From: Dehalococcoidia bacterium | GTDB lineage: Bacteria; Chloroflexota; Dehalococcoidia; Lucifugimonadales; UBA826 | Length of the DNA stretch: 41,062 nucleotides | Assembly (NCBI GenBank): GCA_029936675.1 | Contig: JAPYSB010000014.1 | Location: 7,802 to 48,863, forward strand | Direction of reading: 5' to 3' | Part shown: positions 1-41,062 of the stretch, one piece after another | Layout of the letters: the number at the start of each line of letters is the position of its first letter | How positions within the stretch are numbered: the stretch's first letter is position 1 | Notes under the pieces: model-generated | What the model was told of the DNA's origin: nothing | The model's database searches: none | What the model saw: only the letters and a program-made list of their open reading frames with translations | Position numbers and translations under genes: made by a program

Positions 1-1590
1 ATTGCTTCTGCGGATGCGAATGTTGCCCAGGCCGAGCTGTCCCTTGAAAACCTTAATTCACCGGCTACTGCTGCCCAGATTACCTCTGCGGATGCGAGTA
101 TTACTCAAGCAGAATCAAACTTGGCTCAAGGAAAAAACACCCTAATATCAACAGATGCGGCTCGACTGATTGCTCGACAATCCCTTTGCACTGCTGACAA
201 TCAAGATGAGGCATCATGGCTATGCCCAGACAACCTGAGAGGTGAACTTTTTCCAGATAATTTAATAGCATCTACGATCGACATGATATCGAACAATGTT
301 TTGTCTGCGGAGGCTAACAATTTACTAAATACTCAGAAGAATTATGAAGCCGCACTTGAATCTCAAAAGACTTTTGAGATAAATCTAGAACAGGCTTTGA
401 ATAACAGATTGGCATTGGACGAACCACCGACTGAAGCTGAACTTCTTCAGGCAACTCGTTCTCTGCAGTCTTCGAAAGAACAGAGATTAGCATTGGACGA
501 ACCACCGACTGAAGCTGAGCTTCTTCAGGCAGCTCGCTCTCTGCAATCTTCAAAAGAACAGAGATTGGCATTGGACGAACCACCGACTGAAGCTGAACTT
601 CTTCAGGCAACTCGCTCTCTGCAATCTTCAAAAGAACAGAGATTAGCATTGGACGAACCACCGACTGAAGCTGAACTTCTTCAGGCAACCCGATCACTGA
701 GTTCCGCAACTTCTAGTTTGAATATAGCAATACAGAATAGAAAAGATCTTGTAGAAGGGTATTCAGCTTCTCTGCTTATGTTTGGAGATCTTTCGGTATG
801 GCGAGACATGAAAGAAGGTATCGGGCCCGGCGAAGACATAAATCAATTAAAACTCAATTTAATTGCTCTAGGGTATGGGACTAATAAGACACTCGAGGTG
901 GATTCGACATTTGATCCAAACACCACAGCGGCAATCATGAAACTCCAGTCAGACTTAAATCTTATATCGTCGGGAGAAATAGGTTTTGGCGAGATAATAT
1001 TCGTCTCTGGAACATCCATGGTGAATTCCTCTTCTACTTTGCAAAACATCGGTGAAAAAATAAATACTGGCGTTGAACTGTTTTCTTTAACTCCCATTGA
1101 AAAAATATCCACCCAAATCGGCTCTGATGGTGCGATAAACATTACCAGTAAATCTTTACAAAAAGTTGAAATCCAAGTGGACGTAGCTGACCAAAATTTG
1201 GTCGTTAAAGGATCAGAAGTAGAAATTGAACTGCCTGATGAATCCACTATTGTGGGGCTAGTACATGAAGTCGGTAGTTTTGCCGTTGTTCCACAGGATG
1301 GAGACCCTTTCCTGGACGTTTCGATTGCAGTGGAAGGTAGTACAGAATATTTTAAATGGACCGGTGCAGTAGTAACTGTAAATGCAACGAAGGAATTGGC
1401 TAAAGGAGTACTGGCTTCACCAGTGAACGGTTTGTTGGCTCTATTATCAGGGGGTTACGCTCTTGAAATTGTAACCAAGACCGGAACGGCGCTCGTACCT
1501 GTAGAAACAGGAATATATGCTGATGGATGGGTTGAAGTCAATGGATCTGGATTACAGCCTGGAACAGAAATAATAGTGCCTAACCAATAA
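1..1590 (+). CDS. Periplasmic adaptor (membrane fusion) protein of a MacAB-like ABC exporter, 5' partial
   Basis: The frame is open from base 1, so the N-terminus (signal or membrane anchor) lies outside the window. The visible part begins with Ala/Gln/Ser-rich coiled coil of the HlyD/MacA hairpin type. It continues with four tandem 26-residue repeats (core LALDEPPTEAELLQA, bases 406-699), then more helix. Next comes a peptidoglycan-binding-like segment (GPGEDINQLKLNLIALGYG, then FDPNTTAAIMKLQ) and a beta-rich C-terminal half resembling adaptor barrel domains. Adaptors of this kind connect an inner-membrane ABC permease to the cell envelope. The ATPase and permease genes follow directly in the same direction, which supports an export role. 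The substrate is unknown. The family assignment rests on architecture and neighbours, not on a single diagnostic motif. Confidence 0.8.
   Translation: MASADANVAQAELSLENLNSPATAAQITSADASITQAESNLAQGKNTLISTDAARLIARQSLCTADNQDEASWLCPDNLRGELFPDNLIASTIDMISNNVLSAEANNLLNTQKNYEAALESQKTFEINLEQALNNRLALDEPPTEAELLQATRSLQSSKEQRLALDEPPTEAELLQAARSLQSSKEQRLALDEPPTEAELLQATRSLQSSKEQRLALDEPPTEAELLQATRSLSSATSSLNIAIQNRKDLVEGYSASLLMFGDLSVWRDMKEGIGPGEDINQLKLNLIALGYGTNKTLEVDSTFDPNTTAAIMKLQSDLNLISSGEIGFGEIIFVSGTSMVNSSSTLQNIGEKINTGVELFSLTPIEKISTQIGSDGAINITSKSLQKVEIQVDVADQNLVVKGSEVEIELPDESTIVGLVHEVGSFAVVPQDGDPFLDVSIAVEGSTEYFKWTGAVVTVNATKELAKGVLASPVNGLLALLSGGYALEIVTKTGTALVPVETGIYADGWVEVNGSGLQPGTEIIVPNQ
406..699 (+). repeat. 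Four tandem 78-bp coding repeats
   Basis: Near-identical 78-bp units begin at 406, 484, 562 and 640; the fourth fades at about 699. Each encodes 26 residues, so the reading frame is kept. Units differ by a few, mostly silent, changes (for example ttg/tta at the first Leu). The repeats lie in the predicted coiled-coil hairpin of the adaptor protein, so copy number would change hairpin length. Confidence 0.95.
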
Positions 1591-1605
1591 GTGGTAGTTC
1601 ATATA

Positions 1606-2307
1606 ATGAATCTGGAAAATAGATCACCACAATTTGCACTAGAGTTAAAAGAAATAAGTAAAGTCTACCCCGGGCCTCCCGTTGTTCAAGCCCTATCGGA
1701 CGTATCAATGTCTGTTACTCATGGCGAGTTGCTGGGCATAATTGGATCATCTGGAAGCGGTAAAACTACGCTTTTACATATAATGGGGACCCTTTCGATT
1801 CCGAGTAGTGGTTCGATGTTCATAGATGGTCGCAATGTTGTCGGTATGTCTGACAAACAATTATCCGGAGTTAGATCTCAGCAAATAGGGTTTGTATTTC
1901 AGGAATTTTTCCTGTTACCTGGGTTTTCAGCTTTGGAAAATGTCGCCAATGGACTGTTGTATTCCGGAATACCCTCTGATGAAAGGATGGAACGGGCTTT
2001 TGAAATGTTGGGAAGAGTCGGCCTTGGACATCGCGGTAATCATTTGCCCAACGAATTGTCCGGAGGGGAACAGCAGCGTGTGGCGGTGGCTAGAGCACTG
2101 GTGCATAACCCATCATTCGTTTTGGCAGATGAACCGACTGGTAACCTAGACTCTGAGAATACAGCATCGCTGATGGAGTTGTTTAGTACTTTGAATGAAG
2201 AAGGAACCACTGTAATTTTAATTACCCATGATTTAGAAGTGGCAAAATCAGCGCAACGAAAAATCACACTTCGTGATGGGCGCGTCGATTCTGATTTGAG
2301 TCGCTGA
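1606..2307 (+). CDS. ABC transporter ATP-binding protein, MacB/LolD type
   Basis: This is a complete ABC ATPase of about 233 residues. From the ATG at 1606 it shows Walker A GSSGSGKTT (near residue 47), a Q-loop VFQEFF, the signature LSGGEQQRVAVARAL (near 151), Walker B VLADEPTGNLD and an H-loop ITHD. The EPTGNLD and LSGGEQQR forms are typical of the LolD/MacB/FtsE group, which powers mechanotransmission exporters rather than classical import. An in-frame GTG at 1591, directly after the adaptor stop, is an alternative start; neither has a strong ribosome-binding site, and ATG was preferred. It sits between the adaptor and permease genes in an evident operon. Confidence 0.93.
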   Translation: MNLENRSPQFALELKEISKVYPGPPVVQALSDVSMSVTHGELLGIIGSSGSGKTTLLHIMGTLSIPSSGSMFIDGRNVVGMSDKQLSGVRSQQIGFVFQEFFLLPGFSALENVANGLLYSGIPSDERMERAFEMLGRVGLGHRGNHLPNELSGGEQQRVAVARALVHNPSFVLADEPTGNLDSENTASLMELFSTLNEEGTTVILITHDLEVAKSAQRKITLRDGRVDSDLSR

Positions 2308-2316
2308 TTTAATCCT

Positions 2317-3534
2317 ATGAATGATTCTACTGGCAACAAATTTACTGACCTACATAGCAAAATGGGGCTGAGGGATACCTTTAGTGTCGGAAGTTCTGGG
2401 CTTAGGACACGGAGAGTTAGAGCGGCTTTGTCGGTAGTAGGCATCACGATTGGGATCGCTGCCTTAGTTGGTATTTTGGGGTTATCGCAATCAGGAAGCG
2501 CAGATTTATTGAAAGATCTTGATGCCTTAGGTACCAACCTCCTAACGGTGCAAGCTGGTGACGGCTTTAGGTCCCAACAAGCCAGTTTATCGTCAGACGC
2601 GACCGCTATGATTGACCGCATAGGCCCTGTCTATGAGGTTTCTGCAACGACGAAAATTGCAGGGGGGGTTTTCTTAAATGATTTGATTCAAGACGGGAGA
2701 ACAAAAGGAATTACAATAGTTGCGGCTGATCTCAACTTGCTTCGTGCCCAAAGAGGTTCACTGAAATCTGGGAAATTCCTAGACGAAATGACATCTCAGT
2801 TTCCTTTTGTTGTTCTAGGTTCGGTTGCTGCTGAAAGGCTTGGAATAAGAAATACGTCCGGAAAACAAAAAATCTGGCTAAAGAAAAAATGGTTTATGGT
2901 GATCGGCATTATGGAACCCCTGCCCCTTGCAGCGGATTTAGATAGATCAGCGATCGTAGGCTACCCTGCTGCCGGTAAATTTTTGGAATTTGAAGAGCCT
3001 CCAGAAATTATCTACGTTCGCGCTTACCCCGAACACATCCATGACGTACGCTCTGTTATGCCTGCGACAGTAAATCCTGAAAACCCTGAAGAAGTTCAGG
3101 TTGGCCGTGCTTCCGATGTTTTAGAAGCAAGGATTGCAGCTTCAGATACTTTTTTGAACCTTTTCGTTGGGCTCGGAGCCGTAGCACTTTTGGTAGGCAC
3201 CATTGGTATTGCAAACGTCATGGTGATAGCAGTGATTGAACGCCGTAATGAAATAGGATTACGCCGAGCTTTAGGCGCGACAAAATTTCATATAGCGAGC
3301 CAATTCTTAACAGAATCATTACTGTTGTCAGTTTTAGGCGGGATTACAGGAGTAGTTGTGGGTATCTCAGTTACCGCAATTTATGCGATTTCTCGAGATT
3401 GGTCCATTGTTATTCCAGTTTATGTTATCGCAGGAGGAATATTGTCCTCTATTTTAATCGGCGGCATTGCAGGATTTTACCCTGCGATGCGTGCGGCAAA
3501 CATGTCTCCTACAGAAGCTTTACGGACCAAATGA
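2317..3534 (+). CDS. ABC transporter permease, MacB/FtsX family
   Basis: The 405-residue protein has the MacB/FtsX layout. One transmembrane helix lies near residues 36-58 (AALSVVGITIGIAALVGIL). A large extracytoplasmic domain follows, then three C-terminal helices at roughly 280-305, 330-355 and 365-390. The segment ERRNEIGLRRALGAT after helix 2 is the conserved cytoplasmic coupling motif of this family, and the C-terminus FYPAMRAANMSPTEALR is also typical. The start lies 9 nt after the ATPase stop. With the upstream adaptor and ATPase it would form a tripartite-type exporter for a lipid, peptide or other amphiphile; the substrate cannot be told. Confidence 0.93.
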   Translation: MNDSTGNKFTDLHSKMGLRDTFSVGSSGLRTRRVRAALSVVGITIGIAALVGILGLSQSGSADLLKDLDALGTNLLTVQAGDGFRSQQASLSSDATAMIDRIGPVYEVSATTKIAGGVFLNDLIQDGRTKGITIVAADLNLLRAQRGSLKSGKFLDEMTSQFPFVVLGSVAAERLGIRNTSGKQKIWLKKKWFMVIGIMEPLPLAADLDRSAIVGYPAAGKFLEFEEPPEIIYVRAYPEHIHDVRSVMPATVNPENPEEVQVGRASDVLEARIAASDTFLNLFVGLGAVALLVGTIGIANVMVIAVIERRNEIGLRRALGATKFHIASQFLTESLLLSVLGGITGVVVGISVTAIYAISRDWSIVIPVYVIAGGILSSILIGGIAGFYPAMRAANMSPTEALRTK

Positions 3535-3848
3535 AAAATTACCTTACTACCCCTTCTCGGAAACCACTTTTCGAGTTTCTTTCAAATCAGCCGGCAAATT
3601 GACGTCCATTTTCCCTTCATATACCGATAGAAATCGTTCAATTTTCTAAGCAATATTTTCTAAAGATCCTAATGAAGCACCCTAATACCGATATTGAGCT
3701 GAGCTTAAGATGTCAAACCACTTATGATCAATACACCCCGTAGCCATTTAACACTCATGTGTTGATACCGTTAAATAAATTCACTACCATGATAATTGTT
3801 GAAAAATTGTACAAGTTTATGATTAATGAACTGGAATAGAGGGTTTCT
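3535..3848. other. Intergenic stretch, exporter operon to CoA-transferase cluster
   Basis: No credible gene is seen in this stretch. It holds the possible terminator at 3556-3575. A short inverted repeat (AACAC-TCAT-GTGTT, 3750-3763) lies about 85 nt upstream of the next gene and could be an operator. It must also carry the promoter for the acyl-CoA cluster, but no clear -35/-10 pair stands out. A ribosome-binding site AGAGGG lies just before the ATG at 3849. Confidence 0.5.
3556..3575 (+). terminator. Possible Rho-independent terminator after the exporter operon
   Basis: An 8-bp stem (one G-T wobble) with a CCAC loop starts 22 nt after the permease stop and is followed by TTTCTTTC. The T tract is interrupted and the stem is AT-rich, so it is only moderately convincing. 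Confidence 0.45.
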
Positions 3849-5099
3849 ATGTCCGAACCGCAAACTTTAATGAGAAAAGGTGCCCTTGAAGGGGTGAGAG
3901 TTATTGATTTTTCTTGGATTGTTGCAGGTCCCCAATGCACCAGGATACTTGGAGATTTTGGGGCAGACGTCATAAAGATAGAAAATGACGCCAATATGGA
4001 TTACATTCGTGCCAGTAGGCCGGTCGGAGGCTCGAGTTCACCTAACCGCAGTCCATTGTTTACCACACTCAACCGCAATAAAAGAAGCCTTACCCTCAAC
4101 GTTATGCATCCGAGAGGTATGGAATTATTAAAAGACCTCATAAAAAAATCGGATGTTATCGTAGAAAATTTCAGCTCTCGGGTATTGGAGAAATGGGGGT
4201 TGGGATATGAGGAACAAAAGAAGATTAATCCTAAAATTATTTACTGTAGCATGTCCGGGTTCGGGCATACTGGCAGGGATCGTGATTTCGTTACCTGGGG
4301 ACCAACTGCTCAGGCTCTCTCAGGATTGACTTTCATGTCTGGCTTGCCAGGAGAAGAATCGGCTGGGTGGGGCTTCTCCTATATGGATCACACAGGAGGA
4401 TTTTACGGAACCATCGCGATCATGATGGCATTAATTCACCGAAATAAAACAGGTGAAGGCCAGCACATTGATCTTTCCCAAGTTGAGACTGGCATAGCTC
4501 TTACAGGCACCTCAGTGCTCGATTACACCGTTAATAGCCGCCCATTTCGCAGAGATGAAATGCCTCCGGGTAACAGGGCTCCTGATCGGCAAATAGCCCC
4601 TCATAATAGCTACCCTTGTAAAGGTGATGATCGATGGTGTGTTATCGCAGTAACGAATGAAGATGAATGGGATAGCTTGGTTGATGCTGTTGGAAATCCA
4701 AGCTGGGCAGGCGAAGATCGGTTTGCATCCATGGAGTCAAGATTTGCCAATCAAGAGCCTCTAGATGCGTTTATAGCCGAATGGACTATAAACCATTCCC
4801 CACATGAAGTGTTCGACATCTTGCAGGGTGCCGGGGTGCCGGCGGGAGCTGTCCAGACTCCTGTGGAAAGAGCAGAAAAAGACCCTCAATTGAAACACAG
4901 AGACTTCATAGCTGAAATCCCACATGAAGAGCTCGGCAAAGCGAGAGTAGAGTCAATTCCAATGCGAATGTCAGAAACTCCATGGAAGCTTGAGAGACCT
5001 TCCCCTCTACTTGGTGAACACTCTGCCGAGATATACACAGAGCTATTGGATGTAACCCCAGAGGAATTGGCCACACTGTATGAGGAAGGGATCGCATGA
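3849..5099 (+). CDS. Family III CoA-transferase (CaiB/BaiF), first of an overlapping pair
   Basis: The 416-residue protein is a full-length family III CoA-transferase, moving CoA between carboxylic acids. Visible features are the N-terminal LEGVRVIDFSWIVAGP, the GADVIKIE strand-turn, NRNKRSLTLNV, and the segment YMDHTGGFYGTIAIMMALIHR ending in TGEGQHIDLS. Asp180 in this segment aligns with the catalytic aspartate (Asp169 of formyl-CoA transferase). The C-terminal PLLGEHSAEI is also typical. Its last codons overlap the next CoA-transferase by ATGA, suggesting translational coupling and perhaps a heteromeric enzyme, as known for BbsEF. Oxalyl-CoA decarboxylase lies downstream, so formyl-CoA:oxalate transfer is possible, but the sequence is not clearly Frc. 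Confidence 0.92.
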   Translation: MSEPQTLMRKGALEGVRVIDFSWIVAGPQCTRILGDFGADVIKIENDANMDYIRASRPVGGSSSPNRSPLFTTLNRNKRSLTLNVMHPRGMELLKDLIKKSDVIVENFSSRVLEKWGLGYEEQKKINPKIIYCSMSGFGHTGRDRDFVTWGPTAQALSGLTFMSGLPGEESAGWGFSYMDHTGGFYGTIAIMMALIHRNKTGEGQHIDLSQVETGIALTGTSVLDYTVNSRPFRRDEMPPGNRAPDRQIAPHNSYPCKGDDRWCVIAVTNEDEWDSLVDAVGNPSWAGEDRFASMESRFANQEPLDAFIAEWTINHSPHEVFDILQGAGVPAGAVQTPVERAEKDPQLKHRDFIAEIPHEELGKARVESIPMRMSETPWKLERPSPLLGEHSAEIYTELLDVTPEELATLYEEGIA

Positions 5100-6415
5100 T
5101 TAGTCAAACACAACAAACCCCTCCTGAGCGAACTGGTGGTGCTCTCGAGGACATAACTGTCATTGAATTGTGTGGTGCTCGGGGGCATTTTATGGCGAAA
5201 CTAATGGGTGATATGGGGGCAAGAGTTATAAAAATAGAACCTTTGGGTGGAGCTCCTGAACGACAGATAGGCCCATTTATGGATGATGACCCTCATCCTG
5301 ATCGTAGTTTATTTTTCTGGGCCCATAACACTTCAAAAGAAAGTCTGGAACTAAATATAGAAACGTCTGAAGGCCAGAAAATCATCAAGAGACTTGCAGC
5401 TACTGCTGATGTAATATTGGAAGATTTTGAACCGGGATACCTACCATCTTTGGGATTAGGGTACAAAAATTTGTCTGCGGAAAATGAAAAGTTGGTTATG
5501 ACTTCCTTGACAGCCTTTGGCCAGGATGGCCCCTACCGAGACTATAAGTCGACTGATATTGTGGCGTTGGCTATGGGAGGTATTATGCACTCCTGTGGCT
5601 ACGATGACTTGCCAGGTAGCCCGCCAATCAGACCCAGTGGGGATCATGGTAATAAAATTGCCTCACACTACGGTTTGATGGGAACTCTTGCAGCAATATT
5701 CAACAGGCATTTTTCTGGAAGAGGTCAATATATAGACGCATCTGCTCATGAAGCGTGTAATTCTACAACTGAGCACGCTCTTCCGACCTACCTTTATGAA
5801 GGGGAAAATGTTTTTAGACAGACAGGTAGGCATCACTCAACCACACCTACCCCTAAAACCTTGTGCAAGACATCTGACGGAAAATATGTGATTGTGTTTC
5901 AGCTTTTTAATAACTTACATTCCTGGTTATCGCTCGTAAAGTGGATGGCAGATGTTGGTATGGCTGAAGATTTACAAGAGGAAAGGTATAAAGATATGGC
6001 GAGAGGGGGAAGCAGGGGTATGCGTGCAGCTACAGATACTACTGATTCCGACCACGCTTTTGAGGTGGTTCGAAGATTCATCGCTTCCCAAACCTCTGAA
6101 GATATTTACAGGGGTGCACAAAATTTGAAATTTCCATGGGGTCAGGTACGGTCACCAGAAGAAAATTTGAACGATCCTCATTTTGCTGAAGACCGCCAAA
6201 TGTTTGCCAACATTCCGCATTCAGAGATGGGAGAAGGGGTCAGTTTCAAATATGTAGGTAGACCATACCGATTCACCGAATCACCATGGGATGCCTTTAG
6301 GCCACCTCTTGTCGGGGAACATACAAAATCAATTCTTTCAGTTGATCTTGAATATTCTGAGCAAGATTTAAAAACGCTTGAAGTAAACGGAATTATTTCC
6401 TCTAATCAAAATTAG
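5096..6415 (+). CDS. Family III CoA-transferase (CaiB/BaiF), second of an overlapping pair
   Basis: The 439-residue protein has the same fold signs: VIELCGARGHFMAKLMGDMGARVIKIEP near the N-terminus, the NTSKESLELN segment, and GDHGNKIASHYGLMGTLAAI with Asp183 in the catalytic position, followed by GRGQYIDAS. It ends with the usual LVGEHTKSIL region. The start codon overlaps the upstream stop (ATGA at 5096-5099), so the two are almost certainly co-translated. It is divergent from its neighbour, which argues against a recent duplicate and fits two different subunits or two different acyl acceptors. The substrate is not determinable. Confidence 0.9.
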   Translation: MISQTQQTPPERTGGALEDITVIELCGARGHFMAKLMGDMGARVIKIEPLGGAPERQIGPFMDDDPHPDRSLFFWAHNTSKESLELNIETSEGQKIIKRLAATADVILEDFEPGYLPSLGLGYKNLSAENEKLVMTSLTAFGQDGPYRDYKSTDIVALAMGGIMHSCGYDDLPGSPPIRPSGDHGNKIASHYGLMGTLAAIFNRHFSGRGQYIDASAHEACNSTTEHALPTYLYEGENVFRQTGRHHSTTPTPKTLCKTSDGKYVIVFQLFNNLHSWLSLVKWMADVGMAEDLQEERYKDMARGGSRGMRAATDTTDSDHAFEVVRRFIASQTSEDIYRGAQNLKFPWGQVRSPEENLNDPHFAEDRQMFANIPHSEMGEGVSFKYVGRPYRFTESPWDAFRPPLVGEHTKSILSVDLEYSEQDLKTLEVNGIISSNQN

Positions 6416-6519
6416 AGAATCAATAGATTTGACTTAAACCCAAAATTTGATCGGCATGGTTGCATGTTATTTGATGGTGTTAATATGTCGCCAAAGGGAA
6501 AGTGAAAAGGAGATATTTA

Positions 6520-6927
6520 GTGAAACAAGGGGTAATTCCGGATCAGTTTACCGCACCATTTTGGTCGGCGGCAAACGAATCCAAACTAGTTATTCAAAAT
6601 TGTTCGAAATGTGACCGTCTTCAGCATCCCCCTGCGCAAGAATGCGGGCAATGTAAGTCAGGAACCAATCTCGAATGGAAAGAGATGAGTGGTAAAGGTC
6701 GTATATATAACTATGGCGTAGTACACGACTGCCCGATACGTCTTCTACAAGACGATCAGCCTTTTAATGTGGCAGTGGTCATGCTGGATGATGATCCAGG
6801 GATTCAGATGTACTCTCATCTGCCAGGTACTCCTGCGGATGAGGTGCCTGTAGGGGCTGAAGTGAGGGTGGTGTTTGAAGAGACCGCAAATGGTCAGAAA
6901 GTACCAGAATGGAAGGTAGTTACATAA
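6520..6927 (+). CDS. DUF35 Zn-ribbon/OB-fold acyl-CoA-associated protein
   Basis: The protein has about 135 residues. An N-terminal helix is followed by a rubredoxin-like Zn ribbon with Cys28, Cys31, Cys42 and Cys45 (CSKC, then CGQC) and an OB-fold (GKGRIYNYGVV, then VPVGAEVRVVFEE). DUF35 proteins act as partners of thiolase-like enzymes, for example ChsH2 with the steroid aldolase Ltp2, and a thiolase-like gene follows 48 nt downstream. The GTG at 6520 was chosen because AGGAGA at 6508-6513 sits 6 nt before it; an upstream in-frame GTG at 6502 would add six residues and overlap that site. Confidence 0.9.
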   Translation: MKQGVIPDQFTAPFWSAANESKLVIQNCSKCDRLQHPPAQECGQCKSGTNLEWKEMSGKGRIYNYGVVHDCPIRLLQDDQPFNVAVVMLDDDPGIQMYSHLPGTPADEVPVGAEVRVVFEETANGQKVPEWKVVT

Positions 6928-6938
6928 GGTTTATGGTT

Positions 6939-6957
6939 TTAGGCATCTATCGCCTAA
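6939..6957 (+). other. Small intercistronic hairpin
   Basis: A 6-bp perfect stem (TTAGGC/GCCTAA) with a 7-nt loop lies between the DUF35 and thiolase-like genes, followed by an A-rich stretch. It does not look like a terminator on the plus strand. It could stabilise an mRNA end, or be chance. Confidence 0.3.
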
Positions 6958-6975
6958 TAAAAAAGGATAGTTAAC

Positions 6976-8298
6976 ATGACAACAAGATACGCTCCACCTT
7001 CAATGTATCGAAGCCGTGAAGGTGTGGGAGTCTGGGAACACAGAGGTAAGGTGGCTGCTGTGGGGGTTGGCCATTCGCCGACGGAACGAAGATGGGACGA
7101 AAGGCCGGAGACATCTGTAGGCGCATGGAGCATTATGGCCTTGAGAAATGCCATAGCGGATGCCGGAATTACACCTGATCAAGTCGACGGCCTCGTTATT
7201 GTTCCTGAGACCACGACAGGAGCTTTTTGGCCAGAAGACAAAGCGTTGCCCCAAGATGTCATTGAGGCATTTGTTCAGACCAACGATCCGCTAGACGGGA
7301 TAGCCAAATTAAGTGTCGATTGGCTGTTAAAAAATATGCCTGAGTTGACTAATATAAATTACTCACTTTATGCTCCTGTGTGTATGTCAAATGCATTAAA
7401 TGTTGCAGCCCAAGTTGTCGGTGATGGGCTAGCCCACACGGTTCTTGTATTGAAGGCCTGGCACAACCTTCAAGGTCGTTATTATCAAGGGGGACAAAAT
7501 GCCCAGGACGCCATAGGCGGTACAAGTGCTATGCGTAGTCTTTGGGGGGCTCCAGCATGCTATGGAACCGCGTTGCAGTTTGCTGAATACTGCCATAAAT
7601 ATAACAAAAACCATGACATGATGACTCCATTTATCATTAATTCTCGACGTAATGGGTTAATGTTTCCTGAAGGGTACTGGGCTCAACACCGGCCTGAAGA
7701 ACTGACGGATGAAGACTACCAACTTGCAAGGTGGATTGCTAAGCCTGCCAACCTTTTTGACAATGACATACCAATTATGTGTGCTGCGTCTTATCTGTTT
7801 ACTACAGCAGAGAGGGCGAAGGACATGAAACAAAAACCCGTTTACATACTCAATCATGCTGATAGCGACGCTGTTCCACGCGGTTTGACGCCTACCTTGG
7901 ATGAAGTGGAGGCTGAGTGTGCACTTACCGGAAGGAAGATATATGAAGGTGCAGGAATAACTGCGGCAGATTTATCTTTCGAAAATATGTACGATGGATT
8001 TACCCAGTTCCATCAATTTCATATTGAAGGGCTTGGATATCGGGGCATTGGGTTTGGAGATGCCTTAGATTTCTATCAGACCGATATCAGTATTGAGGGG
8101 TCGAACCCGGTCTCACCCAGTGGAGGAAACATAGGTAGCGGAAGGAGCAGGTTTTGGATGCATACGGATTCAATCCAGCAACTTCAAGGTCGAGCGGGAG
8201 GCCGGCAAATCACAGGTGTCGACGCTGAGATTGGTGTATCAGGAGGGCCGATGCCTTTGGGTGGGAATTACACGGTGTGGAGTGCTACGCCGGACTAG
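6976..8298 (+). CDS. Thiolase-superfamily protein, DUF35-partnered (SCP2-thiolase/aldolase-like)
   Basis: The 440-residue protein carries thiolase-fold markers: an N-terminal KVAAVGVGHSPTERR, IADAGITPDQVDGLV, and Cys136 in VCMSNALNVAAQVV at the nucleophile position. The C-terminal half has a PSGGNIGSG turn and LQGRAGGRQITG. In canonical thiolases the later segment carries a catalytic His (GHP or LHG) and then CxG. Here the residues read GSGRSRFW and GGPMPLGGN, so His and the second Cys appear missing. The enzyme may therefore act as an aldolase or a non-canonical condensing enzyme, as in Ltp2-ChsH2, rather than a true thiolase. The ribosome-binding site AAGGATAG precedes the ATG, and the DUF35 gene is directly upstream. 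Confidence 0.88.
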   Translation: MTTRYAPPSMYRSREGVGVWEHRGKVAAVGVGHSPTERRWDERPETSVGAWSIMALRNAIADAGITPDQVDGLVIVPETTTGAFWPEDKALPQDVIEAFVQTNDPLDGIAKLSVDWLLKNMPELTNINYSLYAPVCMSNALNVAAQVVGDGLAHTVLVLKAWHNLQGRYYQGGQNAQDAIGGTSAMRSLWGAPACYGTALQFAEYCHKYNKNHDMMTPFIINSRRNGLMFPEGYWAQHRPEELTDEDYQLARWIAKPANLFDNDIPIMCAASYLFTTAERAKDMKQKPVYILNHADSDAVPRGLTPTLDEVEAECALTGRKIYEGAGITAADLSFENMYDGFTQFHQFHIEGLGYRGIGFGDALDFYQTDISIEGSNPVSPSGGNIGSGRSRFWMHTDSIQQLQGRAGGRQITGVDAEIGVSGGPMPLGGNYTVWSATPD

Positions 8299-8339
8299 AT
8301 TAAATTTTGTTGTTATTTGAATTTGAGTGAATAATTAAT

Positions 8340-8684
8340 TTGTCGATACTAATTAGCTTTGATATAGACGGTACCTTGGAAATAGGAGACCCCCCTGGCG
8401 CAGTGACGTTGGAGATGGTAAAGACTGCTCGAGCCAAAGGGATACTCACAGGAAGTTGCTCTGATCGACCCATGAGTGCCCAGCGGGCGATCTGGAAGAA
8501 GTATGGCATCGAATATGATTTCGTATGTTACAAACATCTGTTGCCAGATCTAAAAAAGCAATTTGATGCAGAGAGCTACTACCATGTGGGGGATAGGGAT
8601 GATCTAGATCGAAAGTATGCGATGCGGGCCGGGTTCGGCTTTTTCTGGCCCGATGAGGCTGCCAAAAACCCTTTGCTCCTTTAA
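8340..8684 (+). CDS. Minimal HAD-superfamily phosphatase-like protein
   Basis: This is a 114-residue protein starting at TTG, the first possible start after an in-frame stop; no good ribosome-binding site is visible. HAD motif I is ISFDIDGTLE near residues 5-14, with Asp8 and Asp10. A Ser lies in TGSCSDRP (motif II), a Lys in CYKHLLPDLKK (motif III) and the acidic VGDRDDLDRKYAMRAGF is motif IV. It has no room for a cap domain, so it is among the shortest HAD proteins and could act on a macromolecular or exposed phosphate. It lies between the thiolase-like and oxalyl-CoA decarboxylase genes in the same direction; its role there is unclear. Confidence 0.8.
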   Translation: MSILISFDIDGTLEIGDPPGAVTLEMVKTARAKGILTGSCSDRPMSAQRAIWKKYGIEYDFVCYKHLLPDLKKQFDAESYYHVGDRDDLDRKYAMRAGFGFFWPDEAAKNPLLL

Positions 8685-8755
8685 GATGGATTCTGATTTG
8701 GCCGACTTAGAAGATCACTTATTCACTCAATAAAATAATTAACACGGAGATCCTC

Positions 8756-10501
8756 ATGGCTGACTTAACTACACCACTAAGAGATGGGGAAACTACTGAG
8801 ACTGAGGATCTAACTGACGGTTTTAACCTCGTCATTGACGCTCTCAAACTCAATGAAATCAACACCATTTACAATGTTCCTGGGATTCCTGTCACAGATC
8901 TCGGGCGTATGATGCAAGCCTCGGGTATGAGGATACTGTCATTTCGACATGAACAAAATGCAGGATACGCCGCAGCTGCATCGGGATTTCTTACAAAAAA
9001 ACCTGGAATTTGTTTAACCGTGTCAGCTCCCGGGTTTTTAAACGGTTTGACAGCTCTAGCTCACGCCACAACAAACTGCTTTCCCATGATCTTGATTAGC
9101 GGCTCTTCTGAGAGGGAAATAGTTGATCTTCAGCAGGGTGACTATGAGGAAATGGATCAACTGGCTGTCGCAAAGCCGCTCTGCAAGGCTGCTTACAGGG
9201 TGCTTAATGCAGAAGATATTGGCATTGGTATCGCTCGTGCTATACGGGCTGCTGTTTCGGGACGACCAGGCGGTGTTTATCTTGATCTACCAGGTAAGCT
9301 TTTCACTCAGGTTATAGATGCCGATAAAGGTGCTAAGTCACTAGTGAAAGTAGTCGATGCGGCTCCAAGTCAGCTTCCTTCAAATGAGTCAGTTGATAGA
9401 GCTTTAGGTTTGCTCAGAACAGCGGCACGTCCTCTCATTATTCTAGGTAAAGGGGCAGCCTATGCACAGGCGGATGAAGATATTCGGGATTTGGTAGAGA
9501 AAAGTGGTATTCCATATCTACCGATGAGTATGGCCAAAGGACTTTTGCCTGATACCCACTCACAGTCTGCGTCGGCTGCACGATCATTGGTCCTAAAAGA
9601 ATCCGATGTAGTAATGGTGGTAGGTGCTCGGATAAATTGGCTTTTGTCTCACGGTAAAGGTAGAACTTGGGGTGATCACCCCAAGAAATTTATCCAGGTT
9701 GATATAGAACCTAAAGAAATGGACAGCAATGTTGAGATTGCAGCTCCGGTGGTTGGTGACATAGGGTCATGTGTTAAATCGTTGCTCGATGGTTTGGGGG
9801 AAGACTGGCCTATGCCTTCGTCAGAATGGACAGATGAAATTAGATCCAAAGTTGAAACCAATGTTGCGCGAATGGCATCACGATTGGAAAACAACAGCGA
9901 GCCAATGGATTTTCACGGAGCCCTAGGTGCCTTGAGAACAATTATCAAAGAGAGGCCCGACGCAATTCTTATAAATGAGGGTGCCAACACCCTTGATTTC
10001 GCCAGAACAATAATTGACATGTATAAACCTAGAAAGCGAATCGATGTAGGTACTTGGGGTGTCATGGGAATTGGAATGGGATCTGCAATTGCGGCAGCAG
10101 TAGAAACAGGCCAGCCTGTTCTCGCGATCGAAGGAGATAGCGCCTTCGGGTTTTCTGGTATGGAAATTGAAACAATTTGCCGGTATGACCTGCCGGTTTG
10201 CGTGGTAGTTTTCAATAATAGTGGCATCTACCGTGGGATGGACACCAACCCGACTGGCGGTGCAGACGCTGCGACCACAGTATTTGTCAAAAATTCAAGG
10301 TACGACAAAATGATAGAGGCTTTTGGAGGAGTTGGGGTGAGCGTGAAATCGCCGGAAGAATTAAGCCATGCAGTGAACGAGGCAATGGATTCTGGTAAAC
10401 CAACCTTAATTAATGCTGTTATAGATAGCAGCGCAGGAACAGAAAGTGGCCGGATCGGTAACTTAAATCCGAAAAGTGCTGTTGTAAGCAGGAAAAAATA
10501 G
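8756..10501 (+). CDS. oxc: Oxalyl-CoA decarboxylase (ThDP-dependent)
   Basis: The 581-residue protein matches oxalyl-CoA decarboxylase along its length. Diagnostic segments include GIPVTDLGRMMQASGMR, FRHEQNAGYAAAASGF with the ThDP-activating Glu66, LTVSAPGFLNGLTALAHAT, and LQQGDYEEMDQ with Tyr130-Glu131 at the active site. The cofactor motif runs from EGDSAFGFSGMEIETICRY (GDS at 460-462) to FNNSGIY (NN at 487-488), and the C-terminus has AGTESGRIGNLNPK. The enzyme converts oxalyl-CoA to formyl-CoA and CO2. A ribosome-binding site GGAGAT precedes the ATG. CoA-transferases upstream could supply oxalyl-CoA. A 2-hydroxyacyl-CoA lyase is the closest alternative but fits the active-site segments less well. 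Confidence 0.93.
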   Translation: MADLTTPLRDGETTETEDLTDGFNLVIDALKLNEINTIYNVPGIPVTDLGRMMQASGMRILSFRHEQNAGYAAAASGFLTKKPGICLTVSAPGFLNGLTALAHATTNCFPMILISGSSEREIVDLQQGDYEEMDQLAVAKPLCKAAYRVLNAEDIGIGIARAIRAAVSGRPGGVYLDLPGKLFTQVIDADKGAKSLVKVVDAAPSQLPSNESVDRALGLLRTAARPLIILGKGAAYAQADEDIRDLVEKSGIPYLPMSMAKGLLPDTHSQSASAARSLVLKESDVVMVVGARINWLLSHGKGRTWGDHPKKFIQVDIEPKEMDSNVEIAAPVVGDIGSCVKSLLDGLGEDWPMPSSEWTDEIRSKVETNVARMASRLENNSEPMDFHGALGALRTIIKERPDAILINEGANTLDFARTIIDMYKPRKRIDVGTWGVMGIGMGSAIAAAVETGQPVLAIEGDSAFGFSGMEIETICRYDLPVCVVVFNNSGIYRGMDTNPTGGADAATTVFVKNSRYDKMIEAFGGVGVSVKSPEELSHAVNEAMDSGKPTLINAVIDSSAGTESGRIGNLNPKSAVVSRKK

Positions 10502-10685
10502 CTTGATCAACCAATGTTACAGGCGTAACTCTACTAAGCCATTTCCTCAAAATAACTTTGCACTAAATAGATTATCAACTAAGGCCAAATCGAAGCTTCC
10601 AACTTAATACAAACGATGTTGAGAAAATAGAGTAATTCCGCCTACTGAAAATGATTTATGAAGTGGACATCGTAGATAAGTCACG

Positions 10686-11786
10686 TTATTGGGATTTGAA
10701 GCCTAAGGCCTTTGCAACTGCACTGTGTACTATTTTGCCGCCCTCCACATTAATTCCTAAGGCTAGAGCATCGTTAGATGCCAACGCCGCCTGAATGCCT
10801 TTCTCAGCCATCAAGGTTATGTAAGGTAAAGTGGCGTTAACAAGAGACTCAGTAGCAGTTCTAGGAACAGCACCCGGCATATTGCGAACACAGTAATGAA
10901 GCACACCTTCATCTAGATAAATAGGATCACTGAGTGTGGTCTCACGACTAGTTTCTATACACCCGCCTTGGTCAATACATGCATCGACTATCACAGATCC
11001 TTTCTGCATTGAGCGGACCATGGATCTGGTTACAAGCTTGGGAACTGATCCACCAGCATCTCGAACCGCACCAATCACAACGTCCGCCGACTCCACTGAA
11101 GTTGCTAATTTCTGTTTCGATGCTTTACCTACTTCTAATTCACTGTGATTGTCTAGACCTTGTTTAAGTTCTTCTAGACGTTTTGCACCGCGGCTTAGGA
11201 CCGTGACTTTGGCACCCATATTTAACGCCAATTCGGCAGCATGAAATCCCGCTACCCCAGCACCAATTATTATGACTTTTACAGGATCTGCTCCGGAGAC
11301 ACGGCTCAATAGTTTTCCTGCACCACCTTGAGGGCTTTTTAGATAATGTGTTGCCACATCTACCGCTAATCGACCAGTTAATGCACTCATGGGTCTAAGT
11401 ATTGGTAAGGTGCCGTCATTCAGTTCTATTGTTTCATAGGCAATGGCAGTAACTTTACTTTCCATTAGTGCCTGTGCAAGCTTAGGGTTAATTCCTAAAG
11501 ATAGGAAGGAAAAAGTTGTGAGGCCAGGGCGTAGAAGATCACATTCATACAACTGAAATTCTTTTACCTTTACTATAAGATCAGAAGATGAAAACAAAGC
11601 TTCTGCGGTTTTCACCAACTCAGCACCCATTTGACTATAACTGTCATCTGAAATACCGCTACCAACTCCAGCGTTTTGTTGTATGAGTACCCGATGTCCA
11701 CCTTTTATGAGCGTGTCTACCCCATCAGGTGTTATTCCAACCCTTAGCTCCTGGTCTTTCGTTTCTTTGGGTAAACCTATAATCAT
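10686..11786 (-). CDS. Alanine dehydrogenase-like enzyme with altered catalytic site
   Basis: The 366-residue protein follows alanine dehydrogenase throughout: IGLPKETKDQELRVGITP with Arg15, IVKVKE with Lys75, a Rossmann segment VIIIGAGVAGFHAAELALNMGAKV, and the signature VDACIDQGGCIET. The family His at position 96 (YLHLA) is replaced by Ser96 (FLSLG), and the usual PMSEVAGR reads PMSALTGR. These residues normally bind pyruvate/alanine and act in catalysis, so the substrate or activity may differ from L-alanine deamination to pyruvate. No clear ribosome-binding site is seen. It is convergent with oxc and divergent from the alpha/beta hydrolase. Confidence 0.85.
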   Translation of the reverse strand: MIIGLPKETKDQELRVGITPDGVDTLIKGGHRVLIQQNAGVGSGISDDSYSQMGAELVKTAEALFSSSDLIVKVKEFQLYECDLLRPGLTTFSFLSLGINPKLAQALMESKVTAIAYETIELNDGTLPILRPMSALTGRLAVDVATHYLKSPQGGAGKLLSRVSGADPVKVIIIGAGVAGFHAAELALNMGAKVTVLSRGAKRLEELKQGLDNHSELEVGKASKQKLATSVESADVVIGAVRDAGGSVPKLVTRSMVRSMQKGSVIVDACIDQGGCIETSRETTLSDPIYLDEGVLHYCVRNMPGAVPRTATESLVNATLPYITLMAEKGIQAALASNDALALGINVEGGKIVHSAVAKALGFKSQ

Positions 11787-11810
11787 AAATTGATATTGTC
11801 TGAGATGGAT

Positions 11811-11839
11811 TTGACCCAGTATATATTGACTGATTTAAT
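11811..11839 (+). promoter_or_regulatory. Predicted sigma-70-type promoter of the alpha/beta hydrolase gene
   Basis: TTGACC at 11811-11816 and TTTAAT at 11834-11839 are separated by 17 nt and each matches the consensus at five of six positions. The gene start is 47 nt downstream of the -10 hexamer, in the divergent region with the alanine-dehydrogenase-like gene. Confidence 0.5.
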
Positions 11840-11885
11840 ACCTAAAGTAGTACTTTGTAGTGATGTTTTTATATAGGAGTTAATT

Positions 11886-12719
11886 ATGTCTAATATGCCA
11901 GCCGCACAGGTTGTCCTGATCAGTGGGAATTCCCTCGCTTTTTACGAATGGGGTCAGCAAGGTGATCCAGTGTTAATTTGTCTCCACAGCCATACAAACT
12001 CTGCGGCATCTTGGAGAGAATTTGCGGAGTTCGCTTCTTCAAAATATCACGTCTTTGCGCTTGATCAACGTGGCCATGGGAATAGCGGGTGGGCAAAGGA
12101 TGGCTATGCCCGAGATCGATTTGTAGAAGACCTAACAGAATTCGTCAAAATAAAGAGTTTTGAAAGTATCACACTTATAGGTTGTTCCATGGGTGGATGG
12201 CACTCGATTTTATACGCGGTGAATAACCCAGGTATTGTTGAGCGGATCGCCATGGTAGATATAGCCCCTGAGCCTTCACAGGAAAGACTTCAGGCTCCTG
12301 CTGCTGCTCCCGCTCCTATGGTATTTCAAACACTCGAAGATGGTTATCAATGGCTCAGATCTGGGAATGCCCTGGCCACAGATATTCGCCTACATGAAGA
12401 AGCGAAATCCCGGTTAAAGCAAACAGACTCTGGTGTTTGGACTTGGAAAGCAGATTTAAATGGTTTTGATAGCCCACTTCCTGATATGACCAGCACAGAA
12501 TTAATTAATAGGTATTGGTCCGCTATAGAGACCATACAATGCCCGATATTTGAAATTAGAGGGGAAGAAAGCGGTCTTGTGAGTGACGATACGATCGACA
12601 AGATGAAAAGGCTTGGTAAAGACGTTTCTTCTGTTGATGTCGCGAATGCAGGGCATGTGGTCATGGTGGACCAGCCCGAAGCCTTTATAGAGGCCACCAG
12701 AGGGTTTGTCGGCCTTTGA
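11886..12719 (+). CDS. Alpha/beta-fold hydrolase
   Basis: This 277-residue protein has the alpha/beta hydrolase pattern. An oxyanion-loop segment lies near CLHSHTNSAASW, then ALDQRGHGNSGWA. The nucleophile elbow is IGCSMGGW with Ser101, and the catalytic His257 lies in AGHVVMVDQPEAF. The acid is probably among the Asp/Glu residues near GEESGLVSDD. No signal peptide is seen, so it is cytoplasmic. The ribosome-binding site AGGAG lies 6 nt before the ATG and a good promoter is upstream. Such enzymes hydrolyse esters, lactones, amides or C-C bonds; the substrate is not determinable. Confidence 0.88.
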   Translation: MSNMPAAQVVLISGNSLAFYEWGQQGDPVLICLHSHTNSAASWREFAEFASSKYHVFALDQRGHGNSGWAKDGYARDRFVEDLTEFVKIKSFESITLIGCSMGGWHSILYAVNNPGIVERIAMVDIAPEPSQERLQAPAAAPAPMVFQTLEDGYQWLRSGNALATDIRLHEEAKSRLKQTDSGVWTWKADLNGFDSPLPDMTSTELINRYWSAIETIQCPIFEIRGEESGLVSDDTIDKMKRLGKDVSSVDVANAGHVVMVDQPEAFIEATRGFVGL

Positions 12720-12748
12720 TTTAGAGGTTTTGGAAACCAAAAGTTTAT

Positions 12749-13612
12749 CTATGAACCAGTGAACCATCTGGAGAATGACACAATGTGACTGGAGTCACCT
12801 TTTAGTTGAGTAGAAGAATCTTCCATGGATTTGACTAGATCTTTTCTTCCTGTAATTAGCAGTGCAAATTCGCTAGGAGAGGTATGTATTTCCGCATCTG
12901 CGTCAAACGAATTGATCGCACATTGATCTATATCCAAATTACCTTTGGAGCTGGCTATTCGCACGCCGTGGGAACCACCAAAATTCACCGCTAATGTCTG
13001 TGAAGGGCTTTCAGGAGAGTCCGGAGTTTTGAACCATCGATTGATCAGCTCATTACAAAAATACTGAGGTAACAATGGAGCTAAATTTTCGTCAATAATG
13101 TATTTTTCATCAACTGCGTTTAATGCGTCCCAAGCGTGTATTGAGGATTCAAATAGCGTCCATAAAAGCATTCCGTAAATCGATACCCAATTTACGGGAT
13201 GATAGGCTTTCAGATCCCAGTGATGCTCTTCACATGAATTGAATCCATCCAGTAGCTCCTTAAATCTGAGACCGAATTCCACGACCAGTTCATTATTTGA
13301 TTTGAAATTCCCGCTAGTCTCCTTGGCTCGTTGCGATAGCCGACTAGCAACTGATTTTCCATCTAGTGTTCCAGGCTCACTGTAGGAAATTTTAGGATTG
13401 TTCCTGATATCTTCTGTATTTTTTGCAGTTTCAATAATTTGGAGATAAGTTGCAAGCACCGTTGTAAGGTGTGACATGACATCTTTTACGGTCCAGTCAC
13501 TACATCGACTTTGGGCTGACCAATCTTTTTCAGATAAGGTTCTAATCCTGTCTATTAAGTTTGGCGAAAATCTATTTAATTGTTCCAATATTTGGGAACG
13601 CTTTTCATTCAT
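12749..13612 (-). CDS. DinB-superfamily maleylpyruvate isomerase-like protein
   Basis: The 287-residue protein starts with a DinB-like four-helix domain (MDMPI_N type). Landmarks are CSDWTVKDVMSHLTTVLATYL with His48 and LFESSIHAWDAL with His159, which would be metal ligands, together with one of the histidines near HHWDLKAYH. The C-terminal third (TLAVNFGGSHGVRI, then ALLITGRKDLV) resembles the SCP2-like domain fused to such proteins. Family members use low-molecular-weight thiols in isomerisations or conjugations, but many are uncharacterised. A 23-codon reading frame with a strong ribosome-binding site lies just upstream on the same strand. Confidence 0.78.
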   Translation of the reverse strand: MNEKRSQILEQLNRFSPNLIDRIRTLSEKDWSAQSRCSDWTVKDVMSHLTTVLATYLQIIETAKNTEDIRNNPKISYSEPGTLDGKSVASRLSQRAKETSGNFKSNNELVVEFGLRFKELLDGFNSCEEHHWDLKAYHPVNWVSIYGMLLWTLFESSIHAWDALNAVDEKYIIDENLAPLLPQYFCNELINRWFKTPDSPESPSQTLAVNFGGSHGVRIASSKGNLDIDQCAINSFDADAEIHTSPSEFALLITGRKDLVKSMEDSSTQLKGDSSHIVSFSRWFTGS

Positions 13613-14037
13613 GATATATAACCCCTAGACAACTAAGTCCCTATGCTGTTGGCAGCGTCCATGTACGCCGCCTATTTGCCTTCCTTGGTATATTCGGTAA
13701 GAGTTCCATTATAACGACCTATGGTAATTATGATGTTCCTCATGTGAGCCTCCTTCAGACAGTAATTTATATTTCGGGATGCCTATTTAGCAGCTAGATT
13801 GAGACTAACAACAAATATCAGCAATACCCGGAAGGCACACTCTAAAAAACTATTATTGGTTAACATTATTTATTCTAATTTTTGCAGACCAGGGAAACAT
13901 ATTGCTTACATGAACACACTAAAGATAGTATTTCCGAATAAGGGCTAGTTCAGTTTATATGCTGACAATCAGGGTTTCTTTTACTATTAAAAGGTTTTGG
14001 AAGCTATATAACTTAGTAAATTTTGTCGAGGTGAGAA
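13613..14037. other. Divergent intergenic region between the DinB-like and amidohydrolase genes
   Basis: Apart from the 23-codon frame at 13672-13743 no gene is visible. A weak promoter-like pair, CTGACA (13962-13967) and TATTAA (13985-13990) with a 17-nt spacer, lies about 50 nt before the amidohydrolase start. The rest is AT-rich with no clear RNA structure. Confidence 0.4.
13672..13743 (-). CDS. Short 23-residue reading frame with a strong ribosome-binding site
   Basis: A perfect AAGGAGG core lies 6 nt before an ATG at 13743 on the minus strand. The frame encodes 23 residues, starting MRNIIITIGRYNG and ending YTKEGK, then TAG. It lies 59 nt upstream of the DinB-like gene. Reading through the stop gives another ten or so plausible residues (AAYMDAANSIG) before a second stop. 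This could be the remnant of a small GYD-like or similar protein, a leader peptide or a real microprotein. No known family is claimed. Confidence 0.4.
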   Translation of the reverse strand: MRNIIITIGRYNGTLTEYTKEGK

Positions 14038-15468
14038 TTGTCTAAACGTATCAAAATAGAGGCCAAAATAATCGTTGCGTACCAGGATGGCGAACATAGG
14101 ATTCTTCAAAATGGCTGCATTGTAGTGGATGGAAGTCAGATAACTTTTGTCGGGAAAACTTTTGATGAACCCGTGGATGAAGTTATCAATGCTGGAGATC
14201 GGATTGTTACTCCTGGTTTTATAAATACCCATTGCCATATGGCCGGATCACCTTTGGATAAATCCTTTATTGAAGACATTGGGAGCCGCCAATTTTATCT
14301 GTCGGGATTGCCTGTCATGCTAAGGGCTCGAGGGGGCGCCATGAGAGATGAGGACAAGGAGGCTTGTGTTGACTACTCGATTGTTGAACTTATCCGGACG
14401 GGCACCACCACCATCATGGAACAGGGCGGTATGGGAGATTATGTGGCTGATGCTGCCGAGAATGCAGGATTACGTGCCTATATAGCCAACATGTATAGTT
14501 CGGCTAATTGGATTACCCCATCGGGAAGACAGGTCGAATATCAATGGAATGAAGCTGGGGGTATCGAAGCTTTCAGGAAAGCAGTGGATTTTATTGGGCG
14601 AATCGATGGTCGGGGCAACGGACGTATAAAAGGATTTTTGGGTCCTGCTCAAATTGATAACTGTACGGAGGAACTACTTCGCATGAGTAGTGAGGCTTCT
14701 CAGGAGATGCAAGTGCCGGTAAGTTTGCATACAAGCCAGGCGGTTTTTGAATTTCAAGAAATTGTCAGGCGTTACGGAATGACACCCGTGGAATGGCTAG
14801 AGTCTATTGATTTTCTAAACGACTGGTCCCTGTTGGGACACGTTATATATCCTGCAGGGCATAGTTGGGTAAATTTTGCAGGTGACGACCTTTCAATCTT
14901 GGAACAAAATAAAGCTTCTGTGGCCCATGCCACTTGGGTTTTTAACAGGCGAGGCATAGCTATGGAATCATTTCCAGGGTATTTAGATGCCGGAGTAAAT
15001 GTTTGCCTTGGAACGGATACTTGTCCTCAATCCATGATTGAAGCGATGCGTTGGTCAGCGGTAGTCGGTAAGATTATGATCCGACAGACTGAGAAATCTA
15101 CCGCAGCTGATGTTTTTAATGCAGCCACCCTTAACCCAGCTAAAATGCTTCACCGAGATGATCTGGGCCGTATCTCGGTGGGAGCCAAGGCTGACTTACT
15201 TTTCTGGGACACCTCGTCGATGTTTATGGTTCCCTTACGCGATCCCATTAAAAATATCGTATATAACGCGACTGCCGACGAATTAAAAGATGTCATGATC
15301 GACGGTGAATGGGTTATGAAAGGAAGGGAAGTTTTGAAAATTAATGAACAGCAAGCCAATGAGAAACTTCAAATTGCGGGAGAGCACGTTTGGTCTTCAG
15401 TTAATCCAGAAGTCGCCAGCAGCGCGGACGAACTATCTCCTCAAACTTTCTCCAGCTTTAAGGTTTAA
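14038..15468 (+). CDS. Amidohydrolase of the ATZ/TRZ (chlorohydrolase/deaminase) type
   Basis: The 476-residue protein has the amidohydrolase TIM-barrel metal signature: NTHCHMAG with His65 and His67, SLHTSQ with His231, GHVIYPAG with His268, and LGTDTCP with Asp327. The flanking small beta-domain is seen in VTPGFINTH and in ISVGAKADLLFWDT near the C-terminus. The family deaminates or dechlorinates N-heterocycles (cytosine, guanine, methylthioadenosine, triazines). The start is TTG, supported by GAGGTGAG just upstream. No cytosine/guanine-specific motif is recognised, so the substrate is unknown. It is transcribed towards the E1-alpha gene (convergent). Confidence 0.88.
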   Translation: MSKRIKIEAKIIVAYQDGEHRILQNGCIVVDGSQITFVGKTFDEPVDEVINAGDRIVTPGFINTHCHMAGSPLDKSFIEDIGSRQFYLSGLPVMLRARGGAMRDEDKEACVDYSIVELIRTGTTTIMEQGGMGDYVADAAENAGLRAYIANMYSSANWITPSGRQVEYQWNEAGGIEAFRKAVDFIGRIDGRGNGRIKGFLGPAQIDNCTEELLRMSSEASQEMQVPVSLHTSQAVFEFQEIVRRYGMTPVEWLESIDFLNDWSLLGHVIYPAGHSWVNFAGDDLSILEQNKASVAHATWVFNRRGIAMESFPGYLDAGVNVCLGTDTCPQSMIEAMRWSAVVGKIMIRQTEKSTAADVFNAATLNPAKMLHRDDLGRISVGAKADLLFWDTSSMFMVPLRDPIKNIVYNATADELKDVMIDGEWVMKGREVLKINEQQANEKLQIAGEHVWSSVNPEVASSADELSPQTFSSFKV

Positions 15469-15495
15469 TTCTGTCTGTTGCAGAATCAGGATTAA

Positions 15496-16476
15496 CTAGT
15501 TTTTATAGGATGTATAAACATCCTCTGTAAGAGCACCAGGGTCGGGGAAAGGACTGTTGTCAGCGAATTCCACGGATTTGGCCACTGCGGTTTCACAATT
15601 CACTTCAATTCTTGCGAGTTCTTCTTCATTAGCAATTGAGCTGTCCAATATGTAATTCTTGAAGGTAAGGATGCAATCTCGATCCATGTAGTATTTCTGT
15701 TCTTCTTCTGATCTGTAAGTAAGGGGGTCATCATGACCGGCGTGGCCTAGATATCTGTAGGTTTGAGCTTCTATTAGGGTTGGACCTTCGCCGGCTCTTG
15801 CCCTGCCAATTGCCTCCTTGGCTACTTCAAACACATCCAATACTGACTGACCGTCGACTGTTACTCCTGGAATTGCATAGCCATCGGCTCTATTAGATAC
15901 GGACCCTCCCGCGACGGAATATTCGAAAGGAGTTGATTCGGCATATCGGTTGTTCTCACACACGAATATAACTGGAAGATCCCATATGCTCGCTAAGTTC
16001 ATCGATTCATGGAGGGCGCCTTGACTTGAAGCACCATCACCGAAGAAAACCACACTGACATTGTCAGTTCCTTTAACTTTGGCAGTTAAAGCGACTCCAG
16101 TGGCCACTGGGATGTTGGAACCGACTATTCCATTAGCTCCTAGCATTCCTTTAGTTATGTCGGCAATATGCATCGTGCCGCCCTTTCCTTTACCGGTTCC
16201 TGTAGATTTCCCCAATAGCTCCGCCATCATTTCATTTAGGTCCACACCTTTGGCAATGCAGTGATGGTGGCTTCTGTGAGTACCGAGTACAAAATCTTCA
16301 TCTCTGAGTTGAGCGCATACTCCTGTTGGGACTGCCTCTTGTCCAATAGAAGAATGTATTCCTCTTAATTTGCCAGCGTCTGCTTCACGCCTTGCCTGTT
16401 CTTCAAAACGTCGAATGGTGAACATCTTCTCGTACATCCATATTATGGACTCTCTGTTAATCTCATCATGACTCAT
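15496..16476 (-). CDS. ThDP-dependent dehydrogenase E1 alpha subunit (pyruvate/acetoin type)
   Basis: The 326-residue protein aligns with the E1 alpha chain of 2-oxoacid/acetoin dehydrogenases. Visible segments are IRRFEEQARREADAGKLRGIHSSIGQEAV, LGTHRSHHHCIAKG, GKGKGGTMHIAD and the ThDP motif FFGDGASSQGALHESMN (GDG 146-148) running to ENNRYAE (NN 175-176). YRYLGHAGHDDPLTYR near the C-terminus is the usual phosphorylation-loop region. E1 alpha works with a separate beta subunit plus E2 and E3; none is encoded in this window. A GAGG ribosome-binding site precedes the ATG. Its neighbour on the same strand is a CoA-transferase. Confidence 0.9.
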   Translation of the reverse strand: MSHDEINRESIIWMYEKMFTIRRFEEQARREADAGKLRGIHSSIGQEAVPTGVCAQLRDEDFVLGTHRSHHHCIAKGVDLNEMMAELLGKSTGTGKGKGGTMHIADITKGMLGANGIVGSNIPVATGVALTAKVKGTDNVSVVFFGDGASSQGALHESMNLASIWDLPVIFVCENNRYAESTPFEYSVAGGSVSNRADGYAIPGVTVDGQSVLDVFEVAKEAIGRARAGEGPTLIEAQTYRYLGHAGHDDPLTYRSEEEQKYYMDRDCILTFKNYILDSSIANEEELARIEVNCETAVAKSVEFADNSPFPDPGALTEDVYTSYKN

Positions 16477-16577
16477 CAGACATACCTCAACTCAAATTTC
16501 TTAGTCGTAACTCTGATTACCCCCACTATCTATTTACACGATCCACGAAGGTTATCATAGTGCGAATTTTGAATAAA

Positions 16578-17789
16578 TTAGCTTCGAGCAACCACGTTAT
16601 TGTCATCTAACTCTTTAATCTCATCTTCAGTGTATTCTGCGATATCCCTTAATATTTCTTCAGTATGCTGTCCGACAGTAGGTGTTGATCCCACCACCAT
16701 TTCTGTCCGGCTAAATTTAATCATTTTACCTGCAACATGTATCTTACCGGCGATCGGATCGGGAACTTCCATAAGAATCTCTCTTTCGTGTAGATGTGAT
16801 TCCTGTGCAGCCTGCGCCACACTATTTACCGGAGCGCAAGGAATACTAAAATCTGATAGATAGTCCACCACATCCTTCATTTTCCTTTCTGAAAACCAAA
16901 TAGATAGCACATCATTTATAGCCGCGCCATTCTCAGCTCTAGATGCTCGGGAAATAAACCTGTCGTCTATTAGCCACTCTGGTTTATCTATGGCCTCGCA
17001 CATTCTTTTCCATATGTTGTTATTTCCGGCTGCAATAATCACAAATCCATCTGAAGTCTCGTACATTCCTCCAAGCGGGTTATCTGCACCGCCATAGCTG
17101 GTGGACCTTTCAGTTATATATCCGTCACCTAGATAGGCGGATAGTGGTATTTCATTAACGGTGAATCCTGTATCAGCTAGTGATACGTCAATTGCTTGAC
17201 CTTCTCCTGAGATTTCCCTTTCCCACAGGGCGGCCAAGGCCCCGACGGTTGCATGTAGAGAGGTTATTCGATCAATTAGAGGGAAGTAAGTCTTGGTTGG
17301 AGGGTCTCCTTTGAGCCCAGTTAAGGACATCAGGCCGCCCATTGCTTGCCCGATAGGGTCAAAGCCAACTTTATCACGGTGTGGACCGTCCTGGCCGTAG
17401 GCAGAAGCGTTAATCATGATAATTTTCGGGTTAAGTTTTTTGAGAACATCATATCCGAATCCCATAATATCGATCGTTCCAGGTCGAAAATTTTGAAGGA
17501 AAACATCAGACTTTTTGACTAATCTCGTCAAAACCTCTTTTCCCTTGTCTGTTCGCAGATCTATGGCTAGACTTTTTTTACCGCTGTTGTACTGTACCCA
17601 ATAGGCACTCTGGCCTCTTACTGTTGGACCATTTTGTCTGCTTTCATCACCTTTGAGGGCTTCGACTTTAATAACCTCTGCACCCATTCGGGCGAACATG
17701 AGAGCGCACCTTGGGCCTGCTTGATAGCGCCCTAAATCCAGCATTCTAATGCCGGAAAGTGGCCCGCCATTATTATTTTCAGTCGCCAT
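16578..17789 (-). CDS. Family III CoA-transferase (CaiB/BaiF)
   Basis: This 403-residue protein is a standard family III CoA-transferase: LSGIRMLDLGRYQAGPRCALMFARMGAEVIKVE at the start, NSGKKSLAIDL, NFRPGTIDIMGFGYD, and PLIDRITSLHATVGALAALW with Asp173 in the catalytic position, followed by SGEGQAIDVS. The C-terminus has VGQHTEEIL. AAGGTGA serves as the ribosome-binding site. It lies 150 nt after the selenoprotein gene and 101 nt before E1 alpha, all on the minus strand, so the three may form one transcription unit. The acyl substrate is not determinable. Confidence 0.92.
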   Translation of the reverse strand: MATENNNGGPLSGIRMLDLGRYQAGPRCALMFARMGAEVIKVEALKGDESRQNGPTVRGQSAYWVQYNSGKKSLAIDLRTDKGKEVLTRLVKKSDVFLQNFRPGTIDIMGFGYDVLKKLNPKIIMINASAYGQDGPHRDKVGFDPIGQAMGGLMSLTGLKGDPPTKTYFPLIDRITSLHATVGALAALWEREISGEGQAIDVSLADTGFTVNEIPLSAYLGDGYITERSTSYGGADNPLGGMYETSDGFVIIAAGNNNIWKRMCEAIDKPEWLIDDRFISRASRAENGAAINDVLSIWFSERKMKDVVDYLSDFSIPCAPVNSVAQAAQESHLHEREILMEVPDPIAGKIHVAGKMIKFSRTEMVVGSTPTVGQHTEEILRDIAEYTEDEIKELDDNNVVARS

Positions 17790-17939
17790 GTTTCACCTTA
17801 CCTTTTTTTCGATCCGTTAATTGTAAGAAATAACCTATTGCTGCACATTTGCTTGCGCAACGACCAGAACCGCTAAGCATAACTTTCGTTAATAACTTAG
17901 ATTAATTGTGTGTTCGTTGGCATCCACGAAAGCTAATAT

Positions 17940-19577
17940 TTACGGTAGGTACTGATCTATTCCGACAGTCTCTGCACTTGGCCCCGCTGGGAAAACAAGT
18001 GTTTTTGCCCTATCAGCACCAACCACCACAATATCTATTTTGCCTGGGTCGGCTAATAGCGGCATAGTAGTGTCCAATAATTCCTGTTCAGTTTTATCAC
18101 GAATCCACTTCCATTCTTCTTCCACCCTAGCATCTTTAACAGGCATGAATTGTATGAATTTACCAAGGCTTCCGTAGGCGTGCTCAAAGATAAAATTCTT
18201 TGCATCCTCTTTTGACCAACCTTCAGCTGCAACCGGTAATGCGACATCAGGGGGCATGAATATTAGCCGCTCCTGACTTTGCAAATGGCCAACCGAGCGG
18301 TTACCGAAAGTAATTCCATATGCCAAAGTCTTAAGTAATCCTTCGGCAGACGTATTACCTTGGTCTTGTACGTCTAGTTCTCCGTTGGTGGTGAAAATGG
18401 AAACGGCACTCTGGTCATCTAAGAAACCTTTGTCAGCCGCATATGAAGCCCACGGGCTGGCGCCTTCATTTTCGGCTAAACATGGCACAAACTTCCTTGT
18501 TGTACCTATAGTATCCATGTCCATCTTATGCGGGTACCACATGCCTATATTTTTTAAGCAAAGGTAAAAAGCTCTGCCAATTGTGATATTTATTTCATTT
18601 TCTTTTCCGGGCCCTAGTGCTGATCCTCCATTAAGGCCTACTTCCTTAGCGATAGGGCCATTCACAACCAACATCGGGGCCTGTGGGCTCGTAGACATCA
18701 GCATAGATTTGCCACCATGACCACCGGTTACCGATAGACATTTAACAGCTGCGATAATGATTGGCATGTGTTCGGGTTTTGCTCCTGCCATAGCCGAGTT
18801 GATCGCGATTTGTTCCACTGTAGCAATTCCGAACCCGGGGGGCATATCGCACACCACATCATCAGCATTCAAGTTAGTGCCCTCTATTAGTTTCTCAACA
18901 GCCTCTCTTGTGGGAGGCCAAACAGGCAGAGCGTCGGACCAATCACGGTCTGTAAATTCTCGATTCATCTTCAGTACTGCATCGTACCGATCTTCTCCCT
19001 CAAATCTTAAAATCGATTCAGCGCTTTCCGATTGGGCAGCCTGCGTTTCATCCGAGGTCAGACTGGCGATCAAATCGTCTATAGCATCTTCCGTTTGGGA
19101 TACACAAAGGTCGTCAGCCAGGTTTCTATAAATCCTAGGAACTATTACAAATTGGAGGTCAGGCATTCCAAACGTTCTGCTACTAGCCAAGGCGTCGTCC
19201 TCAAAACGTCCCGAAACTATTGGGACTGCGGGTTTCCCCATCTTTTCGACTTCTATCATGTCGTGGCACATCCACGAGGCGCAGGTTCCTCAATCAGCAG
19301 TGGCACCTATTACCAGGTCACATTCCTCCGCTGCCTGCTTTACGATAGCAGGAGGGGTTGGATAGTTACCGCCTGTGTAGAAATTAACAGCAACGTTGCT
19401 AAAGCGTTCCTGTATCATTTCACCAGCCCGGTTGAGAGCAAGGTCTCCTCCGTGAGTGCCACTCCATATTAGACCGATCGTCTTGCCGTCCAGAGAACTC
19501 GGCCGAGGATTCGGTTTGAGTATATTGATCATACCTCGCTGCTGAGCGACAGGATTAGAGACTTCCAAAAGATGCAT
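17940..19577 (-). CDS. UGSC-family selenoprotein, UGA-encoded selenocysteine at residue 96
   Basis: Two minus-strand frames, 19577-19290 and 19271-17940, are in the same phase and separated only by one TGA (19292-19290). Read as selenocysteine, this gives a 545-residue protein with LVIGATAD-U-G-T-C-ASWMCHD. That is the U-G-[ST]-C motif of the UGSC selenoprotein family described from marine metagenomes, and it resembles the UGTC site of glycine-reductase GrdB. The N-terminal 95 residues (GKTIGLIWSGTHGGD, then EECDLVIGATAD) and the following VEKMGKPAVPI form one continuous domain. A stem-loop lies right after the UGA. Residues from about 200 on form a second large domain of unknown function. 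The start has AGGAG 6 nt upstream. The reaction is unknown; a redox role is likely. No Sec machinery is encoded in the window. Confidence 0.88.
19261..19277 (-). promoter_or_regulatory. Candidate bacterial SECIS stem-loop
   Basis: On the minus strand TCGTGG-ATGTG-CCACGA forms a perfect 6-bp stem with a 5-nt G-containing loop. It starts 12 nt after the UGA, so 18 nt separate the UGA from the loop. This matches the placement of bacterial SECIS elements, which lie in the coding sequence just downstream of the UGA and bind SelB. Confidence 0.7.
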
Positions 19578-20000
19578 ATCTAACTCCTAATTATTTGATA
19601 AATGAAACTTTTCATTTCATTAGCTATTTTTACCACTATATTGAAACGACTTCAAATACTCCTTCTGCCTTGAAACAGGTCTATTTTTGCTGGGAGCCAT
19701 GACGGCGACACCGAAAATCTGACTAATAACTTGCAGAAAAAATTTCGGCACGACAAAGAATGAAAACTATTTTGGTATTTCAGGGGCTCCGCCTACCAAA
19801 TCCCTTCCTTGCTCCTTTGATACCCTAGGAATTTATGTTGCAATCAGATTTGAAAATCCCATTGGACACACCATTCAACGATTTTTTTTGTTTAAGGCAG
19901 CAGTTTATTTGTAAAACCAGATTGAATCTTTAGAATGAATTAGTAATTAACGTAGGATTGAAAATACATTTGCAATATTTGAAAAATAGGTGAAATAAAG
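19578..20000. other. Divergent intergenic region, selenoprotein and SMP-30-like genes
   Basis: No gene or RNA is recognised. The region includes the ribosome-binding site and an inverted repeat for the selenoprotein gene at one end, and AGGTGA before the ATG at 20001 at the other. The middle is AT-rich without evident structure. Confidence 0.5.
19600..19617. promoter_or_regulatory. Inverted repeat upstream of the selenoprotein gene
   Basis: AAATGAAA-CT-TTTCATTT has perfect 8-bp arms with a 2-nt centre. It lies 23 nt upstream of the selenoprotein start codon, a position suited to an operator. It is AT-rich, so chance is possible. Confidence 0.35.
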
Positions 20001-20861
20001 ATGCCGATACTAGATGTTAAAAAGGATGTATCCTATTGTGTTGGAAGTTTTGGAGAAGGTCTTGATCACCCTGAATGTGTCACTTGGGGTAGTGATGGAT
20101 ATGCATATGCAGGCGGAGAGGGGGGTCAGTTATATCGTATAAATGTCACAGAAAATAAATACGAGCAGTTTTCCCAGGCCTCGCATTTTGTGGGAGGCAT
20201 GTGTCAGGACGGTTCGGGGAACCTATATTTTTGTAGTGGCAACAAAGTTTATAAAACTAGTTCGAAAGGGGAGATAAGTGAGTACTCTTCGGGAACCCCG
20301 ACTGTGCCAATGGTGGGGCCTAATTATCCTGCTTTCGATACGGATGGAAACCTTTATGTAACGGACTCTGGCGAGTGGGAAAAAGATAACGGACGGATAT
20401 TTAAAATTAGTCCTAGTGGTCAAACAAAAATTTGGTCAGAAGCGTTACAGACTTTTCCAAATGGGATTTGCCTTTCTTCCGATGGGTCACATTTATATGT
20501 CGCCGTCAGTTTGAACCCGCCTCGTATTGAACGAATACCCATTGACCCAGAGGGCGAACCGGGTAATCCGGAAATTGTTGTTGATATGCCAAATTCTGTT
20601 CCTGATGGGTTGGCGTTTGACTCAGACGGGAACCTTTATATTTCATGTTATAGACCGGACAGCATATTTAGGCTGGATCCTACGGGTACCCTGGAAGTTT
20701 TGGCCCACGACTATGAAGGCACCCTTATGGCTGCTCCTACAAACATAGCCTTTTGTGGGGACAATTTGGATGATTTGTTAAGTGCGAACCTAGGGAGATG
20801 GCATATAAGCAGGTACAACATTAAGGCTTCCGGGTTACCTTTGAATTATCCGGTAATTTAG
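20001..20861 (+). CDS. SMP-30/gluconolactonase-like beta-propeller protein
   Basis: The 286-residue protein shows repeated propeller blades: LDHPECVTWGSDGYAYAGG, CQDGSGNLYFCSGN, FDTDGNLYVTDSG, FPNGICLSSDGSHLYVAVS, VPDGLAFDSDGNLYISCY. The NGI and PDGLAFD segments correspond to the Asn and Asp metal ligands of the SMP-30/gluconolactonase/strictosidine-synthase group. No signal peptide is visible, so it is likely cytoplasmic. Members hydrolyse lactones such as sugar lactones, which would fit the sugar-acid dehydratases further along. The exact substrate is unknown. It is convergent with the YHYH lipoprotein. Confidence 0.83.
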   Translation: MPILDVKKDVSYCVGSFGEGLDHPECVTWGSDGYAYAGGEGGQLYRINVTENKYEQFSQASHFVGGMCQDGSGNLYFCSGNKVYKTSSKGEISEYSSGTPTVPMVGPNYPAFDTDGNLYVTDSGEWEKDNGRIFKISPSGQTKIWSEALQTFPNGICLSSDGSHLYVAVSLNPPRIERIPIDPEGEPGNPEIVVDMPNSVPDGLAFDSDGNLYISCYRPDSIFRLDPTGTLEVLAHDYEGTLMAAPTNIAFCGDNLDDLLSANLGRWHISRYNIKASGLPLNYPVI

Positions 20862-20893
20862 CAGGGTTTCACCTGTAAATAAATTGATTTTCG

Positions 20894-22072
20894 TTAGGGT
20901 CTTCTTCTAGAGGGGCCTTCGGGAGGTCCACCGGGCTGAACTTGGTTTGACTCAACCGAGCTTGGTGTCCCTTTGTAACACCCCACCGTGTAAGGATATT
21001 CGATGGTTGCGTGGTAGTGATAGCCCAATGAGCCATGGTCATGCCCGTGGCATAAGTCTAAATCGTCATTCGACATCTCAATGCCGTCTTTACCTTTATA
21101 TCCATAAATCGGGAAACCATCGTTGATGTATCCAACAATTCCTGAATGCCCATCGCTTAGAGATTCATTATCTAGACGCTCGGGAATGAAATGGTAGTGA
21201 TAATTACTACCGGCAGGATGGCCTCCAAAAACATCAACGATCTCCCTCGCAACGGCATCTTCGCCGCGCCCATCGGCTGCGTTGTAAATAACTACCCCAT
21301 TTTTAGTAACTCCTATGGTGCCAAGTGACACACAGGTTGGAGTTGCTTCTTCTTCGGGGTTTGATGAATATGACAAGGAATTTTTTTGGGACGCTGGTAT
21401 TCCTGGGTTACCGTCGATTTTAGTCAGGGTCGGATAAGCAGTCATTGGCCAGTCACCAATTTTTCCGTCAACAGGTAAATTGTTGATAGTGATTTCACGG
21501 GTTTGCCTTGACGAAGCTTCTGCATAGCTGCCTTGATCAAAACCTGAGGTTGTTTCAGGGAGCCATAACTTTTGAAGGAAATTCCAGGTCTTATCAGCAA
21601 AATCAATCCAAGTGAGCTCACTTTCTATGGAGCCGGGCGCATTGGGATTCTTGTCACTGCAAGAATATAGGTAGCCTATTTCCGGAAAGGAGGTTGTAAA
21701 GTAGTCATCTCCCAGCCTTAACTCAGTACAATCGGGTCCCTGATTATCCTTGCATAAATTTGGATTTATTGTGAAATTTGTTTCAGGTGAAAGGTTGACC
21801 ATAGCAGTAATAGGGGCGGTGGAAGCCGACGTCTTTACGTCCAGTACAGGGGTAAGAGAAGTCTCGGCAGGTTTATATGTAGCAGTAATCGATGTCGGTT
21901 CTAATGTCCGCCTAGCCGAAGTTGATATAGTAGCGGTCGGGTTTACGATCTCGGCTGTAGTATCACTAACTTCCTTAGTTTCACAGGCTATGAATAACGA
22001 AACCATTATGATGGCCGCTAGCATCTTGATCGATATATTTTTTGCAAGCCGCAATTTACCATACCCTCTCAA
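20894..22072 (-). CDS. YHYH-domain lipoprotein
   Basis: The 392-residue protein begins with a lipoprotein signal: Lys/Arg-rich start, hydrophobic stretch and the lipobox LFIAC with Cys30. A Thr/Ser/Pro-rich linker follows to about residue 90. The C-terminal half contains two copies of the defining motif: GSNYHYHFIPERL and LGYHYHATIEYPYTVGCYKG, with LCHGHDHG and GYINDGFPIYGY between them. YHYH proteins are secreted or surface proteins of unknown function; the His clusters suggest metal binding. The tail is Pro/Arg-rich (GPPEGPSRRRP). It would be anchored to the outer face of the membrane. Confidence 0.9.
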   Translation of the reverse strand: MRGYGKLRLAKNISIKMLAAIIMVSLFIACETKEVSDTTAEIVNPTATISTSARRTLEPTSITATYKPAETSLTPVLDVKTSASTAPITAMVNLSPETNFTINPNLCKDNQGPDCTELRLGDDYFTTSFPEIGYLYSCSDKNPNAPGSIESELTWIDFADKTWNFLQKLWLPETTSGFDQGSYAEASSRQTREITINNLPVDGKIGDWPMTAYPTLTKIDGNPGIPASQKNSLSYSSNPEEEATPTCVSLGTIGVTKNGVVIYNAADGRGEDAVAREIVDVFGGHPAGSNYHYHFIPERLDNESLSDGHSGIVGYINDGFPIYGYKGKDGIEMSNDDLDLCHGHDHGSLGYHYHATIEYPYTVGCYKGTPSSVESNQVQPGGPPEGPSRRRP

Positions 22073-22166
22073 ACTGGAAAATTATCAATTTGATGGCTAT
22101 TTTACTGAGCGATGTTAAGAAACCCTAAGATGTTTTGATAAATTCCAACCCCAATTCAATACATAG

Positions 22167-22820
22167 TCAGCTGAACTTATAATCAATAACATGGTCTGGG
22201 GTCGCCACACCTGGCAGATTTCTTTCGTCAGGAATCGGAGAACCTGTTACTTGTTTGATAGGAATTACTCCTGCCCAGATAGGTAGCTGGTAGTCTTCTT
22301 CATCATCCTGAGGCCCTCCCGTTCGGACTTTTACTGATGCTTCCTCTATCGGTATCGTAAAAACGGTGGTTGCCTTCACCTCTTGGCTGTTTATTTTTCT
22401 GAGTGAACCCCATCTGCCAGGAAGTAAATCGTCTACAAATCTTTCTAGTTGTATCTCCTTCTCTTGTTCATCAATCTTACGTGCTTTTCCAAACAAAGTA
22501 ACAGATCGGTAGTTTGCGGAATGATGCATTCCTGAGCGCGCCAGCACTAATCCATCTAATATCATTACGTTTATTGCGACGGGATTATCAACGATGGATC
22601 TTAAAAAACGGCTTGCTGAAGAACCGTGCCAGTAAAAATCGTCTCCAAACCTCCATTGCAAAGTTGGGGTTATGTATGGCTCCCCGTTGATCAGATATGA
22701 GACGTGACACATGGGTGTATCGTCTATAATCGCGTAAGCTGATTTTCTATCAAAGGATGCCCTCTCTGGCACTCTGATGAGTTTAGTCTTGTCGGTGATA
22801 AGCAGATCTTTTTCAGACAT
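22167..22820 (-). CDS. PPOX-fold flavin-binding protein (NimA/pyridoxamine-oxidase-like)
   Basis: The 217-residue protein resembles the pyridoxamine 5'-phosphate oxidase-like NimA group. Visible are VPERASFDRKSAYAIIDD, CHVSYLINGEPYITPTLQWRFGDDFYWHGSSASRFLRSI and VTLFGKARKIDEQEK, the usual barrel strands that hold FMN. It may bind FMN, F420 or heme. It is the first of three PPOX-fold genes in the window. AAGGAA precedes the ATG. It is divergent from a nucleoside hydrolase with only 30 nt between start codons. Confidence 0.85.
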   Translation of the reverse strand: MSEKDLLITDKTKLIRVPERASFDRKSAYAIIDDTPMCHVSYLINGEPYITPTLQWRFGDDFYWHGSSASRFLRSIVDNPVAINVMILDGLVLARSGMHHSANYRSVTLFGKARKIDEQEKEIQLERFVDDLLPGRWGSLRKINSQEVKATTVFTIPIEEASVKVRTGGPQDDEEDYQLPIWAGVIPIKQVTGSPIPDERNLPGVATPDHVIDYKFS

Positions 22821-22850
22821 GATATTTTCCTTTTAAGCAGGGGTACATTT

Positions 22851-23783
22851 ATGAGTAAAACCAAAATAATCCTAGACACTGATCCAGGGAATGATGATCT
22901 TCTGGCCATAATTATGGCACTGAAATCTGAATTAATCGATATACGCGGGATGACAATTGTCGGGGGCAATGCCTCTCTGGAGAACACAACTAATAACGCC
23001 CTGAGTTTACTCACATATATGAATAGAGTAGATGTGTCTGTATACGTCGGGGATCCCAGCGCATTAAATGAAAGCTCAACCTCTCCTGAAGAGTTTGATG
23101 AATTCAAATCTCATAGAATCGAAATTCACGGAAAGACCGGCCTTCACGTCCCGTTGCCCAGCCCAAGCATTGAACCGAAAAAAATGCATGCTGTGGATTT
23201 TATTATCAGTGAAGCTGAATCTAATAAGGGAGATCTCATCCTTGTTCCTATTGGGCCACTGACAAATATCGCGATGGCAATCAAAAAAGAACCTAATTTA
23301 AAAGACTGGATAAAGTGTATTCACCTGATGGGTGGAGCAGTAAATGTTCCGGGTAATGTTACTGAACATGCTGAATTCAATGTCTATTGTGATCCCGTGG
23401 CCGCAAATGAAGTTATGTCCTCGGGTATAGAAATAAAGCTATGTGGATTGGATATAACCAGGGAGACTTCTGTAAAAAGAGAAGAAACAAGCTGGCTTAA
23501 CGGAAATTCTCCTGGCGAGCAAATAATAAGGCAACTGCTGGACACGGTGTTCAAAAAGATTCCTGATAGAAATTACTTTAGCTTGCACGATCCTATAACT
23601 GTCTTATCGGTTTTGCACCCAGAGTTAATCGAATGGGAAATGTTTGACGTTTCAGTTATTTGCAATGGACCTGAATCTGGCAAGACTCTCGGAACTGTTA
23701 ATGCTGAGGGATCCGTCGCCGTCGGGGTTAATATCGATCAGGACCTCGCAAAAATAAAAATAGCTGAAATACTGTCTAACTGA
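22851..23783 (+). CDS. Nucleoside hydrolase (inosine-uridine preferring type)
   Basis: The 310-residue protein begins with the nucleoside hydrolase signature IILDTDPGNDDLLAII, whose Asp cluster binds Ca2+ and ribose. Also visible are VPIGPLTNIAMAI, MGGAVNVPGNVTEHAEFNVYCDPVAA and LHDPITVLSVL, all typical of the family. It cleaves the N-glycosidic bond of ribonucleosides to release base and ribose. The base preference cannot be read. It is one of two family members in the window, probably for nucleoside scavenging. Confidence 0.93.
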   Translation: MSKTKIILDTDPGNDDLLAIIMALKSELIDIRGMTIVGGNASLENTTNNALSLLTYMNRVDVSVYVGDPSALNESSTSPEEFDEFKSHRIEIHGKTGLHVPLPSPSIEPKKMHAVDFIISEAESNKGDLILVPIGPLTNIAMAIKKEPNLKDWIKCIHLMGGAVNVPGNVTEHAEFNVYCDPVAANEVMSSGIEIKLCGLDITRETSVKREETSWLNGNSPGEQIIRQLLDTVFKKIPDRNYFSLHDPITVLSVLHPELIEWEMFDVSVICNGPESGKTLGTVNAEGSVAVGVNIDQDLAKIKIAEILSN

Positions 23784-23818
23784 TCCAAATATTCGCGGGC
23801 GTTTATCAGATAGTTAAA

Positions 23819-24226
23819 TTATCCTCTGCCACCATTTTTGAATTGCTCATCCACTGCAACTTGAAATCCGTTTGCTAGAGAGTTGGTTTGGTTAGCCATG
23901 CCTACTACCGCCATTAACTCGGCAAACATTTCGTCTGTCATACCTTTTGATCGTGCTCCAGCTGTGTGGCTATTCGTACAGTAGTTACAGCCATTGGTCG
24001 CACTAACGGCGATGTATACCATCTCTTTGGTGAGGGGATCCAAAGCTCCATCAGACATGACAGACTTCACACCTTCCCATGTCCGTCTGAGTAGTTCAGG
24101 TTGCGTGGCAAGTGCTTTCCAAAAATTATTGACCCAGTCTGAGCCCCTTGTGGCCATAATGTCCTCGTAGACTGATCGAACTTCTTTTGTTGCATCTTCG
24201 TATTCTACAAACGGTGTAATACTCAT
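23819..24226 (-). CDS. Carboxymuconolactone decarboxylase/AhpD-like protein
   Basis: A protein of about 135 residues with the AhpD/CMD helical fold. The redox motif CNYCTNSHTAGARSKGM sits in the middle, with two Cys and the downstream His typical of AhpD-type peroxidase proteins. PLTKEMVYIAVSATNGC precedes it. The start at 24226 (MSITPF) was chosen because GGAG lies 8 nt upstream; an ATG nine codons earlier is possible. It likely acts as a thiol-disulfide or peroxidase-type protein rather than as the decarboxylase. Confidence 0.87.
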   Translation of the reverse strand: MSITPFVEYEDATKEVRSVYEDIMATRGSDWVNNFWKALATQPELLRRTWEGVKSVMSDGALDPLTKEMVYIAVSATNGCNYCTNSHTAGARSKGMTDEMFAELMAVVGMANQTNSLANGFQVAVDEQFKNGGRG

Positions 24227-24355
24227 TAGTGTAGCTCCATAATTACAATTCACAAATTTTAGCGGTAACTTGACACCATTAAGACAAGGTGGCCTTGCAA
24301 TTTCATTCGATAGTAGGCCATCTGATTGGCGAAATTTATGAAAACGAAAAATAGT

Positions 24356-24769
24356 TTAGTCCTCAGAAATTCCCATCGACATAACCCGGTTTATTTTAAC
24401 GTTATACCTGTTGCTGCTCCAATTCTCAAAACTTGCAACATACTCGTCTCCGCCTTTTACGCCTAAATACCTTCTGGATATAGGGCGGAGTTCTTGTTCC
24501 ATATCACCTTTTGCCACGTCAGATATCTGTCCTGTGATACTCACGTATCGGTAAGGTGCGGTTTCTGTTTGCATTACAACGGAGACTGGAGTTCCAATTT
24601 CCATTAACTTTCCTTTCTGTGTTTTAGGATCTGCCATAAACCAGAGAGTGTCATTAGGTTCATATTGGTACCAGACAGGAGTAGAGTGTGGGGCCCTGTT
24701 CTCACGGTGGATTGCCAATATAGCAATATGAACTTCCGATAAAAAATCAGCTATTAATTTGCTAGTCAC
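24356..24769 (-). CDS. PPOX-class flavin/F420-binding protein
   Basis: The 137-residue protein has the compact split-barrel PPOX pattern: EVHIAILAIHRENRAPHSTPVWYQYE, LWFMADPKTQKGKLMEIG, VSVVMQTE and YRYVSITGQISDV. The order is that of the F420- or FMN-dependent group of unknown substrate. It starts with GTG, with AAAGGAG 7 nt upstream. It lies 16 nt after the S9 peptidase stop on the same strand, so the two form an operon. Confidence 0.87.
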   Translation of the reverse strand: MTSKLIADFLSEVHIAILAIHRENRAPHSTPVWYQYEPNDTLWFMADPKTQKGKLMEIGTPVSVVMQTETAPYRYVSITGQISDVAKGDMEQELRPISRRYLGVKGGDEYVASFENWSSNRYNVKINRVMSMGISED

Positions 24770-24785
24770 AAGTCAACTCCTTTCG

Positions 24786-26738
24786 TTATGCCGTGTACAT
24801 ATTTATCCAGGAAAGCATCCTCGTTAAGTACTCTTTCCGCATTTTTAAATCTCCTGTTCGCATGAGTCCGTGGTTTTGGCCGGGGAAGCGAACAAATTCA
24901 ACAAATTTTCCTAATCTTTTCAGCGTTACAAAATACTCTTCACTTTGAGATATTGGGACGCGGTAATCAGAGTCCCCATGCATTAGTAGGACAGGGGTAT
25001 TAACATTTTCGGCATAATTTAATGGTGATCTGAAATCGTATTCATTTTTAATATCTGGCCTGCTTCCACCCATTTGCCTCTCACCAAAATTAACGCCTAT
25101 ATCAGCAGTCCCATAAAAAGATGCAAGATTAGTCACTGGAGCTCCAATCACAGCGCATTTGAAGCGATCGGTATGCCCTATCACCCATGAGCTCATAAAT
25201 CCGCCGTAGCTATAACCGGTAACGGCTAGTCTTTCACTATCAACATAATCTTTCTCACAAACGTGGTCGAGAGACGTCATGATGTCGTTGTAATCCTCAC
25301 CTCCCCAATCTCCAAGAACGGGTAGCATGTAATCTCTCCCGTAGGTTGATGTGCCTCTTGGGTTTACTGCTAGAACTAGATATCCGTTTGATGAAAGTAA
25401 CTGCCTGGTTATATCAAATGAGTTCGCGAACAACCCATGGGGACCGCCGTGAATATTTACTACAAGTGGATACTTTTTTGATGGATCAAACTCTGCCGGA
25501 TAAAGTAAGACTGATTCGATATCCAGCCCAGATCTGTTTAAAGAAAACCTTTCTGTTTTACCAACTATTCGCCCTGAAAAATACTCGGAGTTAAGGTCAC
25601 TCACCATTTGTAAAGAATTATCTGAGAGCGTTCCTTGAAAGACTTCGAGAGACCTTTCAGGTGTCGAGTAAATGCATACGAATCGCTTACGTGGATTGTC
25701 AAATTCGCAGGCCATTAACTGGCCTCCTAAATCGACTATTTTTTTCTGACCGCATTCACCAATTTTTGCCTCGTAAATATGTGATTCAGCTCCAGATTGA
25801 CCTGCAAATGAAATGACTCCGGTCTCATCAATAAGTATACGAGGTCCGTTTTTTCCGGGGTGGCTACCGCCAATGGGAGCTACAGTATCATCGGTAACCC
25901 TGACCGGATCAGAGTCAGATGAGAGTATGTAGATGGATCCTTGGTAATAACTATTGAGGCGAAAATCCTCAGATCCAATAACGGCAAGTGAATTCCCGTT
26001 TGGAAGCCAGCTAACTGAACACGCATCAGCGAGCCCTTTAGACCAGCAGTCCGTTTTACCTGAAGATAAATCTAAAACCCTTACTTCGTTTTCGGCATGA
26101 AAATCCCGCTCTGTCATGGCGTCAGATACGAAAGCCAGCTTCGAGCCATCAGGTGACCATGAGGGTATTCCTTGATCTCCGTCATCACAGGTAAGTTGTT
26201 TTGATTCCTTGGTAGCTATATCAACGTCAAAGATCTGGGTAACACTGTTACCGCGCCATCGTAATTCATCGTGCCTGTATCTTATTCTGGTTACAGAAAC
26301 CACATTGGTCTCGCTATCATCAGTTTTACCTTCATAGTTAGGATCTACGTCTGATACCGCAGCAAATCCTGTACCGTTAGGTTTCCACGAGAAATCCCTA
26401 ACGCTTTCCTGTAGTGAGGTGATTACGACGGCTTCACCACCCGACATTTGCAATAGACAGATCTGGTTTCTCCCTTTTGGATCATCTCTTAAAAAGGCAA
26501 TTGATGAGCCATCTGGTGAGAATTTGGGATTCCCGTCTAAGCTGCCATTGGTTAATTCGCGAGGTGCGGAGTCGGTGGCATTTAGATCTTTGATCCAAAG
26601 CGAGTTATTTAACTCCCTCGATTTTATGTCTGGTTTTGAAACGCCGTAGACAGCCAGATTTCCGTCGGGTGAGATAGATACTCCAGTGGGGTTTGATATT
26701 TCGTAGCCGATGTCTGAAGTAATTGGTTTTTGAGTCAT
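24786..26738 (-). CDS. S9-family prolyl oligopeptidase/acylaminoacyl-peptidase-like protein
   Basis: The 650-residue protein has an N-terminal WD/TolB-like propeller with repeated phrases (FSPDGSSIAFLRDD, WSPDGSKLAFVSD, WLPNGNSLAVIG). The C-terminal alpha/beta-hydrolase domain contains VNIHGGPHG, the nucleophile VTGYSYGGFMSSW with Ser510, MHGDSDYRVPISQSE for the acid and FPGQNHGLMRTG for the His. The length and order fit the acylaminoacyl-peptidase branch of S9. It hydrolyses short peptides, perhaps with blocked N-termini. No signal peptide is seen, so it is likely cytoplasmic. It is upstream of the PPOX-class gene in one operon. Confidence 0.93.
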   Translation of the reverse strand: MTQKPITSDIGYEISNPTGVSISPDGNLAVYGVSKPDIKSRELNNSLWIKDLNATDSAPRELTNGSLDGNPKFSPDGSSIAFLRDDPKGRNQICLLQMSGGEAVVITSLQESVRDFSWKPNGTGFAAVSDVDPNYEGKTDDSETNVVSVTRIRYRHDELRWRGNSVTQIFDVDIATKESKQLTCDDGDQGIPSWSPDGSKLAFVSDAMTERDFHAENEVRVLDLSSGKTDCWSKGLADACSVSWLPNGNSLAVIGSEDFRLNSYYQGSIYILSSDSDPVRVTDDTVAPIGGSHPGKNGPRILIDETGVISFAGQSGAESHIYEAKIGECGQKKIVDLGGQLMACEFDNPRKRFVCIYSTPERSLEVFQGTLSDNSLQMVSDLNSEYFSGRIVGKTERFSLNRSGLDIESVLLYPAEFDPSKKYPLVVNIHGGPHGLFANSFDITRQLLSSNGYLVLAVNPRGTSTYGRDYMLPVLGDWGGEDYNDIMTSLDHVCEKDYVDSERLAVTGYSYGGFMSSWVIGHTDRFKCAVIGAPVTNLASFYGTADIGVNFGERQMGGSRPDIKNEYDFRSPLNYAENVNTPVLLMHGDSDYRVPISQSEEYFVTLKRLGKFVEFVRFPGQNHGLMRTGDLKMRKEYLTRMLSWINMYTA

Positions 26739-26982
26739 ATTGTCCTCACTAGAATCGTCCTGTAAGAGCGTACTATCATGAAATGCCAGTAACTAATGCT
26801 TACCGTCCAAAACTTAGACACTGATACGCTGGTTTAGGGCAGCAATGTGCTTTAATGAAAATCCACAGCCGGCTCCAAGAAGGGTGCCATTAGGGAAATC
26901 TGACCTCCACCTGAGGCAATGGTCACAGTACACATCGCGGCTATTCTATCTGAAGAAAGGCTCGAAAGAAATTGCCCCGAAA

Positions 26983-28008
26983 TTAAACTTTTTCTGGAAT
27001 GGCCTGACGAAGTGGTTTGATGTACTCGACTCCAAATCCACAGCAAGCTCCAACTATCTGTACCCTCTGATCTACCCAGCCTTTTACTGCATTAATGTAA
27101 TCTTTGATGGATTCTTCATTATCGGCTGAGTGGTCATACCATTTGGCTAATGCAGATGACCGTCTTCCTGCATCAGGGTATACCATTACGGGACCCTGCC
27201 AATTCTCTAAAACCACCTCTACAGCCTTGGTGGCCGTAGGTATTCTGGTGTGGAAGATGGAGATTACATCTGGGTCGATTTGGATAGCTTCCTTTACTGC
27301 TTCAGCTAATGTTAAATCTTTCATAGCCCGAGATCCTTTGTATTGGATGCCTTCTGCTACATCTGTGGAAGCCTGCTGCCCTCCGGCCATCACAGTATCC
27401 TTTGAATCAATATATGCATTGAAGCCGATCCAAACCGGAAGGCCTGTTTCTTTTGCTACTTGCGCCTGAATCATCCGGGCTTCATTGTCGCGCCCCATGG
27501 CTTCTACTATAAAAAAATCCACACCTGCTTCGGCCATGATGCTTGTAGCCTCCCCATAGTATTGTCTTAATTCGTCTACCGATACCTGCGGGGTGGATGA
27601 AAAGGCTCCAAATCCTATTTCACCGGTTCTGGGATCCCGTCCTGATATGTGGCTAGACAATGAACCTGCAATCCATATGTCCCTGCCACCGGAGGCTCTT
27701 TCTCTTGCTTCTTGAGCCAGATGAACAGCGCGAACATTTATTTCTCTCACAAAATCACCATATCCTGCCCGCTCCAGAGTAGGGCGTAAAGTAGACCATG
27801 TATTTGTTGTGATAATGTCAGACCCAGCTCTAATATGACGTTCATGCATCTGGATAACGCTTGAAGGATGAGTGTAATTTGTTGGCCCACTCCATGCCAC
27901 AAAATCCAACGGGACTCCCATGGATTGCAGTTCGGTACTGACGGCTGCATCGTGGATGATAGTGTCCCCTCGATCTAAGCGAGCTTTAAGGTCTTTATAG
28001 TCTGCCAT
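26983..28008 (-). CDS. Homocysteine S-methyltransferase-family protein with an incomplete Zn site
   Basis: The 341-residue protein follows the family: IHDAAVSTELQSMGV near the start, HERHIRAGSDIITTNTW, LAGYGDF-like helix positions, VDFFIVEAM and the C-terminal VGACCGFGVEYI with Cys322-Cys323. Enzymes of this group usually bind Zn with one further Cys in a GxNC segment; here the equivalent stretch reads ISIFHTRIP with His253. Methyl transfer is therefore uncertain, or His may replace Cys. It is divergent from the first enolase-superfamily gene, and their shared promoter region carries the 19-bp element at 28070-28088. Confidence 0.83.
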   Translation of the reverse strand: MADYKDLKARLDRGDTIIHDAAVSTELQSMGVPLDFVAWSGPTNYTHPSSVIQMHERHIRAGSDIITTNTWSTLRPTLERAGYGDFVREINVRAVHLAQEARERASGGRDIWIAGSLSSHISGRDPRTGEIGFGAFSSTPQVSVDELRQYYGEATSIMAEAGVDFFIVEAMGRDNEARMIQAQVAKETGLPVWIGFNAYIDSKDTVMAGGQQASTDVAEGIQYKGSRAMKDLTLAEAVKEAIQIDPDVISIFHTRIPTATKAVEVVLENWQGPVMVYPDAGRRSSALAKWYDHSADNEESIKDYINAVKGWVDQRVQIVGACCGFGVEYIKPLRQAIPEKV

Positions 28009-28069
28009 TTCCTCTATCCCTCTGAGCCGGTGAATCTATCCAGTTTATATGATACCCGCCAATATAATG

Positions 28070-28088
28070 TATGGCATACTCTAGCAAA
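28070..28088. promoter_or_regulatory. 19-bp shared upstream element, copy 1
   Basis: TATGGCATACTCTAGCAAA lies in the divergent gap between the methyltransferase-like gene and the dehydratase genes, 22 nt before the ATG at 28111. It matches the second copy at 32916-32934 at 18 of 19 positions, which suggests a regulator-binding site or a shared promoter element. Confidence 0.6.
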
Positions 28089-28110
28089 TTAGACGTTAGG
28101 TGGACTCAGT

Positions 28111-29250
28111 ATGAAAATCACCAAAATTAATACCTATCATGCAAGTGATGGGCGACGAAATAATATTTTTATTGAAGTCGAGACGGATGAAGGAATAACC
28201 GGAACTGGTGAAGCCTATTCGATTGGTCCTGACAAAAGCGTTATATCAATGATCGAGGAAATGGAACCGTGGTTTATTGGACAGGATCCCTCTCGTATTG
28301 AGTGGCTGATAAGACGTGCAAAAAATACTATGCGATTTCCTCTTGGCCAGGTTGCCTGGTCAGCTATTTCAGCTATAGATATAGCTCTTTGGGATGTTTC
28401 CGGTAAGGTGGCGGGAGTTCCTGTATATGTCCTTCTTGGTGGTAAAACCAGGGATAGGGTTCGCGTATATTACGCAATTTACGGAGATTCCCCGAAATTA
28501 CTGGCTGAAAACGCCCAGCAACTTATTGAGGAAGGATATTCTGCTTTCAAAACTAGCCCTGTTCCAAGCAATTGGAGGGAGTTGCCGTGGCGGCAGGTTC
28601 TTCAAATGGCTGACGAAAGGATGAAAACAATTAGAGATGCAATTGGAGACAGTCCTGATCTTGCAGTTGATGTCCACGTTGCCATCAGAGAAACCTCTCA
28701 AGCTTTGGAGCTTGCCAGGGTCATAACCCCGTACAAATTGATGTTTATTGAAGAGCCTGCCAGAGCCGAGTTTATTGAATCTAGTGCCGAGCTCCGTAAA
28801 ACTTTCCGAGTTGCCCTAGCAACTGGCGAGAACCTTTACGGTGTGCACAGGTTTACTGAATTACTTAACGCCGATGCGGTGGATATTATTCAACCGGACC
28901 TTCTTTGCTGTGGAGGATTTCTAGAAGCTAAGAAGATAGCTGCTATCGCAGAAGCTCACTACGTGACAGTTGCCCCTCATAATCCTCTAGGGCTCATATC
29001 TACGGCTGCTGGGGTGCATCATGCGGCTTCAATAAATAATTTCACCATTTTGGAATGGCACGGAGATGACAAAAAGAAAAAATCTGAACTCATCAACGAG
29101 TCGTGGGTTCCTAAAGATGGGTATTTCGAATTGCCAACTGACCCTGGTATAGGAATGACTTTGAATCATGATGCCATTAATGCAAATCCTCCACTTAACT
29201 GGAACAGGGGATTTGCATCTTACAGTGATGGGTCTCCAGGGTTTTTGTAA
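28111..29250 (+). CDS. Enolase-superfamily (mandelate racemase-type) dehydratase
   Basis: The 379-residue protein carries the acid-sugar dehydratase layout of the mandelate-racemase subgroup. An N-terminal capping domain ends near LWDVSGKVAGVPVYVLLGG. Metal ligands and base sit in VDVHVAIRE (Asp187, His189), FIEEPARAE (Glu214), ATGENLYG (Glu240) and VAPHNPLG (His290). These positions match D-galactonate dehydratase (183/185/209/235/285) with a small offset. It would dehydrate an aldonic acid-type substrate to a 2-keto-3-deoxy acid. AGGTGG precedes the ATG. A paralogue follows 26 nt downstream. Confidence 0.93.
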   Translation: MKITKINTYHASDGRRNNIFIEVETDEGITGTGEAYSIGPDKSVISMIEEMEPWFIGQDPSRIEWLIRRAKNTMRFPLGQVAWSAISAIDIALWDVSGKVAGVPVYVLLGGKTRDRVRVYYAIYGDSPKLLAENAQQLIEEGYSAFKTSPVPSNWRELPWRQVLQMADERMKTIRDAIGDSPDLAVDVHVAIRETSQALELARVITPYKLMFIEEPARAEFIESSAELRKTFRVALATGENLYGVHRFTELLNADAVDIIQPDLLCCGGFLEAKKIAAIAEAHYVTVAPHNPLGLISTAAGVHHAASINNFTILEWHGDDKKKKSELINESWVPKDGYFELPTDPGIGMTLNHDAINANPPLNWNRGFASYSDGSPGFL

Positions 29251-29276
29251 AAGACATAAATATCAGGAAAAGCTAA

Positions 29277-30422
29277 ATGAAAATTACAAAAATAAAATGC
29301 CTAGTCTCAACTGATGAATCATCAGGACACAATCTTGTCTATGTTAAAACCCTAACTGATGAGGGGGTTTATGGTGTAGGCGAGGTATACCACGTTGGCC
29401 CTGATATGGCTTCTCCCTATTGGGTTCAGTATTTTGAAGAACAGCTGATTGCCCAAAACCCTATGGAGATTGAACGTAACTGGGCCCTTTGCTACCAAGG
29501 TGCGAGGTTTCCAACCGGTTCTTCAGGCCTTGCTGCGCTCTCTGCGATCGACCAGAGCTTGTGGGACATTACAGGTAAGGCGCTTAACAAACCGGTATAT
29601 GAGCTTTTCGGAGGCAAGGTAAGAGACAAGATCAGAGCTTACTTTGACATTCATGGCGATACTCCAGATCAGCTTGCTGAAGATGCCAGATTAAATGTCG
29701 ATAAAGGCTTTACGGCCCTTAAAGCGAGTCCTTTATCCCCTCAATGGCGTGATATGAGATGGAACGACGCCCTCGCAGATGCAAGGGAACGTTTCAAAGC
29801 TGTGCGGGCCGCTGTAGGTGATCATATTGACGTTGGGTTTGATGCACACGCAGCCATTTTTGAACCAATACGGGTTCTTGAACTTACCGATGTGATGATG
29901 GAATTCAATCCATGGTTTATGGAAGAGCCAATAAGGATGGAAAACAGGCATGAAATGGGAGAACTTAGAAAAAAGATGCCATGTGCATTAGCAACCGGGG
30001 AATGCCTTTATACGAAATTTGAAATATTAGAATTGATAAGGGAAGGTGGAGTGGATATTCTTCAGCCTGAAGTCTGCATCGTCGGGGGATTAACAGAGAT
30101 GCGAAAAATAGCCTTCATAGCAGAAGCACATGATCTTGTAGTTGCACCTCACAACCCGATGGGACCTCTCGCTACTGTGTCAAACCTGCATTTAGATGCC
30201 GCTACATCCAATTTTCTGGTCCAAGAATCAAGGAAACTAACTCCTGCTGAAATATCCTCAGTCACACATGTTAGTGAAGCAATTGATGGGTACTTTCCTT
30301 TACCGGAAGGTCCTGGTCTCGGTATTGATATTATTGAAGAGCGATTTAAAGAATTTCCGTACAAGTCCTCCTTCCATCGAGGAGATAGGGTGAACCCAGA
30401 TAATTCGATTGCCTACATATAG
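29277..30422 (+). CDS. Second enolase-superfamily dehydratase, tandem paralogue
   Basis: The 381-residue protein is clearly related to its upstream neighbour: shared MKITKI start, SAID..LWDI and LFGGKVRDKIRAY. The metal site is GFDAHAAIF (Asp189, His191), FMEEPIRM (Glu216), ATGECLYT (Glu242) and VAPHNPMG (His292). The two sequences have diverged a lot, so this is an old duplication with probably distinct acid substrates, or subunits of one pathway. It lies in the same operon as the first copy, with a GMC oxidoreductase after it. Confidence 0.92.
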   Translation: MKITKIKCLVSTDESSGHNLVYVKTLTDEGVYGVGEVYHVGPDMASPYWVQYFEEQLIAQNPMEIERNWALCYQGARFPTGSSGLAALSAIDQSLWDITGKALNKPVYELFGGKVRDKIRAYFDIHGDTPDQLAEDARLNVDKGFTALKASPLSPQWRDMRWNDALADARERFKAVRAAVGDHIDVGFDAHAAIFEPIRVLELTDVMMEFNPWFMEEPIRMENRHEMGELRKKMPCALATGECLYTKFEILELIREGGVDILQPEVCIVGGLTEMRKIAFIAEAHDLVVAPHNPMGPLATVSNLHLDAATSNFLVQESRKLTPAEISSVTHVSEAIDGYFPLPEGPGLGIDIIEERFKEFPYKSSFHRGDRVNPDNSIAYI

Positions 30423-30496
30423 ATATAGATTCAAGATGGTATCCTTCGCCTCGTCATATCGGGCCTGCAGAATTATTTAGATGACGGGGGATTTTA

Positions 30497-32065
30497 ATGA
30501 ATTACGATTACATTGTTGTTGGTGCTGGATCTGCCGGGGCTATTCTTGCGACTAGGCTAACAGAGGATCCCAAAGTGTCGGTCCTACTGCTTGAAGCAGG
30601 ACCAGATTATCCAGATTTAGAATCTCTTCCAGATGAGGTTAGAATTGGCCTTTCAACCGGAGCTGACATTATCACTAAAGATCATAACTGGCAGTTTTGG
30701 GGTAACCCTTCCCCGAGGGCTCTTCCAATGCCAGTCCCCCGTGGGAAGGTAATCGGAGGGTCTAGTTCCATCAATGGGCAGGTTTTTTTAAGGGGCATGC
30801 CTGAGGATTACGACATATGGCACGACAGGGGGAATACTGAATGGAGTTACGAAAAAGTGCTTCCGTATTTCAGAAAACTTGAGACAGATCTCGACTATTC
30901 TGGGGATTTTCATGGAAGCGATGGCCCGATTATTACTAGGCGTCATAAACGTGAAGATTGGATTGAATCCCAGAGGGCTTTCTACAATGCCTGCAAAGAT
31001 GCGAGGTTTCCCGATGGTCCAGACCAAAACCACCCTGATGTAACAGGGGTTGGCCCGACTCCTTATAACAACCCCAATGGAATTCGATGGAGTACAAATC
31101 TAGGGTATTTATCGATGGCAAGGCATCGGCTTAACCTCACGATTAGGGCCGGATGCGTAAGCCGTAAGATTTTATTCGAAGGCAACAAAGCAATAGGGAT
31201 GGAAGTCGAAAGTATGGGAGAGGCCTTTCCAGTATACGGAGAGGCCATCATTCTTAGTGCCGGGGCTGTGGCATCTCCCCAGCTTCTAATGCTGTCCGGT
31301 GTTGGCCCAGCGGATCAACTCGACTCCTTGGATATTGAGGTTTTAAAGGACCATCCTGGAATTGGTCAAAACCTAAGGGATCACCCATTATTATCGGTTC
31401 TCTGGTCGGTCAAGGACGGCCATATACAGGACCCTGACGCCCCTAGATCTCAAGTTGCTGCAAGATACACTGCGGCGGGTTCGGATATTAGAAATGACAT
31501 GAAATTATCTTTTAATAGTTTTGCAATAGCAGATAGTAGGATTGAGCATAGGAAAGATTCTTCGTCTGCGGGACATGAGGCTGACATAAATATCCCAGTC
31601 GGGGTCAAAATTTTGGTATCTCTTCAATTGGCTGAAAGTGCCGGATATATGAAGCTTGTATCTAATGACATCCACGTACAACCTGAACTAAATTTCAATT
31701 ACTACAGTACCGAATTCGATCTCCAGAGGGGGAGAGAAGGATTACTTAAGGCCATTTCACTTGGAGACTCTGGGCACTTTGCAGACATCATGAATGAAAG
31801 GCTTCAACCTTCTGATGAACAAATATCAACCGAGGATTCTCTCAACGACTGGATTTTGAGGAACGCAACGACAGGGCAACACATATCAGGAACATGCAAA
31901 ATGGGTCCGGATTCAGACGAACTGTCAGTTGTTAACCAGCAAGGGGATGTCAAGGGGCTGCAAAATATAAAAGTGATTGACGCGTCGATCATGCCAGACT
32001 GCATCAGAGCCAATACCAATGCTACAACAATGATGATTGCCGAAAGAATGATGGATCTAATTTAG
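30497..32065 (+). CDS. GMC-family FAD-dependent oxidoreductase (choline dehydrogenase-like)
   Basis: The 522-residue protein starts with the FAD-binding VVGAGSAGAILATRLTEDP and has the GMC signatures PVPRGKVIGGSSSINGQVFLRG and ILSAGAVASPQLLMLSGVGP. The catalytic pair is His462 in TTGQHISGTCKMGPD and Asn near 506-508 in RANTNATTMM. Such enzymes oxidise alcohols or sugars to aldehydes or lactones. A GGGGGA ribosome-binding site is 5 nt from the ATG. It follows the two dehydratases, so it may produce or use their sugar-acid substrates; that is inference. Confidence 0.93.
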   Translation: MNYDYIVVGAGSAGAILATRLTEDPKVSVLLLEAGPDYPDLESLPDEVRIGLSTGADIITKDHNWQFWGNPSPRALPMPVPRGKVIGGSSSINGQVFLRGMPEDYDIWHDRGNTEWSYEKVLPYFRKLETDLDYSGDFHGSDGPIITRRHKREDWIESQRAFYNACKDARFPDGPDQNHPDVTGVGPTPYNNPNGIRWSTNLGYLSMARHRLNLTIRAGCVSRKILFEGNKAIGMEVESMGEAFPVYGEAIILSAGAVASPQLLMLSGVGPADQLDSLDIEVLKDHPGIGQNLRDHPLLSVLWSVKDGHIQDPDAPRSQVAARYTAAGSDIRNDMKLSFNSFAIADSRIEHRKDSSSAGHEADINIPVGVKILVSLQLAESAGYMKLVSNDIHVQPELNFNYYSTEFDLQRGREGLLKAISLGDSGHFADIMNERLQPSDEQISTEDSLNDWILRNATTGQHISGTCKMGPDSDELSVVNQQGDVKGLQNIKVIDASIMPDCIRANTNATTMMIAERMMDLI

Positions 32066-32087
32066 TATCTTGGCGGTTTTGTCTAGA

Positions 32088-32882
32088 CTAATCTTTTCGG
32101 CCTAATGCTTTGTGGGTGTCTCGGACAGCGTTTTGCATTTCTCTCATGAGTATGGCTGGAGGTTGCGGAGCTACGTTTGTGTATCCGACACCTAGTTCCA
32201 CTAGTTCTGAGGCAGTTAGTGGGAAGGCTGGATGGTTCATGGGCATTTGCAGCTTGGTGGTTCCTGTTTTTTTAACTTCGGCAGCTATTCTTTCTACTTC
32301 TGATCGCAGTTTCGGATCAGAAGGATCTGTTACTCCTAAAGCCTGTGAAAGATCAGTAGGACCTAGTGCTACAAGATCAACTCCGTCTAAGTCCGCAATT
32401 TCTGAAACTTGAGAAATTGCTTCTGTATCTTCGGTCATAACTGACAAAAGTATTTCCTCATTGGAAGTGCGTACGTGATCACCCCATCCGACCGAACCAA
32501 ACCTTGCTGCTCTAGTTGACCCAGCGCCACCTCTCAAACCAACAGGCGGGTATCTGACTGCTTCAACAGCTTTCTTGGCACCTTCCAAACCGTCCACATG
32601 AGGGATAACTATTCCTTGGGCACCCATATCTAGGACTCTCAATATGAACCCAGGGTCACTGTCAGATACGCGAACTATGGGGGTTATATCAGCAAGGTCT
32701 GCAGCCACGATCATTTGTTGGACGAGAGAGAGATCAAAAGAAGTGTGTTCCATGTCTATAAACACAGCATCAAAGCCAGATATACCTATGATTTCTACAA
32801 TCTGTGGGTCTGCAAGAGCTACATACGCCCCCAATGCTAATTGACCTGAATCCATTACCTGCTTAGCTTTGTTTTTTTTCAA
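32088..32882 (-). CDS. HpcH/HpaI-family class II aldolase
   Basis: The 264-residue protein shows the HpaI pattern: FDAVFIDMEHTSFD with His46, IVRVSDSDP with Arg71, GAQGIVIPHVD, VMTEDTEAI with Glu151 and LGPTDLSQALG with Asp177, the metal and substrate residues of 4-hydroxy-2-oxo acid aldolases (45/70/149/175 in HpaI). It would cleave 4-hydroxy-2-oxo acids to pyruvate and an aldehyde. This fits the 2-keto-3-deoxy acids expected from the nearby dehydratases. The start is TTG with GGAGAG upstream; an ATG nine codons later is possible. It shares a divergent promoter region with the deacylase gene. Confidence 0.92.
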   Translation of the reverse strand: MKKNKAKQVMDSGQLALGAYVALADPQIVEIIGISGFDAVFIDMEHTSFDLSLVQQMIVAADLADITPIVRVSDSDPGFILRVLDMGAQGIVIPHVDGLEGAKKAVEAVRYPPVGLRGGAGSTRAARFGSVGWGDHVRTSNEEILLSVMTEDTEAISQVSEIADLDGVDLVALGPTDLSQALGVTDPSDPKLRSEVERIAAEVKKTGTTKLQMPMNHPAFPLTASELVELGVGYTNVAPQPPAILMREMQNAVRDTHKALGRKD

Positions 32883-32915
32883 ATTACTCTCCGCTAGAAC
32901 ATCAAAATTTCATTA

Positions 32916-32934
32916 TATGGCATACTCTTGCAAA
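32916..32934. promoter_or_regulatory. 19-bp shared upstream element, copy 2
   Basis: TATGGCATACTCTTGCAAA lies between the divergent aldolase and deacylase genes, 31 nt before the ATG at 32966. It differs from the copy at 28070-28088 by one base. A TATAAT-like hexamer overlaps its edge on the minus strand. Confidence 0.6.
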
Positions 32935-32965
32935 ACATAGCAGTCGATACAGTGGAGATAGTCAT

Positions 32966-34534
32966 ATGTTGGATGTACTAATACACAGTGGGACGATAAT
33001 GGATGGCACGGGTAATGTTGGCTATGCAGGAGCCGTTGGAATAACCGGAGATTCACTTTCAGTACATCTTGGCGATGTCTCTGATCTTGAAGCGGCTAGG
33101 AAAATTGATGCGACTGGGTATGTGGTAAGCCCTGGATTTATTGATTTACATTCTCATGCCGGTTTAACTATTTTGGGAGAGCCCCATCACGACCCCAAGA
33201 TACGTCAAGGGGTCACAACAGAATTGGTAGGGATCGATGGAATTTCACACGCGCCATTTAAAACCACAGAGGAATTGGAGAGGTATATTTGGCTGGACTC
33301 GGGATTGAACGGATATCCTCCTATGCCTCCAGATTGGCTGAGTGTCAGTGAATTATTGAGAAAGTATGAGGAAACTGTAGCGGTCAATGTCGCCTATATT
33401 TTGGGAAATTCTCCTGTGAGAATTTGGGGAGTTGGATGGGGACAAAAAGAAGCAACCAAGGCTGAAATTGAAAACATGAAGTCGGTGGTTAGAGAGGCTA
33501 TGGAGGAAGGGGCATGGGGTATTTCGACCGGCTTAGATTATCCTCCAGGAGCCTATGCTTCTACCGAGGAATTGATTGAGTTATCAAGGGTAAGTGCAAA
33601 ACTTGGTGGCTTCTACCATACTCACACAAGGGTCAGCCTCAAAAGCAAGGGTAGACTTGCCCCTTGGATGGAAGCTCTTGAGATTGGCAGAGGCGCGGAT
33701 ATCCCGGTCCACCTTACTCATTTTCGGCAGGGTTTCCAGGGTGACGGAAGCCACTTGGACTATCTTGGCCTCGTAGAAGATGCCCGGGATGGAGGTATGG
33801 ATGTAACCTTCGACTGCTATACCTACCCTTATTCGGGCACAACAATCACTATCGGATTTCCTTTTTGGGCAAAAGATGGTGGTCCGGAGAGGCTCATCGA
33901 GGCACTGCGGGATGCAGATGATAGGGCCAGAATGAAAAGAGAGATGTCTGAAGAGTCGATAAAGGACAACTGGTTAACCAATTTTAATCAACCAAAGAAC
34001 AAAATATATGAGGGCAAATCAATTGCGGAGATATCGGATCTAAGAGATCAAGATTCCAGAGATGCCCTCTTTGATTTATTGCTTGAGGAAAATCTAGGAA
34101 TATCGACAGTTGGTCTTGGAACCAACCCACAAACCCTACCCGATTTTGTATCTCATCCAGCCGGGATGATAGCCAGTGACGCGATCCTTTTTGGAGATCA
34201 TCCCAATCCCAGAACATATGGATGCTTTCCTGTAGTCCTGGCAGAATTCGTAAGGGCTGAAAAACAGCTTCGCTTGCCGGAGGCTATCCGTAAGATGACC
34301 TCCTTCCCTGCCCAGCGGCTTGGATTGCAGAATCGAGGGATAATCAAAGATGGGTTCAAGGCTGATTTAGTTTTATTTAACCCACACACTGTGAAGGCCT
34401 TGGCGACAAAAGATAATCCAAAGCAATATCCGGTTGGAATCGACTATGTTTTTGTTAATGGGAAGGCGGTTGTAGACAAAGGTGAGAATACTGGAGCTAC
34501 ACCAGGAAAAGCTTTAAGACGAGGCAGAGCGTAA
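32966..34534 (+). CDS. N-acyl-D-amino-acid deacylase-like amidohydrolase
   Basis: The 522-residue protein follows D-aminoacylase: IHSGTIMDGTGN at the start, SPGFIDLHSHAG with His62 and His64, YHTHTRV, VHLTHF and an ASDA segment (MIASDAILFGDHP) for the metal Asp. The zinc-ligand Cys of the family (GNCG, Cys96 in the Alcaligenes enzyme) is Asp91 here (GIDGIS). It would hydrolyse N-acyl-D-amino acids or related N-acyl/ureido compounds, but the ligand change makes the substrate uncertain. The C-terminus has the usual ADLVLFNP. A PPOX-fold gene follows after 4 nt. Confidence 0.9.
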   Translation: MLDVLIHSGTIMDGTGNVGYAGAVGITGDSLSVHLGDVSDLEAARKIDATGYVVSPGFIDLHSHAGLTILGEPHHDPKIRQGVTTELVGIDGISHAPFKTTEELERYIWLDSGLNGYPPMPPDWLSVSELLRKYEETVAVNVAYILGNSPVRIWGVGWGQKEATKAEIENMKSVVREAMEEGAWGISTGLDYPPGAYASTEELIELSRVSAKLGGFYHTHTRVSLKSKGRLAPWMEALEIGRGADIPVHLTHFRQGFQGDGSHLDYLGLVEDARDGGMDVTFDCYTYPYSGTTITIGFPFWAKDGGPERLIEALRDADDRARMKREMSEESIKDNWLTNFNQPKNKIYEGKSIAEISDLRDQDSRDALFDLLLEENLGISTVGLGTNPQTLPDFVSHPAGMIASDAILFGDHPNPRTYGCFPVVLAEFVRAEKQLRLPEAIRKMTSFPAQRLGLQNRGIIKDGFKADLVLFNPHTVKALATKDNPKQYPVGIDYVFVNGKAVVDKGENTGATPGKALRRGRA

Positions 34535-34538
34535 CATC

Positions 34539-35003
34539 ATGCTTACTAATGAGATAAGGGCCTTGATAGAAAATCATAGTGCCGGGATGGTTGCCACTGT
34601 CAACACCGATGGGACCCCTTCAGTTTCCCCCAAAGCAACCTTCTTGATTCTTGCTAATGACCAGTTAGCCTTTTCCAATATTCGATCTCCACATACAGTG
34701 CAAAATATAAAAAATAGACCCAATGTTGAAGTATGTTTTATAGATATGATTCTTCGCAAGTCCGCGAGGATTACCGGAACTGCAAAATATATAGAAAAAA
34801 GTGAAGCTGACCCGAAATTAATTGAAAAATTTAAAAACGCATATGAAGACTATTTGGATGCAATGTCAGGATTTATTTTAATCAAGGTAAATAATGCTAC
34901 ATTGATACTGTCTCCAGCCTACGATTTAGGATTAACTGAGAATGAATTGAGGGAAACACATATGAGTAAATTGAATAACATTTACCCTGACCAACTCTCG
35001 TGA
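34539..35003 (+). CDS. PPOX-fold pyridoxamine-oxidase-like flavoprotein
   Basis: The 154-residue protein has the split-barrel pattern: NHSAGMVATVNTDGTPSVSPKATFLIL, LAFSNIRSPHTVQNIKNRPNVEVCFID and ARITGTAKYIEK. It may bind FMN or F420. Its ATG lies 4 nt after the deacylase stop, so the genes are co-transcribed and perhaps co-translated. No biochemical role can be assigned. It is the third PPOX-fold gene in the window. Confidence 0.88.
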   Translation: MLTNEIRALIENHSAGMVATVNTDGTPSVSPKATFLILANDQLAFSNIRSPHTVQNIKNRPNVEVCFIDMILRKSARITGTAKYIEKSEADPKLIEKFKNAYEDYLDAMSGFILIKVNNATLILSPAYDLGLTENELRETHMSKLNNIYPDQLS

Positions 35004-35010
35004 CAATCCG

Positions 35011-35616
35011 ATGACAATTTTAGAAAATGACACAGTATATGAAGACGAGATTTTTTCAGGAGTAAAAGCTTTATCTCTGAAGGTTTCAAGATCGACATTC
35101 GAGGAATGCCGGTTTTTAGACTGTGATCTTGCCGAAGCGGAATTTGATGGATGCAGGTTTATCGAATGCGAGTTTAGAAATTCAAATCTTAACGTAACTA
35201 AATTGACGGGTAGCCGGTTTTTTGAAAGTCAATTTAAAGAATGTAAAGTGACAGGAATTAATTGGACCTCACTCGATTGGACCGGCATAACTGTATCGGC
35301 TCCTATGGCTTTCGAATCTTGTGATTTGAGTTTTTCAGTATTTAATTCGCTCAGTCTTCCAGGATTGGTAATAAAGAATTGCAAAGCGTGGAACGTAGAT
35401 TTTGAGTCGTGCGATTTAACTCACTCTGAATTCACAAATACAGATTTACAAGACGCTCGTTTTAATGGAACTAAACTGGATAAATCCGATTTTGATGGTG
35501 CAGTTAATTATTATATTGACCCAAAAGGTAATTCCATTCGGGGCGCAAATTTTTCTTTTCCAGAGGTAATTAATCTACTAAAAGCCTTTGACATCAAAAT
35601 TGAAGGTTCTAATTAG
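35011..35616 (+). CDS. Pentapeptide-repeat protein
   Basis: The 201-residue protein shows A(D/N)LxX-type repeats: CRFLDCDLAEAEFDGCRFIECEFRNSNL, a less regular middle (INWTSLDWTGI), then CDLTHSEFTNTDLQDARFNGTKLDKSDFDGA. This folds as a right-handed quadrilateral beta-helix. The C-terminal YYIDPKGNSIRGANFSFPEV, then LLKAFDIKIE resembles the tail seen in Qnr/McbG-like pentapeptide proteins, which protect DNA gyrase; a gyrase role is only a suggestion. It follows the PPOX gene after 7 nt. Confidence 0.88.
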   Translation: MTILENDTVYEDEIFSGVKALSLKVSRSTFEECRFLDCDLAEAEFDGCRFIECEFRNSNLNVTKLTGSRFFESQFKECKVTGINWTSLDWTGITVSAPMAFESCDLSFSVFNSLSLPGLVIKNCKAWNVDFESCDLTHSEFTNTDLQDARFNGTKLDKSDFDGAVNYYIDPKGNSIRGANFSFPEVINLLKAFDIKIEGSN

Positions 35617-35677
35617 ATCAGCCACACTTCCGTAGCATGAAGCTACAATTTAAAGACACTTTGCACAATGAGGGTTG

Positions 35678-36910
35678 ATGATTAAACTGAATCCTTCCAA
35701 AATACCGCCATTACCTATTCTTGTCACAAGCTTGTCTGTTTCAGCAGCATTATTGGGTGATGCGATGTTGTATGTGGTTATGCCTTCACGACCTGAATTA
35801 TGGGATTTGACCATCGTCCAGGTTGGGATACTTCTTTCAATAAACCGACTAGTTAGATTGGTTACCAATCCGCTGAGTTCCGTTTTTGTAGAAAAATATG
35901 GAGTGTATACCCCGTTCAGGATATCTCTGCTAGCTTCTTTGGGGGTTTTGGTGGCGTATGCATTTTCTAAAAACTTTATCGTTTTGGTTCTTGCACGTCT
36001 TCTTTGGGGAACCTGTTGGTCTGTTTTACGTCTTGTATCTCAATGGGTGGCCTCAGAGCAAAGCACCAAAGAAAACATAGGCCTGAACCTCTCCAGCAAT
36101 GCATCTATAATTCGAATAGGGTCGATAGGCGGTGCTGTATTTGGAGGACTCTTATCTGACTACCTCGGGTATGAAGTGGCCTTTATGCTTTTTGGAATAT
36201 TCACCTTGATCGGTTTCTTTACCTGGATTCGTAGATCCGGTTATCAACACAAGGAGAAATCAATCAAGAAGGGAAGAAAAGCAACTGAGTTTATTGGTGT
36301 CTTGAAAGATCCCAATGTGTTAATACTGAGTATTGCGAGCATGCTCGCCGGGTTAGTGTTTTCAGGCCTTATAGGAGCCACTCTGGGGCATTTTTTAAGA
36401 TACAAGTATGGATTAGATTTTGATCTTATATTAATAACTTTAGGAGTAGCGACTGTCACTGGATTTGCATTAGGCATCAAAAGCTGCACAGAAGTATTTG
36501 TCGGGCCCTTCGGAGGTTATTTTTCTGATAAATACGGAAGGTATAAAACTTTGGTTTTATCTTCACTATTTACTTCAATAGGACTTATAGGGTTAGGGAA
36601 CTTTGATTCACTGTTAAGTATTTTTATCGTTCTCATATTGGTGTTTGCCATGGGAGTTATGTTGATGATGCAGCTTTTAACTTTGGTTGGAGTTGTCGCT
36701 AATGATGAATCACGCTCACAGGTTTTTTCTGTTTACAATACTTTCCAGGATTTCGGTTCTGCTCTTGGTCCTCTAGTTGGGCTTTCTTTAATAACAGCGA
36801 ATTTGTTGCCAATGGTGTACTCCATAAGTGGCGTTTGCTTGTTCCTTTTGATATTAGGGACATGTCTATTTCTAAACAAAAGGAAACCGACATCACTTGA
36901 GATAACCTAA
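35678..36910 (+). CDS. Major facilitator superfamily transporter
   Basis: The 410-residue membrane protein has about twelve hydrophobic segments. MFS loop motifs are visible, for example PLSSVFVEKYGVYTPFRISLL after the second helix and GGYFSDKYGRYKTLVLSS after the eighth, with GSALGPLVGLSLI in the C-terminal half. It is an inner-membrane secondary transporter of the drug/metabolite type; direction and substrate are unknown. The ATG at 35678 was preferred to the TTG at 35675, because GAGGG is immediately upstream. It is followed by a nucleoside hydrolase gene, which hints at nucleoside uptake, but this is weak. Confidence 0.9.
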   Translation: MIKLNPSKIPPLPILVTSLSVSAALLGDAMLYVVMPSRPELWDLTIVQVGILLSINRLVRLVTNPLSSVFVEKYGVYTPFRISLLASLGVLVAYAFSKNFIVLVLARLLWGTCWSVLRLVSQWVASEQSTKENIGLNLSSNASIIRIGSIGGAVFGGLLSDYLGYEVAFMLFGIFTLIGFFTWIRRSGYQHKEKSIKKGRKATEFIGVLKDPNVLILSIASMLAGLVFSGLIGATLGHFLRYKYGLDFDLILITLGVATVTGFALGIKSCTEVFVGPFGGYFSDKYGRYKTLVLSSLFTSIGLIGLGNFDSLLSIFIVLILVFAMGVMLMMQLLTLVGVVANDESRSQVFSVYNTFQDFGSALGPLVGLSLITANLLPMVYSISGVCLFLLILGTCLFLNKRKPTSLEIT

Positions 36911-36935
36911 AACCATTCAATTGGTAGGAGTGAAA

Positions 36936-37898
36936 ATGAAGAATTATTCTAAACCCGTCATCATCGATTGTGACCCTGGGGTTGATGATGCTGCGGCGCT
37001 GTTTCTGGCGCTTTCCCACAAAAACCTGGAAATACAAGCTATAACGACTATTTTTGGGAATGTAGGACTTCAACAAACGACTACCAACGCGCTCAAGATT
37101 TTGGAGGTAGCTGGAAAAACTGACGTGCCGGTGTTTAGGGGAGTGGAAAAGACATTTGATTATCGAGACCCAATAGATTCTAAAAATGTGCATGGCAACG
37201 ACGGGCTTGGTAACAATTTTTTCCCTGAACCTTCTACAAACCAATTGATGACCCAGCATGCTGTATTAGCTACGATTGATTTGGCCAAGAAATTTAAAGG
37301 TGAGCTTACGTATGTCGCTTTGGGAAGACTAACGAATTTAGCACATGCAATTAGCCTAGAACCTTCTATTGTTAATTCCATAAAAGAGGTCGTGGTCATG
37401 GGAGGGGCAATTAATGTGCCAGGTAATATTTCGCCAACGGCGTCGGCTAATTTATTTGGCGATGTACATGGAGCGTCTGTTGTGTATAGGTCGGGAATTA
37501 ACCTTACCCAAATAGGTTTGGATGTCTGTAACGAAGTAGAAATCTCCCCTGATAACCAAGAAGAAATTTGGAACCTAAATTCTACTGTGTCCCAATTTTT
37601 GGAGAAAATTGTTCCGGTTCACAGAAGTGCATACCAAACTCATCAGATAGGTACGAAAATTCCAGGTGCGGCCAGGTTTAATGACATGCCTGCGGTGGGC
37701 TATACCATCGATCCAACTTTATTTAAATGTGAAACATTGCGAATTCATTTTGAGACGCTAGGAGAGTTCACTAAAGGCCAAACAGTTGCAGATCCAAAAC
37801 ACTTTGTTGAGGATGCGCAAAATGTTAATGTGGCAATGAAAGTGGATTCAGAGGAATTGGTGAAACTTTGGATGGATGGGATTAAAAGCTATTCTTGA
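36936..37898 (+). CDS. Nucleoside hydrolase, second copy
   Basis: The 320-residue protein has the signature VIIDCDPGVDDAAALFLAL, then TTIFGNVGLQQTTTNAL, VALGRLTNLAHAI and VMGGAINVPGNISPTASANLFGDVHGA, all typical of the family. In place of the usual HDP motif near the C-terminus, FNDMPAVGYTIDPTLF is seen, so the substrate may differ. The ATG at 36936 was chosen for AGGAG 5 nt upstream. It lies 25 nt after the MFS gene. It would cleave ribonucleosides, perhaps those imported by the MFS protein. Confidence 0.9.
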   Translation: MKNYSKPVIIDCDPGVDDAAALFLALSHKNLEIQAITTIFGNVGLQQTTTNALKILEVAGKTDVPVFRGVEKTFDYRDPIDSKNVHGNDGLGNNFFPEPSTNQLMTQHAVLATIDLAKKFKGELTYVALGRLTNLAHAISLEPSIVNSIKEVVVMGGAINVPGNISPTASANLFGDVHGASVVYRSGINLTQIGLDVCNEVEISPDNQEEIWNLNSTVSQFLEKIVPVHRSAYQTHQIGTKIPGAARFNDMPAVGYTIDPTLFKCETLRIHFETLGEFTKGQTVADPKHFVEDAQNVNVAMKVDSEELVKLWMDGIKSYS

Positions 37899-38007
37899 TC
37901 TGATGGATTGGAGATGAAAAAGATTCAGTCATTAAGTTCCTGATGGGATCGAACCTCAAGATACAGTGCGGGCACATCTTTACACCCTAAGTAGATAATG
38001 TGATTAC

Positions 38008-39429
38008 ATGAATAATAAAACTGACTCTCAATTAGCTTTGGAAGAAATATGGGCTTTTAGCGGTATGGATGATTCACTTCTCCAAAGGGCTACGCTCACT
38101 GGTTTGGAGCCTGTATTGCCATCTGTTTATAAAACCGGTGTTGCCGCCCAATCGACTATAGCCGCCTCGGCTCTAGCTGCTTCTGAAATGTGGAGATGGA
38201 GAACTGGCAGAAGCCAAGATGTCTCTGTCGATATGAAGCATGCCGCTATAGGGTTTCGCAGTGAAAGATACACTCAAATAAATGAGGGTACATCAAAGAC
38301 GTTCGCAAGTAGTGGAGTAAGTGACGACCCTTCTGAGGTTCACGGATTCTATAAATGTGGTGATGGTGGCTGGCTACAAATACACGGTAATTATCCGGCA
38401 CATAAACTGGGTGTCATAGAGGCATTCAGTTGTGAACCGACAAAAAAAGCCGTGCAAGACACACTTTCAAAAATGACGTCCTTAGAGGCTGAGACTTATC
38501 TGACTGAAAGAGCTTTACCGGCCGGGATGATGCGTACTCTTGATGAATGGTCTGTTCACCCGCAGGGTTCGGCAGTATCTAACCTTCCTCTCATGGAGAT
38601 AGAAAAAATAGGTGAGGCGGATCCTCTCAATTTCTCAGATAACCCGAAAAGACCCCTTGAAGGAATCAAAGTTTTAGAGCTTACCAAGGTATTGGCAGGC
38701 CCCCTGATGGGAAGGACTCTTGGGGAACACGGGGCCAATGTTCTTTGGTTAAATGCTCCCCATCTTGATGTTATAGATGGTCTGATAATGGATATGTCGA
38801 AAGGTAAGTATCCAGCTCATCTTGATCTTGACGACAGGGAGGATAAGGTGACCTTTACCGAGTTATCTAAATCCGCTGATGTGTTTATACAAGGGTATAG
38901 ACCTGGAAGCATAGCCTCCAAAGGGTTTTCTCCTTACGATATGGCCAAGATTCGTCCAGGGATTGTTTGTGTAGAGATTTCAGCATTCAGCCATGAGGGC
39001 CCATGGTCGAGTAGACGCGGGTTTGACAGTATCGTTCAGACAGTCAGTGGTATCGGTAGAGAAGGTGGAATTGCAAAGAGCCAAGAAGGAATGGTGCATT
39101 TGCCTTGCCAGGCTTTGGATCACGGTACCGGATATCTTGGTGCCTTTGGTGCAATGGTGGCACTCCTAAAACAAAGGCGAGAAGGTGGTAGTTGGAGGGT
39201 TCGATTATCACTCGCACAAACAGGTCATTGGTTAAAATTACTGGGTCGGCTGAATGAAATTTCTTCACCCGATATTTCAAGGTCGGATATTTCAGAATAT
39301 TTAGGTGAAGTGGATTCACCATACGGAAAAGTTTCTTTTACAAAGCCTGTAGCTGTACTCTCTGAAACTCCAGGCTTTTGGGCATTACCGCCATCTCCTT
39401 TTGGCTCCTACGAACCCATGTGGCTTTAG
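38008..39429 (+). CDS. CaiB/BaiF CoA-transferase with an N-terminal partial repeat
   Basis: The 473-residue protein has an unusual order. Residues 1 to about 210 resemble the middle and C-terminal parts of a family III CoA-transferase (KTGVAAQSTIAASALAASEMWRWRTGRSQDVSVDM). From about residue 215 a second, more complete N-terminal half begins: LEGIKVLELTKVLAGPLMGRTLGEHGANVLW, GYRPGSIASKGFSPYDM and CQALDHGTGYLGAFGAMVAL with Asp371 in the catalytic position. It ends soon after, so together the two halves may make one enzyme unit. No clear ribosome-binding site is seen. The substrate is unknown. Confidence 0.85.
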   Translation: MNNKTDSQLALEEIWAFSGMDDSLLQRATLTGLEPVLPSVYKTGVAAQSTIAASALAASEMWRWRTGRSQDVSVDMKHAAIGFRSERYTQINEGTSKTFASSGVSDDPSEVHGFYKCGDGGWLQIHGNYPAHKLGVIEAFSCEPTKKAVQDTLSKMTSLEAETYLTERALPAGMMRTLDEWSVHPQGSAVSNLPLMEIEKIGEADPLNFSDNPKRPLEGIKVLELTKVLAGPLMGRTLGEHGANVLWLNAPHLDVIDGLIMDMSKGKYPAHLDLDDREDKVTFTELSKSADVFIQGYRPGSIASKGFSPYDMAKIRPGIVCVEISAFSHEGPWSSRRGFDSIVQTVSGIGREGGIAKSQEGMVHLPCQALDHGTGYLGAFGAMVALLKQRREGGSWRVRLSLAQTGHWLKLLGRLNEISSPDISRSDISEYLGEVDSPYGKVSFTKPVAVLSETPGFWALPPSPFGSYEPMWL

Positions 39430-39454
39430 GTGTTTATGAGGCAAAAATTCCGAT

Positions 39455-39471
39455 GAAATGTGTTACATTTC
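39455..39471. promoter_or_regulatory. Inverted repeat upstream of the aldo/keto reductase gene
   Basis: GAAATGT-GTT-ACATTTC has perfect 7-bp arms around a 3-nt centre, 34 nt before the aldo/keto reductase start. It is well placed for an operator; no regulator is encoded nearby. Confidence 0.4.
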
Positions 39472-39505
39472 CTGAATACTGACATTACTGGCAAAAGGAT
39501 TAATT

Positions 39506-40495
39506 ATGGAGCAGCGGCAATTAGGAGATAGCGACCTTTATACATCAGCCTTAGGGTTTGGCACCTGGGAGATGAGCACCACAATGTATGGGCATATTGA
39601 TATTAAAGAGGCGAGTGATGCTGTCGGGGCTGCGATTGATCACGGAGTGACTATGTTTGATACAGCGGAGGTTTATGGCCCCTATCATTCAGAGGAACTT
39701 TTAGGTAAAGCTCTGGGGCAAAAGAGGAAAGATATAGTCCTAGTTAGCAAAGTCGGTTTTGAATATGACGATGATGGGAAAAATGTTGGTAGAAATTCTA
39801 AATACGATAATGTAATCTCCCGTGCCGAAGGTTGCTTGGAGAGATTAAATACAGATTTCCTTGATTTGCTTCTAATACATTGGCCAGACCACGACACTCC
39901 ATTTGAAGAGCCAATTCGTGCGTTGGAAAAATTGAAAGAGGATGGCAAGATTCGACATTATGGTGTCTCAAATTTCACCCCAGAAATGTTGGGTGAATGC
40001 GAAAAATACGGTCACATGGCAGCAAATCAAGTGGGGTATCACATGTTTGATCGCCGCATGGAGTCAGCTGTCCTTCCTTATTGTAAGGAGAACAATATTG
40101 GGTTTATGGCATATGGCACCCTTGGATTCGGACTTCTATCGGGCGCTTTCACATCTGAAACAACATTTGGAGAAGGTGATTGGAGAAGTAGTGGCATGGC
40201 ATTTCGCCTTCCGTTGTTTCAAGAAGAAGAATTCACAAAAGAATTAAAAGTGGTTGAGAAATTGAAGGTCATTGCACATGATCACGGTAAATCAGTGGCA
40301 CAAATGGCGATCGCATGGACACTGGGTCACCCTGCGGTATCAGTTGGATTGGTTGGGGTTAGAAATGAAAGGGAACTTAAAGAAAATGTGGCTGCCGTGG
40401 ATTGGAAGCTCAATGAAGAGACAAGGAAGAAAATTGATGCAGTCTTTGCAGACGAAGAAGTGACAACGCACATAAATACTGACCAGGCAATATAA
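39506..40495 (+). CDS. Aldo/keto reductase
   Basis: The 329-residue protein carries the catalytic tetrad: MFDTAEVYG with Asp52 and Tyr57, LVSKVGFEYD with Lys82 and LLIHWPDH with His125. The NAD(P)H site is seen in HYGVSNFTPEML, ANQVGYHMFDR and VSVGLVGVRNERELKEN. It reduces aldehydes or ketones in the cytoplasm, or the reverse. AAGGA lies 6 nt before the ATG. It may process aldehydes from the nearby aldolases, but the substrate is unknown. Confidence 0.93.
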   Translation: MEQRQLGDSDLYTSALGFGTWEMSTTMYGHIDIKEASDAVGAAIDHGVTMFDTAEVYGPYHSEELLGKALGQKRKDIVLVSKVGFEYDDDGKNVGRNSKYDNVISRAEGCLERLNTDFLDLLLIHWPDHDTPFEEPIRALEKLKEDGKIRHYGVSNFTPEMLGECEKYGHMAANQVGYHMFDRRMESAVLPYCKENNIGFMAYGTLGFGLLSGAFTSETTFGEGDWRSSGMAFRLPLFQEEEFTKELKVVEKLKVIAHDHGKSVAQMAIAWTLGHPAVSVGLVGVRNERELKENVAAVDWKLNEETRKKIDAVFADEEVTTHINTDQAI

Positions 40496-40566
40496 GGGTC
40501 TGAGAGGAGACATCGCACGGCCCGGTTGGATTTCTCAGCTAATGAAAAATTATTGGTATATGAGTG

Positions 40567-40584
40567 ATATGGATGCATCCATAT
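40567..40584. promoter_or_regulatory. Perfect 18-bp palindrome
   Basis: ATATGGATGCATCCATAT is a perfect inverted repeat with no spacer. It lies between the aldo/keto reductase and the lipoprotein gene, 121 nt before the latter start, and could be an operator for a dimeric regulator or a part of an mRNA structure. Confidence 0.5.
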
Positions 40585-40596
40585 AAGGGCGGATAC

Positions 40597-40630
40597 GCAG
40601 GTATAATTACTGTTGTAATTGGGTGCCTGC
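40597..40630 (+). other. Possible bipartite stem-loop
   Basis: An inner 6-bp stem (AATTAC-TGTT-GTAATT, 40605-40620) is enclosed by an outer 5-bp stem (GCAGG at 40597-40601 with CCTGC at 40626-40630). No T tract follows, so it is not a standard terminator. It could be a leader structure or chance. Confidence 0.3.
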
Positions 40631-40705
40631 TGCAGATAGTATTTTATGAATGCCAAAACATTGTTTTAGGCAATGATAATTAACATCATATGAGGATATT
40701 TTAGT

Positions 40706-41062
40706 ATGCCGTATTCTCTCAGTCTTCTTATAAAGCCACTTGAATCTGTTCTCCTGACGAGCCTGCTTGCCTTACTGTTTGTGATTGCAGGATGTGGAGA
40801 ACCTGCGGTGGGACGGGCTGTAGGGGTGGATTCATCTGAACCTCCCTCACAAGAATTAGCCTCAGTCCCCTTACCAGGAGTTTTGACTCCTCCTTCTACC
40901 CCAGAAATTCAACCCCCAGCAACTTCAGAGCTGAAACCAGCTCCAACTTCCAAACTTGACCCAACCAAGACTGCCGTGACCATTCTGCCTACCAAGGTGC
41001 CTGCTATACCAGAACCCACCAAGGTGCCTGCTACACCAGAACCCACCAAGGTGCCTGCTACA
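40706..41062 (+). CDS. Lipoprotein with Pro/Thr-rich repeats, 3' partial
   Basis: The frame runs from the ATG at 40706 to the window edge, 119 codons without a stop. The first 30 residues are a lipoprotein signal: hydrophobic LTSLLALLFVIAGC with Cys30 as the lipidation site. The rest is Pro, Thr, Ser and Glu-rich (PPSTPEIQPPATSELKP) and ends in repeats of PTKVPATPE. Such low-complexity stretches usually act as a spacer between the membrane and an outer domain, which would lie beyond the window. The YHYH lipoprotein has a similar linker. Confidence 0.8.
   Translation, partial: MPYSLSLLIKPLESVLLTSLLALLFVIAGCGEPAVGRAVGVDSSEPPSQELASVPLPGVLTPPSTPEIQPPATSELKPAPTSKLDPTKTAVTILPTKVPAIPEPTKVPATPEPTKVPAT
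40988..41062 (+). repeat. 27-bp tandem coding repeats, continuing past the window
   Basis: Units of 27 bp start at 40988, 41015 and 41042, each encoding PTKVPA(I/T)PE; the third is cut by the edge. They are almost identical, suggesting recent expansion. Confidence 0.9.

Follow-up and report, generated by a model that had tools for sequence, protein, structure and literature searches.

A probable UGSC-family selenoprotein of a Chloroflexota bacterium, with a linked partner domain and a GrdB-like selenocysteine site

The window analysed here is a stretch of 41,062 nucleotides from a Dehalococcoidia bacterium (Chloroflexota; SAR202-like to judge from the named relatives closest to it), and carries on its minus strand a complete gene (17940..19577) of 545 codons that ends in TAA and is interrupted by a single in-frame TGA, codon 96, at 19290..19292. 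A Shine-Dalgarno-like AGGAG, read directly from the sequence, lies just 5' of its ATG (19584..19588, minus strand). An ordinary listing of open reading frames splits the gene into two same-phase minus-strand frames of 95 residues (19290-19577) and 443 residues (17940-19271), just as an earlier note on this DNA had predicted; when the TGA is read as selenocysteine (Sec, U) the two join into one protein of 545 residues, in which the sole recoded codon, U96, stands in the context ...GATAD-U-GTC-ASW.... The recoded translation likewise bears out the placing of the TGA at the first position of a U-G-T-C motif, whose Cys99 is the probable resolving cysteine. Since the other genes of the window terminate in TGA, TAA or TAG, 4 of the 23 ORFs checked being closed by TGA in the ordinary way, TGA is still a stop codon in this DNA. 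We consider it probable that the product of the gene is one UGSC-family selenoprotein of 545 residues; the earlier description of it as "hidden" holds for automated gene calling only and not for the family, which is already catalogued and curated.

Downstream, at a distance of 150 bp, is a gene of CoA-transferase family III (16578..17789, minus strand; PF02515, E 2e-111), and further on a gene resembling the E1 alpha subunit of thiamine-diphosphate dehydrogenases (15496..16476, minus strand; PF00676, E 1.2e-90), beside which no E1 beta gene is recognised in the ORF list of the window. The CoA-transferase gene adjoins the fused gene in a close relative too (L052) and is a possible operon partner of the selenoprotein gene, while the E1 alpha-like gene is a possible pathway partner. 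Relatives of the gene, too, have thiamine-diphosphate, CoA-transferase and solute-binding-protein genes close by, and these, with the two same-strand genes of the window, suggest the catabolism of small carboxylates. When neighbouring gene families were pooled, no universal neighbour emerged apart from the UGSC and partner domains described below; as the neighbours differ between lineages, they fix no single pathway.

The N-terminal part of the protein, residues 8-174 (19056..19556, minus strand), matches the Pfam UGSC profile PF24696 (E 1.3e-28; 100.7 bits against a cut-off of 25), which confirms the family membership proposed in the earlier note. The equivalog model NF041046 of NCBIfam, with which the fused gene was scanned, scores 90.3 bits, below its cut-off of 125, and we therefore place the gene in a divergent UGSC subgroup. 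UGSC-containing selenoproteins were described in 2008 from ocean metagenomes, with 255 Sec and 21 Cys forms (PMC2398784). Our protein shares with the family as modelled in PF24696 and NF041046 the domain at 8-174 and a Sec that opens the motif U-G-[ST]-C and is seldom replaced by Cys; it differs in having UGTC rather than UGSC and in an extra domain of 350 residues. An AlphaFold2 model of the whole protein (pLDDT 91.5, pTM 0.92) predicts for the UGSC domain a parallel alpha/beta fold of repeated beta-alpha units, in which Sec96 begins the helix that follows a strand at residues 88-92. The domain's closest neighbours among solved structures have flavodoxin-like, B12-binding and similar folds (Z up to 10.4, rmsd 2.8, 126 aligned residues); these folds are common and say nothing of UGSC function. 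In the 2008 study Zhang and Gladyshev considered the domain likely to be thioredoxin-like (PMC2398784), whereas the predicted model and its list of structural candidates speak against thioredoxin and in favour of a flavodoxin-like fold. Searches of solved structures by sequence with either domain gave chance-level matches only. A tree built from 127 UGSC domains groups the fused gene with SAR202, Entotheonella and Nitrospinota in a clade that has support and does not include the unfused copy of the same genome; on this tree the fusion label requires 5 changes as against 41.5 in shuffles.

Just downstream of the UGA lies a hairpin (TCGTGG-ATGTG-CCACGA; 19260..19278, minus strand) that is a candidate bacterial SECIS element, conserved and covarying in relatives. 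Counting from the first base of the UGA, it occupies the stretch 14-32 nt downstream and consists of 6 pairs and a 5-nt loop, the seventh, outer pair of its relatives being a C-C mismatch in this gene. Columns 15-21 of the alignment pair with columns 27-33, and 89% of cells pair across 26 distinct hairpin sequences; double-sided changes are seen in 8 sequences at pair 21-27 and in 4 at pair 18-30, and the covariation score was reached by 0 of 500 shuffles. One portion of the hairpin encodes conserved residues, and there the protein sequence acts as a constraint, but several of the paired changes sit at synonymous third positions and so the protein sequence does not explain all of them. Over 47-60 nt, the sequence of this one gene folds no more stably than its shuffled versions; the putative SECIS is argued for by conservation and covariation, and not by single-sequence stability. 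In the haloarchaeon Natrialba asiatica, which has TGC at the aligned codon and is a Cys form, pairing read by eye is still possible at the same place, so that this relative is no negative control for the hairpin. We regard the hairpin as a candidate for an element that would help Sec decoding at UGA 96.

With one in-frame stop in a metagenome assembly, it can always be argued that the TGA arose by sequencing error or nonsense mutation, the gene then being a pseudogene or the codon one for Cys or Trp; this explanation has no other support, and the distribution of the codon tells heavily against it. The PF24696 profile recovered 26 matches in 12 of the 16 genomes of the taxonomic family, all 26 with exactly one in-frame TGA; the same holds for 85 of the 90 matches obtained across 400 Chloroflexota genomes; when relatives from named genomes are aligned, 45 of the 46 rows show TGA at this codon; and U stands at the motif in every inspected locus of the phylum that gives a UGSC match (L132-L160). 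The two checks suggested in the earlier note, for U or C in homologues and for read error, thus came out in favour of the selenoprotein, the site being occupied by U, or by Cys in Natrialba asiatica, and the same TGA recurring in independent assemblies. Differences from relatives are mostly at third codon positions, and because this bias is found both before and after the UGA, both sides must be translated and under protein selection. In view of the conserved UGA and of these coding-type substitutions on both its flanks, to which the full Sec machinery of the genome may be added, error and pseudogene are for practical purposes ruled out and their residual probability is negligible. It is also very improbable that the 443-residue frame is made separately from an internal start, to give two products: its ORF does open with an ATG at 19271, but according to the predicted model a protein begun there would lack the UGSC domain up to a point just past the active site, inside the helix after Sec96, and the frame upstream of the UGA is conserved to an equal degree. 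As to which residue is inserted, the reading frame alone cannot tell, and the alternatives to Sec are another amino acid, brought in by a suppressor tRNA or by Trp recoding, or low-level readthrough. However, the genome to which the window belongs (2.19 Mb, 96% complete) encodes the whole Sec apparatus that the earlier note proposed to look for, namely a specific tRNA-Sec (65.5 bits, above cut-off, and also found by ARAGORN), SelA, SelB and a SelD that carries an in-frame TGA of its own. Together with the ordinary use of TGA as a stop in the window, the Cys at the aligned residue of the archaeal relative and the SECIS-like hairpin downstream, this makes a reading as any other amino acid extremely improbable, and to judge from the sequence the genome's own machinery almost certainly reads UGA 96 as selenocysteine. 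The co-occurrence of SelB with UGSC by itself says little, as most Chloroflexota (307 of 400 genomes) have SelB. A few rare distant relatives (loci L193, L194 and L192) have at the Sec position Thr, Met, or Cys without a resolving Cys, and may have lost or altered their activity.

The C-terminal domain, residues about 197-545 (17943..18989, minus strand), has no Pfam or NCBIfam model: scans of it and of 55 relatives yielded chance matches only, in agreement with the earlier statement that no function could be named for the second domain. Cys366, Glu369, Glu371 and Trp376 make up a conserved cluster within it. Scanning a single genome for each species brought up at least 555 relatives, of which the best 80 were examined as loci; these contain 93 copies of the domain, and their hosts include Chloroflexota, Pseudomonadota, Actinomycetota, Rokuibacteriota, Poribacteria, Tectimicrobiota and an archaeon, among others. 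In these best-80 loci 75 of the 93 copies are linked to UGSC, 46 by fusion and 29 as genes within 1.5 kb, in both gene orders; the other 18 stand alone and are mostly from Poribacteria. Since Poribacteria keep the partner with no UGSC nearby, it may also have a Sec-independent role. In most of the poribacterial loci of this kind (L099, L102, L103, L106, L109-L112, L114, L122 and L124) genes for CBS-domain-like proteins and 2-oxoacid:ferredoxin oxidoreductase follow downstream of the partner domain. The genome of the window has a second, unfused pair, consisting of a partner gene and then a UGSC gene with its own TGA (L009:3935-5599; C3:113934-115598), with the gene for tRNA-Sec some 4 kb away. 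An AlphaFold2 model of the C-terminal domain alone has a pLDDT of 91.2 and finds no good structural match among the Foldseek candidates, a list whose missing folds are not thereby argued against. Its top entry is the class I fumarase 7xky (E 1.7e-4), which we rejected as the superposition is poor (TM 0.2, Z about 4) and the class I fumarase alpha domain (PF05681) reaches only Prob 1.2% in hhalign. A fusion of UGSC to an unnamed conserved domain, "Unknown_1", was reported from ocean samples in 2008 (PMC2398784, Fig. S1A), and our C-terminal domain is very probably the same; the part of that report concerning Unknown_1 assigns it to a few aquatic organisms, whereas the relatives recovered here number at least 555 and come from several phyla.

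In 10 loci the partner has at its N-terminus a domain marked by a CxTC and a VPTL or VPAL motif, and in each of them the next gene downstream is UGSC. These fusions of a thioredoxin-like domain to the partner occur in Pseudonocardia (Actinomycetota), several Proteobacteria and one Chloroflexota genome; the N-termini of four of them gave only sub-threshold matches, nearly all to models of the thioredoxin superfamily. In a Henriciella metagenome-assembled genome (L127:1942-9816) SelA, SelB, tRNA-Sec, the thioredoxin-partner fusion, UGSC and an Ndh-SelD lie in a row, forming a compact Sec island around UGSC.

GrdB is the substrate-activating subunit of glycine reductase, and the resemblance of the UGTC motif to its Sec site, pointed out in the earlier note, is upheld by profile comparison. 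With GrdB sequences taken from Chloroflexota loci that have their own in-frame TGA, hhalign matches UGSC to GrdB at Prob 94.3 and E 1.1e-7 and brings the Sec columns of the two into register, as against Prob 0.2% and 0.1% for unrelated control comparisons, and a GrdB of the same phylum has the very motif UGTC. The similarity spans only about 80 residues around the Sec site, and among the Pfam matches of the protein at E 0.001 there is none to GRDB (PF07355). By these profile alignments the UGSC domain appears to be homologous, though divergent, to the region of GrdB that carries the Sec; beyond that region it differs from GrdB and from PrdB, the selenoprotein of D-proline reductase, the C-terminal partner domain having no similarity to GrdB, and no Grd or Prd partner genes were recognised beside the fused gene. 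Two stretches elsewhere in the genome of the window (G000:C44:13800-14231 and C49:55692-56117) match the C-terminal part of PF07355 and are possible PrdB-like selenoproteins.

UGSC and its partner domain are in our judgement likely to work together as a redox enzyme, in the likeliest case a GrdB-like reductase that acts on a small substrate and is itself reduced by thioredoxin; that the reaction is specifically a reductive cleavage of the GrdB kind is plausible, though we would not call it probable. The two domains would form one enzyme in which the partner domain holds a small organic substrate, and the selenolate of Sec96, at the N-terminus of the helix after the beta strand, would attack this substrate and aid a reductive bond cleavage or a similar two-electron reduction. 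The reaction might end with a Sec96-Cys99 selenenylsulfide, which thioredoxin would reset, in some lineages by way of the thioredoxin-like domain built into the partner protein. The product might be a carboxylate or 2-oxo acid that enters catabolism, as the CoA-transferase and thiamine-diphosphate neighbours suggest. A different arrangement, in which Sec96 and Cys99 are a redox switch or peroxide-scavenging site that regulates a hydratase- or hydrolase-like catabolic enzyme at the C-terminus, would accommodate the first rank of the fumarase in Foldseek, the thioredoxin-like fusions, which would suit redox control, and the poribacterial partner domains with no UGSC nearby. We think it unlikely, as the fumarase match is poor in superposition and absent at the profile level, the UGSC domain resembles the catalytic Sec site of GrdB, and the near-universal retention of Sec instead of Cys is more to be expected of a catalytic than of a regulatory site. 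Returning to the reductase, we tentatively propose, with less assurance than for the GrdB-like cleavage itself, that UGSC, its partner and the thioredoxin-like domain represent one widespread selenium-dependent reductase system that cleaves small organic substrates reductively, a distant relative of glycine reductase that does without GrdA and GrdC, with the expanded paralogues of some Chloroflexota acting on different substrates.

UGSC is among the commonest selenoprotein families of ocean metagenomes, yet reviews of 2022 and 2026 list it with no function (PMC9312934, PMC13188914), and we found in them no substrate or activity for any UGSC protein. UGSC selenoproteins and the UGSC/Unknown_1 fusion are already known from the 2008 report (PMC2398784); what is added here is the linkage to the partner domain, the thioredoxin-like fusions, the clustering with Sec machinery, the alignment with GrdB and the predicted flavodoxin-like fold. 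These links make UGSC a testable enzyme, for which a partner, a reductant and an active site can be named. The partner family is easily overlooked, because gene calling that ends at the UGA splits such genes, as in the ORF listing of this window, and because the family has no Pfam or NCBIfam model. A paralogue expansion is seen in the Chloroflexi isolate NC_groundwater_644_Ag_B-0.1um_60_123, which has more than 10 UGSC/partner copies (loci L071-L074, L078, L083 and L087), several of them near genes for SBP_bac_5 solute-binding proteins. The window itself also contains two tandem repeats: a 78-bp unit at 406-689 (3.6 copies, 95% identical), which codes for 26-residue repeats in a 489-residue ORF (121-1590) upstream of ABC transporter-like genes, and a 27-bp unit at 40991-41062 (2.7 copies, 97% match), which runs off the end of the window.

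Follow-up and report, generated by a model that had tools for sequence, protein, structure and literature searches.

In bacterial selenocysteine (Sec) insertion, SelB together with GTP and Sec-tRNA(Sec) binds a SECIS element and delivers selenocysteine. The consensus bacterial SECIS (bSECIS) model, of the bSECISearch type, requires a G in the first two positions of the apical loop, and its authors admit that some elements fail this rule (PMC13188914). The UGSC selenoprotein family and a 'UGSC/Unknown_1' fusion were reported in 2008 (PMC2398784). Here we analyse a 41,062-nucleotide stretch of DNA (the window) from a marine SAR202-like Chloroflexota bacterium, in which a minus-strand reading frame running from an ATG at 19577 to 17940 spans 545 residues, provided that its single in-frame UGA encodes an amino acid. 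Its product belongs to family PF24696 and shares with the 2008 family a Sec-first UxxC motif, the UGSC domain, a fused second domain and a SECIS-type hairpin. It differs from that family in its motif, U96-G-T-C99, and in a score of 90.3 bits that falls below the 125-bit cut-off of the equivalog model NF041046, 'UGSC family (seleno)protein'. The C-terminal domain, for which no Pfam or NCBIfam family was matched, is likely the 'Unknown_1' of PMC2398784. The gene has close relatives in SAR202, Dehalococcoidia and other Chloroflexi MAGs and in Candidatus Entotheonella. The family and its fusion are already on record; new here are the comparative support for the hairpin and the displaced G of its loop, and a single-sequence guess becomes a comparatively supported SECIS. 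On the sequence comparisons described below, we put at about 0.95 the probability that this hairpin serves a UGSC selenoprotein gene as its bacterial SECIS element.

Table 1. Predicted features of the fused UGSC gene and its surroundings, in window coordinates.
Feature	Position	Strand	Basis or remark
Coding sequence read through UGA: 545-aa fused UGSC selenoprotein (P0001), Sec at residue 96, then stop codon	17940..19577	-	
In-frame UGA, predicted to be read as selenocysteine (Sec96)	19290..19292	-	TGA kept across the clade
Cys99 codon of the U-G-T-C motif, presumed resolving Cys	19281..19283	-	invariant in 22 aligned fused homologues
Spacer between UGA and stem, 12 nt, GGAACCUGCGCC	19278..19289	-	
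Predicted SECIS stem, 5' arm UCGUGG	19272..19277	-	geometry, alignment and covariation
Predicted SECIS apical loop AUGUG	19267..19271	-	the family most often has AGUGU
Predicted SECIS stem, 3' arm CCACGA	19261..19266	-	geometry, alignment and covariation
UGSC domain PF24696, residues 8-174	19056..19556	-	E 1.3e-28, 100.7 bits (gathering score 25)
C-terminal partner domain, residues ~197-545	17943..18989	-	separate neighbouring gene at many homologous loci
AGGAG, likely ribosome-binding site, 6 nt before ATG	19584..19588	-	read from the sequence
CoA-transferase family III gene, downstream, probable pathway neighbour	16578..17789	-	PF02515, E 2e-111

A preliminary description of the window had proposed a SECIS element from a perfect 6-bp stem with a 5-nt loop beginning 12 nt after the UGA, and from a UGA-to-loop distance of 18 nt. 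Both observations hold on the minus strand: the stem and its AUGUG loop occupy 19277-19261, 12 nt after the UGA at 19292-19290, and the distance to the loop is 12 + 6 = 18 nt. The hairpin lies immediately downstream of the Sec UGA and inside the coding region, and it agrees with the consensus bSECIS model in its upper stem (6 bp; range 4-16 bp), loop size (5 nt; 3-9 nt), UGA-to-loop spacing (range 16-37 nt) and ViennaRNA minimum free energy (−9.8 kcal/mol for 43 nt; threshold ≤ −7.5 kcal/mol). The centroid structure of the 43 nt is the 6-bp stem, and the minimum free energy structure retains the upper 4 bp only. Folding energy was set aside as evidence for a SECIS, as its z value is −1.13 for the 43 nt, with at least equal stability in 25 of 200 shuffles, and spans −0.50 to −1.63 over four folding windows, which is not decisive. 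Among the 1614 TGA triplets on both strands of the window, 69 show a Watson-Crick stem of 6 bp or more in range (loop 3-9 nt, 16-37 nt from the TGA), and the exact geometry of 12-nt spacer, 6 bp and 5-nt loop occurs once. At gathering thresholds Rfam gave no match within the window, and its sole match was tRNA-Sec at a second locus of the same genome (L026). Taken alone, the hairpin is real but is weak evidence and unremarkable; its significance comes from the homologues.

Homologous UGA genes keep the stem by compensatory change. The first alignment comprised 104 rows, 99 of them with a clean TGA; the five set aside were L095 (TGT), a misplaced and masked L102 row, L116 (ACC), L119 (ATG) and L120 (TGC). 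The set scored for covariation (A1) holds 71 of 79 distinct UGA sequences, the other eight carrying a U-S-T-C motif with the hairpin in another register, and its codon-register alignment is gap-free. Over the six pairs plus the loop-closing one, 84.1% of stem cells are paired (71.3% when shuffled) and the covariation score is 0.351 (0.149 when shuffled; maximum 0.115 in slid controls), values that none of 500 shuffles reach, although in related sequences such shuffle counts, like Fisher values, are not true probabilities. Two-sided changes affect 57 cells against 19.1 in shuffles, and RNAalifold, with no structure supplied, returns exactly the upper four pairs, each with double changes. Parsimony reconstruction on a tree places 19.2 compensatory events on the stem diagonal and 6.6 on the next best diagonal; of the seven stem pairs, 13-29 and 14-28 (counted from the UGA) have zero events, and single non-stem pairs reach 4.0. 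The preliminary description had named loss of the stem in homologues, or non-compensatory substitution within it, as the outcome that would speak against its proposal, and the stem is instead kept through compensatory changes. Part of the covariation excess may stem from relatedness, and because relatedness may inflate covariation, the Cys homologues and the synonymous sites matter.

Both bear directly on the idea that the stem has no RNA role and arises merely from the conserved protein motif S-W-x-x-H-D (codons TCN TGG ... CAY GAY). Four of the six window pairs (13-29, 14-28, 16-26 and 17-25) are dictated by the Ser, Trp, His and Asp of this motif, leaving free only 15-27 and 18-24, each of which joins two third codon positions. 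The earlier claim that the stem is evidence independent of the protein motif therefore fails for the window by itself, but it is borne out by covariation across the family, chiefly at these two pairs. Pair 15-27 is formed in 96 and pair 18-24 in 93 of 107 distinct UGA sequences (shuffle means 80.0 and 51.2), counts reached in 0 of 20000 shuffles, whereas in 13 Cys sequences both pair at chance level. Similarly, RNAalifold gives no structure for 12 plasmid Cys homologues (A2, drawn from 14 non-UGA plasmid sequences after removal of L137 and L138, which have Met), and their stem pairing of 61.9% shows no excess over the 58.8% of shuffles. The structure is thus absent or unconstrained in Cys homologues. 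Cys rows number 14 where loops are counted (including L095 and the doubtful fragment L120) and 13, without L120, in the codon analysis. All four upper pairs are kept in 3 of the 12 Cys homologues, as the protein motif alone can yield them; they are missing at the stem position in 21 of the 107 UGA homologues. Codon choice argues further against a by-product. Residues +6 and +9 change jointly, in the combinations that base pairing requires (Cys/His, Ala/Ala, Arg/Arg, Tyr/Tyr, Trp/His). Where +6 is Trp, with a codon ending in G, Val(+8) is encoded by GTC in 29 of 31 genes; where +6 is another residue, GTG is used in 31 of 31. Ser(+7) is AGT in 51 of 51 UGA genes, and the two Ser-bearing Cys genes use TCC or AGC. 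Throughout the 30 members of the window clade Ser101 is TCG or TCA and Asp106 is GAC, codon 104 ends in C throughout the clade though it encodes Cys, Val or Ile, and a synonymous double change from TCG/CAC to TCA/CAT in L018 and L140 preserves pair 15-27. Across 187 windows of three successive invariant-residue columns in the clade, codons 99, 101 and 106 vary least synonymously; two codons 5' of the stem, Ala92 and, in a smaller set, Asp95, also vary little. Taking both sides together, we judge a pure by-product of the protein motif very improbable, and the locus illustrates cleanly how an RNA signal can dictate codon choice, and even amino acids, next to an enzyme active site.

The UGA might instead be a genuine stop or a sequencing error, leaving a broken gene or two reading frames. 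Translation table 11 does give two (19290-19577 and 17940-19271), splitting the 545-residue protein at the UGA, but a TGA stands at the Sec96 codon in 30 of 30 clade members (14 first-found loci, 15 more in the class, and the window), which come from many separately assembled genomes. Coding is conserved on either side, and Cys99 is invariant down to 25% identity in the aligned fused homologues, all of which were chosen for TGA. A survey of 400 Chloroflexota genomes, 42 of them with PF24696 matches, found exactly one internal TGA in 85 of 90 matches, and the genome of the window encodes the full Sec machinery: selA (529.8 bits), selB (351.3 bits), selC (65.5 bits; gathering 47) and selD (384.4 bits), the last with an in-frame TGA of its own. 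A stop or an error is scarcely credible on these grounds. A different objection accepts Sec at the UGA and assigns the SECIS role to another downstream structure, with the 6-bp hairpin a remnant in this clade. In its favour, AUGUG violates the loop rule of the consensus, and our strict bSECIS-like scan formally accepts other 4-bp hairpins of the window; yet one of these uses loop bases that are altered in clade members (AUGUG to AUGGU or AUGAU), and the 6-bp stem persists in all 30, three with one G-U wobble, so we consider this alternative unlikely, with only a slim chance of being correct. The scan itself passes 69 of 71 Sec sequences, 8 of 8 U-S-T-C sequences and also 6 of 12 Cys sequences; it discriminates weakly and was set aside as too permissive. 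We therefore favour the 6-bp hairpin as the SECIS element, and the view of the preliminary description that the stem supports UGA recoding is strengthened by the compensatory changes in homologues, their lack in Cys homologues and the presence of selA, selB, selC and selD.

The apical loop is where the hairpin departs from the consensus. The preliminary description had pointed to a G in the loop; Gs are present at positions 3 and 5 of AUGUG, but none occupies the first two positions in which the model (PMC13188914) places it, and the rule is satisfied only with the closing G-C pair opened. Loops follow the pattern A-U-G-N-(U/G) in 30 of 30 window-clade members (AUGUG in 16, AUGGU in 11, AUGAU in 3) and C-U-U-G-(U/C) in sister fused clades, as CUUGU or CUUGC. 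Among 86 distinct sequences having the four upper pairs, 20 carry no G at either loop position 1 or 2 (7 AUGUG, 12 CUUGU, 1 CUUGC). A U occupies the third loop position in 81 of 107 UGA sequences and 0 of 14 Cys rows; the window loop has no U there. In the 17 CTT-loop loci, several of which are close relatives, CTT accounts for 13% of Leu codons elsewhere in the same genes, and the CUU loop itself looks selected from these codon counts. The hairpin downstream of the TGA in selD of the same genome has a canonical loop starting with G. We tentatively propose, giving it slightly less than an even chance, that fused UGSC genes evolved a SECIS variant in which the loop drops the usual G(20)-U(21) order and the stem is under strict selection. 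If this is true, a single SelB would have to read the shifted loop in addition to the canonical ones of selD and a second UGSC gene of the genome, and SelB in these Chloroflexota would either tolerate a displaced loop G or recognise mainly the stem and its distance. Searches that require a G at loop position 1 or 2 would discard the window hairpin as paired, together with the CUUGU-loop hairpins, and a single family with a fixed stem and varied loops provides a natural series for testing SelB requirements. No discussion of a displaced loop G in UGSC genes was found in the accessible portions of PMC2398784, PMC13188914, PMC9312934, PMC5029168, PMC4607533, PMC1088965 and PMC9499178, and no paper in the collection searched combines UGSC with SAR202, SAR202 with selenoprotein, or 'UGSC family' with selenocysteine. 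The fused family also has a U-S-T-C variant, whose GGUC-loop hairpin sits in a slightly shifted register (L056, L101, L103-L106 and L108-L115).

From these comparisons we infer that Sec is inserted at the UGA and that SelB reads the window loop. With the UGA in the A site, SelB-GTP-Sec-tRNA(Sec) would bind the hairpin 12 nt downstream and deliver selenocysteine in place of termination; the stem would then unwind and the full 545-residue protein be made. The predicted product joins a UGSC domain containing Sec96-Gly-Thr-Cys99 to a partner subunit that is elsewhere a separate gene. Among 30 UGSC loci for which the UGSC model was the only query, the C-terminal domain is fused or is a same-strand neighbour within 1 kb in 25; among plasmid loci it is fused or adjacent in 17 of 17, a count biased by the 15 that were found with a full-length query. 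The arrangement looks like that of a two-subunit enzyme, fused in the window gene. Structure prediction gave a mean pLDDT of 66.3 for the whole protein, whose N-terminal domain matches many common alpha/beta folds with no distinctive winner. The C-terminal domain modelled alone (pLDDT 74.9, pTM 0.80) has a best Foldseek E of 0.22 and, in a fold search, a best Z of 5.9 (rmsd 2.8 over 80 residues), giving no evidence of a new fold, and a PDB sequence search returned nothing below E 0.4.

Relatives resemble selenoprotein B of glycine/betaine/sarcosine reductase (TIGR01917/TIGR01918) and D-proline reductase PrdB (TIGR04483) in sub-threshold matches that span their Sec position, whereas the UGSC domain is small and stand-alone or differently fused. 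The curated GrdB/PrdB cut-off was not reached: P0001 had no hit, and the best relative scored 24.5 bits against 602.2. A paralogue in the same genome matches positions 331-405 of 431 of TIGR01917 (E 1.1e-5, far under the cut-off), a stretch that we take to hold the Sec of the glycine reductase selenoprotein B family. UGSC genes lie beside trxB and trxA on an Arthrobacter plasmid and beside trxB on a Roseovarius plasmid (L135, L136). From the weak similarity to the GrdB/PrdB Sec region and the trx genes beside some homologues, we infer a thioredoxin-fed reductive enzyme with Sec96 and Cys99 as its probable active pair. An oxalyl-CoA decarboxylase gene (8756-10501) and a class III CoA-transferase gene (16578-17789) share the window, and a homologue of the latter is present in 8 of 14 clade loci searched; the neighbourhood suggests CoA-thioester catabolism.

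A second UGSC gene of the same genome is stand-alone and has an in-frame TGA (L026 5935-7590; G000 contig C3, 114024-115587); it adjoins a separate homologue of the C-terminal domain and lies about 4 kb from selC. Plasmids of haloarchaea, Actinomycetota and Proteobacteria yielded Cys homologues, and those of Acidovorax and Paracoccus the UGA form. One fused relative (L155; G418, contig C101) has two TGA codons, with U-G-T-U replacing U-G-T-C; this may be a Sec-Sec pair or an error in the sequence. Met occupies the Sec/Cys position (M-G-T-S or M-G-V-T) in L119 and in proteins encoded on Vibrio and Sporomusa plasmids (L137, L138); the redox pair is lost in all three, and the two plasmid proteins retain the two-domain layout despite the Met.
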